Of a DNA stretch of 64,000 nucleotides, positions 1-64,000 are shown piece after piece. The DNA lies in NCBI GenBank assembly GCA_947375135.1, contig CANCER010000002.1, positions 149,029 to 213,028 on the forward strand, in the 5' to 3' direction. The position numbers and the translations under genes were made by a program. This stretch comes from Comamonadaceae bacterium (GTDB lineage: Bacteria > Pseudomonadota > Gammaproteobacteria > Burkholderiales > Burkholderiaceae_C). Position 1 is the first letter of the stretch. The number at the start of each line of letters is the position of its first letter. The notes beneath the pieces were generated by a model. The model did no database searches. It was not told where the DNA came from and saw only the letters and a list, made by a program, of their open reading frames with translations.

Positions 1-389
1 AGCGGGCACCTGTGCAGCATCTTGCGGCTCTTGCGCCAGGTGGCATCCAGCACCACCAACCGCACTTCAGAGGGATCGGCGAGCTGCGCGGCGTCCAGCG
101 CTGCCGGGGCTGCGTGCCCGGCATAGCCGGTGGGCGGGTACAGCAGCACCGTGTACTTGGGCTCCTGCAGGGCCGCATGCAAGGCTTGGTCATCCAACAC
201 TTCGCCGACCAACAGGCGGCTGTGCGGAAGGCAGCGGTGCAACAAGCCGGCGCTGTTCTTGGCGTGCTGCACCTCCAGCGGGTGCTGCAGGATCAGCACC
301 TCCGTGGGCTGCACGACCGGCGTCACCCAGCGGCAAATACAGGTGCTTTGCGGACGCGCGCACCGGAGGCAGAGGAGGCGTTTATTCAC
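1..389 (-). CDS. DTW domain protein (tRNA-uridine aminocarboxypropyltransferase family), partial
   Basis: The gene runs off the left edge and is absent from the ORF track; I translated it by hand. From a GTG at 389 it reads VNKRLLCLRC, then a second cysteine cluster (STCICRW), and near the window end LVVLDATWRKS. This is the Cys-rich start plus D-x-T-W signature of DTW-domain proteins. E. coli TapT (YfiP) of this family transfers the 3-amino-3-carboxypropyl group of SAM to a tRNA uridine, giving acp3U. About 129 residues are present and the C-terminus is missing. The start is uncertain because the frame is open further upstream with another GTG. Family call is firm; the exact tRNA site is inference. 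Confidence 0.8.
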   Translation of the reverse strand, partial: MNKRLLCLRCARPQSTCICRWVTPVVQPTEVLILQHPLEVQHAKNSAGLLHRCLPHSRLLVGEVLDDQALHAALQEPKYTVLLYPPTGYAGHAAPAALDAAQLADPSEVRLVVLDATWRKSRKMLHRCP

Positions 390-560
390 GCGCGCCGGCC
401 CTGTGGCAAGGCCGATAGAAGGGAGGGCAGGAGTAGCACGGACGGGGTGCAGGCAGGGCACGGGTTGAAAAGGCCAGTGTAGCTGCGGCTCCTGTGCCGC
501 TTTGCAGGGCCCCTGCCGGCAGGTTTCGGGGCAAGCGGGGCCGGCACCGATAATCCCCCC
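390..560. other. intergenic region between DTW gene and dbpA
   Basis: About 170 bases between two divergent genes. It should hold both promoters, but I see no convincing hexamer pair and no strong terminator. The small ORFs listed here are shadows. Confidence 0.4.
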
Positions 561-1988
561 ATGACTGAAACCACCACCTCCGCGCCCATCACCCCCCCGA
601 CAGGCGCCAATGACTTCGCCCACCTGGCTTTGTCGCCCGCCATGCTGGCCAATTTGCAACAGCTGGGCTATACCTCCATGACCCCCATCCAGGCGGCCAG
701 CCTGCCCCTGGCCCTGGAAGGCAAAGACCTGATTGCCCAGGCCCAGACCGGCAGCGGCAAGACGGCCGCCTTCGCCCTGCCCCTGCTCTCCAAGCTGAAC
801 CCGCGCTGGTTTGCCGTGCAGGCCCTGGTGCTGTGCCCCACGCGTGAGCTGGCCGACCAGGTCACCACCGAGATCCGCCGCATTGCGCGCGCCGAGGAAA
901 ACATCAAGGTCGTGACGCTCTGCGGCGGCATTGCGCTGCGCGGCCAGCGCGCCTCGCTGGAGCATGGCGCGCACATTGTGGTGGGCACGCCCGGGCGCAT
1001 CATGGACCACCTGGAGCGCGGCTACCTGACGCTCGAAGGCCTGAACACCCTGGTGCTCGACGAAGCTGACCGCATGCTGGACATGGGCTTCTTCGACGAC
1101 ATCGCCAAGGTCATCCAACAAATGCCCAAAGAGCGCCAGACCCTGCTGTTCTCGGCCACCTATCCCGAGGGCATCGAGAAGCTGTCCAACCAGTTCATGC
1201 GCGCGCCACATCGCATCACCGTGGCGGCACCCAAGGCCGATAGCAAAATCGAGCAGCGCTTCTACCAGGTGGAGCGCATGACGCGCCTCAAAACCGTGGC
1301 CCAGTTGCTGAACCACTTCCGCCCGGTCAGCACCCTGGCCTTTTGCAACACCAAGCAGCAGTGCAAGGACCTGGTCACGCTGCTGCAGGAGCAGGGCTTT
1401 GCCGCCCTGGCCTTGTACGGCGAACTGGAGCAGCGCGAGCGCGACCAGGTGCTGGCGCAGTTTGCCAACCGCAGTTGCTCGGTGCTGGTGGCCACCGACG
1501 TGGCCTCGCGCGGGCTGGACATCAAGGAATTGGAAGCCGTCATCAACGTGGATATCACGCCCGACCCCGAGGTGCATGTGCACCGCGTGGGCCGCACCGG
1601 CCGCGCCGGTGAGTCCGGCCTGGCGCTCAGCCTGGCGACCATGAACGAGATGGGTTCTGTGGGCAAGATCGAGCAATACCAGAACAGCCCATCGGTCTGG
1701 TTCAAGGTGGAAGATCTGGTGCCGTCGAGCAAGGAGCCGCTGCTGCCGCCCATGGCCTGCCTGCAGATTCTGGGCGGACGCAAGGAAAAGATCCGCCCCG
1801 GCGACGTGCTGGGCGCACTCACCAGCGACGAGGGCGGCCCGGCCTACACGCGCGAGCAGATCGGCAAGATCCAGGTCACCGAGTTCTGCACCTTTGTCGC
1901 CGTCTCGCGCGAACTCGCCCAAGCGGCCTGCGCCAAGCTCAACGCCGGCAGCGTCAAGGGCAAGAGCGTGCGCGTGCGCATCCTGTAA
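561..1988 (+). CDS. dbpA: ATP-dependent RNA helicase DbpA
   Basis: DEAD-box helicase of 475 residues. Seen in order: Q-motif region GYTSMTPIQ (36-44), Walker A AQTGSGKT (61-68), PTREL, DEAD (167-170), SAT (198-200), and motif VI HRVGRTGR (341-348). The last ~80 residues (ILGGRKEKIRPGD to the end) match the DbpA C-terminal RNA-binding domain, which in E. coli recognises hairpin 92 of 23S rRNA during assembly of the large ribosomal subunit. The C-terminal domain distinguishes it from RhlE or SrmB. ATG at 561 is the first good start. It is monocistronic, about 150 bases before the next gene. Confidence 0.93.
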   Translation: MTETTTSAPITPPTGANDFAHLALSPAMLANLQQLGYTSMTPIQAASLPLALEGKDLIAQAQTGSGKTAAFALPLLSKLNPRWFAVQALVLCPTRELADQVTTEIRRIARAEENIKVVTLCGGIALRGQRASLEHGAHIVVGTPGRIMDHLERGYLTLEGLNTLVLDEADRMLDMGFFDDIAKVIQQMPKERQTLLFSATYPEGIEKLSNQFMRAPHRITVAAPKADSKIEQRFYQVERMTRLKTVAQLLNHFRPVSTLAFCNTKQQCKDLVTLLQEQGFAALALYGELEQRERDQVLAQFANRSCSVLVATDVASRGLDIKELEAVINVDITPDPEVHVHRVGRTGRAGESGLALSLATMNEMGSVGKIEQYQNSPSVWFKVEDLVPSSKEPLLPPMACLQILGGRKEKIRPGDVLGALTSDEGGPAYTREQIGKIQVTEFCTFVAVSRELAQAACAKLNAGSVKGKSVRVRIL

Positions 1989-2139
1989 CGTGGGGGACAA
2001 CAGCGTGCAGGGCAACTGTCGGCACGCTTTGTCTGTGCTGACCGGCTCTGGTCACAGGCGCTGCGGCGGCCGCACAAGCAATGAATCTGCGGCGCCGTTA
2101 GACTGCGGGACCACCCATCCCGGGTGATGGAAAAAACCT

Positions 2140-3003
2140 ATGCGCCCGCTGTACCGCACCTTCTTTGCCCAGGCCGAGTTCGACGCCCAATACAACCCGT
2201 CCATCGCCCTGCCCGACCCGACCGCACCCGGAAAGCACTTTGTCGCCACTGCCGGGCGCGCCCGGGCCGAGTTGCCCTGCACACTGGATGTGCCCTACGG
2301 CCCCACGCGGGAGGAGACGCTGGACATCTTTCCGGCAGCCCAACCCAACGCGCCGGTGTTCGTGTTTATCCACGGCGGCTACTGGCGCGCCCTTTCCAGC
2401 AAAGAATTCAGCGGCGTGGCGCTGGGTCTGCACGCGCAAGGCATCACCACCGTGGTGATCAACTACGCCCTGTGCCCGCGCGTGACGATTGACGAGATCG
2501 TGCGCCAAACCCGCGCCGCCCTGGCCTGGACGCTGCGCAATATCCAAAGCTACGGCGGCGACCCGGCGCGGGTGGCGATTGGCGGCCACTCCGCCGGTGG
2601 CCATCTGACGGCCATGGCCTTGCAGACCGACTGGGCAGAAGACTACGGTCTGCCGCAAGACCCGTTTGTGGCCGCCATTCCCTTCAGCGGCCTGTTTGAT
2701 ATCGAGCCCCTGCGCTACAGCTATCTGCAGCCGCAAATCCAACTCGATGAGGGCATCATCCGCCGCAACTCACCGGCCTTCTCGGTGCGGCCCTGCAAGA
2801 CACCGCTCTGGATTACCTGGGGTGGTGCCGAGACGTCCGAGTTCGCGCGCCAGGCAGAGATGTACCACCAGGCGTGGCAGGCCGCAGGCAACGCGTCCGA
2901 ACTGCGCGCCATGCCGGGGGCCAACCACTTCACCGTGATTGCCGGACTTGAAGATGGCGACAGTGGTGTGTGCCGCTGGCTGGCAGAGAAGCTCAAGGCA
3001 TGA
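2140..3003 (+). CDS. alpha/beta hydrolase, arylformamidase-like
   Basis: 287-residue serine hydrolase. HGGYW (78-82) forms the oxyanion-hole loop and GGHSAGG carries the nucleophile Ser151; a late His in PGANHF is the probable triad base. The HGGYW plus GHSAG arrangement and the spacing resemble kynurenine formamidase (AFMID/BNA7-type), which hydrolyses N-formylkynurenine in tryptophan breakdown. No other tryptophan-catabolism gene is nearby, so the substrate is inferred only. The stop overlaps the start of the next gene (ATGA), suggesting translational coupling. Confidence 0.75.
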   Translation: MRPLYRTFFAQAEFDAQYNPSIALPDPTAPGKHFVATAGRARAELPCTLDVPYGPTREETLDIFPAAQPNAPVFVFIHGGYWRALSSKEFSGVALGLHAQGITTVVINYALCPRVTIDEIVRQTRAALAWTLRNIQSYGGDPARVAIGGHSAGGHLTAMALQTDWAEDYGLPQDPFVAAIPFSGLFDIEPLRYSYLQPQIQLDEGIIRRNSPAFSVRPCKTPLWITWGGAETSEFARQAEMYHQAWQAAGNASELRAMPGANHFTVIAGLEDGDSGVCRWLAEKLKA

Positions 3004-3695
3004 GCAGCCCTGTGCAGTTTGTCTGCCGGCGCGGGTATGTGTTTGCAGGCCTGGTGGCGTGCCTCACACTGCTTTGTGCAAGCGCTTGGTCCGCGAACAC
3101 CCGCACCGAAGGGGACGGTCAAGCCTGTTGTGGCCCCATCAGCCCTGCGGCCCAAGACTTGGCGCGTTTTCTGGATGACTCCGGCGTGGACCATCTGTGG
3201 CTGGCGCACCAGCATGTGAACTGGGAAAGCGGTGAGCCGGACCGCCCGCCGGACTATGCCGGCTCTGGACGGGCCACGCATTGCAGCGCCTACGCTGCAG
3301 CCATGGGCAAGCGCCTGGGCATCTACATGCTGCGCCCACCGGCGCACTCCGCCGCCCTGCTGGCCAGCGCGCAAACCCTGTGGTTCTCCAGCGCGGAAGG
3401 CACGCGCCGGGGATGGGAAGAACTTGCCGGTGCGCAAGCCGCGCAAAGCCGCGCCAATGCAGGCGCTCTGGTGGTCATTTCCTATGCCAGCCCCAATCCG
3501 AGCAGGCCGGGACATATTGCAATCGTGCGCCCATCGCTGAAAACGAAGCAGCAACTGCAAGACGAAGGCCCGCAAATCGCCCAAGCTGGTGCCCTCAACA
3601 GCACGAACGACACCGCGCTGCGTGGCTTTGCACGCCACCCCGGAGCCTGGCCGGATGGCGTGCGGTATTTCGGGCATGTTGTGCCCGGGCGCTGA
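3000..3695 (+). CDS. secreted cysteine-peptidase/amidase-like protein
   Basis: The track starts this ORF at 2970, but the ATG at 3000 overlaps the upstream stop (ATGA) and places a signal peptide at the very N-terminus (hydrophobic FAGLVACLTLLCASAWSA), giving 231 residues. A papain-like layout is visible: Cys95 in RATHCSAYA, His172 in GHIAIV, and an Asn/Thr-rich strand ALNSTND near 200. This resembles NlpC/P60- or CHAP-type peptidoglycan amidases, but I cannot assign a family with certainty. Predicted exported, perhaps acting on the cell wall. The gene order links it to the formamidase-like gene only by translational overlap. Confidence 0.55.
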   Translation: MSSPVQFVCRRGYVFAGLVACLTLLCASAWSANTRTEGDGQACCGPISPAAQDLARFLDDSGVDHLWLAHQHVNWESGEPDRPPDYAGSGRATHCSAYAAAMGKRLGIYMLRPPAHSAALLASAQTLWFSSAEGTRRGWEELAGAQAAQSRANAGALVVISYASPNPSRPGHIAIVRPSLKTKQQLQDEGPQIAQAGALNSTNDTALRGFARHPGAWPDGVRYFGHVVPGR

Positions 3696-3724
3696 AGCGC
3701 CGCGAGGCCACGGCAAGCTGGCGG

Positions 3725-4459
3725 CTAAAGGCCAGTAGCCGCCAGTTCCGCCGATACCCCGCTCCAGGCGAAGTCAAAGACCTTGGACGCCTGCAGCGTT
3801 TCCTGCTGCGCCTGAAGCAACGCGTGGGAAACACCGGCCAGCACGCTGTCGATGACCGGCACCGCCACGACGGGCTGGAGTGCCGCTGCCATGCCGGCCA
3901 GACCGGCGCCGCCCAGAATCACCGTCTGCACACCCCAGCGGCTTGCTGCCTCGTTGCAGGCCCGCGCCAGCAGCACCTGCGCGGCCAGCGGATCGGCCGC
4001 CAGTTCGGCGCCGGTGGCGGTGACGGTGTGGATGCCGGCCAGTTGCGGGCCAAAGCCCAGGCTGTGGGCCAGTCGCTCCAGCATGGGCTTCCAGCGTTCG
4101 CCACCGGTGACAATGGCAAAGCGGCCTTGCGCTGCCGCCGCGATGAACGAGGCCTCGGCCAGGCCGGTCACCGGCAGTTGGCTGACCTGGCGCAGGGCCA
4201 GGAGGCCGGGGTCGCCAAAGCAGCCGATCAGCACACTGTCAAAGCGCTCCTGCCCCGGCGCAAGGGCTGCCGCCCAGGCGTCCAGCGTAGCGTGGCCGGC
4301 CACGGCGTAGCTGGCCTCACAGGAAATATAGGGCGCACCAAAGCGTGCAGTGCGGGTGTTGATGGACACCTGCGACCCGGCTGCCGCCTGTGCGTGCATT
4401 TGGATCAGCGCGCTGATGGCGGCGGAGGTGTTCGGGTTGATCAGCAGCAGGCGGCGCAT
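3725..4459 (-). CDS. Asp/Glu/hydantoin racemase family protein, second catalytic Cys replaced by Gly
   Basis: 244 residues; opens with LLLINPNTS, the family's phosphate/substrate loop. Racemases of this family use two cysteines acting from opposite faces. The first is present (Cys80 in LIGCFGD). At the second site the sequence reads VILGGAGLAG, so residue 184 is Gly where LGCAG is expected; I checked this on the DNA (ggc ggc gcc). Arylmalonate decarboxylase also has one Cys of the pair, but it keeps the other one. The protein may be an isomerase, decarboxylase or hydrolase rather than a true racemase. It is the last gene of the leftward ABC operon, 3 nt after the GntR gene. Confidence 0.8.
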   Translation of the reverse strand: MRRLLLINPNTSAAISALIQMHAQAAAGSQVSINTRTARFGAPYISCEASYAVAGHATLDAWAAALAPGQERFDSVLIGCFGDPGLLALRQVSQLPVTGLAEASFIAAAAQGRFAIVTGGERWKPMLERLAHSLGFGPQLAGIHTVTATGAELAADPLAAQVLLARACNEAASRWGVQTVILGGAGLAGMAAALQPVVAVPVIDSVLAGVSHALLQAQQETLQASKVFDFAWSGVSAELAATGL

Positions 4460-4462
4460 GGC

Positions 4463-5182
4463 TCAGGCGTCCACAAGGTTCAAGGGTTCGGAACCGAACA
4501 GTTGCAGCAAGTCCGGCACCGCGTCATCGGCCCGGCTGAATTGCAGCTGCGACTCAAGCTGCGCCAAGTGCGCGTCCATCAGGCGCGCGGCTTCTCTGGC
4601 ATCGCGCAGGCGGATGGCGTCCAGCAGGGCGCGGTGTTCCTGGCAGCCGCAGCGGCTGGCGTCGGACTGCGGCTGGACGTCGGCCCGGTAGGTCATCAGG
4701 ATCAGCGAGGTGCGCGATATCAGCTTGCGCAGGATGCGACCCAGGGTTTGGTGCTGCGAGGCGTTGGCAATGTGCAAATGGAAATCGCCGGAGAGGCGGA
4801 TGGCGCGGCGCATGTCACCCGCGTGGCGGGCCTCTTCTTCCTGGGCAATGCATTGCGACAGCACGGCAATGTCTTGGGCGCTGGCCTTGGCAATAAAGCA
4901 GGCAATCAGCGTGGGCTCGACCAGGCGGCGCACCTCAAACACTTCCCGCGCCTCGGCCTCGGTGGGCTGGGCCACGGTGGCGCCGCGGTTGGGCGTGAGG
5001 GTCACGATCTGCTCGTTGGCCAGGCGCACCAGCACCGGGCGTATGCGCGTGCGCGAGACGCCAAAGGCGGTGGCAAGGCGGTCCTCCACGAGCTTGGTGC
5101 CGGGCGGCAGGCGGTGGTCGAGAATGGTCTCGACCATGCGCTCGTAAATGTCGTTCTCGGTCAGCAGCACGGGTTCGCTCAT
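4463..5182 (-). CDS. GntR-family transcriptional regulator (FCD subfamily)
   Basis: 239 residues. The N-terminal winged helix has the recognition-helix segment LATAFGVSRTRIRPVL. The helical FCD ligand-binding domain follows (EVFEVRRLVEPTLI, then FHLHIANASQH with metal/ligand histidines). FCD regulators usually repress catabolic operons and release DNA on binding the substrate. The start overlaps the permease stop (ATGA), so it is translated with the transporter. It probably controls the locus through the repeated motif near 9.50-9.62 kb. Confidence 0.88.
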   Translation of the reverse strand: MSEPVLLTENDIYERMVETILDHRLPPGTKLVEDRLATAFGVSRTRIRPVLVRLANEQIVTLTPNRGATVAQPTEAEAREVFEVRRLVEPTLIACFIAKASAQDIAVLSQCIAQEEEARHAGDMRRAIRLSGDFHLHIANASQHQTLGRILRKLISRTSLILMTYRADVQPQSDASRCGCQEHRALLDAIRLRDAREAARLMDAHLAQLESQLQFSRADDAVPDLLQLFGSEPLNLVDA

Positions 5183-6063
5183 GGCGCGTGCTGCGCTTTC
5201 TGGCGGCGGGCCAAGAGGCTGGACAGGCCGACTGCGAGGCCCATGACGACGAAGGACACCACCATGGTGACGGTACCCAGCGCGTAGATCGAGGGCGTAG
5301 TCACCGTGGTGGTGAGGCCCTGCAGTTCCAGCGGCAAGGTGTTGACGTCGCCAATGGCCTGCGAGGTGCGCGCAATCTCGTCCCAGCTGAGTGTGAAGCC
5401 GAACATGCCAATGCCAACCACGGACGGCGCAATCAGCGGCAGCACCACATGCCGGAAGCCCTGCCAGGGTGTGGCACCGAGGTCGCGCGCCGCTTCTTCA
5501 TAGGCGGGGTTGAAACGGTTGAAGATGGCAAACATGATGAGCAAGCCAAAGGGCAGCGTCCAGGTCAGGTGGGCACCGAGTGCCGAGGTGTAGATCCCCA
5601 GGGCCGTGCCGTAGTTGTCCAGCGTGTCCTGCAGGCCCCAGGCCTCCAGCAACTTCTTGATGCCGCTGTCGAGCAGGCGGAACTCCAGGCCAATGCCCAG
5701 CGACACGATGATGGACGGCATGATCAGGCTGGCCACCACGATAAAGAACAGAAGGCTGCCGCCGCTGAGCTTCTTGCGAAAGGCCAGGCCGGCCAACACC
5801 GAGAACACCACGGTGAAGGCCATCACCGTCAGACCCAGGCCGAGCGAGCGCCACAGGGCCGAACCGATGTCCACCGAGCCCAGGCCATCGGCCAACTTGT
5901 AAAACCAGTGCAACGACCAGCCGCGCATGGGGAATGTCAGCCCGCCTTCGGGGCCCTGAAAACTCAGCACCACGATGACCAGCATGGGCCCGTAGAGGAA
6001 CAGCACATAAGCGGCGAAGAAGATCGCCAGCAGCCAGAAACCGGGGGCTTTCTTTTGGGTCAT
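5179..6063 (-). CDS. ABC transporter permease (PotC-type)
   Basis: 294-residue inner-membrane protein with about six hydrophobic segments and the cytoplasmic EAA loop (YEEAARDLGATPWQGFRHV) that docks on the ATPase. It resembles the second permease of spermidine/putrescine-type importers. It sits 88 nt downstream of the partner permease and overlaps the GntR start by 4 nt. Polyamine specificity cannot be inferred from the permease alone. Confidence 0.88.
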   Translation of the reverse strand: MTQKKAPGFWLLAIFFAAYVLFLYGPMLVIVVLSFQGPEGGLTFPMRGWSLHWFYKLADGLGSVDIGSALWRSLGLGLTVMAFTVVFSVLAGLAFRKKLSGGSLLFFIVVASLIMPSIIVSLGIGLEFRLLDSGIKKLLEAWGLQDTLDNYGTALGIYTSALGAHLTWTLPFGLLIMFAIFNRFNPAYEEAARDLGATPWQGFRHVVLPLIAPSVVGIGMFGFTLSWDEIARTSQAIGDVNTLPLELQGLTTTVTTPSIYALGTVTMVVSFVVMGLAVGLSSLLARRQKAQHAP

Positions 6064-6151
6064 GGCAATGCCCGCCCGGCCGCCCGTAGGGCATTGCGCG
6101 CCCCCTCGGGGGGAAGCGAGTTACACGAAGTGATGAGCGTGGGGGTCATGT

Positions 6152-7072
6152 TCACAATTCTTTCCGGATGTCGACCATGCGGGTCAGCGCCCAGATGATC
6201 ATCAGCACCACCGACAGCAGGATCACCGCATTGGCAGCCGCCAGCGGAAACTGCAGATACGAGGTCTGCACCTGGATGATCTTGCCGACCGAGGCAATCT
6301 GCTGCCCGCCCATCACGCCGATGGTGACGAAGTCGCCCATGACGATGGTGATGACGAAGATGGAGCCGATGATGATACCGGTGCGGCACAGCGGCACGAT
6401 CACATTCCACAGCGTCTGCCAGGCCGTGGCACCGCTGTCGGCAGCGGCTTCGAGCAGGCTGCGGTCTATGCGCATCATGGAGTTGAAGATGGGCACGATC
6501 ATGAAGGTGGAAAACAAATGCACAAAGGCCAGCGTGACCGAGAAGCTGGAAAACAGCAGCCACTCCACCGGCTGGTCCACCGCACCCAGTCGCATCAACG
6601 CGTCATTGACCAGGCCGTTGCGGCCCAGCAGCGGCACCCAGGCAATCATGCGGATCACATTCGAGGTCCAGAACGGAATCGTGCACAGCACGAACAGCAC
6701 CACCTGCACGCCGCTGGAGCGCACATGGAAGGCGAGGAAATAGGAAACGGTAAAGCCCACCAGGAGCGTGAGCAACCAGACCATCACGCTGAACTTCAGC
6801 GTGGACAAATAGGTCTTGAGGGTGACGCACAGGTCGTCACCGGAGAGGCAGCCGTCAAACACGGCGATGTAATTCTTGAACGTGAAGTCTGGCAGCATTT
6901 CGTACTGGTTGTAGTCCCAGAAGCTGACCATCAGCACCAGCGCCAAAGGGATCAAAAAGAACAGCGCAAACACGGTCGTCAAAGGCAGCGCCTGCCACCA
7001 GGCCGCAAGGCTGCGGCCTGGTGCGCGGGCAGACACCGGGTGTGCGTTGGGTACGGGAGAACTCATATGCAA
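6152..7072 (-). CDS. ABC transporter permease (PotB-type)
   Basis: 306 residues. A cytoplasmic N-terminal extension precedes the first membrane segment (TTVFALFFLIPLALVLMV), followed by about five more. The EAA-like loop is LLEAAADSGATAWQTLWNV. It is the first permease of the importer and forms the translocation channel with the following gene. It lies 25 nt after the binding-protein gene in the leftward operon. Confidence 0.88.
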   Translation of the reverse strand: MHMSSPVPNAHPVSARAPGRSLAAWWQALPLTTVFALFFLIPLALVLMVSFWDYNQYEMLPDFTFKNYIAVFDGCLSGDDLCVTLKTYLSTLKFSVMVWLLTLLVGFTVSYFLAFHVRSSGVQVVLFVLCTIPFWTSNVIRMIAWVPLLGRNGLVNDALMRLGAVDQPVEWLLFSSFSVTLAFVHLFSTFMIVPIFNSMMRIDRSLLEAAADSGATAWQTLWNVIVPLCRTGIIIGSIFVITIVMGDFVTIGVMGGQQIASVGKIIQVQTSYLQFPLAAANAVILLSVVLMIIWALTRMVDIRKEL

Positions 7073-7097
7073 ATCACTTCGGTGCCTTGTTCAACAT

Positions 7098-8378
7098 TTA
7101 CGCTGCGACGAACTCATTCCACTTCTGGACCATGTAGGCGTTCTCGTCCATCACGGCATTCCAGCAGGCGATGCCGCCCATGCGCGCTTCGTAGCTGCCG
7201 CCGTCGCGCACTTCGCCCTTCTTGGCCAGCAGGTCGCCATGCGGGCTCTTGATGTCTTGCGCTGCGGGTTTGCCTTCCATCCAGTAGGCCCATTCGTAGG
7301 CTTCCATCTTGGACTTGGCGGTATCCAGCACGGCGCTGTAGTAACCCTGGCGGTTCAGGTAGGCACCGGCCCAGCCGTCGAGGAACCAGTTGATGAACTC
7401 ATAGGCACCGTCCAGCTTTTTGCCGGACAGCGTAGCGGGCAGGCCGAAGCCGGAAGCCCAGGCGCGATAGCCTTCTTTGAGCGGCTGGAAGGTGCAGGCA
7501 ATACCCTTGGTGCGCACGGCCGTCACGGCGGGAGACCACATGGACTGGATCACCACTTCGCCGGAGGCCATCAGGTTGACGGACTCGTTGAAGTCTTTCC
7601 ACAGGCTGCGGAACTGGCCTTGTTTTTTGGCTTCAATCAGGGTCTTGATGGTCAGGTCAATTTCCTTCTTGGTCATGTTGCCCTTGTCGGGGTACTTGTA
7701 GATGCCCATGGCTTCCACGACCATGGCAGCGTCCATGATGCCAATGGAAGGGATGTTCAGGATGGCGGCCTTGCCCTTGAATTCGGGGTTCAGCAACTCG
7801 GCCCAGGACGTGATGGGGCGCTTGATCAGGTCGGGGCGGATGCCCAGGGTGTCGGCGTTGTAGACGGTGGGGATCAGCGACATGAACTGCGTCGGCGTGG
7901 CGGAGAACTTCTTGCTGCGCTCGCCTTCCAGGTAGATCACCTTCTTGGGAGCTGTTCCCTGGTCGCCAACCTTCTTGCCGGCCACGGTGCCGGTGGTGAA
8001 CAGGCTGGTGATCTTGTCGGCGTTCTTGATGCGCTTGGTGTCAATGCCCTTGAGGTTGCCGGTGGGCACAATGTTCTTGAGCGAGAAGTACTCGGAGTCG
8101 ATCAGGTCGAAGCTGTTGGGCGCGGTGACGGCGCGCTTGGTGACGTCGTCGGTGGTGACTGCCACGTACTGGATTTCAATGCCGGTGTCGGCCTTGAACT
8201 TGTCGGCGATTTCCTTGTCCTGGTTCACTGCCGTGCCCAGGTAGCGCAGCACGATTTTTTCCTGTGCGTGGACAGCCGGGAACATGCCGGCGGCCAGAAT
8301 GCCGGCCGTGCCCTTGAGCACGGTGCGGCGTTGCAGGGCGAGGGCGTCAAGGGAAGCGTCTTTGATGATGTCTGACAT
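7098..8378 (-). CDS. ABC transporter substrate-binding protein (PotD-like), Tat-exported
   Basis: 426 residues of the spermidine/putrescine-binding superfamily (type 2 periplasmic binding fold). The N-terminus has a twin-arginine signal (QRRTVLKGTAG, residues 16-26) and a probable cleavage after AVHA (about 38), so it should be exported folded through Tat, which is unusual for a PotD-like protein. A Shine-Dalgarno AAAGGAG lies upstream of the ATG. It delivers the substrate to the two permeases. Ligand unknown; the neighbouring enzymes point to an amide or ureide rather than a polyamine. Confidence 0.87.
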   Translation of the reverse strand: MSDIIKDASLDALALQRRTVLKGTAGILAAGMFPAVHAQEKIVLRYLGTAVNQDKEIADKFKADTGIEIQYVAVTTDDVTKRAVTAPNSFDLIDSEYFSLKNIVPTGNLKGIDTKRIKNADKITSLFTTGTVAGKKVGDQGTAPKKVIYLEGERSKKFSATPTQFMSLIPTVYNADTLGIRPDLIKRPITSWAELLNPEFKGKAAILNIPSIGIMDAAMVVEAMGIYKYPDKGNMTKKEIDLTIKTLIEAKKQGQFRSLWKDFNESVNLMASGEVVIQSMWSPAVTAVRTKGIACTFQPLKEGYRAWASGFGLPATLSGKKLDGAYEFINWFLDGWAGAYLNRQGYYSAVLDTAKSKMEAYEWAYWMEGKPAAQDIKSPHGDLLAKKGEVRDGGSYEARMGGIACWNAVMDENAYMVQKWNEFVAA

Positions 8379-8451
8379 GGGAGGAGACTCCTTTGGGGTG
8401 GTGAAACTTCTTGCGAAGGGTGGGGAACGGGATGGGGAACTCGGGTGCTAA

Positions 8452-9489
8452 TCAGGCCTGCAGGGCGTGCGCGGATGCGGGCGTCCAGGCCAGTTGCACC
8501 GCATCGCCCACGGCAAAGGGCGTGGCGGCAAACTGTTGCTCGGACAGCATCACCGAGTACTCGGCGCTGCTGACCACGGCGTGCTTGGCGGCAGGGTTTT
8601 GCAGCCCCAGCAGCACATAGGTGCCTTGGTATTCGACATCGGTCACGATGGCCGCAATGCTGGGCAGGCCGGCAATCTCAGGCGCGTCGGCGCGGGCAAT
8701 GCGGGTCTGGTCGGTGCGCACACCGATCTTGCCGGCGGGCGTTTCAATCACGTTGTGGCCACCCATGAAGCGCGCCACAAATTCGTTCAGCGGCTTGTTG
8801 TAAACATCGTGCGGCGAGCCGCTTTGTTCAATGATGCCGTGGTTCATCACCACCATGGTGTCGGCCAGGGCCATGGCCTCCTCCTGCGAGTGCGTCACAT
8901 GGATAAAGGTCAGGCCCAGCTCCTTCTGCCAGCGGCGCAACTCGGCGCGCATTTGTATGCGCAGAAAAGGGTCGAGGGCCGACAAGGGCTCGTCCAGCAG
9001 CAAGGCCTTGGGTTGCGTGATCAGCGCACGGGCCAGGGCCACGCGCTGCTGCTGGCCTCCCGACAACTCGCCGGGCTTGCGGGCGGCCAGATGGCCCATG
9101 GCCACGCGCTCCAGCAGGTCCTGCGCTTGTTTCTGGCGCTCGCTCTTGCCCACACCTTTCATCTTCAAGCTGAAGGCCACGTTGTCCAGCGCGCTCAGGT
9201 GGGGAAAGAGCGCAAAGCTCTGGAACATCATGGCGGTGCCACGCTCGGCGGCAGGCAGGTCGGTGATGTTGCGGTTTTCCAGCAGCACGTCGCCGCTGGT
9301 CACCGATTCGTGGCCGGCGATCATGCGCAGCGTGGTGCTTTTGCCGCAGCCCGAGGGCCCGAGCAGGCAGCAGTAACTGCCGCTGGCAATGCGCAGGTTG
9401 ATGTTGTCCACTGCCGGCTTGCCCGCGCCGTAGCGCTTGGTCAAACCAACAACTTCAATGGCACTGGTGGGGGTGGCGTCGGCATTCAT
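8452..9489 (-). CDS. ABC transporter ATP-binding protein (PotA-like)
   Basis: The track extends it to 9579, but the family begins with a short lead before IEVVGLTKRYG, so I use the ATG at 9489 (345 residues). Walker A GPSGCGKS (44-51), signature LSGGQQQRVALARAL, Walker B LLLDEP and an H-loop (THSQEEAMALAD) are all present. A C-terminal TOBE-type region follows. It powers the importer and is the first gene of the leftward operon, whose promoter should lie just to the right among the repeated operator-like motifs. No clear Shine-Dalgarno precedes 9489, so the start remains a little uncertain. Confidence 0.88.
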   Translation of the reverse strand: MNADATPTSAIEVVGLTKRYGAGKPAVDNINLRIASGSYCCLLGPSGCGKSTTLRMIAGHESVTSGDVLLENRNITDLPAAERGTAMMFQSFALFPHLSALDNVAFSLKMKGVGKSERQKQAQDLLERVAMGHLAARKPGELSGGQQQRVALARALITQPKALLLDEPLSALDPFLRIQMRAELRRWQKELGLTFIHVTHSQEEAMALADTMVVMNHGIIEQSGSPHDVYNKPLNEFVARFMGGHNVIETPAGKIGVRTDQTRIARADAPEIAGLPSIAAIVTDVEYQGTYVLLGLQNPAAKHAVVSSAEYSVMLSEQQFAATPFAVGDAVQLAWTPASAHALQA

Positions 9490-9728
9490 ATGCCAGTGCA
9501 TTACGCAAACGCCGTGCCAACATTTTGTACGCAATCCGCGCACCGACTGTATGCAAAATGCACTGACTTTGTGCAACACGCCTCATGCTGCGGCATAGGC
9601 GCCGTGCAAAACGGTGCATACCCGGCAGCGCACCGGTGTGCAGCGTCTTGGAACAGAATCTGCTTGAAGGCAGTGCGCCGTTTGCACACCCCTGCGGGAT
9701 TGCGGGGCGCCCCCAACCAGGAACCCCC
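9490..9728. promoter_or_regulatory. divergent promoter region with repeated TTGTRYGCAA-like motifs
   Basis: This 239-nt region separates the leftward ABC operon from the rightward enzyme genes. It carries related motifs at 9501 (TTACGCAAA), 9525 (TTGTACGCAA, an imperfect palindrome), 9547 (CTGTATGCAAA), 9568 (TTTGTGCAA) and 9602 (CCGTGCAAAA). The GCAA cores are 26, 22, 20 and 33 nt apart, close to whole DNA helical turns. TTG-N4-CAA half-site symmetry is common for FCD-type GntR operators. That the GntR protein at 4463-5182 binds here is inference. Confidence 0.5.
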
Positions 9729-10142
9729 ATGACACCAGAGACGAACACCGGCCCCAAAGAACTCGTGGAAGAATTTCTGCGCACCATCATGATTCCCGAC
9801 CCGGCGGGCGCACGCGCCTTCACCGCACCGGAGCTGCGCATTCGCTTCACGGGGGGCCGCCCCATGCGCGACCCGTCTGAGACCAGTGCCTTCAACGCCG
9901 CCCGCTACAAATGGGTCAAGAAACGGTTTGAGCGCACCGACCTGGTCGCCGGCGCCACGGATGAGGAAGCCATCGTCTACAACATCGGCACGCTGTATGG
10001 CGAGTGGCTGGACGGCACGCCGTTTGAGGGCAACCGCTATGTAGACCGTTACGTGGTGCAGCACGGCAAGATTATCCAAATGGATGTGTGGAACGACAGC
10101 GCCGAATGGATGCTGGTGCGGGCCGGGCTGGCGGTACTTTGA
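9729..10142 (+). CDS. SnoaL-like / NTF2-fold protein
   Basis: The track opens this frame at 9585, but the ATG at 9729 (MTPETNTG) starts the conserved part, giving 137 residues. The cone-shaped NTF2 fold is suggested by the initial helix (KELVEEFLRTI), the central FTAPELRIRFTGG strand and the final strand set GNRYVDRYVVQHGKIIQMDVWND. Members act as small cyclases, isomerases or hydrolases, or as accessory proteins. It is the first gene of the rightward transcript, 2 nt before the deacetylase-like gene, so it likely serves the same pathway. It does not look like HpxZ. Confidence 0.65.
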   Translation: MTPETNTGPKELVEEFLRTIMIPDPAGARAFTAPELRIRFTGGRPMRDPSETSAFNAARYKWVKKRFERTDLVAGATDEEAIVYNIGTLYGEWLDGTPFEGNRYVDRYVVQHGKIIQMDVWNDSAEWMLVRAGLAVL

Positions 10143-10144
10143 AG

Positions 10145-11047
10145 ATGCCTGTCTTCCCCCCCATCCCCGACAGCGGCCGCTTTGCCTACAGCGCCATCAC
10201 GCAGCGCCCCGACTTCCGCTGGCCGCAGGGCAAGCGCCTGGCGGTCTACATCGGGTTCAACCTGGAGCACTTCGCGTTTGGCGAGGGACTCGGTGCCGGC
10301 ATAGGCCCGGCCTCGCCGCAACCCGATGTGCTGAACTACAGCTGGCGCGAATATGGCAACCGGGTGGGCGCCTGGCGCTGCCTGGAGCTGTTTGACCAGC
10401 TCTGCCTGCCGACTGCAGCGCTCATCAATACCGCGCTCATAGACCATTGCCCGGAACTGCTGCAAGCCGTGATGGACCGCGGGGACGAGTTGGTGGGCCA
10501 CGGCCACAGCAACTCTTTTCGGCAGTCCGACTACACCGAGGAGCAGGAGCGCGCGTTGCTGGCCGGTTGCCGCGAACGCATCGGCCGACTGCAGGGCAAG
10601 CCTCCAGCGGGTTGGTTGTCCCCCTGGATCTCCGAGAGCCGCACCACCCCCGACCTGCTGGCAGAAGAGGCCTACAGCTACAACCTGAACTGGGCCCACG
10701 ACGACCAGCCCACGGCCATGCAAACGCGCAGCGGGAAAACGCTGTGGTCCCTACCCTACCCGCAGGAGCTCAACGACATCCCCATGGTCATGGGCCGGCA
10801 TCTGGACGGCTGCGCCTTTGCCGACCTGGTGATAGACAACTTCGACGAGATGCTGGCGCAAAGCCAACAGCAGAGCCTGGTAATGGGCATTGCCCTGCAC
10901 CCCTACATCGTCGGCCAGCCCTACCGCCTGCGCCACCTGCGCCGCGCGCTGCAGCACATTGCCGCCGCGCGGGACCGGGGCGACATCTGGGTGACCACAC
11001 CGGGCGCGATTTGCGACCATATGCAATCGCTTCGCGCACAGCCATGA
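10145..11047 (+). CDS. polysaccharide deacetylase family protein, PuuE/allantoinase-like
   Basis: 300 residues from the ATG at 10145 (the track start at 10088 lies inside the upstream gene). The opening DFRWPQGKRLAVYIGFNLEHF and the YGNRVGAWR segment match the PuuE branch of the NodB-fold family, which includes cofactor-independent allantoinases and related amidohydrolases, rather than chitin deacetylases. DELVGHGHSNSF carries conserved histidines and a Glu/Asp. There is no signal peptide, so it is cytoplasmic. It lies between the SnoaL-like gene and the gamma-glutamyltransferase-like gene, overlapping the latter by 4 nt (ATGA). Confidence 0.75.
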   Translation: MPVFPPIPDSGRFAYSAITQRPDFRWPQGKRLAVYIGFNLEHFAFGEGLGAGIGPASPQPDVLNYSWREYGNRVGAWRCLELFDQLCLPTAALINTALIDHCPELLQAVMDRGDELVGHGHSNSFRQSDYTEEQERALLAGCRERIGRLQGKPPAGWLSPWISESRTTPDLLAEEAYSYNLNWAHDDQPTAMQTRSGKTLWSLPYPQELNDIPMVMGRHLDGCAFADLVIDNFDEMLAQSQQQSLVMGIALHPYIVGQPYRLRHLRRALQHIAAARDRGDIWVTTPGAICDHMQSLRAQP

Positions 11048-12642
11048 CGCACGAAACCCCGGCCCGCTCTGCGCAGTCGGCCAAGGGCATGGTCACCAGC
11101 CCGCATGCGCTGGCCACGCAATGCGGTGTGAATGTGCTCGCCCAAGGTGGCAACGCGATCGAAGCGGCCATTGCCACGGCGGCGGCGCTGTGGGTTACCT
11201 ATCCGCATTTCTGCGGCTTGGGGGGCGATGCCTTTCTGTTGGTCAGTGATGCACAGGGCCAGGTGCAAACCCTTTCCGGCATCGGCCAGGCGGCAGCGGA
11301 CACCCGCGGCTACAGCGGCGCCATCCCGGTGCGCGGGCCGCGCTCCACCCTGACCAGTGCGGGAACGGTGGACGCCCTGGGCCAGGCCCTGGCCCTCAGC
11401 CGCACGGCGTGGCAGGGCAGCAAAAGCTGGGGGGAGTTGCTGGCACCCGCTGTTGCGCTGGCGCGCGACGGGTTTGAAATCACCGCGTCGGAGCGCTTCT
11501 GGCTGAACTTCCGCCTGGCAGACGCAGCCGCACTGCCGGGCGTCTACCCCGCGTTCTTGCATGCCAGCCAGGTGCCGCCGCCGGGTTTTGTGCGCCACCA
11601 GCCGGAGCTGGCCCGCACGCTGGAGACCTTGGCCGAACGCGGGCCGCGTGCTTTCTACGAGGGCCCGTTGGCGCAGCGCATAGCCGCCGGCCTGCGCGCC
11701 GCCGGGTCACCGCTGACGGCCCTGGATCTGGCGCAGACCCGCGCCCGCGTAGAGCAGCCCCTGCGCGTGGGGTACCGCGGTGGCGAACTGCTCGCACACC
11801 AGCCCCCCACGCAAGGCCTCACCACGCTGCAAATCATGGGCCTGCTGGAACGCTTCGACCTCAGCGCCATAGCCGAAGGCAGTGCCGACCACTACCACCT
11901 GCTGGTGGAGGCGGTGAAGCAGGCCTTTCTGGACCGCAACCGCTTTGTCGCCGACCCGGAATTCGGGATGGTGCCGGTTGAACACCTGCTGTCACCCGCC
12001 CATCTGGACGCGGGGGCCCGGGCCATCCGCAGGGGCACAGCCCTGCCCTGGCCGCACCCCTACCAGCAGGGCGACACGGTCTATGTGGGCGCGGCCGATG
12101 CGGCGGGCAACAGCGTCTCGTTGCTGGCCACGGTGTATTTCGACTGGGGCAGCGGCGTGCGGGTGGGCGACACCGGCATGCTCTGGCACAACCGGGGTGC
12201 GGCCTTCTCGCTGGACCCGGCGCACCCGAATGGGCTGGCAGCCGGCAAGCGCCCTTTCCACACCCTGAACCCTGGCATGTACCGCAAGGACGGCAAAGTG
12301 CAGCTGCTCTATGGCACGCAAGGGGCGGACGGCCAGCCGCAAACCCTGGCTGCGGTGCTGACACGGCTGATCGATTACCGCATGGAGCCCATGGAGGCTC
12401 TGTCGGCGCCGCGCTTCCTCTTGGGCAAAACCTTTTCAGACAGCACCGACTCGCTCAAGCTCGAAGAGGCTGTTGCACCGGACGCAGTGGCAGAGCTGCG
12501 CCGGCGCGGCCACACGATCAGCCTGATCGCAGCCCACAACCCGCTGATGGGCCACCCGGGCGCCATTGCCATCGACCCGGTGAGCGGGCACATGACCGGC
12601 GCACACGACCCGCGCAGCGACGGGTTGGCGATAGGGCTTTAA
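11044..12642 (+). CDS. gamma-glutamyltransferase family protein (HpxW/oxamate amidohydrolase-like)
   Basis: An Ntn-hydrolase of 532 residues from the ATG at 11044, which overlaps the upstream stop; the track's 731-residue ORF includes an out-of-context leader. The self-processing site is GDTVYVGAADAAG, where the Thr becomes the N-terminal nucleophile after cleavage into large and small subunits. It has no signal peptide, unlike periplasmic Ggt, and so resembles cytoplasmic members such as HpxW, an oxamate amidohydrolase of purine catabolism. With a PuuE-like and a racemase-like gene nearby, hydrolysis of an amide bond in a ureide-type route is plausible. Confidence 0.8.
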   Translation: MTHETPARSAQSAKGMVTSPHALATQCGVNVLAQGGNAIEAAIATAAALWVTYPHFCGLGGDAFLLVSDAQGQVQTLSGIGQAAADTRGYSGAIPVRGPRSTLTSAGTVDALGQALALSRTAWQGSKSWGELLAPAVALARDGFEITASERFWLNFRLADAAALPGVYPAFLHASQVPPPGFVRHQPELARTLETLAERGPRAFYEGPLAQRIAAGLRAAGSPLTALDLAQTRARVEQPLRVGYRGGELLAHQPPTQGLTTLQIMGLLERFDLSAIAEGSADHYHLLVEAVKQAFLDRNRFVADPEFGMVPVEHLLSPAHLDAGARAIRRGTALPWPHPYQQGDTVYVGAADAAGNSVSLLATVYFDWGSGVRVGDTGMLWHNRGAAFSLDPAHPNGLAAGKRPFHTLNPGMYRKDGKVQLLYGTQGADGQPQTLAAVLTRLIDYRMEPMEALSAPRFLLGKTFSDSTDSLKLEEAVAPDAVAELRRRGHTISLIAAHNPLMGHPGAIAIDPVSGHMTGAHDPRSDGLAIGL

Positions 12643-13703
12643 ACGGCGCCGGGTGCCACGCCATCCTGCTGCGTCCCGCGCGCCTGCAACGCGCGGTGCC
12701 GCGTGCGCGACTCATGCAGGGTCAGCAGCCCGCCGGCGACGCCGCAGGCTGCGACCATGCCCATGCCTACCAGGGCCCAGAAGTCGGGCACATGGTCAAA
12801 CACCAGCCAGCCGCCCAGGATGCCGAAACCGATCTGCAGGTACATATAGGGCATCAGCGTAGCGGCGGGCGCGCGCTCAAAGGCCAGGATAAAAAACAGG
12901 TTGCCACAGGCGGCAGCCACACCCATGAGCAACAGTCCCAGCCACAGGTTCACGTCATTCACCGGCTGCCACACCCAGAGCAGCGGAAGGCTGGAGAGAG
13001 CCAGGGCGGTGCTGCAGGTGTAGAACACCGTGGTGACCGCATCTTCTGTGCGGGCCATCTTGCTGGCCAGCAACTGGTAAGCCGCGTTGAACAGCACCAG
13101 CCCCAGGGGCAGCAGCATGGCCCAGCCGATGGCGTTGCTACCCGGGCGCACGATCACCAGAGTGCTGACCAGGCCGGCGGCAACCAGCACCAGCCGAAGG
13201 GGTGAGACGTGCTCGCCCAGAAAGCGCGTGGCCAGCAGGGTCACGACCAACGGCGTGGTCATGGCCAGCGCGGTGTACTCGCCCACCGGCAAATACTTCA
13301 GGCTCAAAAAAGCCAGCACCTGCACCACCAGCAGCAGACTGCCGCGCATGGCATGCAGGCCCGGGCGGGCCGTCTTGAGGCTGGACCCGCCACGGGCCAC
13401 CAGCACATAGCCACCCGTCACCAGCGCCTGCACCAGGAACAGCACCCACGAGGCCATCAGCATCGGTACGCTGGCGGTGACCACCTTGGTGGTGGTGTCC
13501 AGCACCACAAAGCAGGCCATGGCCACCACCAACAGCAGCAGACCGCCCCAAGCCGAGGGGGCGACGCGATGTTGCGCCCTCAAACGGGTACTACCGGTAG
13601 TTGCAGAGGGGCGATCTGCGCGTGGACGGGCAAAGAGGCTTGGGGTCCCCGGCTGGGGGGTGAAAGGGCAGCGAAGCGGCTCATCGACTGTGTCGAAGCG
13701 CAA
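12639..13703 (-). CDS. DMT-family (EamA) transporter
   Basis: About ten hydrophobic segments in two EamA repeats, from LLLLVVAMACFVVLDTT to the final ACGVAGGLL. Members export or import small metabolites. The annotated start (13703) gives an unusually long hydrophilic leader of ~50 residues; a TTG at 13583 just before the first membrane helix is a possible true start. It converges on the gamma-glutamyltransferase-like gene, the two overlapping by 4 nt, so it is not in the same transcript. A role in the adjacent catabolic locus is possible but unproven. Confidence 0.8.
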   Translation of the reverse strand: MRFDTVDEPLRCPFTPQPGTPSLFARPRADRPSATTGSTRLRAQHRVAPSAWGGLLLLVVAMACFVVLDTTTKVVTASVPMLMASWVLFLVQALVTGGYVLVARGGSSLKTARPGLHAMRGSLLLVVQVLAFLSLKYLPVGEYTALAMTTPLVVTLLATRFLGEHVSPLRLVLVAAGLVSTLVIVRPGSNAIGWAMLLPLGLVLFNAAYQLLASKMARTEDAVTTVFYTCSTALALSSLPLLWVWQPVNDVNLWLGLLLMGVAAACGNLFFILAFERAPAATLMPYMYLQIGFGILGGWLVFDHVPDFWALVGMGMVAACGVAGGLLTLHESRTRHRALQARGTQQDGVAPGAV

Positions 13704-13802
13704 CCTGCAATGGGGATGGGGGCTTGCATGGTGCTATTTTGACATTTCATCCCCCACACCACCCCAAGCCGGGCTTAAAGGCGCACCCATGCCGAACACT
13801 GC

Positions 13803-13816
13803 TTGATGTACATCAA
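13803..13816 (+). promoter_or_regulatory. FNR/Anr-type binding site (perfect)
   Basis: TTGATGTACATCAA matches the FNR consensus TTGAT-N4-ATCAA exactly. A -10-like CATAAT lies at 13860-13865. If transcription starts about 7 nt later, the site centres near -61.5, the classical class I activator position. It would turn on the cytochrome c, nine-heme cytochrome and rquA genes when oxygen is low. Confidence 0.8.
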
Positions 13817-13919
13817 GTCAAGCCCAATAGACCTCTTGCCCAGGTTTTCACCCCCATCACATAATTTGTCCGTGGTCCGTCAACACGGGCTGATTTCACA
13901 TCCTACAGGCCTGCCCACG

Positions 13920-14270
13920 ATGAAATACCTTGCAAAAACCTTTTCACTTGCCGCCACCGTGATGGCGCTGGGGTGCGCGTCCACAGCGTACGCTGCGGTC
14001 GACGCCGACGCCGACGCGGCCCAGGCGCTGGCCAAGAAGAACGACTGCTTCAAATGCCATGCGGTGGAAAAGACCAAGAAGGGCCCGTCGCTGCAAAAGA
14101 TCGCTGCCAAGTACAAAGGCAAGGCGGATGGTGAGGAGAAAGTGATTCACAACATCACCAGTGGCAACAAGGTCAAGCTGTCCGATGGCACGGAAGAAGA
14201 CCACAAGGTCATCGATACCAAGGATGCCAAAGCGTTAAAAAACCTGGCGGCCTGGATCCTGGCGCAGTAG
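13920..14270 (+). CDS. monoheme cytochrome c (class I)
   Basis: 116 residues from the ATG at 13920; the track start at 13803 lies on the FNR box. It has a Sec signal (LAATVMALGCASTAYA), then one CFKCH heme site and the typical small cytochrome c context (KKGPSLQKIAAKYKG, ending LAAWILAQ). It is a soluble periplasmic electron carrier. It lies 64 nt before the nine-heme cytochrome and is probably its electron partner. The perfect FNR box about 110 nt upstream suggests induction by oxygen limitation. Confidence 0.88.
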   Translation: MKYLAKTFSLAATVMALGCASTAYAAVDADADAAQALAKKNDCFKCHAVEKTKKGPSLQKIAAKYKGKADGEEKVIHNITSGNKVKLSDGTEEDHKVIDTKDAKALKNLAAWILAQ

Positions 14271-14334
14271 GGTCTGGCACTTCCGGGTGGGCTCGCCAAG
14301 GCGGGCCTGGTTCTTCATACACATAACAAACACC

Positions 14335-16356
14335 ATGCAAATCCAACCTGCTTTGTTGCGCCCGCTCCTGTCCTGGGCGCTGGCGCTGTGTCTGCTGCCC
14401 CATGCGCAGGCGGTGACACCCACGGCCAAGGCACCCGCCGCGCTGGACAACGCGAGCTGTCTGGTTTGCCATGACGGTGCCAAGGGCAAACTCCAGCAGA
14501 AGGATGCACATGGCAAGTCGCAGGAGGTGCACAGCATCGCGCCCGAGGCCTTCGCCCGGGGCGTGCACGGAAAGATGGAATGCGTGGCCTGCCACACCGA
14601 CATCACGGACAACGCCCAAACCGGCAAGGCCCACCAGAAGAATACCGCCCAGCCCTTGAAAAAGGTGGACTGCGCCGGCTGCCACCAGGACCTCTGGGAG
14701 CAGGCCAAAAAAGACGGCAAGACCGCCGACAAGCCGCGCCTGGGTGTGGTGGCAGACAACATCGCCCTGTACAAGAAGTCGTTCCACGCCAAGCCCAATG
14801 CGGACGACGAGACCCAACCCAACGCCTCCTGCGACAACTGCCACGACACGCACAGCTTCAATGCGCCGCCCGCCAGTGTGGCCAAGGACTCGCCCGAGCG
14901 CGCCGCCTGGCGCCTGAGCATCTCCCAGCGCTGCGGTGAAAGCTGCCATACCGACCAGCTCGAGGCCTATGCCGAGTCGGTGCACGGCAAGGAATCCATC
15001 GAGAAGAAAAACGCCAAGGCCGCCACCTGTTCCGACTGCCACAGCGCGCATGCGGTGAGCAACACCTCGGGCGACCCCTTCAAGCTGGCCATTTCCAACC
15101 AGTGCGGCAGCTGCCACGAAGCCAATCTGGCCTCCTACAAAGCCACTTACCATGGCCAGATCAGCACCCTGGGCTACGCCTATACCGCCAAGTGCTACAA
15201 CTGCCACGGCAGCCACGACATCCTGCGCGTGGACGACCCCCAGTCCAAGGTGCATGTAGACAACCGCCTCAAGACCTGCAAAACCTGCCACAGCGGCAAA
15301 AAGGATCTGGCCGAAGCACCTGCCGGTTTTGTGTCGTTCCAGCCGCACGGCCACCATGGCGATTTCAAGAAGTACCCGCAAATCTGGATTGCGTTCCAGA
15401 TCATGGTGCAGTTGCTGGTGGGAACCTTCGGCTTCTTCTGGCTGCACACCCTGCTGTGGTTCTTCCGCGAGTACAAGGAACGCAAGCTGCGCATGCGCCA
15501 ACCGCATATCCGGGTACTGCCCCTGGCTGCCAATCTGGCAGGCAAACACATCCAGCGCTTCAGCCCGATCTGGCGCCTGGCCCACATCACCTTTGCCCTG
15601 AGCCTGATGATCCTCACGCTGACCGGCATGCCGCTGTTCTACCCCAGCGCACCCTGGGCCTCGCACCTCATGGGTGCCCTGGGTGGCCCGCACATTGCCG
15701 GTGCCATCCACCGTGTCAATGCCGTGGTGTTTGCGGCCGTGTTCTTCTGGCACCTGGCCTACATCGCCTACCGTGTGGCGATCGGCTGGAAGGACTTCAA
15801 GTTCTTCGGCCCGAACTCACTGATCCCCAACCTGAAGGACGGCAAGGACATGCTGGGCATGTTCAAGTGGTTCTTCGGCAAGGGCCCGCGTCCCCAGTTC
15901 GAGCGCTGGACCTACTGGGAAAAGTTTGACTACTGGGCTCCGTTCTGGGGTGTCACCATCATCGGTGTCAGCGGCTTGGTGATGTGGCTGCCCAATGTGT
16001 TCGGTGCCTTCCTGCCGGGCTGGGTGTTCAACGTAGCAGCCATCTTCCACGGCGAAGAAGCCTTCCTGGCGGTGGTGTTCCTGTTCACCGTGCACTTTTT
16101 CAACAACCACTTCCGTCCGGACAAGTTCCCGCTGGAAGTGGTGATGTTCACCGGCACCTTCTCGGTGGAAGAGTTCAAGCACGAGCATCCACTGGAATAC
16201 CAGCGTCTGGTGGACAGCGGTGAACTGCAGGGCCGCCTGGTGGATGCACCGTCACCGGCCAAGATGAAGGCGGCCAGGGTGCTGGGCTTTACGCTCATCA
16301 CCTTTGGTCTGGCCCTGCTCACCCTGGTTGGAATCGGGTTCTTCACAAGCCTGTGA
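14335..16356 (+). CDS. nine-heme cytochrome c fused to b-type membrane cytochrome (CbcL-like)
   Basis: 673 residues from the ATG at 14335. After a signal (LLSWALALCLLPHAQA) come eight CX2CH heme sites at about 42, 83, 113, 166, 232, 257, 287 and 315, and one CX3CH site (CGESCH, 200-205), nine in all. From about 350 the protein is a membrane domain of five or so helices with candidate b-heme histidines (RLAHIT 417, AIHRVN 459, FWHLAY 473, TVHFFNNHF 587-592), like FdnI/HydC-type cytochromes b. Geobacter CbcL has this same layout and passes quinol electrons to periplasmic cytochromes for low-potential metal respiration. Homology of function is inference. It precedes rquA. Confidence 0.85.
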   Translation: MQIQPALLRPLLSWALALCLLPHAQAVTPTAKAPAALDNASCLVCHDGAKGKLQQKDAHGKSQEVHSIAPEAFARGVHGKMECVACHTDITDNAQTGKAHQKNTAQPLKKVDCAGCHQDLWEQAKKDGKTADKPRLGVVADNIALYKKSFHAKPNADDETQPNASCDNCHDTHSFNAPPASVAKDSPERAAWRLSISQRCGESCHTDQLEAYAESVHGKESIEKKNAKAATCSDCHSAHAVSNTSGDPFKLAISNQCGSCHEANLASYKATYHGQISTLGYAYTAKCYNCHGSHDILRVDDPQSKVHVDNRLKTCKTCHSGKKDLAEAPAGFVSFQPHGHHGDFKKYPQIWIAFQIMVQLLVGTFGFFWLHTLLWFFREYKERKLRMRQPHIRVLPLAANLAGKHIQRFSPIWRLAHITFALSLMILTLTGMPLFYPSAPWASHLMGALGGPHIAGAIHRVNAVVFAAVFFWHLAYIAYRVAIGWKDFKFFGPNSLIPNLKDGKDMLGMFKWFFGKGPRPQFERWTYWEKFDYWAPFWGVTIIGVSGLVMWLPNVFGAFLPGWVFNVAAIFHGEEAFLAVVFLFTVHFFNNHFRPDKFPLEVVMFTGTFSVEEFKHEHPLEYQRLVDSGELQGRLVDAPSPAKMKAARVLGFTLITFGLALLTLVGIGFFTSL

Positions 16357-16397
16357 GACCATCAGTGCGTTCTGCTTTCTTTCAAAGTCACCCGGTC

Positions 16398-16416
16398 GGG
16401 GGCATGTGCTGCCCCC
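16398..16416 (+). other. intergenic RNA hairpin between multiheme cytochrome and rquA
   Basis: GGGGGCA-TGTGC-TGCCCCC forms a strong 7-bp stem within the 83-nt gap. No T-run follows, so it is not a canonical terminator. It could stabilise the upstream mRNA or attenuate transcription into rquA. Confidence 0.45.
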
Positions 16417-16439
16417 GGCACCCAAAATAAGGTCTGCGC

Positions 16440-17195
16440 GTGAGTCCAACCCCGTCCGTTGTCGTTCCCTCTGAAACCCAAGCCGGCGCCCTGCGCAGGG
16501 CAGCACCGGTCACCATTCCGCACTACCTGGAGAGCACCTACTGGTGGGCCTATCTGCATCCGCGTGCCGTGCACATCTTTGAGCGCCAGTGGCTGGTCAA
16601 TCTGATCCTGTGGGGCAACTTTGCCCGCCTGCGAAACGCCGCACTGGCTGAGATGGGTGCGGTCATCAAGGGCCGGGTGCTGCAGGTGGCCTGCGTCTAT
16701 GGCGATTTCACCGAGCACCTGGTGCGCCGCCTGGGCCCCCAGGGCAGCATTGACGTCATTGATGTAGCGCCCATCCAGATCAACAACCTGCACGCCAAGC
16801 TCAAGCTCGCCGGTGTTGACCACGGCCGCGTGAATGCCCTGCTGCAGGACTCCTCCGACCTGCACTACGCCGATGGCTGCTTTGAGGACGTGGTCGTGTT
16901 CTTTCTGCTGCACGAAATGCCCACCGACGTGCGCCGCAAAACCGTGGCCGAGGCCCTGCGCGTCACCAAACCGGGTGGCAAGCTGATTTTTGTGGACTAC
17001 CACAAGCCCCGCGCCTGGAGCCCGTTCCGCTACCTGATGGTGCCGGTGCTGACCACGCTGGAGCCCTTTGCCATGGACGTGTGGAACCACGAGATTTCCA
17101 GCTGGCTGCCCGAAGGCGCGCCCGTTGCCAAACTGGAAAAGAAGACCTACTTTGGCGGGCTGTACCAGAAGGTGGTGGTTACAAAGGCTGCGTAA
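16440..17195 (+). CDS. rquA: rhodoquinone biosynthesis protein RquA
   Basis: 251 residues with a class I SAM-dependent fold. Hallmarks recalled for RquA are visible: YWWAYLHP (34-41), FERQWLVNLILWGNF (47-61), and an altered motif I, VACVYGD (83-89), with Tyr in place of the usual Gly-rich loop. RquA converts ubiquinone to rhodoquinone, with SAM reported as amino donor. Rhodoquinone's low potential allows reverse succinate dehydrogenase activity and anaerobic respiration. The start is GTG at 16440. It lies directly after the CbcL-like cytochrome and is likely in the same FNR-controlled transcript. Confidence 0.9.
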   Translation: MSPTPSVVVPSETQAGALRRAAPVTIPHYLESTYWWAYLHPRAVHIFERQWLVNLILWGNFARLRNAALAEMGAVIKGRVLQVACVYGDFTEHLVRRLGPQGSIDVIDVAPIQINNLHAKLKLAGVDHGRVNALLQDSSDLHYADGCFEDVVVFFLLHEMPTDVRRKTVAEALRVTKPGGKLIFVDYHKPRAWSPFRYLMVPVLTTLEPFAMDVWNHEISSWLPEGAPVAKLEKKTYFGGLYQKVVVTKAA

Positions 17196-17269
17196 TCGCG
17201 CATCGGATTTCAGCCTGATCCACTGCCTTGGCATCACTTTTAACCATGTAATTTCTGGATCATCATCCC

Positions 17270-17275
17270 TATAAT
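17270..17275 (+). promoter_or_regulatory. perfect -10 hexamer 7 nt upstream of an ATG
   Basis: TATAAT ends only 6 nt before the ATG at 17282, so a transcript starting at the usual distance would be leaderless or nearly so. No good -35 element is visible at 16-18 bp; the closest hexamer, TGTAAT, is poor. Confidence 0.4.
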
Positions 17276-17281
17276 GCATGG

Positions 17282-18463
17282 ATGATTGAACGCAATTTAT
17301 TTCCTTGGGTGCAGGAAGCGCTGGCGGACTTTCCCGCCGTCGCCTTGCTCGGCCCGCGCCAGGCGGGCAAAACCACCCTGGCCCACCAAGTGGGCGAACA
17401 GCGGGGCAACAGCGTCTATCTGGATCTGGAAAGCCCCGCCGACCGGCAAAAGCTGACCGCCCCGGAAGCCTACCTGGCGCTGCACGAAAACCGTCTGGTC
17501 ATCCTCGATGAGGTACAGCAAATGCCAGCCCTGTTTCAGGTGCTGCGCGGCAGCATCGACAGAGGCCGGCGCAGCGGCCTGGCGACGGGGCGCTTCTTGC
17601 TGCTGGGATCGGCCTCGGGCGAGTTGCTGCGCCAACCCGGCGAGAGCCTGGCCGGACGCATCGCCTACCTGGAGCTAGCCCCGCTGCAGGTGCTGGAACT
17701 CGACGCTGCGCAGCAAAACCTGCTCTGGTTGCGCGGTGGTTTCCCAAACAGCTTTTTGGCCGGCAGCGACGCCAAGAGCATGGTGTGGCGACAGAACCTG
17801 ATCAGCACCTATCTGGAGCGGGACATCCCCAGCTACGGCGCGCGCATTCCCGCAGAAACGCTGCGCCGCCTGTGGACCATGCTGGCCCACCAGCAGGGCG
17901 GCTTGCTGGACGTATCGCAACTCGGTAAAAACCTGATGATCGATGCCAAGACCGTGCACCGCTATCTGGACATGCTGGTGGACCTGATGCTGTTGCGCCG
18001 CCTGCAGCCCTGGCACAGCAATGTCGGCAAGCGGCTGGTCAAGTCACCCAAGCTGTATGTGCGCGACAGCGGCCTGGTGCATGCGCTGCTGGGCATCAGC
18101 TCCCACGAGGCCCTGCTATCCCACCCGGTGCTGGGCAACAGCTGGGAGGGCTGGGTGGTGGAAACCTTGCTCAACGTCGCACCGCGCAACAGCGCCAGCG
18201 GCTTTTACCGCAGCAGCAATGGCGCAGAGATCGACCTGCTGCTGGACATGCCGGGCCAAGGCCTGTGGGCCATTGAAATCAAACGGGGCGCTTCGAGCAA
18301 ACCGCGCCGTGGTTTTTACGCCGCCTGCGAAGACCTGAAACCCGCCAAGCGCTGGATGGTGCATGGCGGCCGGGACAGCTACCCCTTGGGCGATGAGGTG
18401 CAGGCCATCGGGCTGCGCGCGCTGGCAGACGAACTGCAGCGCTTACGCAGCCAGGCGCCTTAA
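17282..18463 (+). CDS. AAA ATPase with DUF4143 domain
   Basis: 393 residues. Walker A is GPRQAGKT, Walker B is LVILDEVQ, and a sensor-like LLGSAS follows. The C-terminal half is DUF4143 with the nuclease-like strand pattern NGAEIDLLLDM ... WAIEIKRG, which is the D-(E/Q)-x-K layout of restriction-like folds. These orphan proteins are common, patchily distributed and of unclear function; some act in mobile or toxin-antitoxin-like contexts. It is monocistronic and ends 4 nt from the convergent icmF stop. No Shine-Dalgarno is visible, in line with a leaderless message. Confidence 0.85.
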   Translation: MIERNLFPWVQEALADFPAVALLGPRQAGKTTLAHQVGEQRGNSVYLDLESPADRQKLTAPEAYLALHENRLVILDEVQQMPALFQVLRGSIDRGRRSGLATGRFLLLGSASGELLRQPGESLAGRIAYLELAPLQVLELDAAQQNLLWLRGGFPNSFLAGSDAKSMVWRQNLISTYLERDIPSYGARIPAETLRRLWTMLAHQQGGLLDVSQLGKNLMIDAKTVHRYLDMLVDLMLLRRLQPWHSNVGKRLVKSPKLYVRDSGLVHALLGISSHEALLSHPVLGNSWEGWVVETLLNVAPRNSASGFYRSSNGAEIDLLLDMPGQGLWAIEIKRGASSKPRRGFYAACEDLKPAKRWMVHGGRDSYPLGDEVQAIGLRALADELQRLRSQAP

Positions 18464-18467
18464 ACCA

Positions 18468-21400
18468 TTACATATTGCGGCGGTACTGCCCACCCACCTC
18501 AAACAGGGCATTGGTGATCTGACCGAGTGAGCAAACGCGCACCGCGTCCATCAGCACCTCGAACACGTTCTGGTTCTCGATCACGGCCTTTTGCAAGGTC
18601 TTGAGCATGGCAGGGGCCTTGTCCGCGTTGCGGGCATGGAAGTCTTCCAGACGCTTGAGCTGGCTTTGCTTTTCCTCGTCGGTGGAGCGGGCCAGTTCCA
18701 GCTTGTCCTGCACCTGGTCGCCATGCGGGTTGCGGAAGGTGTTGACGCCGATGATGGGCAGCTCGCCGGTGTGCTTGAGCATCTCGTAGGTCATGCTCTC
18801 GTCCTGGATCTTGCCGCGCTGGTAGCCGGTCTCCATCGCACCCAGCACGCCACCGCGCTCGGCAATGGCTTCAAACTCTTTGAGCACAGCCTCTTCCACC
18901 AGCTCGGTCAGCTCTTCGATGATGAAGGCGCCCTGCCCCGGGTTCTCGTTCTTGGCCAAGCCCCATTCACGGTTGATGATGAGCTGGATCGCCATCGCGC
19001 GGCGCACGCTGTCTTCGGTGGGCGTGGTGATGGCTTCATCGAACGCATTGGTATGCAGGCTGTTGCAGTTGTCGTAGATCGCAATCAGGGCCTGCAGCGT
19101 GGTGCGGATGTCGTTGAACTGGATTTCCTGCGCGTGCAGGCTGCGCCCACTGGTCTGGATGTGGTATTTGAGCTTCTGGCTGCGCTCGTTGGCGCCATAG
19201 CGCTCCTTCATGGCCACGGCCCAGATGCGGCGGGCCACGCGTCCCATCACCGTGTATTCCGGGTCCATGCCGTTGCTGAAGAAGAAGCTCAGGTTGGGCG
19301 CAAAGTCATCAATGTGCATGCCGCGCGCCAGATAGGCTTCGACAAAGGTGAATCCATTGGACAGCGTGAAGGCCAGCTGGCTGATGGGGTTGGCACCGGC
19401 CTCGGCGATGTGGTAACCGCTGATGGAGACCGAGTAAAAGTTGCGCACATCGTGGTGCACAAAGTACTGGGCAATGTCACCCATCACCTTGAGTGAAAAC
19501 TCGGTGGAGAAGATGCAGGTGTTCTGGCCCTGGTCTTCCTTCAGGATGTCGGCCTGCACCGTGCCGCGCACATTGGCCAGCACCCATTCCTTGATTTTTT
19601 CGATTTCGGTGTCGGTGGGTTCGCGGCCGTTGTCGGCGCTGAACTTTTCGATGTTCTGGTCAATGGCCGCGTTCATGAACATGGCCAGAATGCTGGGCGC
19701 CGGGCCGTTGATCGTCATGCTGACGCTGGTGGCCGGGTTGCACAGGTCAAAGCCGCCGTACAAGACCTTGAGGTCGTCAATGGTGGCAATGCTCACACCG
19801 CTGTTGCCGACCTTGCCATAGATGTCGGGGCGGCGGTCCGGGTCGTGGCCGTACAAGGTGACCGAGTCAAAGGCGGTGGACAGTCGCTTGGCCGCCATGC
19901 CGGAGCTGAGCAGCTTAAAACGCTTGTTGGTGCGGAAGGCATCGCCCTCGCCGGCGAACATGCGCGTGGGGTCCTCGCCCTCGCGCTTGAAGGCAAAGGT
20001 GCCGGCGGTGTAGGGGTAGCTGCCGGGCACGTTGTCCAGCATCAGCCACTTCAGGATTTCGCCATGGTCTTCGTACTGCGGCAAGGCCACCTTGCGGATG
20101 GTGGTGCCACTGAGCGACTTGGTGGTGAGCGCGGTGCGGATTTCCTTGTCGCGGATCTTCACCACGTAGACGTCACCGGCATAGGCCTTTTGCATTTCCG
20201 GCCACTGGGCCAGCAGCTTGCGGGCGGCGGCGTCCTGGTTGGCTTCGCGTTGCACGGCCAGGTCGATGGCGGCTTCAGAAGCACGGGCCTTGCCGGGCTT
20301 GCCGACTTCGAGCATCCGGGCGGCTGCGCGCAATTGCTGGATTTCGCGTGCCAGGGTGGCTTGGACGCGGGCGCGGGCCTTGTAGCCGCGCACGGTGTCG
20401 CTGATCTCAGCCAGATACCGGGTGCGCGCTGCGGGCACCACGGGCATCTGGTTGGAGCTGTGACGCACATCCACCTTGGGCAACAGGCCTTCGGCTTGGG
20501 CCTTCAGGCCCAGGGACTGCAGGCGCAGCAACATGGCCTGGTACAGGGCGGTGACGCCGTCGTCGTTAAAGCGCGCGGCCATGGTGCCGAACACCGGCAT
20601 TTGCTCAGGTGGAACCGTCCAAGCTTCCTTGTTGCGTTGCACCTGCTTGGCCACATCGCGCAGGGCATCAAACGAGCCTTTGCGGTCGAACTTGTTGATG
20701 GCTACGAACTCGGCAAAGTCCAGCATGTCGATTTTTTCCAGCTGGCTGGCGGCGCCGAACTCGGGCGTCATCACATACAGGGGCACGTCCACCAGCGGCA
20801 CGATGGCCGCGTCGCCCTGGCCGATGCCGGAGGTTTCCACCACGACCAGATCGAAGCCGGCGGCCTTGCAGGCCAGGATCACGTCGGGCAGGGCTGCCGA
20901 AATTTCCGAACCGAACTCCCGCGTGGCCAGGCTGCGCATAAAGACGCGCGGGCCGTTCTGCCAAGGGGAAATCGCGTTCATGCGGATGCGGTCACCCAGG
21001 AGCGCGCCACCGCTCTTGCGGCGTGACGGGTCTATGGAGATGACGGCAATGCGCAGGCTGTCGTCCTGGTCCAGGCGCAGGCGGCGGATCAGCTCGTCGG
21101 TGAGGGACGACTTGCCCGCACCTCCGGTGCCGGTGATGCCGATCACAGGAATGGTGCGGGTGGCGGCTTGGGCGCGCAGCGTGTCCATCAGGGCGGCATC
21201 GGCATTGCCGGCTTCCACGGCGGTGAGCAACTGGGCCAGGGCGCGCCAGCTGGCTTCGGTGTGGCCCTGAATGGCATCCACGGTCTTGGGCGCATAGGAA
21301 CTGATGTCCTGGTCGCAGCGCATCACCATCTCGCCGATCATGCCGGCCAGGCCCATGCGTTGGCCGTCTTCCGGGCTGTAGATGCGGCTCACGCCATAGG

Positions 21401-21764
21401 CATGCAGTTCGCGGATTTCGGGGGGGACGATGACGCCGCCGCCACCGCCAAACACCTGGATATGCGCGCCGCCTCTGGCCTTGAGCAGATCGACCATGTA
21501 CTTGAAGTACTCGACGTGCCCGCCCTGGTAGGAGCTGATGGCAATGCCCTGCACGTCCTCCTGCAAGGCGGCCGTGACCACCTCTTCGACGCTGCGGTTG
21601 TGGCCCAGGTGGATCACCTCGGTGCCCATGCCCTGCAGGATGCGGCGCATGATGTTGATGGCCGCGTCATGCCCGTCAAACAGGCTGGCGGCGGTGACAA
21701 AGCGCACCTTGTGGGTGGGGCGGTAGTTCGCCAGGGCCTTGAATTCAGCGGATAAATCGGTCAT
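18468..21764 (-). CDS. icmF: fused isobutyryl-CoA mutase IcmF (B12-dependent acyl-CoA mutase)
   Basis: 1098 residues combining three parts. The N-terminal cobalamin-binding domain has DGHDAA (His32 is the cobalt ligand). A MeaB-like G-protein chaperone follows, with P-loop GTGGAGKS (212-219) and NKFDRKG. The last ~550 residues are the TIM-barrel mutase ([27 protein letters not shown]). This order is specific to IcmF, which interconverts isobutyryl-CoA and n-butyryl-CoA, sometimes also pivalyl- or isovaleryl-CoA. It should take part in branched-chain acyl-CoA metabolism. A perfect palindrome lies 42 nt upstream. Confidence 0.93.
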
Positions 21765-21805
21765 TGGTCTTCCTCAGGTGTCGTCTATTCGGCGCGTACG
21801 AACGC

Positions 21806-21831
21806 AGTTGACGTTTACGTAAACGTCAACT
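21806..21831. promoter_or_regulatory. perfect 26-bp palindromic operator upstream of icmF
   Basis: AGTTGACGTTTAC followed by its exact reverse complement, centred at 21818/21819, with a further GTAAAC half-site just to the right. From memory it resembles the LiuR (MerR-family) operator of branched-chain amino acid degradation genes in proteobacteria, which would fit icmF. The regulator is not encoded in the window. Confidence 0.65.
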
Positions 21832-21995
21832 GTAAACGATTTGTGCCAACAGGGGCTTACGGCCGCGAATGCCCCGGATGCGTCAGGACACTTTTGCCAG
21901 GCCAGCGCTCTGGGGCTGCATGGCGCACGCGCTGTGATTCCCAGGAGGTACCATCCAACCGCTTGCAACATTAATTTTGGTTGGAGGGGAGGTCC

Positions 21996-23321
21996 ATGCG
22001 CCAACTCGTCGCGCTTTTTTTGCTCAGCCTGCTGGCCGCCTGTGCCGGGCCGAAGTACACCGTGGACGACGGCCGCAAGGTCAATGAGGTCTTGCTGGCG
22101 GATATCCGGTCTTACGGCGCGGGTGAAAAGGCACTGCGCCCGGCCATTGAACGCGCCGCCCGGCTCAAAGATGCCGATTGCGACATCCAGTGGGAGTTGC
22201 CCTTCTCGGTCGAATCCAGCGACCAGCTCAGCCCCGATGACCGCGTGGCCTGGTTACGTGCCCTGGGCGTGGACGAGCGTCTGACCGTGGTGGGCGCGGC
22301 AATTGGCAGCCCGCTCAAGGTGGGCGACAAGATTCGGGAGATTGACGGCTACGCCCGCGAGAGCGCCGAAAAAATGATGCTGGAGCTGGCCGACAAGCGC
22401 GACAGCGGCAAGCCCTTTCGCGTCACACTGCACAGTGGCGCGACGCAAAAGGTCACGCCTTTCAAGGTCTGCCGCGGCTACGCCCGGCTGGCACCCCCCG
22501 CAACCCCTGTGGCACAGGATTACCACTGGCTGCTCACGGTGCATCCGCTGGAGCTGGTACGGGCCGACCTGACGCAGGACGAAGCCCTGTGGACGGTGCT
22601 GTGGGGCGAAGGCGTATCCGAAGAAGGCGGTGCGCGCATGAAGACCTATGCGTTTGGCAGCAAGGTGGTCGGCACGCTCTACAACCTGTTCACCATCGCC
22701 TCCGGTATCCAGGGTGCTACGGCCGCTGCCAATGCGGCAGTGCAGGCGGCCCAGTCTGCCGCCAGCAGCGTGGCCACCGATGTACTCAAGCGCCAGTTGA
22801 TCGACCAGGCCACGGCAGCCGCCACCAGCCGCGTGCGCGAAGAAGCCACCAGCCTGGTGAGAAAAATGAGCCAGGCCCAGGTGGCCAACGCCATGCAGCA
22901 GGCCGCTGCCAACCGGAGGTCCCTCTCCGGCGTGGCCTGGGTTGCGTCCACGGTCTTTGAAAAGGCGGACGCCTGGGCCTTCCAGCGGATGGAGCAACTC
23001 CATGCCGACCCGCTGGCGGTGTTCACGCTGCACCAGAAGCTGATTGAAAAAGGGCTGACCGCCAACTCCATGGCGCTGGACCCGGACCGCATGCGCGCAC
23101 TCAACACGCTGGCCGAGTCCCGCGGCTTGGGCGATGCGGTGGTGTCCATTCTGCAAGGCCTCAAGCCGGATGACCTGCAGGTGGCGATGGCGGACATGCC
23201 CCTGGCCTCGGCGCCCGGCGCCTTTTCTTACGACGCAGTGGACGACCCGTCCCAACAATTGCAGCCCTTTGCCCGCGGCCTGGTGGACGGCATGCTGAAC
23301 ATGCCGGTGCAATCCCAATAA
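21996..23321 (+). CDS. lipoprotein with PDZ-like segment
   Basis: The track begins at a TTG (21981) that is really the Shine-Dalgarno (GGAGGGGAGG); the ATG at 21996 is the start, giving 441 residues. The lipobox LLSLLAAC places the lipidated Cys near 16. Residues ~90-120 (LTVVGAAIGSPLKVGDKIREIDGY) look like a PDZ-type ligand-binding loop. The middle is Ala/Gln-rich and probably helical (about 220-310). I do not recognise the family. It is translationally coupled to the MORN protein downstream (TAATG overlap), so they probably work together at the envelope. Confidence 0.65.
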   Translation: MRQLVALFLLSLLAACAGPKYTVDDGRKVNEVLLADIRSYGAGEKALRPAIERAARLKDADCDIQWELPFSVESSDQLSPDDRVAWLRALGVDERLTVVGAAIGSPLKVGDKIREIDGYARESAEKMMLELADKRDSGKPFRVTLHSGATQKVTPFKVCRGYARLAPPATPVAQDYHWLLTVHPLELVRADLTQDEALWTVLWGEGVSEEGGARMKTYAFGSKVVGTLYNLFTIASGIQGATAAANAAVQAAQSAASSVATDVLKRQLIDQATAAATSRVREEATSLVRKMSQAQVANAMQQAAANRRSLSGVAWVASTVFEKADAWAFQRMEQLHADPLAVFTLHQKLIEKGLTANSMALDPDRMRALNTLAESRGLGDAVVSILQGLKPDDLQVAMADMPLASAPGAFSYDAVDDPSQQLQPFARGLVDGMLNMPVQSQ

Positions 23322-25063
23322 TGCCATTGCGCAAACCCCAAGGAACTTTTGTGCGTTCAAGCCTCGCTGCCCTGCTCCTCTTGACCTGCTGCTGCGCCGG
23401 TGCGCAAACCGCTGCGAGCGAACTGCCACCGCCGGGCGCTGCGGCACAGCCTGACACCGCGCCAGCGGCAAGCGAAGCGACTGAGGCGCCCCCGGCGCCT
23501 GCCCTTGCCGCCGCGGCCACTGAGCCCCCGGCGGAAACCTGCCGCTCCTTGAGCGACAAGGCCATGGCGTCTGACCTGAAGGCGCTTACGGCCCAGGCAC
23601 AGAAGCAGGACCTGGCAGCCCTGGTGCAGTTGCACAGCGCATCGGCCGGCTTGTGGACCCGTGCCGTGGAGCTGTGCGATGGCCGCGCCCGGGAGCGCGC
23701 GCAGCGCAATCTGGCGGAGAGTCAACAGGCCAACGCGCTGCTCAACGCGCAACTGGGGGACGGACCCGAATGCAGTGCGGCCCACAAGGACGCGGTCACC
23801 CTGCAGGACCTCGCGCGTGCCGCCCTGGCCGAGCGGCGCTGGGGGGATGCCGCCACGCTGTTTCACAAGTCCGAGGACATGTGGGACCTGGCCACCGAGC
23901 GCTGCAGCGGCGCACAAAAAGAACTTGCCGCCAAACGCCAGGAGCAGTCCGAGATTGACGGCTTCAACGCCGAATTCTGCGCACCCCTGTTTGAGCGTGC
24001 ACGCGAGCAAACGCAAAAGCTGCGCGCCAGTTCGGCCGGCATGGGCCGGGAAGACAAGCAGGAGGGCCTGATGGTGGCCGAGACCCTGTGGCGCAATGCC
24101 CTGGCGCAGTGCAAGGGGAGTGCCGCGCAAGACTCCGCACGCAACAACGCACAGGCCCTGGCACGCGAGCGCGGTACCCCCTGGGTGGCGCGCAATCCAT
24201 TGCCTGCCCCTGCGGCAAGCCCGGCGCCCAAAGTGGCAGCCCTGGCAGCCAAACCCGCAGAGGCCGCCACGGCGGCCAAGGTCAGCCTCGCAACCCCGCC
24301 GCAGCCGCTATCGCCCCTGGTGCCCGCTGCGACGGCACCAGTGCATGCCGCCACGCCTGTGGCCACCCGGACTGCTGCCGAACCGGCGCGGCCCCAGGCC
24401 CAACCGGAGGCGTTCACCGTGGGGGATATGCACTTCAAGGGCCAGTTTGTGCGCGATGTGGACACGCCCACCTTTACCGGCACTGGCAAGCTCAGTTGGG
24501 CCAATGGCGACGTATTCGAGGGCCATCTGCAAAACGGCAAGCGTGAGGGCAAAGGCCTGTTTGTCTGGGGCAACGGCCAACGCTACCAGGGGGACTGGGT
24601 CAACGATGCATCCACCGGCCGGGCCACGGTCGATTTCACCAACGGCGATCACTATGAAGGTGCGGTGGTCAACGCCACCCCCGCAGGAGCGGGCAGCATG
24701 CGCTATGCCTCGGGCGACGCCTACCGCGGCAGCTTCCAAGCCGGTCTGCCCCATGGGACCGGCGTCTACGTCTGGAAGAACGGGCAAACGTTTGAAGGCG
24801 ACTGGGTCCATGGCAAGCCCAACGGCCGGGGCACGCTGCACTTCGCCAACGGCGACAACTATGAAGGCGCGGTCAGCGATGGCCGGCCCGACCAGTCCGG
24901 CCGCTTTACCTGGGCCAATGGCGACAGCTATACCGGTCAGTGGAAGTCGGGCATCCGCAACGGCCAGGGCACGTTTGTCTGGACCACGGGGGACCGCTGG
25001 GAAGGTGTGTATGAGAACGACCAGCAAACCAGCATCGGCACCCTCATACGCAAAAGCCCCTGA
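23321..25063 (+). CDS. secreted MORN-repeat protein
   Basis: 580 residues. A signal peptide (SLAALLLLTCCCAGAQ) is followed by an Ala/Pro-rich region, a helical Cys-containing middle (about 65-290), a low-complexity Ala/Pro linker, and about eight MORN repeats in the last ~200 residues (units such as GKLSWANGDVFEG and GTLHFANGDNYEG). MORN repeats bind lipids or proteins; bacterial roles are poorly known. The ATG overlaps the stop of the lipoprotein gene (TAATG); a GTG ten codons later is an alternative start. Function not assigned. Confidence 0.8.
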   Translation: MPLRKPQGTFVRSSLAALLLLTCCCAGAQTAASELPPPGAAAQPDTAPAASEATEAPPAPALAAAATEPPAETCRSLSDKAMASDLKALTAQAQKQDLAALVQLHSASAGLWTRAVELCDGRARERAQRNLAESQQANALLNAQLGDGPECSAAHKDAVTLQDLARAALAERRWGDAATLFHKSEDMWDLATERCSGAQKELAAKRQEQSEIDGFNAEFCAPLFERAREQTQKLRASSAGMGREDKQEGLMVAETLWRNALAQCKGSAAQDSARNNAQALARERGTPWVARNPLPAPAASPAPKVAALAAKPAEAATAAKVSLATPPQPLSPLVPAATAPVHAATPVATRTAAEPARPQAQPEAFTVGDMHFKGQFVRDVDTPTFTGTGKLSWANGDVFEGHLQNGKREGKGLFVWGNGQRYQGDWVNDASTGRATVDFTNGDHYEGAVVNATPAGAGSMRYASGDAYRGSFQAGLPHGTGVYVWKNGQTFEGDWVHGKPNGRGTLHFANGDNYEGAVSDGRPDQSGRFTWANGDSYTGQWKSGIRNGQGTFVWTTGDRWEGVYENDQQTSIGTLIRKSP

Positions 25064-25123
25064 GACCGAGGGGCGGCCCGTCGGCAACTGCGCGCTGGCG
25101 GGTGATGCCTCTTCGCAGCCGGG

Positions 25124-25366
25124 TTAAAAGTGGGGGTGATTCACCTCATGGGACGGCAGCGACAGGATCACGGTCAGTGCACCTGCAATCGATATCACCA
25201 GCCAAAACACAAAAAAGCTGAGCGTATAGACCGCCTGGCGCGATATGTCGAAGGACTGGCCGAACCAATTCATGTCCTGCGGGTCGATCACGGCAAACAC
25301 CAGCAATTCCAGCACGCCGGCCATCAGGAACGAGGGCCATGCAATCCACATCCATTTTTTTGTCAT
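25124..25366 (-). CDS. small two-helix membrane protein linked to ccoG
   Basis: 80 residues with two or three hydrophobic stretches (WPSFLMAGVLELLVFAVI and TLSFFVFWLVISIAGALTVIL). The Shine-Dalgarno AAGGAG is 10 nt upstream of the ATG. It follows ccoG by 32 nt and is probably co-transcribed. Small proteins of this kind next to ccoG are usually annotated as hypothetical; a role in cytochrome oxidase assembly is a guess from position. Confidence 0.65.
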   Translation of the reverse strand: MTKKWMWIAWPSFLMAGVLELLVFAVIDPQDMNWFGQSFDISRQAVYTLSFFVFWLVISIAGALTVILSLPSHEVNHPHF

Positions 25367-25398
25367 GGTGTTGTCTCCTTCATGTATGTCTTGCTTGC

Positions 25399-26859
25399 CT
25401 AGCGCGGAACGATGAATACAGCCTTTTCGGACACATGCTGGTCCAGCCCCGGCGCGTCAATCTTAAAGTGAATCGTGTGCGAGCCGGGCTCCGCCCCCTC
25501 GTACGGCAATTGAAGCCGCACCGGCACCCAGCGTGATTGCGTGGATTCAATGACCACGTCCTCTTCGCTGGCGACTTTCAGATCGTGCAAGCCGTCCACG
25601 GAGATATGGAAATTCTGCGTGCTCTCGGTGGCATTCATGATCTGGATGCGGAACACATTCTCGATCCGGCCGCCTTCTGCAATGCGCGCAAGCGAACCGC
25701 GGTCGCGCACCACGTCCACCTTGAACGGGATGCGCAGCGCCAGGCTGATGGCCATACCTGCCACCACCACACCCAGTATGGCCGTGTAGATCAGCACGCG
25801 GGGGCGAAACACGTGGCTGATCGTTTGCGCCTTGGTCCACTTCTGCTCCAGGGCATGCTCGGTGGTGTATTTCACCAGGCCGCGCGGGTAACCGACCTTG
25901 TCCATCACGGTGTCGCAGACATCGGCACAGGCGCCGCAGCCTATGCACTCGTATTGCAGGCCGTTGCGGATGTCGATGCCGGTCGGGCAGACCTGAACAC
26001 ACAGGCTGCAATCCACACAGGCGCCCAGATGGAGGGTGGAAAGGTCCGCCTTTTTGCTGCGCGCACCGCGCGGCTCGCCTCGCTCCGTGTCATAGGTGAC
26101 GATGAGTGTGTCTTTGTCGAACATGGCGCTCTGGAAGCGGGCATAAGGGCACATGTATTTGCAGACCTGCTCGCGCATGAAGCCGGCGTTGCCCCAGGTG
26201 GCAAAGGCGTAGAAAAAGGTCCAGAAGATTTCCCAGGAGCCCAGGTCCCATGTGATGAACTCGGTGGCCAGCGTGTGGATAGGGGTGAAGTAGCCCACAA
26301 AAGTGAAGCCGGTCCACAGGGCCAGCGTGATCCACATGAACTGCTTGGCGGACTTGCGGGCCAACCGTTCCAGCGACCAGGGGGCCGCATCGCGGCGCAT
26401 GCGCATGGAGCGGTCGCCCTCGGCCAGCTTTTCCAGCCACAGGAACATTTCGGTGTAGACCGTTTGCGGGCAGGCATAGCCGCACCAAAGCCGCCCGGCC
26501 ACGGCGGTAAACAGGAACAGCGAATAGGCCGAAATCACCAGAATGCCGGTGAGGTAGATGAAGTCCTGCGGGTACAGCACCAGCTTGAAAATGTAGAAGC
26601 GCCGCGCGCCCAGATCAAACAGCACCGCCTGGCGCTGGCCCCATTCCAGCCAGGGCAGGCCATAAAAAATGAGCTGCGTCAGGAACACCAGAATCCAGCG
26701 CCAACGCGAAAACACGCCGCTCACACTGCGTGGGTAAATCTTCTTGTGCGCCTGGTAGAGCGACACCAGAACCGGATCGGCACCGGGCGGCGGCTCAATA
26801 GGCTCGGTCGAGACCGTGAGGGGAATGACTTTTTTGACGGGGGTTTTGGAATCAGACAC
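25399..26859 (-). CDS. ccoG: cytochrome c oxidase accessory protein CcoG (RdxA/FixG family)
   Basis: 486 residues. N-terminal membrane segments (WILVFLTQLIFYGLPWL, GILVISAYSLFLFTAVAG), a CGYACPQ motif, then two ferredoxin-type clusters: CVDCSLCVQVCP and CIGCGACADVC. A C-terminal Ig-like domain faces the periplasm. CcoG has been linked to copper delivery and reduction for cbb3 oxidase assembly. The start is GTG at 26859. It is divergent from the RND pump genes; an FNR-type box and a repeated 17-bp element lie in its promoter region. The ccoNOP genes are not in this window. Confidence 0.93.
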   Translation of the reverse strand: MSDSKTPVKKVIPLTVSTEPIEPPPGADPVLVSLYQAHKKIYPRSVSGVFSRWRWILVFLTQLIFYGLPWLEWGQRQAVLFDLGARRFYIFKLVLYPQDFIYLTGILVISAYSLFLFTAVAGRLWCGYACPQTVYTEMFLWLEKLAEGDRSMRMRRDAAPWSLERLARKSAKQFMWITLALWTGFTFVGYFTPIHTLATEFITWDLGSWEIFWTFFYAFATWGNAGFMREQVCKYMCPYARFQSAMFDKDTLIVTYDTERGEPRGARSKKADLSTLHLGACVDCSLCVQVCPTGIDIRNGLQYECIGCGACADVCDTVMDKVGYPRGLVKYTTEHALEQKWTKAQTISHVFRPRVLIYTAILGVVVAGMAISLALRIPFKVDVVRDRGSLARIAEGGRIENVFRIQIMNATESTQNFHISVDGLHDLKVASEEDVVIESTQSRWVPVRLQLPYEGAEPGSHTIHFKIDAPGLDQHVSEKAVFIVPR

Positions 26860-26894
26860 TTGGAACTTCTAACTTAAAGCTGGTTAACGCAATA

Positions 26895-26911
26895 ATACCC
26901 ATACCCGTATA
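26895..26911. repeat. operator-like repeat copy 1 (ATACCCATACCCGTATA)
   Basis: Identical 17-bp sequence to 26963-26979. It overlaps a possible ccoG -10 element (TATTAT on the minus strand, 26897-26892), so a protein bound here would block ccoG. The A/T ends around C-runs resemble CsoR-family operators; a CsoR-family gene lies at 33192. Confidence 0.55.
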
Positions 26912-26918
26912 GGTCGAA

Positions 26919-26932
26919 CTGATCTAAATCAA
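26919..26932 (-). promoter_or_regulatory. FNR/Anr-type site upstream of ccoG (one mismatch)
   Basis: CTGATCTAAATCAA fits TTGAT-N4-ATCAA with one mismatch. With TATTAT at 26897-26892 as the minus-strand -10, the centre falls at about -41, the class II activator position. FNR control is usual for ccoG-type genes. Confidence 0.65.
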
Positions 26933-26962
26933 TCATTCACCCAAACAGGCAAGCCATTGAAG

Positions 26963-26999
26963 ATACCCATACCCGTATACAAAATACGGTACGGGGTAT
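26963..26999. promoter_or_regulatory. operator-like repeat copy 2 plus inverted partner before RND operon
   Basis: ATACCCATACCCGTATA (26963-26979) is followed after 4 nt by ATACGGTACGGGGTAT (26984-26999), nearly its reverse complement. The pair sits between a TTGAAG -35-like hexamer (26957) and the start codon at 27011, a natural repressor position. Confidence 0.55.
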
Positions 27000-27010
27000 A
27001 AAATTACGGC

Positions 27011-28102
27011 ATGCAAAAACTTCTCTCCACCCCATTGTGCCCTCGCTTGCGCAGAAGCGCCGCCGGTTTATGCCTTTTTGCCGCCGGCGTCAGCCTGGCC
27101 TGGGCGCAGGGCTCTGCTGTACCCACTGCCACCGTGCAAACCAGTGCCGCAGACAGCGGCACGACACTGGACGGAGTGGTTCAGGCCGTGAAGCAAAGCA
27201 CCGTGGCAGCTCAAACCACCGGGCGCATTGCCACCTTCACCGTCAAGGCTGGCGACAAGGTGCGCGCCGGCCAGGTGCTGGCCACGATTGACGACCGCGA
27301 AGCACAGGTGGGCATGCAACACGCCCAGGCCCAGGTGAACCAGGCCGACGCCGAGTTGCGCAACGCCCAGGCCCAGATGGAGCGCACCCGCAATCTGCAG
27401 ACCCAGGGCTTTGTGAGCAAGGCGGCGCTGGACACGGCCGATGCCCAGTACCAGAGCGCCCGGGCGCAGCGTGAACAGGCCGACGCCAGCACGCGCCAAT
27501 CGGCCCTGGCCCAGGGCTATACCCGCGTGACTGCGCCCATCGATGGCTGGGTACTGCAAACATTTGCCCAGGCCGGTGATCTGGCCGTGCCCGGCAGCCC
27601 CCTGTTGGTGGTGTACGCGCCCCAGCCCCTGCGCGCCGTGGTGCAAGTGCCGGCCTCGCGCAGCCTGGCCGTGCGCCAGGCCAAGCAAACCGCCGTACTG
27701 GTAGACACCGGCGCGGGCGTGCTGCAAAGCATTGCGCCGCTGAACCGCCTGGAGGTGCCCTCCAGCGACCCGGTCTCGCAAACCACCGAATGGCGCATGG
27801 ACCTGCCGGCCAGGGAAGCCGCCGCATTGCTGCCCGGCCAACAGGTGCGCGTGCGCTTCACGGGGGCAGAAGGGCCCCCCGGTTCTTCCCGACTGCTGGT
27901 GCCCGCCTCGGCAGCGGTGCGCCGCGGTGAACTCAGCGCCGTGTATGTAGCCTCCGGCAAGACCTTTGCCCTGCGCGCTGTGCGTCTGGGCCGCGAGGGC
28001 GCCGAAGGCGTGGAAGTGCTGGCCGGCCTGCGCGCCGGGGAAGTCGTCGCCACCGATCCGGTGCGCGCCGCCCAGACCCCTGCAGCGCCTGCGGCCAAGT
28101 GA
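27011..28102 (+). CDS. RND efflux periplasmic adaptor (MFP/HlyD type)
   Basis: 363 residues. A signal peptide (GLCLFAAGVSLAWAQ) is followed by the lipoyl half-motifs (VKQSTVAAQTTGRIATFTVKAGDKV and later VTAPIDGWVLQTF), a helical hairpin rich in Ala/Gln, and beta-barrel and membrane-proximal regions to the end. It bridges the inner-membrane pump and an outer-membrane channel. It is the first gene of the sulfide-related transcript and ends 7 nt before the pump gene. The outer-membrane channel gene is not in the window. Confidence 0.88.
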   Translation: MQKLLSTPLCPRLRRSAAGLCLFAAGVSLAWAQGSAVPTATVQTSAADSGTTLDGVVQAVKQSTVAAQTTGRIATFTVKAGDKVRAGQVLATIDDREAQVGMQHAQAQVNQADAELRNAQAQMERTRNLQTQGFVSKAALDTADAQYQSARAQREQADASTRQSALAQGYTRVTAPIDGWVLQTFAQAGDLAVPGSPLLVVYAPQPLRAVVQVPASRSLAVRQAKQTAVLVDTGAGVLQSIAPLNRLEVPSSDPVSQTTEWRMDLPAREAAALLPGQQVRVRFTGAEGPPGSSRLLVPASAAVRRGELSAVYVASGKTFALRAVRLGREGAEGVEVLAGLRAGEVVATDPVRAAQTPAAPAAK

Positions 28103-28109
28103 GCCCCGA

Positions 28110-31100
28110 ATGACCAATTCGGTAACTCCCCTGGGTATCTCCGGCCGCATCGCCGCCGCATTTCAGAGCAACGCGCTCACCCCCTTGCTGGCCCTGGTGG
28201 CGCTCCTTCTGGGCATTTTTGCCGTACTGGTCACACCGCGCGAGGAAGAGCCGCAAATCAATGTAACCATGGCCAATGTGCTAATCCCCTTCCCCGGGGC
28301 CAGCAGCGCCGATGTGCAGAACATGGTGGCCAAGCCGGCCGAGCAGGTGCTGGGCCAGATTGCCGGCATCGACCACACCTATTCCGTGGCGCGCCCCGGC
28401 CTGGCCATCCTCACCGTGCAATTCAAGGTGGGCGTGGCCCGCACCGAGGCGCTGGTGCGCCTGTATGACGTGCTCAACGCCCACCAGGACTGGCTGCCGC
28501 GCGATCTGGGCACCTTGACGCCTATCGTCAAACCCAAGGGCATTGACGATGTGCCGGTGGCCGCATTGACGCTGTGGAGCAAGGATGCCACCTCCGCTGC
28601 TGAACTGGAAACCGTGGCCCATGCCGTGGAGGCCGACCTCAAGGCGGTGGCCGGTGTGCGCGAGGTGCAAACCATTGGCGGCCCGGGCCAGGCCATTCAG
28701 ATTGCCGTCAACCCCGAGCGTCTGCGCGCCCGTGGGGTCGACCTGCTGAGCCTGCAAAAAACCGTGGCCGCCGCCAACTCCGGCATGCCGGCCGGCGCCG
28801 TGCTGCAAGGCAACGCCTCCGCCACACCGGGCGCGGGCTCGCAGATGCTGACGGTGGAAGCCGGCGAGTTCCTGCGCAACGCGGACGATGTGGCCGATAT
28901 GGTGGTCGGGGTGAGCAACGGCAAACCCGTCTTTTTGCGCGATGTGGCAGATGTCACAGCCGGCACACAGCAAGCCCAACACTACGTCTGGTTCACGCCC
29001 GGCGCGGCCTACGCCGCAACCGCCGAAAGCCGCGCGACCGATGCAACAGCAGCCCCGGTGGCCGGCCAAAGCTATCCGGCCGTCACGATACAGGTCACCA
29101 AAAAGCCCGGCGAAAACGCGGTGGACGTGTCCGGTGCGGTGCGCGAGCGCATGGACGCGCTGCGCAACACCGTCATCCCCGCAGGCATGGAAGCCAGCGT
29201 CACCCGCGACTACGGCCAGACCGCTGCAGAAAAAGCCAATAAGCTGATCCAGAAACTGGCCTTTGCCACCGGCTCGGTGATTCTGCTGGTGGGCCTGGCC
29301 CTGGGCCGGCGCGAGGCGCTGATCGTGGGTGCGGCCGTGATCCTGACCCTGACCGCCACGCTGTTTGCCTCCTGGGCCTGGGGCTTTACGCTCAACCGCG
29401 TGTCGCTGTTTGCACTGATCTTCTCCATCGGCATTCTGGTGGACGATGCCATCGTGGTGGTGGAAAACATCCACCGCCACCAGCAGCTCACGCCCGATCT
29501 GCCGCTGCGCAAGATCATCCCGCGCGCGGTGGATGAGGTGGGCGGCCCCACCATCCTGGCCACGCTGACCGTGATCGCCGCCCTGCTGCCCATGGCCTTT
29601 GTCTCCGGCCTGATGGGGCCGTACATGAGCCCGATCCCGATCAACTCCAGCTTAGGGATGGCGATTTCGCTGGCCATTGCGTTTACGGTGACACCCTGGC
29701 TGGCGCTGAAGTTCATGCGTGAGCACAGCGGCGCCGGTGGCATGCATTCCGTCGGCAGCACCGGCTCTACCAGTTCCACCAACGCCACCAGCAGCGGCAG
29801 CGGCAGCGGCCATGGCACCGCGGCGGCACCCTCCAAGGTAGCGCGCATCTTCGGCGTCCTCCTGACCCCCCTGCTGAACAGCGCCCGCAAACGCTGGTTG
29901 CTGCTGGGCGGCATTCTGGTGGCGTTGATGCTGTCGGTGGGCCTGGCCCTGGTGCAACTGGTGGTGCTGAAGATGCTGCCCTTTGACAACAAGAGCGAGT
30001 TCCAGGTGGTGATCGACATGCCGGCCGGCACGCCGCTGGAAGACACGGCCGCCACGCTGCAGGAGCTGGGCGCCTTTCTGGCCACGCAGCCGGAAGTCAC
30101 CAACCTGCAGGCCTATGCTGGCACCGCCTCGCCCATCACCTTCAACGGCCTGGTGCGCCAGTATTACTTCCGCGCAGATCCCGAGCAGGGCGACCTGCAG
30201 GTCAATCTGGTGGACAAGCACCACCGCAGCGACAAGAGCCATGTGATTGCCCAGCGCCTGCGCCCGGCCCTGGAAAAAATCGGCCTGGCCCACCATGCCC
30301 GCGTCAAGGTGGTGGAAGTGCCGCCCGGCCCGCCGGTGATGTCACCCCTGGTGGCCGAGGTCTATGGCCCGGATGAGGCCGGCCGTCAGAAACTGGCCGC
30401 GCAGATTGCCGCCTCTTTCGCCGCCACGCCCGACATCGTCGGTGTGGACACCAGTCTGCGTGAAGACGCGCCGCGCGCCTTCCTGCGCGTGCGCCGCCAG
30501 CGCGCCGAGTCGCTGGGCATTCCGGTGGCTGCGATTGCACAAACCGTGTCGTCGGCCCTGTCCGGTGCAGACGCCGCCTATCTGCATGATGGCTATTCCA
30601 AATACCCCGTGCCGGTGCGCATCCAATTGCCGCTGGAAGCCCAGGTCGGTCTGGACGCCATTCTGGCCCTGCCGATGCGCGCGGCGGCTACCGCAGGGGC
30701 CTCCGGTCCGGGCCAACTCGTGCCCCTGTCAGCCCTGGTGCAGGTGGAGCATGGCGTCATCGACAAGCCGCTCTACACCAAGGACCTGAAAGGCGTGAGC
30801 TATGTGTTTGGCGACATGGCCGGCAAGCTGGATTCGCCGCTGTACGGCCTGTTTGGCATACGCTCCACCATGCGTACCAGCGCCGACCCGGCCGCCAAAA
30901 TCCAGACCGAGGCCATGGGTGAATACTGGATCAAGCAGCCCTCCGACACCTACCGCCAATACGCGCTGAAGTGGGACGGCGAGTCGCAAATCACCTACGA
31001 GACCTTCCGCGACATGGGTGCCGCCTACGGCGTGGGCCTGATCCTGATCTACCTGCTGGTGGTGGCGCAGTTCAAGAGCTACCTGACCCCGCTGGTGATC

Positions 31101-31517
31101 ATGGCGCCGATTCCCTTGACCATCATCGGCGTCATGCCGGGCCATGCCCTGCTGGGCGCCCAGTACACCGCCACCAGCATGATCGGCATGATTGCGCTGG
31201 CCGGCATCATCGTGCGCAACTCCATCCTGCTGGTGGACTTTATCGAGCTGCAGGTGCGCGAAGGTGTGGACTTCAAGACGGCCGTGCTGCAGTCGGCCAT
31301 CGTGCGGGCGCAGCCGATTGTGCTGACCGGCCTGGCCGCCATGATCGGCGCCTTCTTTATTCTGGACGACCCGATCTTCAACGGGCTGGCCATCTCCCTG
31401 ATTTTCGGCATTCTGGTGTCCACCCTGCTCACGCTGGTGGTGATACCCGTCCTGTATTACGCGCTGTACCGGCGTCGTATGGAGTCGCGCGCAGACGCGG
31501 CCCTTCTTGCAACCTGA
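28110..31517 (+). CDS. RND efflux transporter permease
   Basis: 1135 residues from the ATG at 28110 (the track start at 27966 lies in the upstream gene). Twelve helices and two large periplasmic loops are expected; the proton-relay region IGILVDDAIVVVENIHRH is visible. The second half repeats the pattern (GMIALAGIIVRNSILLVDFIEL). A Gly/Ser/Thr-rich insert (GSTGSTSSTNATSSGSGSGH) lies in the cytoplasmic link between halves. The subfamily fits hydrophobe/amphiphile exporters rather than metal pumps. Position in an operon with SQR and persulfide dioxygenase suggests a cargo linked to sulfide stress; this is inference. Confidence 0.88.
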   Translation: MTNSVTPLGISGRIAAAFQSNALTPLLALVALLLGIFAVLVTPREEEPQINVTMANVLIPFPGASSADVQNMVAKPAEQVLGQIAGIDHTYSVARPGLAILTVQFKVGVARTEALVRLYDVLNAHQDWLPRDLGTLTPIVKPKGIDDVPVAALTLWSKDATSAAELETVAHAVEADLKAVAGVREVQTIGGPGQAIQIAVNPERLRARGVDLLSLQKTVAAANSGMPAGAVLQGNASATPGAGSQMLTVEAGEFLRNADDVADMVVGVSNGKPVFLRDVADVTAGTQQAQHYVWFTPGAAYAATAESRATDATAAPVAGQSYPAVTIQVTKKPGENAVDVSGAVRERMDALRNTVIPAGMEASVTRDYGQTAAEKANKLIQKLAFATGSVILLVGLALGRREALIVGAAVILTLTATLFASWAWGFTLNRVSLFALIFSIGILVDDAIVVVENIHRHQQLTPDLPLRKIIPRAVDEVGGPTILATLTVIAALLPMAFVSGLMGPYMSPIPINSSLGMAISLAIAFTVTPWLALKFMREHSGAGGMHSVGSTGSTSSTNATSSGSGSGHGTAAAPSKVARIFGVLLTPLLNSARKRWLLLGGILVALMLSVGLALVQLVVLKMLPFDNKSEFQVVIDMPAGTPLEDTAATLQELGAFLATQPEVTNLQAYAGTASPITFNGLVRQYYFRADPEQGDLQVNLVDKHHRSDKSHVIAQRLRPALEKIGLAHHARVKVVEVPPGPPVMSPLVAEVYGPDEAGRQKLAAQIAASFAATPDIVGVDTSLREDAPRAFLRVRRQRAESLGIPVAAIAQTVSSALSGADAAYLHDGYSKYPVPVRIQLPLEAQVGLDAILALPMRAAATAGASGPGQLVPLSALVQVEHGVIDKPLYTKDLKGVSYVFGDMAGKLDSPLYGLFGIRSTMRTSADPAAKIQTEAMGEYWIKQPSDTYRQYALKWDGESQITYETFRDMGAAYGVGLILIYLLVVAQFKSYLTPLVIMAPIPLTIIGVMPGHALLGAQYTATSMIGMIALAGIIVRNSILLVDFIELQVREGVDFKTAVLQSAIVRAQPIVLTGLAAMIGAFFILDDPIFNGLAISLIFGILVSTLLTLVVIPVLYYALYRRRMESRADAALLAT

Positions 31518-31545
31518 AAACCTCAAAGAACCAGGAGACACAACC

Positions 31546-32856
31546 ATGGCCCATATCGTGATCGTCGGCGCAGGAATCGGTGGCATGCCCGCCGCCTATG
31601 AACTGCGCGAGCTGCTACCCAAGGAACACAAAGTCACCGTCGTGAATGCGGTGGACTACTTCCAGTTCGTGCCCAGCAACCCCTGGCTGGCCGTGGGCTG
31701 GCGCCAGCGCGAGGAAATCACGCTGCCGATCCGGCCCTATCTGGAACGCAAGGGCATTGCCTTTATTGCCCAGCCGGTGACCGCCATCAACGCCGAAGCC
31801 AACAGCCTGACCCTGGGTGACGGCCAGAACCTGGCCTATGACTACCTGGTCATCACCACCGGCCCCAAGCTGTCATTCAGCGAAGTGCCGGGTGCAGGCC
31901 CCCTGGCGCATGGCGGCGGCGGCTTCACCCATTCCATCTGCAGCGTGGACCATGCGCAGGCCTTCTGGGCCGACTACGAAAACTTCCTGAAGAACCCTGG
32001 CCCGCTGGTGATTGGTGCCATGCCGGGCGCGAGCTGCTTCGGCCCGGCCTATGAGTTCGCCTTCATCCTGGACACCGACCTGCGCCGGCGCAAGCTGCGC
32101 CACCTGGTTCCCATGACCTATGTGAGCAGCGAGCCCTACATCGGCCACCTGGGCCTGGGCGGCGTGGGCGACAGCAAGAGCATGCTGGAGTCCGAAATGC
32201 GCAACCGCGACATGAAGTGGATCACCAATGCCAAGACCACGCGGGTCGAAGAAGGCAAGATGTTTGTCACCCAGCTCGACGACCTGGGCAATGTCTACAA
32301 AGAGCATGAGCTGCCCTTCAAGCTGTCGATGATGCTGCCGGCCTTCAAGGGCGTGGAGGCGGTGGCGGCCGTGCCGAATCTTTGCAACCCGCGCGGCTTT
32401 GTGCTGATCGATGCGTTTCAGCGCAGCAAGGCCTACCAGAACATCTTCTCCGCCGGTGTCTGCGTCGCCATCCCGCCGGTGGAAGTCACCCCGGTGGCCA
32501 CCGGCACACCCAAGACCGGCTACATGATCGAGAGCATGGTGGGCGCCATTGCCCACAACATTGCCGATGAGCTGGCCGGCAGGCCCGCCACTGCCAAAGG
32601 CACCTGGAACGCCATCTGCCTGGCCGACATGGGTGACACCGGTGCCGCCTTTGTGGCGCTGCCGCAGATTCCGCCGCGCAATGTGAACTGGTTCAAGAAG
32701 GGCAAATGGGTGCATCTGGCCAAGATTGCCTTCGAGAAATACTTCATGCGCAAGATCAAAAAAGGCACCTCCGAGCCGGTGTACGAGAAATACGTACTGC
32801 GGGCACTGGGCATCGCCCGCCTGGCCGACAAGGTGCACCTGCCGCACCACCACTGA
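31546..32856 (+). CDS. sqr: sulfide:quinone oxidoreductase (SQR)
   Basis: 436 residues from the ATG at 31546, with Shine-Dalgarno AGGAGA. The FAD-binding GAGIGG is near the N-terminus. Cys132, Cys164 and Cys358 (in TWNAICLADMGD) match the three redox cysteines of Acidithiobacillus SQR (128, 160, 356 from memory). The C-terminal KIAFEKYFMRKIKKG is the amphipathic membrane-binding segment. It oxidises sulfide to polysulfide or persulfide and reduces quinone in the inner membrane. The persulfide dioxygenase encoded downstream would process the product. Confidence 0.9.
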   Translation: MAHIVIVGAGIGGMPAAYELRELLPKEHKVTVVNAVDYFQFVPSNPWLAVGWRQREEITLPIRPYLERKGIAFIAQPVTAINAEANSLTLGDGQNLAYDYLVITTGPKLSFSEVPGAGPLAHGGGGFTHSICSVDHAQAFWADYENFLKNPGPLVIGAMPGASCFGPAYEFAFILDTDLRRRKLRHLVPMTYVSSEPYIGHLGLGGVGDSKSMLESEMRNRDMKWITNAKTTRVEEGKMFVTQLDDLGNVYKEHELPFKLSMMLPAFKGVEAVAAVPNLCNPRGFVLIDAFQRSKAYQNIFSAGVCVAIPPVEVTPVATGTPKTGYMIESMVGAIAHNIADELAGRPATAKGTWNAICLADMGDTGAAFVALPQIPPRNVNWFKKGKWVHLAKIAFEKYFMRKIKKGTSEPVYEKYVLRALGIARLADKVHLPHHH

Positions 32857-32876
32857 TTCAAACCAAGGAAAAAACC

Positions 32877-33101
32877 ATGACCGTAGACCGCTATATCCAC
32901 CTCTTTGCCGGCAGCTTTATTTTGATCTCGCTGGCCTTGGGCATAGACGCCAGCCCGCTATTTGTATCGCATTGGTGGTTGGTCTTCACCGCCTTTGTCG
33001 GCGCCAACCTATTCCAGTTCGGCATCACCAATGCCTGCCCCATGGGCTGGATGTTGAAGAAGCTCGGTGTACCGGAATCGAATCTGGCCTGTCAGAAATA
33101 A
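32877..33101 (+). CDS. DUF2892 / YgaP-like membrane protein
   Basis: 74 residues from the ATG at 32877, 20 nt after sqr. Two hydrophobic segments (HLFAGSFILISLALGI and WWLVFTAFVGANLFQFGI) are followed by ITNACPMGWMLKKLG, the typical ending of the YgaP transmembrane module; in YgaP this module is fused to a rhodanese. A membrane helper for sulfane-sulfur handling is plausible. The track's 131-residue ORF starts inside sqr and is too long. Confidence 0.85.
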   Translation: MTVDRYIHLFAGSFILISLALGIDASPLFVSHWWLVFTAFVGANLFQFGITNACPMGWMLKKLGVPESNLACQK

Positions 33102-33191
33102 ATCTGTCCGGATCAATCGCCGTTGTGCCAAACGCTGAGAAGGACTGGGACAATGGCGACCTTTAGTTACACCCCTTCGGAGACCTGTTCC

Positions 33192-33482
33192 ATGAGCGTT
33201 TTGAAAGACCAAACGGCTAGAACCGACGTGCTCAACCGCCTGCGCCGTGCCGAGGGCCAGTTGCGCGGCATCCAGCGCATGGTGGAAGAAGGCGAGAACT
33301 GCCTGAAGATCGGCCAGCAGTTCTCTGCCGTTCGCAAAGCGCTGGACAGTACCTATCTGCGCATGACCGTGTGCTTTCTGGAGCAAGAACTGAACGCCCG
33401 CATCCAGCCCGATGCGGCGCAAAAGACCGATTTGGATCTGATGATCAAAGACATGGAAACCCTGCTGGCACGCATAGGCTAG
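33192..33482 (+). CDS. CsoR/FrmR-family repressor with atypical Cys pair
   Basis: 96 residues from the ATG at 33192; an in-frame ATG at 33153 is an alternative. The family core RLRRAEGQLRGIQRMVEEG is clear. Cys37 is at the usual first ligand site. The second Cys (61) lies 24 residues later, not 29 as in CsoR and CstR, and the Cu(I) His position is not His. So copper sensing is unlikely, and a persulfide-type sensor built with a shifted cysteine is possible. Between sqr-DUF2892 and the persulfide dioxygenase, it is the natural regulator of this operon. Confidence 0.82.
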   Translation: MSVLKDQTARTDVLNRLRRAEGQLRGIQRMVEEGENCLKIGQQFSAVRKALDSTYLRMTVCFLEQELNARIQPDAAQKTDLDLMIKDMETLLARIG

Positions 33483-33593
33483 ATCCGGTGCCCGGTCTGC
33501 GGCCGGGTGGCCTAGGGTAAACCGCAAGCCATTAATCTGGTGCACTTCAGATTTAGGCCGCTACAAGTGGCTACACTGCCAACCGGATCAGCC
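33483..33593. other. intergenic region with inverted repeat AATCTG-N8-CAGATT
   Basis: 111 nt between the repressor and dioxygenase genes. AATCTG (33534-33539) and CAGATT (33548-33553) form an inverted repeat that could be a regulator site or part of an internal promoter. No ATACCC element is present here. Confidence 0.35.
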
Positions 33594-34703
33594 ATGCAAC
33601 CTATACAGCTCTTTGACCTCGCCTCCAGCACCTATACCTATGTGCTGTTTGATCCTGTTTCCCGCGATGCGCTGATCGTCGACCCGGTCGATGCGCAGAT
33701 CGAACGCGATCTGGAAGTGCTCACAAGCCATGGCCTCACGCTGCAATGGACCGTTGAGACCCATGCCCACGCCGACCACATCACCAGTGCAGGGCTTCTG
33801 GCAGAACATGCCGGAGCAAAAACTGCCGCCCCCGCCGGCTGCGGAATACAAACCGCTGCCGTGCAATTGAAGGACGGCGATACGCTGCGTTTTGGCGAAG
33901 AAACCCTCCAGGTCTTGCACACGCCGGGCCACACCAGCGGCAGCATGAGCTTTGTCTGGCGCGAGAACCTGTTCAGCGGCGACACCCTGCTGATCAACGG
34001 TTGCGGCCGCACCGACTTTCAGTCCGGCAGCGCGGCGGCGCTGTACCACAGCCTCACACAGATTTTGTTTACCCTGCCAGACGCCACCACGGTCTGGCCG
34101 GGCCACGATTACCAGGGACGCACCCATTCCACCATCGGCCAAGAAAAGGCGCATAACGCCCGGGTCGCAGGCAAAACACTGCAGGAATTCACGGCCATCA
34201 TGGACGCACTCAATCTCCCGAAACCCAAACGCATAGACGAAGCGGTACCCGCCAACCTCACCTCCGGTGTACGCCATGACGCCCATGGTGCAGGCCTGAC
34301 CGAACCCCAAGCTGCGGACGGCTATGCCGGCGACCTTTCCTCCGCCCTGGCCTATGCCTGGTGGCAGGCCGGTGAGGCCGTGCTGGTGGATGTGCGCACC
34401 GACGCCGAGCGCGAATGGGTCGGCTTCGTACCCGGCGCTGTGGCAGTGGCCTGGAAGCTTTGGCCCGGAATGGCCATGAATCCGGATTTCGATACGGAGT
34501 TGCAGGCCGCAGTGGGCAGCAAAAAAGTGATGCTCTTGTGCCGCAGCGGCGTGCGCTCTGTGGCTGCGGCCAAACGCGCTACGGAGTTGGGCCTCTCGGC
34601 CTACAACATCCTCGAAGGTTTTGAGGGTGACCCGGATAGCGATGCCCACCGGGGCAACAAGGGGGGCTGGCGCTACTCCGACCTGCCCTGGCGCCAAGGC
34701 TGA
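33594..34703 (+). CDS. persulfide dioxygenase-rhodanese fusion
   Basis: 369 residues from the ATG at 33594. The N-terminal metallo-beta-lactamase fold has [15 protein letters not shown] and the ETHE1 hallmark GCGRTDFQ with WPGHDY, which identify a glutathione-persulfide dioxygenase with mononuclear iron. From about 260 a rhodanese domain follows ([13 protein letters not shown]) with active-site Cys in LLCRSGVRS. The dioxygenase makes sulfite from GSSH; the rhodanese moves sulfane sulfur to or from glutathione or thiosulfate. Together with SQR this is a complete sulfide-detoxification pair. Confidence 0.9.
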
Positions 34704-34713
34704 TAGATCCCGC

Positions 34714-35481
34714 ATGACTTTTCTCGCACTGGATATCGGGAACACACGGCTGAAATGGGCGTTGTATGAGTCCCCCCGCAGCGGTGCCCAGCCCCTGGAA
34801 CAAGGCGCCGAGTTTTTGGAAAACATCGACAAGTTGGCCGAGGGCCCTTGGAGCAAACTCAAACCGCCCACGCATGTGCTGGGCTGTGCAGTAGCCTCCG
34901 ACGTCATCCGCCGCCGGGCGGTAGACCAGATGGAAGCATGGGACGTGGAACCGCAGTGGGTGGTCGCCAGCGAGGCCGAAGCCGGCCTGCGCAACGGCTA
35001 CGACCACCCGGCCCGCCTGGGCTCGGACCGCTGGGTCGCCATGATTGGCGCCTACCAGCACATGCTCGCCCAAGGTCCGGCCCAGCCCATGATCCTGGTG
35101 ATGGTGGGCACCGCCGTCACGGTGGAAGCGGTGGGCGCCGACGGCATGTTTCTGGGCGGCCTGATCCTGCCCGGCCACGGCATCATGCTGCGCGCCCTGG
35201 AGTCCGGCACGGCCGGCCTGCATGTACCCACCGGAGAAGTGAAGCCGTTCCCCACCAATACCAGCGATGCGCTCACCAGCGGCGGCACCTACGCCATTGC
35301 CGGTGCCGTGGAATGCATGGTCCAGCATTTGCGCCAGCACTGTGGTGCCGAACCCAAATGCATCATGACCGGTGGCGCCGGCTGGAAAATGGCCCCCACC
35401 ATGACGCGTCCGTTTGAACTGGTAGACAACCTGATTTTTGACGGCCTGCTCTACATCGCACAACGGCGGTTTGCAGAGTAG
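34714..35481 (+). CDS. coaX: type III pantothenate kinase
   Basis: 255 residues from the ATG at 34714, 10 nt after the dioxygenase gene. The ASKHA phosphate loop DIGNTRLKW, the RLGSDRW segment and [11 protein letters not shown] are present; the last has Glu where Asp is common. It phosphorylates pantothenate in the first step of CoA synthesis. In relatives coaX often follows birA; here it is at the end of the sulfide operon, probably by chance of gene order. Confidence 0.88.
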
Positions 35482-35936
35482 CTTTCCGTGTGTGGGTGCT
35501 AAAACCGGATGACGACGTCCGCCGACTTCTCGCGACCCTCTCAGTAGCGTCTGCATACGGTGCCCCTCACAGCGAAAGACTACGCTCAGTGAGCGGCCAC
35601 ACGCTGCCGCTTGCGAAGAGCGCGGTGCCAAAGACAGCGTGAAAGCCCGCAAATAGATTCCCAAGCCGAAGCAGAGGGAGCTGCGACACAAGCGGTCGAT
35701 CAGCGCAAATCGATACCTTGGGCCCAAGCGATTTCGGCGCCAACCCACGCACCTCGCTGCCTATCCAGCGCGTGTGCATCAGGCGCGGACACGCATTCAA
35801 AGTTCGCCGATGGACAGTTTGCGCCATCCTGGCGTCGCTAAATCGATAAATTAGACGTCCAAACCGTCCTTCCACATTCGCGCTCGCTGTGGAGCTTGAG
35901 CTCAACGCCAGAAGCGCGAATCTACGAAAGCCCACC
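35482..35936. other. 455-nt intergenic region of lower GC, no gene found
   Basis: No ORF here has coding character. The minus-strand 177-residue ORF (35567-36100) overlaps the start of the next real gene, resembles nothing I know and is probably chance. Base composition is visibly less GC-rich than the flanks (for example CTAAATCGATAAATTAGACG near 35840). It may hold a decayed gene and the promoter for the envelope operon that follows. Confidence 0.45.
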
Positions 35937-36692
35937 ATGCGCAAACCTATTGGAATCTTGACCCTCCTCGGCCTGCCCCTGCTTATGGCCGCATGCGGAG
36001 GCGCCAGTTCCTCTGCCACCAACAATGCCGTAGAAGGTGCCTGGACCGGCACCGACTCCTGGGGCAACACCTTCAGCACGCTGGTACTGGAAAATGGCAA
36101 CTACTACGCGATGTACGGCACCACCCGGGACGGGAACTTCGTGATGCAGGGCTTTGACCACGGTACGCCCACCCTGAACGGCAACGCCCTGAATGGCGCC
36201 ATTACGGAATACGACAGCATCCTGCCACCCGTAGCTGCTACGCTGGACGCAACGGCGGTGGCCGGCAGTTCCCTGCAAGGGGCCATCACCAATACGTCTG
36301 GCACCGCCAGCGGCACCTTTACCGCCACACCGCTGTCCGCAAAATTCACCGGCTACGACTACAACACGCCCGCCTCTGCCAGCGATGTTGCGGGCAACTG
36401 GACGGTCAGCACGCCCAACAGCAATGCGGAAAAAATCACCATCAGCCCCACCGGCGGGGTGACGGGCAGCATCAACGGCTGCAGCTTCAGCGGAACGGTA
36501 AGCCCCAGAAGCACGGGCAAGAATGTGTTGGACATGGAGATCCTCTTCGGCCCGAGCCCTTGTGCCAAGGCCAACCAGTCCGCCTCGGGCATCGCGCTCG
36601 ACTATGACCTGGGCAATGGCAAGCGCCAGTTGCTGGCCGCCTTGCAGGATCCCAAGAAGGCCTACGGCTACTCCTTCTCAGCCCAACAGTAA
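35937..36692 (+). CDS. predicted lipoprotein of unknown function
   Basis: 251 residues from the ATG at 35937. The lipobox LLMAAC sets lipidated Cys20. The mature part is Gly/Thr/Ser/Asn-rich beta structure (VEGAWTGTDSWGNTFSTLVLENGNYYAMYG), suggesting a small beta-barrel or lipocalin-like domain, then a second GNWTVSTPNSN repeat-like unit with a Cys pair. I do not recognise the family. It ends 8 nt before the first hydroxylase gene, so it heads the five-gene envelope operon. Confidence 0.65.
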   Translation: MRKPIGILTLLGLPLLMAACGGASSSATNNAVEGAWTGTDSWGNTFSTLVLENGNYYAMYGTTRDGNFVMQGFDHGTPTLNGNALNGAITEYDSILPPVAATLDATAVAGSSLQGAITNTSGTASGTFTATPLSAKFTGYDYNTPASASDVAGNWTVSTPNSNAEKITISPTGGVTGSINGCSFSGTVSPRSTGKNVLDMEILFGPSPCAKANQSASGIALDYDLGNGKRQLLAALQDPKKAYGYSFSAQQ

Positions 36693-36700
36693 GCAAGACG

Positions 36701-37627
36701 ATGTGGCTTGAACTCCAGGCGCAGTTATTGGCGCTACCCCAAAAGCTCTTGGGCCTGAGCCTGGCACTGGCTGCCCTGGCGCTGCTGTTTGGCGTGGCCG
36801 AGCGCAAATTCCCCTTGCACCCGCAGCCGGTGCTGCGCAAAAGCTGGCTGATCGACGTCGGCTATTTCTTCCTGGCCGCCACAGTGCCGGCCTTTGTCAT
36901 GCTGTTCTTTGTCGCCCTGTTCTACGCTGTGTTCAGCCCGCTCGGCCCCATGCCTTGGCACCCCTGGGTGGCAGCGCTGCCGGTGCCGGTAGCCTTTGTG
37001 GCGTCGAGCCTGCTGGGTGAAATGGGCTACTACTGGGCGCACCGCATCACGCACGAGGTACCGTTTCTGTGGCGCTTCCATGCCATCCACCACAGCGCCC
37101 CGCACCTGGACTGGCTGGTCAATGCGCGCAGCCATCCGCTGGATGCGGCCTTTGGCCGGGCTTTTATCTTTGTTGGCATGTATGTGGTCGGCTTTGGTCA
37201 GCGCGCCCCGGATTCGCAAGACCTGGTGCAGGGCCTGTATGTGCTGTGGGTCACCGGCTGGGCTTACTTCATGCACAGCAATATCCGGCTGCGTCTGGGC
37301 TGGCTGGAATATGTGGTGACAAGCCCCGCGTTTCACCACTGGCACCACACCAAGGGCGACCCGGCCGTGGTGAACAAAAACTACGCATCCATGCTGCCCT
37401 GCCTGGACATGCTGTTTGGCACGTTCTATTTACCCAAAAACGAATGGCCCCAGCAATACGGCATTGACGACGAACTGGCGCCTACCTTATGGGGCCAACT
37501 CATAGACCCGCTGCGCAGCCGCCGCATCCGCCAGCTCGGCTTGGCCGCCTGGGGGCGCGAGGCGCTGCAGCGCACGGTGAAAAGCAAGTTGGGAAACCCC
37601 AGAAAACAAGCCCTCAAAAACCAATAA
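36701..37627 (+). CDS. fatty acid hydroxylase / sterol desaturase family protein, copy 1
   Basis: 308 residues with about four membrane helices. The eight-histidine di-iron signature is complete: HRITH (114-118), HAIHH (127-131) and HHWHH (212-216). Members hydroxylate or desaturate lipid chains in the membrane using oxygen. It lies 18 nt before a secreted-protein gene. A paralogue at 39476 repeats both the gene and its neighbour, the two starts being 2775 nt apart. Substrate unknown; bacterial members act on carotenoids, ornithine lipids, hopanoids or ether lipids. Confidence 0.88.
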   Translation: MWLELQAQLLALPQKLLGLSLALAALALLFGVAERKFPLHPQPVLRKSWLIDVGYFFLAATVPAFVMLFFVALFYAVFSPLGPMPWHPWVAALPVPVAFVASSLLGEMGYYWAHRITHEVPFLWRFHAIHHSAPHLDWLVNARSHPLDAAFGRAFIFVGMYVVGFGQRAPDSQDLVQGLYVLWVTGWAYFMHSNIRLRLGWLEYVVTSPAFHHWHHTKGDPAVVNKNYASMLPCLDMLFGTFYLPKNEWPQQYGIDDELAPTLWGQLIDPLRSRRIRQLGLAAWGREALQRTVKSKLGNPRKQALKNQ

Positions 37628-37645
37628 AGAAGGAGTAAAAAAACC

Positions 37646-39430
37646 ATGTTCACTCGACTCATACGTCTGGCCTTTGCGGCGCTGGCCTTTTTTATGGCGG
37701 GCTTGGCTGCGGCGGATACCAACATTCCGATTACGAATCCGAATTTTGAAGGAAATTATTATGGAATGCCTGGATGGACCTTCACCTCAGCCACACGGTT
37801 GAAAGAGCCTGCAATTGTTGGTGGCCTTCCGTATGCACAGCCATTTCCGCGCAATTCGTCTGGTTACAACGATGCATTACTCCCTGCTGAAGTTCCCAAT
37901 TATTTAAAGATGGTGTGTATTGTTTGTCCGGCTTCGCCAACCAATTTCAATGCAATTTCTCAGCAGGTCAATGGGCTGACGTTTGGGAAAAAATACCAAT
38001 TGAAGTTCCACGCTTGGGGGAGATTTGACATCGACTATGGAGTACCCAAGGAACTCCTATACAACCGAGATCCTGCACCTATAACAGCAAGCTTGGGTAG
38101 CCAGGTTTCCGGCCCTATTACGGGTCTCTGGAACGGCCCATACTTCATGCTGAACCCCGTGCCATGGAAAGAGTACACCGTCAATTTCACCTACAAGGAC
38201 ATGGCCAGCTCCGCGCTACTCAAGTTCACACAATTCACACTGGGGCTGGGCCTTCCCTGTGTGCATTGCGATCCGCAGGATGAGTTGTACCTCACCAATG
38301 TCCGCCTTACTCAAATTGCCGGCGCAGCCCCGCAACTGCAAGTCACCAAAGAACTTGGCGCCGCCCGTATAGCCGACACCGACCAGTTCATTGTCAAAAT
38401 CCTGCAGAACAGCACCACGGTCAACGCCACCACCAACAGCACGACCACAGGGGCAGGCTCCACCGTGACAGCCGGCAGCGGCACCACCGGCCTGACCACC
38501 CTGGTCTCCGGCACCACCTACACCATCACTGAGGCCGCCAGCGGCACAGCCAACCTGGCGCGCTACAACGCGGAACTGGCCTGCACCGATGCAACAGGCG
38601 CCAAAAAGGATTTGGCTCTGAACAGCGGCTTCACGCTGAGTGACGACGACGTCATCACCTGCAAGATCAAGAACACCGCCAAGGCACCGATGCTGCGCCT
38701 CACCAAGGCCCTGGGTACAACCGGGCGCATCAACAACGCAGACCAGTTCACCGTGCTCATCCAGCAGCGCTTGAGCGACGTGGCAAGTGGCACCACTGCT
38801 GGCACCGGCAGCAGCATCAGCGCAGGCACCACAGGCTGGACCCCTCTGGTGTCGGGCACCGGCTACACCCTCAACGAGGTGATGACAGCCGGTAGCGTCT
38901 CCAAGCTGGGCCGCTACACCGGCGTGGTGGGTTGCAGCAACACCTTTGCAGGTAGTCCGACGTCGGTACCCTTGGTGCCGGGAACCGCGTTTACGCCCAC
39001 CTACGGCGATGTGCTGGACTGCACCTTGACCAACAAGCCCACGCTGGCCACCTTGACGGTGACCCAAAAAACCCTTGTGACGGCGCCTGCCACCTTCAAC
39101 CCGCCCGTGAAGTTCAGCTACACCGGCACCAACGGCTGGACGCTGCAGCAAAACAGCAGCACGGTCCTCAATGTGGTGACCACGGGCGCCCGCCAAACCC
39201 TGACGGTGCTGAACGTGGACACCGCGCTGTCGGTGGCAGTGCCAACGACGGAGACAGGCTGGAGGATTGTCAGCATCCGTTGCACGGATACGAACGCCAC
39301 CGTCTCCACCAACCCCCTGCCGCCGACTGTTCTGGTCAGCTCCACAACCAATTCAATCACCATCCCCGCAGCCTATGTGGTGGCCGGTGCGGCACTGCAA
39401 TGTGCGGTGATTGGATCACGACTGCAGTAG
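37646..39430 (+). CDS. secreted protein with prealbumin-like repeat domains, copy 1
   Basis: 594 residues. A signal peptide (LAFAALAFFMAGLAAA) is followed by a ~200-residue beta-rich domain (NPNFEGNYY, LTFGKKYQLKFHAWG, DELYLTNVRL) like galactose-binding jelly rolls, with two Cys pairs (CIVC, CVHC). Three prealbumin/SpaA-like domains follow (starting QLQVTKELG, LRLTKALG, LTVTQKTLV). No LPXTG, PEP-CTERM or membrane anchor is seen. DNA coding the N-terminal domain is less GC-rich than the rest. The last 750 nt are almost identical to copy 2. Function unknown; extracellular adhesion or a matrix role is a guess. Confidence 0.7.
   Translation: MFTRLIRLAFAALAFFMAGLAAADTNIPITNPNFEGNYYGMPGWTFTSATRLKEPAIVGGLPYAQPFPRNSSGYNDALLPAEVPNYLKMVCIVCPASPTNFNAISQQVNGLTFGKKYQLKFHAWGRFDIDYGVPKELLYNRDPAPITASLGSQVSGPITGLWNGPYFMLNPVPWKEYTVNFTYKDMASSALLKFTQFTLGLGLPCVHCDPQDELYLTNVRLTQIAGAAPQLQVTKELGAARIADTDQFIVKILQNSTTVNATTNSTTTGAGSTVTAGSGTTGLTTLVSGTTYTITEAASGTANLARYNAELACTDATGAKKDLALNSGFTLSDDDVITCKIKNTAKAPMLRLTKALGTTGRINNADQFTVLIQQRLSDVASGTTAGTGSSISAGTTGWTPLVSGTGYTLNEVMTAGSVSKLGRYTGVVGCSNTFAGSPTSVPLVPGTAFTPTYGDVLDCTLTNKPTLATLTVTQKTLVTAPATFNPPVKFSYTGTNGWTLQQNSSTVLNVVTTGARQTLTVLNVDTALSVAVPTTETGWRIVSIRCTDTNATVSTNPLPPTVLVSSTTNSITIPAAYVVAGAALQCAVIGSRLQ
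38681..39430 (+). repeat. 750-bp near-identical repeat, copy A
   Basis: Covers the last two domains of the first secreted protein. It aligns without gaps to 41457-42206. I count 11 amino-acid differences over about 245 residues, starting from APMLRLTKALG. Confidence 0.9.
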
Positions 39431-39475
39431 TGAGAAGGTGCACCAGCTTACCCCTTGATGAAGGACTCAAACACC

Positions 39476-40414
39476 ATGTGGAATGCAACACAAGCGATGC
39501 TCCTGGCGCTACCCAACAAGCTCATCGGACTGAGCGTCATGCTGCTCGCCGTGGCCCTGGTGTTTGGGCTGGCCGAGCGCATATTCCCGCTGCATCCGCA
39601 AAAGACCCTGCGCAAAAGCTGGCTCATCGATGTGGGCTATTTCTACATAGGCGCCATCGTGCCGGTCTTTTTGCTGCTGCTGTTCATGCACCTCATCGAT
39701 GAGTTGCTCAGCCCCCTAGGCCCCATGCCCTGGCAACCGTGGGTATCAGACCTGTCCGCGCCGGTGGCCTTCGTGGTCTCCACCCTTTTGAGCGAAGTGG
39801 CCTACTATTGGGCGCACCGGCTGGCCCACCAGGTGCCGTTGCTGTGGCGCTTTCACTCTATTCACCACAGCGCGCCTCACGTCGACTGGCTGGTCAACAC
39901 GCGCGCCCATCCGCTGGATTTGTCCTTTGTCCGGGCCTTCATTTTTGTCTGCCTGTACGTCATTGGCTTTGGCCGGCGTGACCCCGATTCGACTGAAATT
40001 GCACACAGCGTGTTTGTGACCTGGATGACTATCTGGGCTTACTTGGTGCATGCCAACATCCGGCTGAGCTTGGGCTGGCTGGAGTATGTGGTTTCCAGTC
40101 CGCACTTTCACCACTGGCACCACGCCAAGGGCGACCCGGCCTTGGTGGATAAAAACTACGCCGCCACCATGCCGTGGGTGGACATGCTGTTTGGCACGTT
40201 CTATTTGCCCAAAAACGAATGGCCCCAGCAATACGGCATTGACGATGAACTGGCACCTAGCCTGTGGGGCCAACTCCTAGACCCGCTGCGGGGTCGCCGC
40301 GTGCGCCAGATCGGGCTTGCCGCCTGGGGGCGTGAGCCCGTGGCGGGTAAAGCGAAGCGCGCGCAGCGCAGCAGCATCAGGCCCGGTTCAAGTTCCAGTG
40401 CAAGTTCAAGATAA
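39476..40414 (+). CDS. fatty acid hydroxylase / sterol desaturase family protein, copy 2
   Basis: 312 residues. I chose the ATG at 39476 because it aligns with the paralogue (MWNATQAMLLALP against MWLELQAQLLALP) and has AAGGAC about 9 nt upstream; the track's TTG at 39455 is unlikely. Histidine boxes HRLAH, HSIHH and HHWHH are intact. C-terminal GTFYLPKNEWPQQYGIDDEL is shared with copy 1, also nearly identical at DNA level, while other parts differ. It lies 45 nt after secreted protein 1 and 10 nt before secreted protein 2. Confidence 0.88.
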   Translation: MWNATQAMLLALPNKLIGLSVMLLAVALVFGLAERIFPLHPQKTLRKSWLIDVGYFYIGAIVPVFLLLLFMHLIDELLSPLGPMPWQPWVSDLSAPVAFVVSTLLSEVAYYWAHRLAHQVPLLWRFHSIHHSAPHVDWLVNTRAHPLDLSFVRAFIFVCLYVIGFGRRDPDSTEIAHSVFVTWMTIWAYLVHANIRLSLGWLEYVVSSPHFHHWHHAKGDPALVDKNYAATMPWVDMLFGTFYLPKNEWPQQYGIDDELAPSLWGQLLDPLRGRRVRQIGLAAWGREPVAGKAKRAQRSSIRPGSSSSASSR

Positions 40415-40424
40415 GAAAGAAAAA

Positions 40425-42206
40425 ATGACTACTTCACTATTTAACAAGTTGTTAAAAATAGCCGTTGCGTTCAGCGCACTCTGCATGCTGGCGTTCACCA
40501 ATCTGAACGCCGCTACGGGCCCCAACTTGCTGGTAAATAGTGCGTTTGAGAGCCTATCCAACACTGGCGTCCCGGACAATTGGAGCGGAAGCGCAGTCCA
40601 ATATTATCCGTATGACATCAATCCTGCCTATACCTTCGTTTTCACTCAGCAATGGCCATGGGAGAACCCTCCTGCTGGCTTTGATAACTACGTCATGATG
40701 GGCTGCGTTGGGCTCTGTCCTGATTCAAAACTACTGGCGCAAAAAGTCAATGGCCTGGTATCCGGCCACCAGTACCAACTGTCTTACTACACCTTAGGCT
40801 ATCTCTGGACCGATGTAAGCGAAGCGACTGGGAAAAGGTTTTCGACAGGTCCTCTTTTGGTAAGCCTGGGCTCGCAACAAGCGACACCAGTTGTGCTCCA
40901 AACCGGTGACTTTGCAATAGCTACGCCTTGGGTCAAGCAGATCTTTACCTTTAATTACAGCGGCCCTTCCAGCAGTGCCTGGTTGACCTTTTTCAAAACA
41001 TTCTCCTCGCTGGTCACAGCGGGATGCGTGCCCTGTCAGGACAGAACGTATCTTGCCAACACATCGTTGGTCGACGTTACGCCAACCGCACCTCTGCTCA
41101 GAGTGCAAAAGGCCCTGGGAACCGCCGGCCGCATCAACGACTCCGACCAGTTCCTGGTTGCCATCCGCAATGCCTCCACTTCCGCCGCCTTGAACAGCGC
41201 CAGCACCAGCGGCACGGGCAGGACGATTACCGGCGGTTTGGCAAGCATCACAGGCGACACCACGACCACTTACAAGGTGACCGAGGAAATGGCGGCAGGC
41301 AGCAATTCCAAACTTGTGCAATATGATGCAGCGCTGAGTTGCAGCAACGCCAACAGCAGCGGCACGCAGTTTCCATCTGGTTCCATTCAAGTTGGTCAAA
41401 ACTTCCCGCTGCTCAAGGCAGGGGACGACGTCACCTGCACCCTGACCAACACACCCAAGGCACCGGTATTGCGCCTCACCAAGGCGCTGGGCACAGCGGG
41501 TCGCATCAACAACGCAGACCAGTTCACCGTGCTCATCCAGCAGCGCTTGAGCGATGTGGCAAGCGGCACCACTGTCGGCACTGGCAGCAGCATCAGCGCA
41601 GGCACCACAGGCTGGACCAATCTGGTGTCGGGCACCAGCTACACCCTCAACGAGGTGATGACGGCCGGCAGCGCCTCCAAGCTGGGCCGCTACACCGGCG
41701 TGGTGGGTTGCAGCAACACCTTTGCGGATAGCCCCACGTCGGTACCCTTGGTGCCGGGAACCGCGTTTACGCCCACCTACGGCGATGTGCTGGACTGCAC
41801 CTTGACCAATAAGCCCACGCTGGCCACCTTGACGGTGACGCAAAAAACCCTTGTGACGGCGCCTGCCACCTTCAACCCGCCCGTGAAGTTAAGCTACACC
41901 GGCACCAACGGCTGGACGCTGCAGCAAAACAGCAGCACGGTCCTCAATGTGGTGACCACGGGCGCCCGCCAAACCCTGACGGTGCTGAACGTGGACACCG
42001 CGCTGTCGGTGGCATTGCCAACGACGGAGACAGGCTGGAGGATTGTCAGCATCCGCTGCACGGATACGAACGCAACCGTCTCCGCCAACCCCCTGCCGCC
42101 GACTGTTGTGGTCAGCTCCACGACCAATTCAATCACCATCCCCGCAGCCTATGTGGTGGCCGGTGCGGCACTGCAATGTGCGGTGATTGGATCACGACTG
42201 CAATAG
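40425..42206 (+). CDS. secreted protein with prealbumin-like repeat domains, copy 2
   Basis: 593 residues from the ATG at 40425, preceded by AAGAAAG; the track start at 40317 lies inside the hydroxylase gene. The signal peptide is IAVAFSALCMLAFTNLNAA. The N-terminal domain keeps the plan of copy 1 (NLLVNSAFES, LVSGHQYQLSYYTLG, Cys pairs CVGLC and CVPC) but little sequence identity. Three prealbumin-like domains follow, the last two almost identical to copy 1. It overlaps the convergent M20 gene by 15 nt. Function unknown. Confidence 0.7.
   Translation: MTTSLFNKLLKIAVAFSALCMLAFTNLNAATGPNLLVNSAFESLSNTGVPDNWSGSAVQYYPYDINPAYTFVFTQQWPWENPPAGFDNYVMMGCVGLCPDSKLLAQKVNGLVSGHQYQLSYYTLGYLWTDVSEATGKRFSTGPLLVSLGSQQATPVVLQTGDFAIATPWVKQIFTFNYSGPSSSAWLTFFKTFSSLVTAGCVPCQDRTYLANTSLVDVTPTAPLLRVQKALGTAGRINDSDQFLVAIRNASTSAALNSASTSGTGRTITGGLASITGDTTTTYKVTEEMAAGSNSKLVQYDAALSCSNANSSGTQFPSGSIQVGQNFPLLKAGDDVTCTLTNTPKAPVLRLTKALGTAGRINNADQFTVLIQQRLSDVASGTTVGTGSSISAGTTGWTNLVSGTSYTLNEVMTAGSASKLGRYTGVVGCSNTFADSPTSVPLVPGTAFTPTYGDVLDCTLTNKPTLATLTVTQKTLVTAPATFNPPVKLSYTGTNGWTLQQNSSTVLNVVTTGARQTLTVLNVDTALSVALPTTETGWRIVSIRCTDTNATVSANPLPPTVVVSSTTNSITIPAAYVVAGAALQCAVIGSRLQ
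41457..42206 (+). repeat. 750-bp near-identical repeat, copy B
   Basis: Partner of 38681-39430, 2776 nt away. The same length with no insertion or deletion, and few silent changes, point to recent duplication or continuing gene conversion. Confidence 0.9.
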
Positions 42207-43382
42207 CCAAGCCTCTGCCAACCGCACCCAGTAGCTCGCGCCCAGCGGGATCAGGTCGTCATTGAAATCGTAACTGGGGTTGTGCAGCATGCAGGGGCCA
42301 CCACCGTGGCCGATGTCGCGGTGGCTGCCGTCGCCATTGCCCAGGAACACATAGCAGCCGGGCTTGGCCATCAGCATGTACGAGAAGTCTTCCGCGCCCA
42401 TGGTCGGCTCCTGGGCGATCACGCGCTCAGGCCCCACCAGGTCGGCCATCACACCACGGGCAAAGTCGGCCTCGGCGGCGGAGTTGATGGTGGGCGGGTA
42501 GTTGCGGCGGAATTCAAACGTGCAGCTTAAGCCCATGGCAGCTGCGGTGTGCTCGGCCACCACGCGCATGCGCTGCTCGATCAGGTCCAGCACGGGAATG
42601 CTGAAGGTGCGCACCGTGCCCTGCAGTTCGCAACGATCCGGGATCACATTGGTGGCTTCACCGGCGTGGATCATGGTGACGGAGATCACCCCGGCCTCAA
42701 TCGGCTTGAGGTTGCGGCTGACAATGGTCTGAAAGGCCTGCACCATCTGCGCGGCCACCGGCATCGGATCGAGTGCGTTGTGCGGCATGGCGGCGTGACC
42801 GCCCTTGCCGTGGATGGTGATCTTGAACTCGTTGCTCGACGCCATCACCGGCCCCGCGCTCACCGCGAACTGGCCCAGCTCCATGCCCGGCCAGTTGTGC
42901 AGGCCGAACACGGCGTCCATGGGGAACTTGTCAAACAAGCCTTCCTTGATCATCTCGCGTGCGCCGCCACCGCCCTCTTCGGCCGGCTGGAAGATCAGGT
43001 ACACCGTACCGTCAAAGTCACGGTGCGTTGCCAGGTGCTGGGCTGCTGCCAGCAGCATGGCGGTGTGGCCGTCGTGGCCGCAGGCGTGCATCTTGCCGGG
43101 GTGCACGCTGGCATGGGCAAAGGTGTTGAACTCCTGCATGGGCAGCGCATCCATGTCGGCACGCAGGCCGATGGCGCGCTTGCTGCTGCCGGCCTGGATG
43201 ATGCCGACCACGCCGGTGGTGCCCAGCCCCCGGTGGATGGGGATGCCCCATTCGGTCAGCTTGTGCGCCACCAGATCGGCGGTGCGCACTTCCTGAAAGC
43301 ACAGCTCCGGGTGGGCATGCAAATCCCGGCGGATGGCGGCAATCCCGGGGGCAGCGGCTACAAGGGGTTCAACGAGGTTCAT
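42192..43382 (-). CDS. M20 family amidohydrolase (hippurate hydrolase-like)
   Basis: 396 residues from the ATG at 43382 (MNLVEPLVAAAPGI); the track start 14 codons earlier is less likely. Metal-site motifs: IRRDLHAHPELCFQE, HACGHDGHTAML and FQPAEEGGGGA with the catalytic Glu. The dimerisation domain runs from about 185 to 300. This branch hydrolyses N-acyl amino acids such as hippurate or indole-acetyl conjugates. It is divergent from the molybdopterin oxidoreductase and single in its transcript. Confidence 0.88.
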   Translation of the reverse strand: MNLVEPLVAAAPGIAAIRRDLHAHPELCFQEVRTADLVAHKLTEWGIPIHRGLGTTGVVGIIQAGSSKRAIGLRADMDALPMQEFNTFAHASVHPGKMHACGHDGHTAMLLAAAQHLATHRDFDGTVYLIFQPAEEGGGGAREMIKEGLFDKFPMDAVFGLHNWPGMELGQFAVSAGPVMASSNEFKITIHGKGGHAAMPHNALDPMPVAAQMVQAFQTIVSRNLKPIEAGVISVTMIHAGEATNVIPDRCELQGTVRTFSIPVLDLIEQRMRVVAEHTAAAMGLSCTFEFRRNYPPTINSAAEADFARGVMADLVGPERVIAQEPTMGAEDFSYMLMAKPGCYVFLGNGDGSHRDIGHGGGPCMLHNPSYDFNDDLIPLGASYWVRLAEAWLLQS

Positions 43383-43418
43383 GCAAACATTATGGCGCGC
43401 AAGATTTACCATAGGCCC

Positions 43419-45518
43419 ATGCATGTCTCTTCCCTACCCCCACCCGCCCACGGCCACTTTGAAGTCACCGGCGCCTGCCCACACGACTGCCCCGACACCT
43501 GCTCCCTGGTCACCAGCGTGCAGGACGGCGTGGCCATCAAGGTGCATGGCAATGCCGCGCACCCGCATACCGGTGGTGTGCTGTGCACCAAGGTCTCGCG
43601 CTACACCGAGCGCAGCTACCACCCGGAGCGTCTGCTCAAGCCCCTCAAGCGCAGCGGCCCCAAGGGCAGCGGCCAGTTTGTGGAAGTGGGCTGGGACGAG
43701 GCGCTGAGCGACATTGCCACGCGCTTGGCAGCAATCGCGGCGCGCAACCCCGAGGCGATCCTGCCCTACAGCTACGCCGGCACCATGGGCCTGGTGCAGG
43801 GCGACGGCATGGCAGCGCGCTTTTTTCACCGCTTGGGCGCCTCGCTCTTGGACCGCACCATCTGTGCCTCGGCCGGTGCCACCGCGCTGGACTACACGTT
43901 GGGCGGCAAGATCGGCACCCACGTGGAGTTTTTTGCCGAGTCCGACCTGATCCTGATCTGGGGCAGCAACTCGATTGCCAGCAACCTGCACTTCTGGCGC
44001 CATGTGCAGAGTGCCAAACGCGCCGGTGCAAAAATCATCTGCATCGACCCGCGCAAGACCGAGACCGCCGAAAAATGCCACCAGCACATCGCCCTGCGCC
44101 CCGGCACCGATGCCGCACTGGCCCTGGCACTCATGCACGAGCTGATCCGCAACGACTGGCTGGACCACGACTACATCGCAGCCCACACGCTGGGCTGGGA
44201 GGCGCTGCGTGCGCGTGCCCTGGAATGGACGCCGGCGCGCGCAGCAGCAATCTGCGGCATCCGCGTGCAGGAGATTGAAGACCTGGCACGCGACTATGGC
44301 CAGGCCTGCAAGGCCGGCAAAAACGTGGCCATCCGCCTGAACTACGGCATGCAGCGTGTGCGCGGCGGCGGCAACGCGGTGCGCGCGGTGGCCTGCCTGC
44401 CGGCACTCACCGGCGCCTGGCGCAAACGCGCCGGCGGTATGCTGCTGTCCAACTCCGGCGTGCATGCGGCCAACAAGGCGCTGCTGCAGCGCCCCGATCT
44501 GCTGGGCGCGCGCCAGCCGCGCACCATCAACATGGCCACCATTGGCGAGGCCCTGCTGCAAGCCGCCAGCCCGGCCTTCGGACCGCAGATTGAGGCCCTG
44601 GTGGTCTACAACAGCAACCCCGTGGCCGTGGCGCCCGACTCGGGCCGCGTGGTGCAGGGCTTTGCCCGCGAAGACCTGTTCACCGTGGTGCTGGAACACT
44701 TCCAGACCGACACCGCCGACTACGCCGACTACCTCCTGCCCGCCACCACCCAGCTGGAACACTGGGACATCCACACCACCTACGGCCACACCGACGTGCT
44801 TTTGAACCGCCCGGCCATTGCGCCCGTGGGCGCAGCGCGCAGTAACACCGACGTCTTCCGGGCCCTGGCCGCGCGCCTGGGTTTTACCGACCCCTGCTTT
44901 GCAGAAGACGATCTGACCATGGCGCGCCAGGCCTTTGGCGACGCCATTGCGTTTGACGAACTGCTGGACAAAGGCTTTGCCACTGCGGCGTTGCCGGATG
45001 CACCGTTTGCCAACGGCGTTTTCCCCACCCCGTCCGGCAAATGCGAATTTTTCAGCCAGCGCCTGGCCGACGCGGGCCAGGACGGCCTGCCCGACCATGT
45101 GCCGAATTACGAAGTGCCACAGCCCGGCGACGCCTACCCGCTGGCCATGATCTCGCCGCCGGCGCGTAACTTTCTCAACAGCAGCTTTGTCAACGTCAAA
45201 AGCCTGCGCGACATCGAAGGCGAGCCCCTGCTGGAAATGCATGCCGACGATGCCGCAGCGCGCAGCATTGCCGAAGGCGACACCGTGCGTGTCTTCAATG
45301 ACCGCGGCTCCTACCGCTGCGCCGTGCGCATCAACAACCGGGCGCGCCCCGGTGTGGTCAACGGCCTGGGAGTGTGGTGGCGCAAGCTGGGGCTGGACGG
45401 GCACAACGTGAACGAACTCACCAGCCAACACCTCACCGACATGGGACGCGCCCCCACGTTTTACGACTGCGCCGTGCAAGTAGAGCGCGCAGCAGAGACC
45501 GCCTCAGCCACCGCATAA
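43419..45518 (+). CDS. molybdopterin-dependent oxidoreductase (cytoplasmic)
   Basis: 699 residues from the ATG at 43419; an ATG at 43392 adds nine residues, while the track's 989-residue ORF runs antisense through the M20 gene. The 4Fe-4S site near the N-terminus has Cys20, 24, 28 and 56. Molybdopterin-binding segments follow (LILIWGSNSIASN, IICIDPRKTETAEKC) and a C-terminal MopB-type domain (ARNFLNSSFVNVK). No Tat signal. No adjacent Fe-S or membrane subunit is present, so it works alone or with partners encoded elsewhere. Substrate unknown; DMSO-reductase superfamily. Confidence 0.85.
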   Translation: MHVSSLPPPAHGHFEVTGACPHDCPDTCSLVTSVQDGVAIKVHGNAAHPHTGGVLCTKVSRYTERSYHPERLLKPLKRSGPKGSGQFVEVGWDEALSDIATRLAAIAARNPEAILPYSYAGTMGLVQGDGMAARFFHRLGASLLDRTICASAGATALDYTLGGKIGTHVEFFAESDLILIWGSNSIASNLHFWRHVQSAKRAGAKIICIDPRKTETAEKCHQHIALRPGTDAALALALMHELIRNDWLDHDYIAAHTLGWEALRARALEWTPARAAAICGIRVQEIEDLARDYGQACKAGKNVAIRLNYGMQRVRGGGNAVRAVACLPALTGAWRKRAGGMLLSNSGVHAANKALLQRPDLLGARQPRTINMATIGEALLQAASPAFGPQIEALVVYNSNPVAVAPDSGRVVQGFAREDLFTVVLEHFQTDTADYADYLLPATTQLEHWDIHTTYGHTDVLLNRPAIAPVGAARSNTDVFRALAARLGFTDPCFAEDDLTMARQAFGDAIAFDELLDKGFATAALPDAPFANGVFPTPSGKCEFFSQRLADAGQDGLPDHVPNYEVPQPGDAYPLAMISPPARNFLNSSFVNVKSLRDIEGEPLLEMHADDAAARSIAEGDTVRVFNDRGSYRCAVRINNRARPGVVNGLGVWWRKLGLDGHNVNELTSQHLTDMGRAPTFYDCAVQVERAAETASATA

Positions 45519-45582
45519 AAGGCTGCAAAAATGAATGCTGCTAGCATCAAACGTTTTAAAACACGCTTTCCTGGAGCAGACC

Positions 45583-46032
45583 ATGCCATTCAGATTCATC
45601 ACCCTGTTTTTTATGCTGCTAGCCTGCCTGGGCGCCCGGGCTGAAGAGGCGGCTGTGGGCTACGTTAAAACCGTCTCCGGCGAAGCCAGCGTCACCACGG
45701 GCCAGCAGCGCATCGCAGCCCAGCTGGGCACCCCCCTGTACCTGGGCAGCCAACTCAAGACCGGACACAAAGGCAGCCTGGGCGTCACCTTCAAGGACGA
45801 CACCGTCATGTCCTTCGGCCAGGACACCGAATTAACCGTGGACCAATACCTCTACGCCCCCAGCCAGGGCAAACTCAAGCTGGCCGCGACCCTGACCCGT
45901 GGCACCTTGAACTATGTGTCCGGCGTGATCGCCAAGCTGCAGCCTGATGCGGTATCGGTCACCACCCCCAGCGGAACCATTGGTGTACGCGGTACCCAGT
46001 TTGTGGCCAAGGTGGAGGACAGCACACCATGA
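45583..46032 (+). CDS. FecR-domain periplasmic protein
   Basis: 149 residues from the ATG at 45583 (Shine-Dalgarno CTGGAG upstream). A signal peptide (LFFMLLACLGARA) and one FecR domain follow: VGYVKTVSGEASVTTG ... LGSQLKTGHKGSLGVTFKDDT ... SVTTPSGTIGVRGTQF. No anti-sigma membrane helix is present, so this is the free-standing form seen next to CHASE2 cyclases and OmpA proteins, thought to be a periplasmic ligand or protein-binding module. Overlaps the OmpA gene by 4 nt. Confidence 0.85.
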   Translation: MPFRFITLFFMLLACLGARAEEAAVGYVKTVSGEASVTTGQQRIAAQLGTPLYLGSQLKTGHKGSLGVTFKDDTVMSFGQDTELTVDQYLYAPSQGKLKLAATLTRGTLNYVSGVIAKLQPDAVSVTTPSGTIGVRGTQFVAKVEDSTP

Positions 46033-46652
46033 GCCGCACACCGCTGTGCGCACTGACGGCCACGCTGGGCGCCGCACTGCTGCTGGGTTGCTCCACGCCG
46101 CCGCCACCGGCACCGCCCGCCAAAGCACAGTCCTATGTGGTCTTGCTGGCCAGCCCCGATGGCAGCGTCGGCAAGGTCGTGGTGCAGGGCAGCAAGGGTG
46201 AGCAGGTGATTGACCAGGCGCACAGCGCTGCGCTGCTGGACGGCTCGGCAGCGCCCGCGCCGGTCGATGAAGTCCGCCTGCAACTTGATTTTGGCGAAGC
46301 CATGGCAGCAAGGCCTGTGTTGCCGCAGCACTTCATTCTGTATTTTGAAAGCGGCGGCGCCCAATTGACGACCGCCTCGCTGGCACTGCTGCCCGAGATT
46401 CTGGAAAGTGCCAAGCAGCGTGCCACGGTGGACATGTCCATCATCGGCCACTCCGACACGGTAGGCAAAGCCGATACCAACGCCGCCCTGTCGCTCAAGC
46501 GCGCCCAGGCGGTGGCCGACCTGATCCGGAGCAAAGGCCTGCAGGTGGAGGCGCTGTCGGTGGAGTCGCACGGCGAACGCAACCTGCTGGTACCCACCCC
46601 CGACGAAACGCCGGAACCCCGCAACCGCCGCGTGGAAGTGACCCTCCGCTAA
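46029..46652 (+). CDS. OmpA-family lipoprotein
   Basis: 207 residues. The lipobox LLLGC puts the lipidated Cys at 21, followed by a Pro-rich stretch. The C-terminal OmpA domain has FILYFESGGAQLT, IIGHSDTVGKADTN and LSLKRAQAVADLI, which bind peptidoglycan. It is translationally coupled to the FecR gene (ATGA) and converges on the cyclase gene. Probably an outer-membrane to peptidoglycan tether in the same signalling group. Confidence 0.87.
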   Translation: MSRTPLCALTATLGAALLLGCSTPPPPAPPAKAQSYVVLLASPDGSVGKVVVQGSKGEQVIDQAHSAALLDGSAAPAPVDEVRLQLDFGEAMAARPVLPQHFILYFESGGAQLTTASLALLPEILESAKQRATVDMSIIGHSDTVGKADTNAALSLKRAQAVADLIRSKGLQVEALSVESHGERNLLVPTPDETPEPRNRRVEVTLR

Positions 46653-46683
46653 AGCACCTGGCCCCGGCTGTGCCAGCAGCCAG

Positions 46684-48834
46684 CTACTTCTCGTCCATCA
46701 CCATGTGCGCGCCCCGTTCACCGGCGCCAAGGCGGCGCTGGTGCAACTGAACCAGCGGATCGTGCGGCCAGGCCAGCGCCAGCCGCGCAAACAACTCCGG
46801 CGCCTGCGGGTCCTCGCGTTGCATGGCGTCAAAAGCCAGCGCATAGTCCGGCAGCGGTGCGCGCCCTGTGCCCTCGCCGTTCACCGGTTCAAACACCTCC
46901 AGCGCCTGGCTTTTGCCCTTGAGCAGCAACTGGCCCACCCGGCGCACGGCAGCCTGCGGGTTGCCCTCCAGCATCGCCGCAGAGATGCACAGGCGCGTGC
47001 CCAGCTGCCGGTTGACACTCTCCAGCCGGGCAGCGGTGTTCACCGGGTCGCCCAGGGCGCGGTAGTCAAACAAGGTACTGCCGCCGAAGTTGCCCACAAT
47101 CACCTCGCCGCAATGCACGCCGATACGGGTCTGACCGAACGCATGGCCCTGCTGTTGCAAGCGTGCCGCGTAGGCGCAGGCAAATGCATCCATCTCCAGC
47201 GCACAGGCCAGGGCCCGCGCACGGTGATCGGCCTGCTGCACCGGCGCGGAAAACATGATGGCCACCGCGTCGCCCACGATGCGGTCCAGCGTGCCCTCGT
47301 GGCGAAAGGCAATGGCCACCATCGCGTCCAGATAGGCGTTGAGCAGGCTGACCGCCTGCGCCGGGTCCATGCCCTCCATCAACGCGGTAAAGCCGGTCAG
47401 ATCGGTGAACACAAAGCTGCAGATCTGGCGCCGCCCGCCCAGCGCCATGGCGTCCGGATGCGCCACCAGGTAGGCCACCCGGTTGGGTGACACATAGCGC
47501 GCAAAGGCCTGGCGAATCCAGCGCTGCGCGCGCTCGGTGTGCCGGTGCTGCCACAGGCTGCAGACCAGATAGGTCAGCAGCAAACCCAGTGCCGGGGTGG
47601 CCGCATCCAGCAGCAAACCCCGTGACACAAAGGCCCACCAGGCGCCTGCCCCCATGACGGCCAGGAACACCAGGCTGCCACCCGCAGCCCGCAGCGCCCG
47701 CGTGCGCAGCGCCAGCACGGCGGCCAGCCAGCCGCTCACGACCAGCACCAGCGCCTCCAGCCCGCGCGCCCAGCCCGGGCGCTGCAGAAACTGCCCACCC
47801 AGCACCTGCTCCAGCGCCTGGGCATGGGCATCCACCCCCGGCATCAGGCCCAACGGGCTGAAGCGCAAATCCATCAGCCCCTGGGCCGAACTGCCCACCA
47901 GCACGATGTGGCCGGCCAGTTGCTCCGCAGGCGCTTGCCCGGCCAGCACCTGCCAGGCCGGAATATGGCGTTCGGCCACCGGCCGGCTGTAGTGCACCCA
48001 CAGCTCGCCCTGGGGCGTGACGGGCAGGGTCAGGTTGCCGATGCGGATTTCCGCCAGGCCGCTGTCGTAGCCGGCGCTTTTGAGCACCACATTGCGCACG
48101 CCCTGGGCCACGCGCAAGGCCTCGGTCACCAGGGTGGCCACCGGGGCCTCACCCATGCGCAATACGAGGGGGATGCGGCGCACCAAGCCATCGCCATCCG
48201 GCACAAAGGTCATGGCGCCATTGCCCGCAGCGGCGCTTTCCAACGCAGGCAGTGAGGTCACCGCCCCGTCAAAGGGCAGCAGCCAGCCGGGCTGCGGCGC
48301 ACCGGCAACCACAAAGCGCGCCTTCTGCGCCGGCAAGGGTGGGGCTGCGGGCACCGCAGCCGCAGCATCACCCGGGCGCACAGCCGCAAAGCCCAACACC
48401 GCATCGGTTTGTTCCAGGCTGCGCGCAAACACCGCATCATGGTCGGGCAGCGCCAGCAAGGCGTCACGCTCCCGGCCCGACAAATTCCACTGTGCAGCCG
48501 CCGCCCGGGGGGAGGTGCGGTCGGGCTCGGCAAACACCATATCAAAGGCCACCACTGCGGCGCCGGCGGCGCCCAGCGTGTCCAGCAATTCGGCCAGCCG
48601 GGTGCGCGGCCAGGGCCATTGGCCCAGGCGGGCCAGGCTCTGCTCGTCAATATCCACCACACGCACTGGCACCCCGGTGTAAGCGCGCGGATGCCAACGC
48701 TGGAATTGATCGAACTGGTAATTGCGCAAGCCTTGCTGCGCACTGCCGTCCCACACCAGGAGAAGCAGTGCCAGGGCGATAGGCAGCAGTGGCAACAAGC
48801 GCCGGACCCAGCGCGAACCGGACCGTATTTCCAT
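46684..48834 (-). CDS. CHASE2-domain adenylate/guanylate cyclase
   Basis: 716 residues from the ATG at 48834; the track's 1697-residue ORF continues antisense through the histidine kinase gene. After an N-terminal helix ([15 protein letters not shown]) comes the periplasmic CHASE2 sensor ([17 protein letters not shown]), three membrane helices (~340-420), and a class III cyclase with both metal aspartates ([17 protein letters not shown]) and [13 protein letters not shown]. It should make cAMP or cGMP in response to a periplasmic signal. FecR and OmpA genes face it, a common grouping. Confidence 0.9.
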
Positions 48835-48930
48835 GGGCACACTTTCAACGGCGGGATGCCAAAAAACGACTGCATACGATACCATTCCGCCACGGCACGC
48901 AGCATAAAACCAAGTAAACGGGGGGTGGCC
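48835..48930. promoter_or_regulatory. divergent promoter region, cyclase and hybrid kinase
   Basis: 96 nt between two divergent signalling genes. A CATAAAA -10-like element lies at about 48903 for the kinase, followed by a GGGGG ribosome site. No clear operator is seen. Confidence 0.35.
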
Positions 48931-51900
48931 ATGGCAATCGCAACGTTCAACCGATTCATTCAGCAACTGCGTGCGGTGCTGCGCAGGGTCTCGCCCGCGC
49001 AGCCCCCCGCGCGCGCAGCACTGCCGCCGGACGATGCCGCCTCCCCTCCACCCCACTTGCTGCAGCTGCGCTTTCCGCGCCTCTTGCCCATCGTGCTGAT
49101 GTGGATCGGTATTACCTTGAGCGGCTACCTGGGCGACATCCTGCAGCAACGCGCCCAGCGGGCCTGGAAGGAGGCAGCGCAGCGTGACACCAGCCAGCAC
49201 GCGGCCAACCTGCTGACCTGCATTGAAGAGAACCTGGTCACGCTCTCCGGCCTGGTGATGCTGGTGGACAACACACCCGCGCTGCAACGTGCAACCTTTG
49301 ACCACGCCACCGATGGCATGGAGCTGCACACCAAGGTCGAACTCATTGCCAGCAAGGCCGTCATGGACGAGCGCGCCAGCGTGTGGACCACGCGCTTTGC
49401 CTCGCCGGCGCAGGGCCCGGGCTACCCGGTTGCGGGCCAGGCGGCCCCGCCCGTGCTGGAGCGCGTGTTGCAACACGCCAAAGAAGGCCGCAACAGCTGG
49501 TACCTGTCGGCGCCCTTTGCCGGCGTCGGTGGCAAGAAGCAGGTCTACGTGGTGCAGGTCACCGCCGGCCCGCACGCGCAGGCCGTGGCCGCCGTGCTGG
49601 ATCTGGAGCACGCCGTAGACGGCTTGTTCAAGGGCAACAAGTTGCCCGGGCTGGATCTGGACTTCCAACTGCAACCCGATCGTGAACCGGCGCTGCAGCC
49701 CGTGGTTGCGCCCGGCAGCGGGGTGCTGCCCGTATTTGAGAGCAGCAACATGCTGCACACCGCGCACGCCCGGCTGCAGCTGCGCTGGCTGGTGGCGCAG
49801 GACTACGCCGGTGGTGTCGACAAAACCCTGACCTATGTGATCTGGACCAGCGGCGCGCTGCTGAGCCTGCTGATCGCCTTCTATGTGGACAGCCTGCGCA
49901 GCAAAAACGCCCTGATCCAGAAGCGGGTGGACGAGGCCACGCGCGACTTGCAAAAAACCATGAAGGAATTGCGCAAGCAGGAAGCCCACCTGCGCCACAT
50001 CCTGGACAGCAGCCCCCTGGGCATTGCGTTGTCGGTGGAGGGCGTGGCGCGCATGGCCAACCCGGCCATGAAAACCATGTTCGACATCGTCGAAGGCAGC
50101 TTCATTCCGGCGCTCTACGTGGACCCGTCCATACGCCAGCGCATTCGCAGCCAGCTGCTTGCCGAAGGCAGTGTGCGGGGTATCGAGTTGCAGATGCGCA
50201 GTGCCTCCGGCCAGGTGCGGGACTACCTGGCCACCTTCATGGCCACCGACTACGAGGCGGAAGCCGCCATCCTGGGCTGGTTGCTGGACATCACCGACTT
50301 GAAGGCCGCAGAGCAAATCGCCCGGGTGGCCAAGGAAGCCGCAGAAGAGTCCACCCGCGCCAAGTCCGACTTTCTCGCCAACATGAGCCACGAAATACGC
50401 ACACCGATGAACGCCATCATCGGCCTGTCGCGGCTGGCGCTCCAGGCCGAGGTGCCGCCGCGCATTCAGGACTACCTGCACAAGATCAAGCTCAGCGGCG
50501 AACACCTGTTGGGCCTGATCAACGACATCCTGGATTTCTCCAAAATCGAGTCGGGCAAGATGGAGATCGAGGCCATTCCCTTTGCGCTGGAGTCGGTGGT
50601 CCATCACGTCATGAGCCTGGTCTCCAAGGGCGCGGAAGACCGCGGGCTGGCCTTGCTCTGCAGCGTGGAGCCCGGCATTCCCGCAACGCTGATCGGCGAC
50701 CCGCTGCGCATCGGCCAGATTCTCATCAACTACGCCCACAACGCCGTCAAGTTCACCCGGCAGGGCGAGGTGCGCCTGTCCATTGCCGCGCGCGAACGCA
50801 CGGCCTCGGAGATCGCATTGCTGTTCTCGGTGACAGACACGGGCATCGGCCTGACGGAAGAGCAAATAGGCCGCCTGTTCACCAGCTTTGTGCAGGCCGA
50901 CAGCTCCACCACCCGCAACTACGGCGGCACCGGCCTGGGGCTGGCCGTGTGCAAGCGCCTGGCCCAGGCCATGGGCGGCGCGGTGGGCGTGCACAGCGTG
51001 TACGGCGAAGGCTCCACCTTCTGGTTCAGTGCGCGGCTGGCGATAGGCCCGGACGAAAGCGCGCACACGGCCGTTGCCGCCCTCCCGGCCAGCCCCGGCC
51101 TGCATGAACCCTCCGCACGGGAAGCCGGGCTGGCCCGCATTGCCGGCGCGCGCGTGCTGCTGGTAGAAGACAACGAAATCAACCAGCAGGTGGCCAGCGA
51201 AATGCTGGAGGGCGCAGGCCTGCAGGTGGACGTAGCACCCAACGGCAGCATGGCCCTGCAAAGTGTGGAAGCCCGCAGCGCCGACGGCCAGCCCTATGAC
51301 ATCGTGCTGATGGACATGCAGATGCCGGTGATGGATGGGGTGACGGCAACCCGCATGCTGCGCGAAAACCACGGCACCGAAGTGCTGCCGATTGTGGCCA
51401 TGACCGCCAATGCAATGCAGGCCGACCGCGACCGCTGTCTGCAAGCCGGCATGAACGGCTTTGTCACCAAGCCCCTGGAGCCCGACGTGCTCTGGCAGGC
51501 CCTGCTGACCTGGGTGCGGCCGCGCCCGGGCCTGGGGCGCTTGCCCCGCATGAGCGCCGCCGCAGACCCGGCGCCCGCAGGGCACACGCAGCTGCTGCAG
51601 GCCCTGGGCGCCGTCCAGGGCCTGAACGCAGAACAGGGCCTGCTGCGTACCAACAACAACCCGGCCGTTTATGCCTCCTTGCTGCGCAAATTTGTCAGCT
51701 CCCAGCAGGACGCCGTGGAGCGCATCGGGCAGGCCTTGCAAGCGGCGGACAGGGCTACGGCAGAGCTCCATGCCCACACGTTAAAGGGGGTAGCCGGCAC
51801 CCTGGGCGCCCGTTGCTTGGAAGACGCGTCCGACGCCCTGGAGACCGCACTGCGCCAAGGCGCGCAGCCCCCGCTGCTACAAGGCGCCCTTGCCAACGTG

Positions 51901-52212
51901 GCGCAATGTCTGCAGGCGCTGGTGCGCGGCCTGTTGGCCACGCCAGGGCTGATCGCCATGCCAGCGGCCGCACCCCCGCAGGCCCTGACGCCGCAGGAGG
52001 AGGAGACGGCACGCGAAGTCAGCGGCCAGATCAGCCGCTGTTTGCAGCAGGACGATGCCACGGCCATCGAGCTGTGGGAAAGCCATGCCCTGCTGCTGCA
52101 TGCGTTCTATCCGCAGGCTGCCGCCATCGAGTCTGCCATCCACCGCTTCGCGTTTGACACCGCACTGGCCTTGCTGCAGGACGGGCCCTTGGCAAGGCCA
52201 GAGCCTTTTTGA
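48931..52212 (+). CDS. hybrid sensor histidine kinase with CHASE-type sensor, PAS, REC and Hpt
   Basis: 1093 residues from the ATG at 48931. In order: membrane helix (~50-66), periplasmic CHASE-type sensor, second helix (~298-320), coiled coil, PAS ([16 protein letters not shown]), HisKA with phospho-His in [10 protein letters not shown] (~487), HATPase ([27 protein letters not shown]), receiver with Asp in [12 protein letters not shown] (~793), and Hpt with [12 protein letters not shown] (~949). The complete internal phosphorelay needs an output regulator encoded elsewhere. Divergent from the cyclase gene, so the two may share control. Confidence 0.9.
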
Positions 52213-52587
52213 CAAAAACGGCGTTCGACGGGCTGGTGCCCTGTCACGGTATCGTTCGCGCCGAGACCGTCAGCGTGGCCGGCGTCGCGCCCCGTGATCC
52301 ACCCTGATGACCAGGGTACGGCTGATGGTCGGGGCATGGGGACTGTTGGCAAAGGTCAGGTTCTCAATCACGCGCTTGCATGACTTCGAAATCCCTGCTG
52401 AGGGTCACGGGCAGAAGTTCTCGTGTGCCTGCGCGGCCATCCACCGCAGGTGTGTTCTGCATCGCTTCGGATTTTCATCAAAACAAAATCGGGTGGGAAC
52501 GGGTTGACTGCAGGCAATACCGCTGTGCTGTGGCTGACAAATGCCAACGCAGACCAACCCTTACCAACCGATTGCGGCAAGGCAATA
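52213..52587. other. 375-nt region without an intact gene
   Basis: Between the hybrid kinase and the MBL-fold gene. It holds a possible decayed adhesin fragment on the minus strand (next entry), and the promoter of the downstream gene should lie in its right half; the AT-richer part TTTTCATCAAAACAAAATCG near 52480 is a candidate area. Confidence 0.4.
52280..52380 (-). pseudogene. possible remnant of a cadherin/RTX-type repeat protein
   Basis: On the minus strand one frame reads KRVIENLTFANSPHAPT then SRTLVIRVD before a stop. This resembles the end of a tandem beta-sandwich repeat found in giant bacterial adhesins (pattern INLTYANTSDAPT..RTV.V.V.DG). Stops and frame changes on both sides mean it is not functional. 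Evidence is short, so the identification is tentative. Confidence 0.35.
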
Positions 52588-53232
52588 ATGGAACCCATGC
52601 TGCACTACCTGACCATTCCCGTTACCCCCTTCCAACAAAACTGCTCTCTGGTCTGGTGCGACCAGACCCTGCAAGCCGCCGTGATCGACCCGGGCGGCGA
52701 CTTGCCGCGCATCCTGGAGGCGGTGCAACGGCTGAACCTTTCGCTGGAACAGATCTGGCTGACCCACGCCCACATCGACCATGCCGGTGGCACGGCGGAG
52801 TTGTCGCGCGCGCTGGGCCTGCCCATCGTCGGCCCGCATCCGGGCGACCAGTTCTGGATCGACGGTCTGGCCGAGCAAGGTCAGCGTTTTGGCTTTCCCC
52901 ATGTGGAAGTGTTCACGCCCACACGCTGGCTAAAAGACGGTGACCAGGTGACGATTGGCAAGAGCACGCTGGACGTGCGCCACTGCCCCGGCCACACGCC
53001 GGGCCATGTGGTGTTCCATTCGGCGGAAGCGAACCGTGCTTTTGTGGGCGATGTGCTGTTTGCCGGCTCCATAGGCCGCACCGACTTTCCGCAGGGCGAC
53101 CACGACACGCTGATTGCCAGCATCAAGGAGCGACTCTGGCCCATGGGAGACGCCACCGTGTTTATTCCCGGCCACGGCCCGGAGAGCACCTTCGGGCGCG
53201 AGCGCCGCAGCAACCCCTACGTGGCGGATTGA
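52588..53232 (+). CDS. MBL-fold metallohydrolase (glyoxalase II-like, YcbL type)
   Basis: 214 residues from the ATG at 52588; an ATG at 52597 is equally usual for the family. Zinc ligands are in THAHIDH, HCPGHTPGH, FVGDVLF and PGHGPES. The opening LTIPVTPFQQNCS is typical of the YcbL/GloB-like branch, which hydrolyses S-D-lactoylglutathione or similar thioesters. It lacks the C-terminal glutathione domain of true GloB. The gene stops 15 nt from the convergent cyclo-ligase gene. Confidence 0.87.
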   Translation: MEPMLHYLTIPVTPFQQNCSLVWCDQTLQAAVIDPGGDLPRILEAVQRLNLSLEQIWLTHAHIDHAGGTAELSRALGLPIVGPHPGDQFWIDGLAEQGQRFGFPHVEVFTPTRWLKDGDQVTIGKSTLDVRHCPGHTPGHVVFHSAEANRAFVGDVLFAGSIGRTDFPQGDHDTLIASIKERLWPMGDATVFIPGHGPESTFGRERRSNPYVAD

Positions 53233-53247
53233 CGGCGAAGGCCGGGG

Positions 53248-53826
53248 CTAAGCTGCGGTCTTGAAGATGCCGCGCTCGGTGACCACGTAGTCCATGGCCA
53301 GGTCGAAGTCCTGCGGGTGGATGGTGTCCAGCCGCGACAACTCGTAGGCCACACCGATGGTGAGCGGGCGCGGGGTGATGCCGGCCAGGGTGCGGTCGTA
53401 AAAGCCACCGCCGTAGCCCAGGCGAAAGCCCGCTGCATCAAAGCCCACCGGCGGCATGATCAGGGCCTGCGGTACCACCACCTCCGTGCCCTCGGGCACC
53501 GGAATGTCGTACACGCCCTTGCCCATGGCCACGCCCGGCCACCAGTTTCTGAACTGCAGCGGCTCGGCCTTGCGCACCACCTCCGGCAGCGCGGCCGTGG
53601 CGCCCAGGCTGCGGAAATGGTGCACCGCGTGGCGCGGATCAAACTCGCCCAGGTACGGCCAGTAGATGCCAATGCACAGCGCGGTCAACTGGGGAAAGCC
53701 GTCAATCAGATGGCGGGTGATGGCTGCGTTCCAGACCCCTCGATCGGCATCGGACACGGCCACGCGCCTGGCAATCAATTCCTTACGTTGGCTGGCTTTC
53801 CAGGCCTTGATGTCGTCCGGCTGCAT
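53248..53826 (-). CDS. 5-formyltetrahydrofolate cyclo-ligase
   Basis: 192 residues. N-terminal KASQRKELIARR and the C-terminal nucleotide loop GYGGGFYDRTLA are the family signatures. It converts 5-formyl-THF plus ATP to 5,10-methenyl-THF, returning the inhibitory folate to the active pool. The start abuts the ruvB stop, so it is the last gene of a ruvA-ruvB transcript. I looked for a 6S RNA, often next to this gene in proteobacteria, and saw none. Confidence 0.92.
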   Translation of the reverse strand: MQPDDIKAWKASQRKELIARRVAVSDADRGVWNAAITRHLIDGFPQLTALCIGIYWPYLGEFDPRHAVHHFRSLGATAALPEVVRKAEPLQFRNWWPGVAMGKGVYDIPVPEGTEVVVPQALIMPPVGFDAAGFRLGYGGGFYDRTLAGITPRPLTIGVAYELSRLDTIHPQDFDLAMDYVVTERGIFKTAA

Positions 53827-54888
53827 TTACATGCCCGGTAGTTCGGTATCGCGCTGCGGTGCGGCCACGCCCAGGTGGCGGTACGCCGCCAGGGTGGCAA
53901 TGCGCCCGCGCGGTGTGCGCTGCAAAAAGCCCTGCTGGATGAGGTAGGGCTCAATCACGTCTTCGATGGTCTCGCGCTCTTCACCGATGCTGGCGGCGAT
54001 GTTGTCCAGCCCCACCGGGCCGCCATCGAAGCGGTGGATCACGGCCTCGAGCAGTTTGCGGTCCATCAGGTCAAAGCCTTGCGGATCCACGTCCAGCATG
54101 GCGAGAGCGCGGTTGGCAATGTCCAGGTCGATCAGCCCTTTGCCCTTGACATCGGCATAGTCGCGCACGCGGCGCAGCAGGCGGTTGGCAATGCGCGGCG
54201 TGCCGCGCGACCGGCGCGCAATCTCGAAACCGCCTTCCTCGTGCATGGGCACCTTCAAGAGGCCGGCACTGCGGGTGACGATGCGCAGCAGCTCCTCTGA
54301 CGTGTAAAACTCCAGCCGCGCCACGATGCCGAAGCGGTCGCGCAGCGGGTTGGTCAGCATGCCGGCGCGGGTGGTGGCGCCCACCAGGGTGAAGGGTTGC
54401 AGGTCGAGCTTGATGGAGCGCGCGGCCGGGCCCTCGCCGATCATGATGTCGATCTTGTAGTCCTCCAGCGCGGGGTAGAGGATTTCTTCCACCACCGGCG
54501 AGAGACGGTGGATTTCGTCGATGAAGAGGACGTCGTTCTTTTCCAGATTGGTCAGGAGAGCTGCCAGGTCCTTGGGCTTTTCCAGCACCGGGCCGCTGGT
54601 CTGGCGCAGGTTGACGCCCAACTCGTGCGCGATGATGTGCGAGAGCGTGGTCTTGCCCAGGCCGGGCGGGCCGAACAGCAGCACATGGTCCAGCGCCTCG
54701 GAACGCATCTTGGCCGCGCCGATAAAGATTTCGAGCTGCTCGCGCACCTTGGCCTGGCCCACGTATTCATCCAGCAGCTTGGGCCGCAGGGCGCGCTCTA
54801 CAGCCTCCTCCTGCGGCGAGGTGGGGGCGGCGGACACCATGCGCAGCGGCGGCGGAGCGGAGGAAAAATCGTCGGTCTGGATGCTCAC
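53827..54888 (-). CDS. ruvB: Holliday junction branch migration helicase RuvB
   Basis: 353 residues from a GTG at 54888 ([10 protein letters not shown]); relatives in Comamonadaceae begin MSIQTDDF, so the track's ATG 14 codons upstream is unlikely. Walker A GPPGLGKT, Walker B FIDEIHRL, sensor GATTRAG and arginine finger region RDRFG are visible, then the winged-helix DNA-binding domain. It drives branch migration with RuvA during recombinational repair. 107 nt after ruvA. Confidence 0.95.
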
Positions 54889-54995
54889 AGGGTCAATCGC
54901 AAAAAGGGGGATGAAGGGGCCGTGGCGCACTATAGCGCGCGGCGGCAGCCCTTCAGTTGGAACCCAAGCAGGGGGCCACGGCGCGGTGCCCGGGG

Positions 54996-55568
54996 CTATT
55001 TGGCCAAGGCCCGCAACGCCAGCTTGATACCGTCACTCACGCCCACATCCGCCGGCAGCGCCTTCAAAGAAGCCGCAGCCTCCTTGTCGCTGTACCCCAG
55101 CGCCAGCAGAGCCTGCAGGATGTCCGACTGGGCACCACTGGTGGCCCCCAGCGGCGCACCGATGTCCGCGCCCAGCTTGCCCTTGAGCTCCAGCATCAGC
55201 CGCTCGGCGGTCTTCTTGCCGATGCCCGGCACCTTGACCAGGTACCCGGCCTCCTGCAGCGTGACCGCCTGCGCCAGATCCGCCACGCTCATGCCCGAGA
55301 GCACCGACAGCGCGGTGCGCGGGCCGACGCCGGAAATCTTGATCAGTTGGCGAAAGGCTTCGCGCTCGGCGGCGTTGGCAAAGCCGTACAGGATTTGCGC
55401 GTCTTCGCGCACCACAAAATGCGTCAGCAGCGAGACCTTTTCCCCCACCGCAGGCAGGTTGTAAAAAGTGCTCATGGGCACATGCACCTCGTAGCCGACG
55501 CCACCGCAATCCACCAGCACCTGGGGTGGGTTTTTGTCGCTGAGGGTGCCGGTGAGCTTGCCTATCAT
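54996..55568 (-). CDS. ruvA: Holliday junction protein RuvA
   Basis: 190 residues, the usual length, from the ATG at 55568 (MIGKLTGTL). Two helix-hairpin-helix motifs are visible ([19 protein letters not shown] and [19 protein letters not shown]), and a C-terminal RuvB-contact domain follows. The track's 604-residue ORF includes an antisense reading of ybeZ and is wrong. RuvA binds the four-way junction and loads RuvB. ruvC is not in the window. Confidence 0.95.
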
Positions 55569-55622
55569 TTTGTGCCTATCATGGGGGTTAACTGTCTGCG
55601 CTTGTCGCAAGGAATTATCAGC

Positions 55623-56657
55623 TTGATTCTCAAACACCTGTTCACGCCGCTGAACAACAACCGTCTGTCGCATCTGTGCGGCCCTACCGACGAACACCTG
55701 CGCACGATTGAGCTGGCCCTGGAGGTGCGCATTGCCCACCGCCACGAGCAGTTCAAGGTCGAAGGCCCCAAGGCCAAAGCGCAGCGCGCCATGGACATGC
55801 TGCAGGCCCTGTACGAAATGGCGGGGCGTCCGATTCCCCCGGCTACCGTGCAGCTGATGCTGGCCGGCGACGGCTCGGCCGATGCGGCCGAGGGCCCCAG
55901 CCTGTTGACGCGCCGCACCGACCTCAAGCCGCGCACGCAAAACCAGGCGGTGTACCTGGACAACATTGCCGAGTTCGACATCACTTTCGGCATCGGCCCG
56001 GCCGGCACCGGCAAGACCTACCTCGCAGTGGCCGCTGCCGTGGACGCCTTGCAGCGCAGCGCCGTGCAGCGCATTGTGCTGACGCGCCCGGCGGTGGAAG
56101 CCGGCGAGCGCCTGGGCTTTTTGCCCGGCGACCTGAACCAGAAGGTGGACCCGTACCTGCGCCCGCTCTATGACGCGCTCTATGACCTGATGGGCTACGA
56201 GCAGGTTCAAAAGGCGTTTGAGCGCCAGGCACTGGAGATTGCGCCTCTGGCCTTTATGCGCGGGCGCACGCTGAACAACGCTTTTGTGATTCTGGACGAG
56301 GCGCAAAACACCACGCCCGAGCAGATGAAGATGTTTCTGACCCGCGTGGGCTTTGGCACCAAGACCGTGATCACCGGCGATGTGAGCCAGATCGACCTGC
56401 CCAAGGCGCAGCTGAGCGGCCTGGTGGAGGCCGAGCGCATTCTGCGCCGCGTGCCCGGCATTGCCATCACCCGCCTGACCAGCATTGATATCGTGCGCCA
56501 CCCGCTGGTGGCGCGCATTGTGGACGCCTATGACGCCGCACGCCTGAGCGATTTGCCCCCGATTGCGGTGCCCCTGCCCGAACCTGAGCCCGAACTGCCC
56601 CGTGTGGCCCTGCCCAAAACCCGCTCGCCCCGCGCCAAGACGCCAGGCGTGCAGTAA
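55623..56657 (+). CDS. ybeZ: PhoH-family ATPase (YbeZ)
   Basis: 344 residues from a TTG at 55623 (read as [12 protein letters not shown]), which fits relatives and has AAGGAA about 11 nt upstream; an ATG at 55581 would add 14 unconserved residues. N-terminal KH-like region, then P-loop [24 protein letters not shown] and Walker [10 protein letters not shown]. PhoH/YbeZ proteins are RNA-associated ATPases partnering YbeY in rRNA maturation; ybeY follows by 13 nt. The Pro-rich tail is variable. Divergent from ruvA. Confidence 0.92.
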
Positions 56658-56670
56658 CAGAAAGTTCCCC

Positions 56671-57117
56671 ATGTTGTCTGATCTGTCGCTGTCCCTGCAA
56701 TTCGGCCCCATCCAATACGCGGATCGCCACCGCGCCGCCCTGCCCCGCCACAAGGTGACGCGCTGGATTCGCCATGCGCTGGCGTCCGACGCCGAAATCA
56801 CCGTGCGCATCGTGGATGCCGAAGAAGGCCAGACCCTGAACCGCGATTACCGCCAAAAAGACTACGCCACCAATGTGCTGACCTTTGACTACACGCAGGA
56901 GCCGCTGGTCACCGCCGACCTGGTGCTGTGCGCGCCGGTGGTCGCCAAGGAAGCCAAGGAACAGGGCAAGACCCTGCAGGAGCATTACGCGCACCTGATC
57001 GTGCACGGCACCCTGCACGCCCAGGGCTGGGACCATGAACTGGATGAGGATGCCCAGGTGATGGAGTTGCGCGAGACCGAAATCATGGCGCGGCTGGGGT
57101 TCAAGAACCCCTACTGA
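56671..57117 (+). CDS. ybeY: endoribonuclease YbeY
   Basis: 148 residues from the ATG at 56671. The zinc site [11 protein letters not shown] matches the HGxLHLxGYDH consensus with conservative changes. TNVLTFDY is also typical. It acts in 16S rRNA 3'-end processing and 70S quality control. It follows ybeZ in the same transcript. Confidence 0.94.
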
Positions 57118-57140
57118 GTCAGGCCACGCCGGGGTAGAAC

Positions 57141-57617
57141 TCAGTGCGGCTCTGCAGGTATGGGTGCGACCCGCATCGGAATGGTGATGGGCCCGTCGTT
57201 GACTAACTCCACGGCCATCTCGGTGGCAAAGCGGCCGGTCTGCACGATGGGGTGCGCGGCGCGCGCCTGTGCCACAAGGTAATCGAATAATTCACGCCCC
57301 ACTGCGGGTGCGGCGGCAGCGGTAAAGCTGGGTCGGTTGCCGCCCGTGGTCTCGGCCGCCAGGGTGAACTGGCTGACCAGCAGCAGGCCGCCCACCGTGC
57401 CCGCACCGTCCAGATCCTGGATTGCCAGGTTCATCTTGCCCTTGGCGTCGTTGAAGATGCGCAGCTTCAAAATCTTGGCCAGCAGCTTGTCGGCCTCCGT
57501 CTTGGTGTCGCCATGCTCGGCGCACACCAGCACCAGAAAGCCGCGGCCGATTTCGCCGATGATCTCGCCCTCCACCGTGACCTTGGCCCGGCTGACGCGT
57601 TGCACCAGTGCCAGCAT
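57141..57617 (-). CDS. dtd: D-aminoacyl-tRNA deacylase
   Basis: 158 residues. Family motifs LLVSQFTL and NDGPITIPM form the cross-dimer active site that hydrolyses D-amino acids (and glycine) from mischarged tRNA. Located 9 nt after tyrS in the leftward transcript, a fitting partner because TyrRS can charge D-Tyr. Confidence 0.94.
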
Positions 57618-57626
57618 CGTGTGCGC

Positions 57627-58871
57627 TCAGGCCAGGGTGACGCGGGCAAACTTGCGCTTGCCCACCTGCAGCACGTAGGTGCCGGCACCCAGTTTCAGCC
57701 CCTTGTCGCTGACCACAGCGCTGTCCACGCGCACGCCGCCGCCGTCGATCAGGCGGTTGCCTTCGCCGGAAGACGCAGACAGCCCCGCAGACTTCAGCAG
57801 CGCCCCAATGCCCACAGCCGCACCGCCCTCGCCCAAAGGCAGGCTGATTTCAGTGACTTCGTCCGGAATGCCGCCCTTGCTGCGGTTGATGAAGTCCTGC
57901 TCCGCCGCATCGGCCGCTGCTGCCGAGTGGAAGCGCGCGGTGATTTCCTTGGCCAACGCCACCTTGGCGTCCTTGGGGTTGCGCCCGGCGGCCACTTCGG
58001 CCTTTAGTACGGCAATCGCGGCCTCGCTCTGGAAGCTGAGCAGCGTGTACCACTTCCACATCAGCACGTCGGAGATGCTCAAGACCTTGGCAAACATGGT
58101 GTTGGGCTCTTCGGAGATGCCGATGTAGTTGTTCTTGCTCTTGGACATCTTCTCCACACCGTCCGTGCCTTCGAGCAGGGGCATGGTCAGGATGCACTGC
58201 GGCTCCTGGCCGTATTCGGACTGCAGGTGGCGCCCCATCAGCAGGTTGAACTTCTGGTCGGTGCCGCCCAGCTCCAGGTCGCTCTTGAGCGCCACGGAGT
58301 CGTAGCCCTGCATCAGCGGGTACAGGAACTCATGCACGGCGATCGGTGTGCCGGCCTTGAAGCGGTCGTGGAAGTCGTTGCGTTCCATCATGCGCGCAAC
58401 GTTGTAGCGCGAGGCCAGCTGAATCATGCCGCGCGCACCCAGCGGGTCGCTCCATTCGCTGTTGTAGCGGAACTCGGTCTTTTCCGGGTCCAGCACCAGG
58501 CTAGCCTGCTTGAAATAGGTTTGCGCATTGACCTTGATCTGCTCGGCGGTGAGCGGCGGACGCGTGGTGTTGCGCCCGCTGGGGTCGCCGATCATGCTGG
58601 TGAAGTCACCCATCAAAAAGATCACCGTGTGGCCCAGGTCCTGCAGCTGGCGCATCTTGTTGAGCACCACGGTGTGGCCGATGTGGATGTCAGGCGCGGT
58701 CGGGTCCAGGCCCAGCTTGACGCGCAGGGGAATGCCGGTGGCTTCGGAGCGCACCAGCTTCTTGACCCAGTCCTCCTGCGGGATGAGTTCTTCACACCCG
58801 CGCAGGGTCACGGCCAGTGCCTCACGGACACGGTCGGACAAAGGTAAAGTTGGGCTTGAGGCTTGATTCAT
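57627..58871 (-). CDS. tyrS: tyrosyl-tRNA synthetase
   Basis: 414 residues from the ATG at 58871 (MNQASSPTL). The class I motifs HIGH (in APDIHIGHT) and KMSKS (EKMSKSKNN) are both present, and the C-terminus is an S4-type RNA-binding domain (GEGNRLIDGGGVRVD). It belongs to the bacterial TyrZ-like type. It is divergent from the M23 peptidase gene and co-transcribed with dtd. Confidence 0.95.
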   Translation of the reverse strand: MNQASSPTLPLSDRVREALAVTLRGCEELIPQEDWVKKLVRSEATGIPLRVKLGLDPTAPDIHIGHTVVLNKMRQLQDLGHTVIFLMGDFTSMIGDPSGRNTTRPPLTAEQIKVNAQTYFKQASLVLDPEKTEFRYNSEWSDPLGARGMIQLASRYNVARMMERNDFHDRFKAGTPIAVHEFLYPLMQGYDSVALKSDLELGGTDQKFNLLMGRHLQSEYGQEPQCILTMPLLEGTDGVEKMSKSKNNYIGISEEPNTMFAKVLSISDVLMWKWYTLLSFQSEAAIAVLKAEVAAGRNPKDAKVALAKEITARFHSAAAADAAEQDFINRSKGGIPDEVTEISLPLGEGGAAVGIGALLKSAGLSASSGEGNRLIDGGGVRVDSAVVSDKGLKLGAGTYVLQVGKRKFARVTLA

Positions 58872-58994
58872 AAGGGTTTTCAGGCAGGAAGAGGGGCCGG
58901 GCGCCGCTATACTGGCAGACCATTCCTGCAACGTGCAAGGAACCGGCGACCACCGATTTTAGTCGCCCCGCCTTTGCCCCCTGGAGCCCCGATT

Positions 58995-60371
58995 TTGAAA
59001 AGTGAATTGAACCGCACTGCGGCAGAGCTGTTGGCTTCTGCCACCGCGCTGCTTGCGCGACACCCCCAACGTATTTCCGCCGCAATCGCCGCCCTGCTGT
59101 TGACCGGCACGGGTTTCACCTTTGCCGTGGCCACGCTGGCGCCCGATGTATCGCAGTTGCCGGTGCGCGCCATCCGTGAAAGCCTGGCGACTACCGACCT
59201 GGGTTTGCAAACGCAGAGTCTGGAAGCACTGAGCATGAAGCTCTACCGATCCGATCTGACCCGGGCCACCGACACCGCCGAAACCCTGCTGAAGCGCTTG
59301 GGCGTTTTTGACCCGCAGGCCGCCGCATTCCTGCGCAAGGATGCGCTGGCACAAAAGAACCTCTTGGGCCGTGCCGGTCGCGCGGTGAACGTGGAAGCCG
59401 GTGGCAAGAACAGCTTACTCACGCTGCGTGCGCGCTGGAGTCCGGACGAAGACGGTACCTTCCAGCGCCTGAGCATCGAGAAAACACCGTCAGGCTTTGT
59501 CTCGCGCATCGAAACCCTGCCCTTGACAGCGTCTACCCGCATGGCCAGCGGCACCATCGCATCGACCCTTTTCGCGGCGACCGATGAGGTGCGCATTCCG
59601 GATTCGGTTGCCACCCAAATGGCAGAAATTTTTTCCGGTGATATCGACTTCCACCGCGCGCTGCGAAAGGGGGACCGTTTCTCGGTGGTCTATGAATCGC
59701 TGGAAGGCGATGGCGAACCCCTGCGTGCCGGGCGCGTGCTGAGCACCGAGTTTGTCAACGGCGGCAAGACCTTCCAGGCCCTGTGGTTCCAGGAACCCGA
59801 AGGCGCCAATGCAAGCCACACGCCACGCAAAGGCGGCTACTACACGCTGGCAGGCGAAAGCCTCAAGCGCGCCTTTCTGGCCGCACCCCTGGCTTTCTCG
59901 CGCATTACCAGTGGCTTCAAGATGCGCTTTCACCCGATTTTGCAAGTCTGGCGCGCCCACCTGGGTGTGGACTATGCAGCGCCCGTGGGCACTGCGGTGC
60001 GCAGCGTGGGCGATGGCGTGGTCGAGTTTGCCGGTGTGCAAAACGGCTTCGGCAATGTGGTCAAGGTCCGGCACCAGAACCAGACCAGCACGGTCTATGC
60101 CCACCTGAGCCACATCAACGTGCGCATGGGTCAAACAGTTGCGCAAGGCCAAAACATCGGGCTGGTCGGCATGACGGGCTGGGCTACCGGTCCGCATCTG
60201 CATTTTGAGTACCGCGTCAACGGTGTCTACCAGGACCCGCAGACCATTGCCCGCCGCAACGACACGGTACCGGTGACTGCCGCTCTAAAACCGGTGTTTG
60301 ACCGGGTCGCAGCGCAAGCCCGCGTGGCCCTGCTGGCGGCCAGCCAGTCGCAGCGCAGCAGCATCGAATAA
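58995..60371 (+). CDS. M23 family metallopeptidase (MepM-like)
   Basis: 458 residues from a TTG at 58995 (read as MKSELNRTAAELL), with GGAG 8 nt upstream; the ORF start at 58863 would be a long unrelated leader. One N-terminal membrane helix (AAIAALLLTGTGFTFAVA), a linker domain (GDIDFHRALRKGDRFSVVYE), then the LytM/M23 zinc site: HLGVDYAAP and HLHFEY. It cleaves peptide crosslinks of peptidoglycan, like MepM or NlpD-type proteins. The next gene is anmK, which recycles cell-wall sugar. Confidence 0.92.
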   Translation: MKSELNRTAAELLASATALLARHPQRISAAIAALLLTGTGFTFAVATLAPDVSQLPVRAIRESLATTDLGLQTQSLEALSMKLYRSDLTRATDTAETLLKRLGVFDPQAAAFLRKDALAQKNLLGRAGRAVNVEAGGKNSLLTLRARWSPDEDGTFQRLSIEKTPSGFVSRIETLPLTASTRMASGTIASTLFAATDEVRIPDSVATQMAEIFSGDIDFHRALRKGDRFSVVYESLEGDGEPLRAGRVLSTEFVNGGKTFQALWFQEPEGANASHTPRKGGYYTLAGESLKRAFLAAPLAFSRITSGFKMRFHPILQVWRAHLGVDYAAPVGTAVRSVGDGVVEFAGVQNGFGNVVKVRHQNQTSTVYAHLSHINVRMGQTVAQGQNIGLVGMTGWATGPHLHFEYRVNGVYQDPQTIARRNDTVPVTAALKPVFDRVAAQARVALLAASQSQRSSIE

Positions 60372-60388
60372 GCCACAGGCGCCACAAC

Positions 60389-61504
60389 GTGTCGCAGGTG
60401 TACGCCGGGCTGATGTCGGGCACCTCATTGGACGGGGTGGACGGCGTGCTGGTGGACTTCGCGATGCAGCGCCCGCACGTGCTGGGCCATGTCAGTGCAG
60501 CGTTTCCGCCGGCCCTTAAGCGCGAACTGCTGCTGCTCAATACCTCGGGTCCGGACGAATTGCACCGTGCCGCACTGGCCGCCAATGCGCTGGTACGCGT
60601 CTACGCCGGCGTCGTGGCGCAGTTGCTGGTCACCTGCCGGATCGATGCCGCCCATGTCCGCGCCATCGGTGCCCATGGCCAAACCGTGCGGCACCGGCCA
60701 CAGCTTTTCGACGGCTCGGGTTACACCATTCAGCTCAACCAACCGGCGCTCCTGGCCGAACTGACCGGCGTGGATGTAGCAGCCGATTTCCGCAGCCGCG
60801 ACGTGGCGGCCGGTGGCCAGGGCGCACCGCTGGTCCCGCCCTTCCACCAGGCCTTTTTCGGCCACTTGTCGGGAGTCACCGGGGTGCTGAACATCGGCGG
60901 TATTTCCAATATCTCGGTACTGCGCAGCTCCGCGCCTGAGAACGTGATCGGTTTCGATTGCGGGCCCGGCAATGCGCTGATGGATGCCTGGTGCCTGGCA
61001 CATACCGGCGCCGCGTATGACGACGCGGGGGCCTGGGCGGCCGGTGGCGCGGTGCATGCAGCCCTGCTGCAAAGCCTGCTGGACGAGCCGTTCTTTCGGC
61101 AAGCGCCGCCAAAAAGCACGGGGCGCGATTTATTCAACATGCCTTGGTTGCACGCCAAGCTTGCCGGGTATGCCCGCGTGTTGCCACAGGACGTGCAGAC
61201 AACGCTTACCGAACTCACGGCACGCAGCTGCGCTGACAGCGTGCGCCAGTTCGCGCCAGGCTGTGCGCAGCTGATCGTTTGTGGCGGGGGTGCACTGAAT
61301 GCATACCTGATGAGGCGCCTGCAAGCCTTGCTGCCCGGCTGTGCGGTGGCCGGCTCTCAAGCCCATGGCCTGCCACCGCTGCAGGTGGAGGCCACTGCCT
61401 TCGCATGGCTGGCGAAGCAATGCGTGGAACGCACAACGGCCAGCCTGAAAAGCGTTACGGGCGCCAGAGGCGCCCGTATATTAGGTGCAATCTACCCCGC
61501 TTGA
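60389..61504 (+). CDS. anmK: anhydro-N-acetylmuramic acid kinase
   Basis: 371 residues from a GTG at 60389. The ATP-binding GLMSGTSLDGVD and later GFDCGPGNALMDAW and CGGGALNAYLMRRL are the signatures. It phosphorylates and opens 1,6-anhydroMurNAc to MurNAc-6-P in peptidoglycan recycling. It follows the M23 peptidase by 17 nt, a functional pair. It converges on erpA with 18 nt between the stops. Confidence 0.95.
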   Translation: MSQVYAGLMSGTSLDGVDGVLVDFAMQRPHVLGHVSAAFPPALKRELLLLNTSGPDELHRAALAANALVRVYAGVVAQLLVTCRIDAAHVRAIGAHGQTVRHRPQLFDGSGYTIQLNQPALLAELTGVDVAADFRSRDVAAGGQGAPLVPPFHQAFFGHLSGVTGVLNIGGISNISVLRSSAPENVIGFDCGPGNALMDAWCLAHTGAAYDDAGAWAAGGAVHAALLQSLLDEPFFRQAPPKSTGRDLFNMPWLHAKLAGYARVLPQDVQTTLTELTARSCADSVRQFAPGCAQLIVCGGGALNAYLMRRLQALLPGCAVAGSQAHGLPPLQVEATAFAWLAKQCVERTTASLKSVTGARGARILGAIYPA

Positions 61505-61522
61505 ACGGGGAGTAAAGCCGCT

Positions 61523-61888
61523 TCAGGTCGAAAAAGAAGAACCGCAGCCGCAGGTGGTTGTGGCGTTCGGGTTCTTGATGACAAACTGCGCACCCTGCAG
61601 ATCTTCCTTGTAGTCGATTTCGGCGCCTACCAGATATTGGTAACTCATGGCGTCAATCAGCAGGGACACACCATTTTTGGTCATGGTGGTGTCATCTTCG
61701 TTGGTGATTTCATCGAAGGTAAAACCATACTGAAAGCCGGAGCATCCTCCCCCCTGCACGAACACGCGCAGCTTCAAATCGGGATTGCCTTCTTCGGCAA
61801 TCAGGTCTGCCACCTTGGCTGCCGCACTGTCCGTGAAAAGGATGGGTGCTGGCATTTCTGTCTGGATGTTTTCTGCAACGGCGCTCAT
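61523..61888 (-). CDS. erpA: iron-sulfur cluster insertion protein ErpA
   Basis: 121 residues of A-type Fe-S carrier fold. The three cluster ligands are Cys49 (GGGCSGFQY), Cys113 and Cys115 (TTCGCGSSF). It delivers 4Fe-4S or 2Fe-2S clusters to target proteins such as IspG. Downstream of bactofilin in the same direction, 60 nt apart, with its own AT-rich leader. Confidence 0.95.
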
Positions 61889-61948
61889 AGTCGACTCCGG
61901 TCAAATCTTTAATTATTCAATACTACAGCAAAACGCTCGGGAATTCTT

Positions 61949-62344
61949 CTAGGGGTTATTTGCCGCCAGCGTCAGTGTGGGCTTTTCCTCGCCCTCCAAC
62001 AAAGGGCGCAACTGACCGGTGATCAAGGCACCCTGGTGCATTTCAAGGGCGGTGTACTGCACATCACCTTCGATGCGGGCCTTGGGCTGCAGTTCCAGCA
62101 TGTGCTGCGCATGCACCGGTCCCATGACCGAGCCATTGATGATGATGTGGTCAGCAGTCACGGAGCCAATAACCTTTGCCGACTCGGAAATCACCAGCAA
62201 ACTGTGGTGCTCGACGTTGGCGCGGATTTCGCCGTGAACTTCACCATCGATGCGTAAGCCATCGGTAAAAGTGATGTTGCCGGCAATCCGGCTGCCATCG
62301 GCGATCAGGCTCTTGATGGCGGGCTGTTTCTTTTTGTTGAACAC
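61949..62344 (-). CDS. bactofilin (polymer-forming cytoskeletal protein)
   Basis: 131 residues. The central right-handed beta-helix of short hydrophobic strands (GNITFTDGLRIDGEVHGEI, SVTADHIIINGSVMG, ARIEGDVQYTALEMHQG) is typical. Flanking N- and C-termini are short and polar. Bactofilins polymerise without nucleotide and localise cell-wall enzymes; an M23 peptidase is encoded 2 kb away. It lies 19 nt after the DUF6776 gene. Confidence 0.93.
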   Translation of the reverse strand: MFNKKKQPAIKSLIADGSRIAGNITFTDGLRIDGEVHGEIRANVEHHSLLVISESAKVIGSVTADHIIINGSVMGPVHAQHMLELQPKARIEGDVQYTALEMHQGALITGQLRPLLEGEEKPTLTLAANNP

Positions 62345-62363
62345 GTGGACCTCTTGAAAAAAT

Positions 62364-63092
62364 TTATAACTTCAGAGACTGGGTCGCCCGCACACTGCTG
62401 CCCTCCAGCACCTTGGCCTGGACGCCCTTCAACTCCACTTGGGCGGGCACTTCAAAAACGCCCTCCAGCCGACCATACTGCTTGATCCGCAGCAGCGGCG
62501 CGCCACCGGGCAAGTTGGCTGTCCATGGTTTACCGTTGAGCATGCCGCTGAATGTCAATTCCAGCCTGCCATTGAATTCCGACGCATTCTTGCTCGCCTG
62601 TATCACCAACACCTGCCACTTCACGTCGTTGCCATTTTGGCGTTCCGTGTGCAGCCCGCGAATGGCCACGCCCTCCACGCCGCCCGTCGGAATCAGCTTT
62701 TCAAAGAACCCCAGGTCGTTGCGCAGCGCCTGGTTCTCGGCCTGCAACTGCTTGACCTTTTCGATCAATTTGTCCTCTGAAGCCTGGCCGGCGGTGACCA
62801 GGGTACCTGCCGTGTTGGCGATGGACTGGGCTTGGTCGCGCTCTTCCTGCGCCCGGGCCAGACCGGCTCGTAAATCCACCATCTGCTCGCGCAAATGCAC
62901 GAGTTCCTGCTTGGCACCATGGTCCAGTCCGGCAATGTCTTTACCAAACTCAAACGTCCACAGGCCAATGGCGGCACAAAAGCCCAAGACCGTGGCCACC
63001 AGAGCCCAGCGCAAAGGCCAGGGCATGGCGCTGCGCACCGACATGCGGGGTGCACTGATGGTCAGGCGGCGGAAAATCAGACGTAGTCGCAT
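62364..63092 (-). CDS. DUF6776-type membrane protein with coiled coil
   Basis: 242 residues. One N-terminal membrane helix (WALVATVLGFCAAIGLWTF, about 29-47), a long heptad-rich coiled coil (about 55-125, VHLREQMVDLRAGLARAQEE), and a periplasmic beta-rich domain (VEGVAIRGLHTERQ to the end). The same gene lies upstream of bactofilin in related betaproteobacteria, so a cell-envelope role with the bactofilin is likely. No enzymatic motif is seen. Confidence 0.8.
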   Translation of the reverse strand: MRLRLIFRRLTISAPRMSVRSAMPWPLRWALVATVLGFCAAIGLWTFEFGKDIAGLDHGAKQELVHLREQMVDLRAGLARAQEERDQAQSIANTAGTLVTAGQASEDKLIEKVKQLQAENQALRNDLGFFEKLIPTGGVEGVAIRGLHTERQNGNDVKWQVLVIQASKNASEFNGRLELTFSGMLNGKPWTANLPGGAPLLRIKQYGRLEGVFEVPAQVELKGVQAKVLEGSSVRATQSLKL

Positions 63093-63131
63093 GGAGTAAG
63101 AAGTCTAGCAGCACACGGAAATACACCTAAC

Positions 63132-63168
63132 AAAAAAAGCCGCTGGAATTTGCATTCCAGCGGCCTTT
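63132..63168 (-). terminator. rho-independent terminator after rpsI
   Basis: GCCGCTGGAAT-TTGC-ATTCCAGCGGC forms an 11-bp perfect stem. On the minus strand it is followed by a T-run (AAAAAAA on the plus strand at 63132-63138), so it ends the rplM-rpsI transcript. On the plus strand only a short TTTT follows. Confidence 0.93.
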
Positions 63169-63188
63169 TCGCAATGGCTTGCAGGTAC

Positions 63189-63581
63189 TTAACGCTTGGA
63201 GAACTGCTTGCGACGGCGAGCGCCGTGGAAGCCGACCTTCTTACGTTCGACTTCACGTGCATCACGTGTCACGAAGCCAGCTGCGCTCAAGGCGGGCTTG
63301 AGTGTGGCGTCGTAGTCGATCAAAGCACGGGTAATGCCGTGGCGTGTAGCACCAGCCTGGCCGGACTCACCACCGCCGTTCACATTGACCATGATGTCAA
63401 ATGTTTCAGCGTGGTTGGTCAACAGCAGGGGCTGCTTGCAGATCATGATGGAGGTAGCACGACCGAAAAAGTTTTCGATGGCCTTGCCGTTCACCACGAT
63501 TTGGCCGGAGCCTTTTTTCAGGAAAACGCGGGCGACGCTGGATTTGCGACGGCCTGTTCCATTGTTCCATTCACCGATCAT
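63189..63581 (-). CDS. rpsI: 30S ribosomal protein S9
   Basis: 130 residues, the standard length. [14 protein letters not shown] at the start and the basic end RRRKQFSKR, which reaches the P-site tRNA, are unmistakable. It overlaps rplM by 4 nt (ATGA), as is usual. Confidence 0.98.
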
Positions 63582-64000
63582 TTGGCGGCCTCTCTCTTCA
63601 CTGCGGCGTTAGAAATGCCGGGGATTTCCAGAACCTTGGGCTGCTGGGCGGTATGGGGATGCTCTGCACCACCGTAGACCTTGAGCTTCTTGATCATGGC
63701 GTAACCCAAGGGACCCTTGGGCAGCATGCCCTTGACGGCTTTTTCCAAAGCGCGACCGGGGTGCTTGGCTTGCATGTCACGGAAGTTGGTAGCAGTGATG
63801 CCGCCAGGGTATCCGGAGTGACGGTAGTACACCTTGTCAATCAGCTTGGCGCCGGTGACACGGAGTTGGGATGCGTTGATGATGACGATGAAATCGCCGG
63901 TATCGACGTGAGGCGTGTAAATGGCCTTGTGTTTGCCGCGCAAACGGAGAGCAACTTCGCTGGCTACTCGTCCGAGGACCTTATCGGTCGCGTCAATCAC
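63578..64000 (-). CDS. rplM: 50S ribosomal protein L13, partial (N-terminus beyond right edge)
   Basis: The visible part starts at [14 protein letters not shown], which aligns near residue 17 of L13, so about 16 residues lie outside the window; the GTG called as start at the edge is an internal Val. [24 protein letters not shown] and the final [11 protein letters not shown] are typical. First gene of the rplM-rpsI operon. Confidence 0.97.

Follow-up and report, generated by a model that had tools for sequence, protein, structure and literature searches.

Predicted CsoR-family operators shared by an RND-sulfide operon and a divergent second ccoG in Comamonadaceae

Introduction

Sulfide inhibits heme-copper oxidases. 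Of the repressors considered here, BigR has an ArsR fold and is not a DUF156 protein, and we know of no respiratory assembly gene in the CstR regulon. The sulfane-sulfur repressor ScCsoR of Streptomyces coelicolor binds a 16-bp ATACC-n6-GGTAT site that occurs twice per promoter (PMC7533328). It was disulfide formation, and not the other effector tested, that lowered DNA binding by TTHA1953 of Thermus thermophilus (PMC10318464). In other bacteria, CcoG acts as a cupric reductase (Marckmann 2019, cited in PMC8267372). In searchable papers, cytochrome bd induction is a known tie between sulfide detoxification and oxidase maintenance and cbb3 assembly is not, and searches there for csoR with RND pumps and sulfide, or for ccoG with sulfide and FNR, found no such system described.

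The locus analyzed here lies in a 64,000-nucleotide stretch of a Comamonadaceae genome, called the window; the nearest named loci place this genome in the Rhodoferax group. The original prediction held that repeated operators between ccoG and an RND pump operon with sulfide genes could let one regulator, most likely of the CsoR family, couple cytochrome oxidase assembly to sulfide or persulfide stress. The regulatory region is real and conserved, and comparative genomics supports the coupling of sulfide to ccoG well, with corrections for a third operator unit, an FNR box, and a second ccoG copy. Two findings go beyond the earlier reading: a perfect operator unit at a rhodanese operon elsewhere in the genome and a regulator that lacks the copper triad.

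Results

The 17-bp sequence ATACCCATACCCGTATA occurs in two identical copies, as the original prediction had it, on the plus strand of the window at 26895-26911 and 26963-26979. Both copies fall within the 151 nt that separate the divergent starts of ccoG (26859, minus strand) and the adaptor gene (27011, plus strand), so the divergent promoter region was also correctly described. A scan of the window at up to 3 mismatches gave no further match (0 expected in shuffles), and the whole genome (4,223,425 bases) contains the exact sequence two times, both in this intergenic region. The repeat is real, but the true unit is 16 bp, ATAC-N8-GTAT, is palindromic in its outer bases, and is present three times (A, B, and C; Table 1); the two-copy description also overlooked an FNR-type box between the copies. 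The inverted partner assigned to the second copy exists but is imperfect, matching the reverse complement of that copy at 12 of 16 positions, and is better called a further unit. Units A and B have all 8 fixed outer bases, and their right half ends in CGTAT, not GGTAT; their affinity could be lower or their specificity shifted because this half lacks the GG of the ScCsoR sites. Their inner octamer is ordinary in that 50% of random ATAC-N8-GTAT sequences score as high against a matrix built from relatives. The adaptor ATG has no clear Shine-Dalgarno sequence and lies ~10 nt past a TATAAA (window 26996-27013); either the pump mRNA has almost no leader or its transcription starts further upstream.

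Table 1. Coordinates of the predicted regulatory elements and genes in the window
Feature	Coordinates	Strand	Remarks
ccoG, second copy	25399..26859	-	TIGR02745, 502 bits, cut-off 317
-10-like TATTAT, predicted ccoG promoter	26892..26897	-	Overlaps the end of unit A; relatives keep the distance to the FNR box
Operator unit A, ATACCCATACCCGTAT	26895..26910	.	ccoG promoter; 7 distinct relatives agree in 14/16 columns
FNR/ANR-type box, TTGATTTAGATCAG (minus strand), reading CTGATCTAAATCAA at 26919-26932	26919..26932	-	Core conserved
Operator unit B, ATACCCATACCCGTAT	26963..26978	.	Pump promoter; 15/16 columns invariant; homologous unit in 62/65 loci
Operator unit C, ATACGGTACGGGGTAT	26984..26999	.	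Earlier "inverted partner"; starts 5 bp past unit B
RND periplasmic adaptor (MFP)	27011..28102	+	TIGR01730
RND permease	28110..31517	+	PF00873
Sulfide:quinone reductase (SQR)	31543..32856	+	Solved SQR 3sz0, E 1.7e-175
YgaP-like membrane protein (DUF2892 type)	32871..33101	+	PF11127
CsoR-family (DUF156) repressor, proposed ligand of A-C	33192..33482	+	PF02583, E 4.1e-20; Cys37, Cys61
Persulfide dioxygenase-rhodanese fusion	33597..34703	+	BpPRF 5ve3, E 7.3e-59; ETHE1 4chl, E 4.3e-57

The unit was followed through 65 non-redundant loci that hold csoR, an RND gene, and an MFP adaptor. ATAC-N8-GTAT lies upstream of the MFP gene in 62 of these loci (102 sites altogether), and replacing the 8-bp spacer with one of 3-7 or 9-15 bp left 0-4 loci for each length. 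The presence of unit B and its homologs agrees with the earlier placement of one copy in the pump promoter. Two of the three exceptions (L067 and L069) have an MFP that is only 34% identical, and the third has a one-base variant. Tandem pairs are frequent in relatives, and successive units are most often 5-6 bp apart, as in ATACCCAATGGGGTAT-5-ATACTACGTGGGGTAT. In other genera the region upstream of this pump operon does not contain the 17-bp sequence; the common element there is the 16-bp form, often with a left-hand run of C and a right-hand run of G (ATACCCTAATGGGTAT, ATACCCCAGGGGGTAT). A search of the family genomes for the 17-bp motif with 2 mismatches was uninformative because real sites differ in their inner bases. 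Outside the FNR box, only 2 of the 38 columns in the A-B spacer are invariant among seven distinct close relatives, the window included. The units can outlast the pump: in L128 the pump has decayed to fragments and A-C are intact beside csoR and a dioxygenase gene, and Rhodoferax lacus (L124) has lost the pump and kept a B-like unit, with unit A degenerate. For several csoR genes that lack a pump upstream, a search of 1.5 kb found no unit. These comparisons support the assignment of ATAC-N8-GTAT as a CsoR-family-type operator that travels with the csoR/RND operon across Comamonadaceae.

The metagenome bin Ki1-2-7m_bin-791 has three csoR loci (L128, L140, and L192) that are 93%, 82%, and 63% identical to that of the window, and one of the three combines a fragmentary pump with all three units intact.

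The 96-aa protein encoded at 33192 is the only DUF156 member in the genome and matches the Trns_repr_metal domain (PF02583) with 72 bits against a cut-off of 22.8. An alignment of 92 sequences places Cys37 at position X at the start of helix 2, where nearly all sequences have a cysteine and L079 does not, and a second conserved cysteine, Cys61, is found 24 residues further on; the pair is kept in orthologues, and the cysteine site falls at a dimer interface. Positions Y and Z of the Cu(I) X-Y-Z triad (Cys-His-Cys) are occupied in this ungapped alignment by Phe62 and Glu66. A Cu(I)-sensing CsoR is therefore disfavored, since the His/Cys ligands are absent and the curated score is too low (RicR model, 43 bits, cut-off 175). 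FrmR identity, and with it formaldehyde sensing, was rejected because residue 2 is Ser in place of the Pro2 that FrmR has beside Cys35 and the score of 32 bits falls below the curated cut-off of 133. The RicR, FrmR, and RcnR scores all lie far under their curated cut-offs, and by these models the CsoR-family protein of a large Comamonadaceae group fits no curated subfamily. The original prediction named this protein as the most likely regulator, and the choice is supported by the unit at 62 of 65 loci, by the single DUF156 gene, and by the ScCsoR class of the site. The L079 orthologue has Ala in place of Cys37 and keeps the second Cys; neither a pump nor a unit lies within 1.5 kb of it, and this regulator has perhaps changed function.

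The operons of the relatives share an unvarying core, MFP-RND-DUF2892-csoR. SQR is absent from about half of them and the dioxygenase from most, and OsmC-like and SLAC1/TDT genes are inserted between DUF2892 and csoR in relatives. Linkage to SQR, persulfide dioxygenase, or rhodanese genes, which characterizes the CstR and ScCsoR sensors, is found here, and the 29-residue cysteine spacing of those sensors is not; with the cysteines 24 residues apart, the persulfide chemistry is uncertain. The SQR and the persulfide dioxygenase-rhodanese fusion in the operon point to sulfide or persulfide as the likely signal, and the analysis suggests a role for the RND pump in sulfur stress.

ATAC-N8-GTAT occurs at 12 sites genome-wide, compared with 9 for a reversed control pattern. 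Among the 12, only A-C and one site on contig C11 combine promoter position with conservation or sulfur context, and a wide genome regulon was rejected on these counts. Of the others, the site at C34:29525 is inside an ORF in a phage-like region and that at C34:33052 precedes an unassigned ORF. The C11 site is a perfect unit, ATACCCCATGGGGTAT, upstream of a CMD-methyltransferase-rhodanese operon, and five further genomes of the genus retain the unit ahead of the CMD gene. This operon (~41319-42730 of C11; L227:3320-4731) encodes a CMD/AhpD-like protein, a TPMT-like methyltransferase, and a rhodanese under ATACCCCATGGGGTAT and is divergent from a MerR-family gene. It is a likely second target of the CsoR-family protein. 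Given the sulfur genes of the operon, the unit at the rhodanese operon, the Cys37/Cys61 pair, and the absence of copper ligands, the best reading of the 33192 protein is a thiol-based reactive-sulfur sensor that is not a CstR by residue position.

The predicted promoter of ccoG would add a second input. On the ccoG strand the order is FNR box, 8 nt, unit A, and then the -10-like TATTAT (26897-26892) over the end of unit A, and the earlier claim that one copy overlaps a ccoG -10 candidate stands. A class II FNR promoter has a TTGAT-N4-ATCAA-type box ~41.5 bp before the transcription start, together with a -10. The box TTGATTTAGATCAG has one mismatch to this type, and its center is 28.5 bp from the start of TATTAT, or ~-40.5/-41.5 relative to the inferred ccoG transcription start. 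L150 has the same geometry with TATTCT at the same position relative to the FNR box. In the seven distinct close relatives, window included, 10 of the 14 FNR box columns are invariant. The genome encodes two proteins of the FNR type, each with CxxCx5C and a further, central Cys, one of them adjoining the ccoP-linked ccoG. From the promoter geometry we infer that ccoG would need both FNR and loss of the repressor; with its own FNR box, the gene would respond jointly to oxygen and sulfur.

Of the non-redundant loci, 7 of the 8 with a divergent ccoG carry a further upstream unit, versus 0 of 57 others (Fisher p 1e-8, a value that overstates independence because the loci are related and the ccoG association comes from two lineages). 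The close group has A and B 67-69 bp apart. A second group (L150, L151, and L160) has a ccoG-side unit of different sequence (ATACAGGTATGGGTAT in L150); there the distance to the pump units doubles, with the 8-nt gap to the FNR box and the place of the -10 unchanged. Across loci the A-to-B distance goes from 67 to 77 to ~143 bp with the 8 nt to the FNR box constant. A strict ccoG-side unit is missing from L161/L108, L103, and L137, where ccoG is also next door, and the unit is degenerate in L124. Taken together, the data support a ccoG-side copy that is conserved and specific to loci with ccoG as neighbor. Among cultured environmental strains, Rhodoferax sp. TH121 has the divergent arrangement.

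The window ccoG is not the only one in the genome. The other gene (C78:1572-3026) is 73% identical and directly follows ccoP, the usual place, and no unit was found at its promoter. Among the loci examined, ccoG promoters that do not adjoin csoR have no unit, with L216 as the sole exception, and in csoR-bearing genomes of other genera ccoG is mostly ccoP-linked and, L216 excepted, without a unit. The coupling of oxidase assembly to sulfide stress therefore survives in part. The conserved, specific ccoG-side unit and the sulfur genes of the operon favor it, but oxidase assembly as a whole is not placed in the regulon because the genome has two ccoG copies and the one that follows ccoP, unlike that of the window, lacks a unit. 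The ccoG tree has csoR-adjacent genes at two separate places, and its starred branches force at least 2 changes; the csoR-ccoG association consequently had two origins or was altered through replacement or loss. The composite ccoG arrangement is seen with two separate ccoG lineages.

Three observations concern ccoG more broadly. In L216 (genus G034) the ccoP-linked ccoG has an FNR box, TTGATGCCGATCAA, and a unit, ATACCTTAGGGGGTAT, at L216:1391-1406, close to the start codon and with csoR 28 kb off; this is perhaps an independent case of the same coupling, or chance. In L223/L239 (G049) a ccoG 88% identical to that of the window immediately follows the CMD gene, close to a dioxygenase-like gene, and is not csoR-adjacent, which by gene order is a second kind of link between the window ccoG lineage and sulfur genes. 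An 80-aa membrane-type ORF follows ccoG in the window (25124-25366, minus strand) and has no Pfam or NCBIfam match. Its homologues stand beside ccoG in most Comamonadaceae ccoG loci, including ccoP-linked ones, and its product is a possible uncharacterized CcoG partner.

Discussion

The preferred reading, given a probability of about 0.7, is that A-C are operators of the 33192 protein, with persulfide-type derepression of both promoters and an additional requirement for FNR at ccoG. Binding of the units by a CsoR-type repressor is almost certain from the comparative data, and the repressor is probably sulfur-sensing. That the unmodified tetramer represses and persulfide releases it from DNA is modeled on ScCsoR and on knowledge of the family. 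In the uninduced state, tetrameric repressor would occupy tandem B and C at the pump/SQR/csoR promoter and also unit A, between the FNR box and the ccoG -10, and RNA polymerase would be blocked at both promoters. SQR would oxidize sulfide to sulfane sulfur (persulfide or polysulfide), which would modify the repressor cysteines and cause release. The RND-SQR-csoR-persulfide dioxygenase operon would then be made, with csoR limiting its own expression, and the divergent ccoG copy would be made only when FNR is also active, which means at low oxygen. Extra CcoG might, speculatively, help rebuild a sulfide-stressed cbb3 oxidase or supply it with copper; support of the oxidase by CcoG when sulfide damages it or ties up copper is likewise a speculation. 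Joint control of the duplicated ccoG in Rhodoferax/Curvibacter by a Cys37/Cys61 reactive-sulfur DUF156 repressor and FNR through a composite promoter is a more tentative proposal, held at somewhat short of even odds.

The CsoR-family protein might bind the units but sense Cu(I), another metal, formaldehyde, or the RND substrate, with the sulfur genes as passengers. This is unlikely given Phe62 and Glu66 at the Cu(I) ligand positions, the absence of the FrmR Pro2, RicR, FrmR, and RcnR scores far under curated cut-offs, and a rhodanese operon as the second likely target, even though the invariant core lacks SQR (not present in about half of the relatives) and the dioxygenase (not present in most) and a copper link is conceivable for CcoG as a cupric reductase (Marckmann 2019, cited in PMC8267372). 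Ownership of the sites by another regulator is highly improbable: the site class is identical to that of ScCsoR, the unit stands at 62 of 65 csoR-linked pump promoters, and the genome has only one DUF156 protein. Such a regulator would account for the pumpless csoR genes that have no unit within 1.5 kb, and the inner octamer of A and B could be counted as atypical in its favor.

Unit A could be an auxiliary operator for the pump promoter, for example through looping, with every unit bound by the repressor and ccoG merely an FNR-controlled neighbor; all units do lie inside one 151-nt region, and the A-B distance is nearly constant in the close group. This is quite unlikely, since that distance varies twofold across loci with A fixed at the ccoG -10 and at 8 nt from the FNR box, and none of the 57 loci without a ccoG neighbor has the further unit. 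The identity of the two copies is what a recent duplication would leave, but the copies and their positions are conserved across species, the intervening DNA is not, and shuffles predict zero copies. Conservation and the spacer-length control rule out chance or simple duplication, and the probability left to a functionless repeat is negligible.

Under the preferred reading, sulfide defense and a respiratory helper gene appear under one switch, and a spare copper/assembly factor would be made only at low oxygen and high persulfide. The analysis defines a regulon with a precise predicted operator, comprising RND-SQR-csoR, the rhodanese operon, and a ccoG copy, in a large Comamonadaceae group. 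A duplicated ccoG whose promoter would bring an oxygen regulator together with a probable persulfide repressor offers a directly testable link.

The locus resembles the ScCsoR system in its DUF156 repressor beside persulfide dioxygenase and rhodanese genes, its 16-bp operator class, its autoregulation (predicted here), and its Cys37 at the start of helix 2, and differs in having Cys61, 24 residues on, where ScCsoR has Cys66, 29 residues on; the RND pump, SQR, ccoG, and FNR site of the present locus are not named for the ScCsoR circuit in the passages covered (PMC7533328). TTHA1953 is also a DUF156 repressor of sulfur genes with a TAC/GTA-type operator and two cysteines, but its operator is TACNNTACNNNNGTANNGTA and its sox targets are far from the regulator gene (PMC10318464). 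The CstR proteins of Staphylococcus and Enterococcus are DUF156 dithiol repressors whose targets include SQR and rhodanese-type genes, and their Cys31/Cys60 spacing of 29 is not matched by Cys37/Cys61. The BigR operon of Xylella and Agrobacterium shows a comparable physiological link, with a sulfide-responsive repressor that controls a persulfide dioxygenase needed for low-oxygen respiration (PMC5823870); unlike the present case, the BigR target includes no oxidase assembly gene. Induction of cydAB (cytochrome bd) in Acinetobacter and E. coli is a further case in which sulfide stress alters respiratory oxidase gene expression, but there a sulfide-insensitive oxidase is induced, whereas the candidate target here is an assembly factor of a heme-copper oxidase (PMC7315123).
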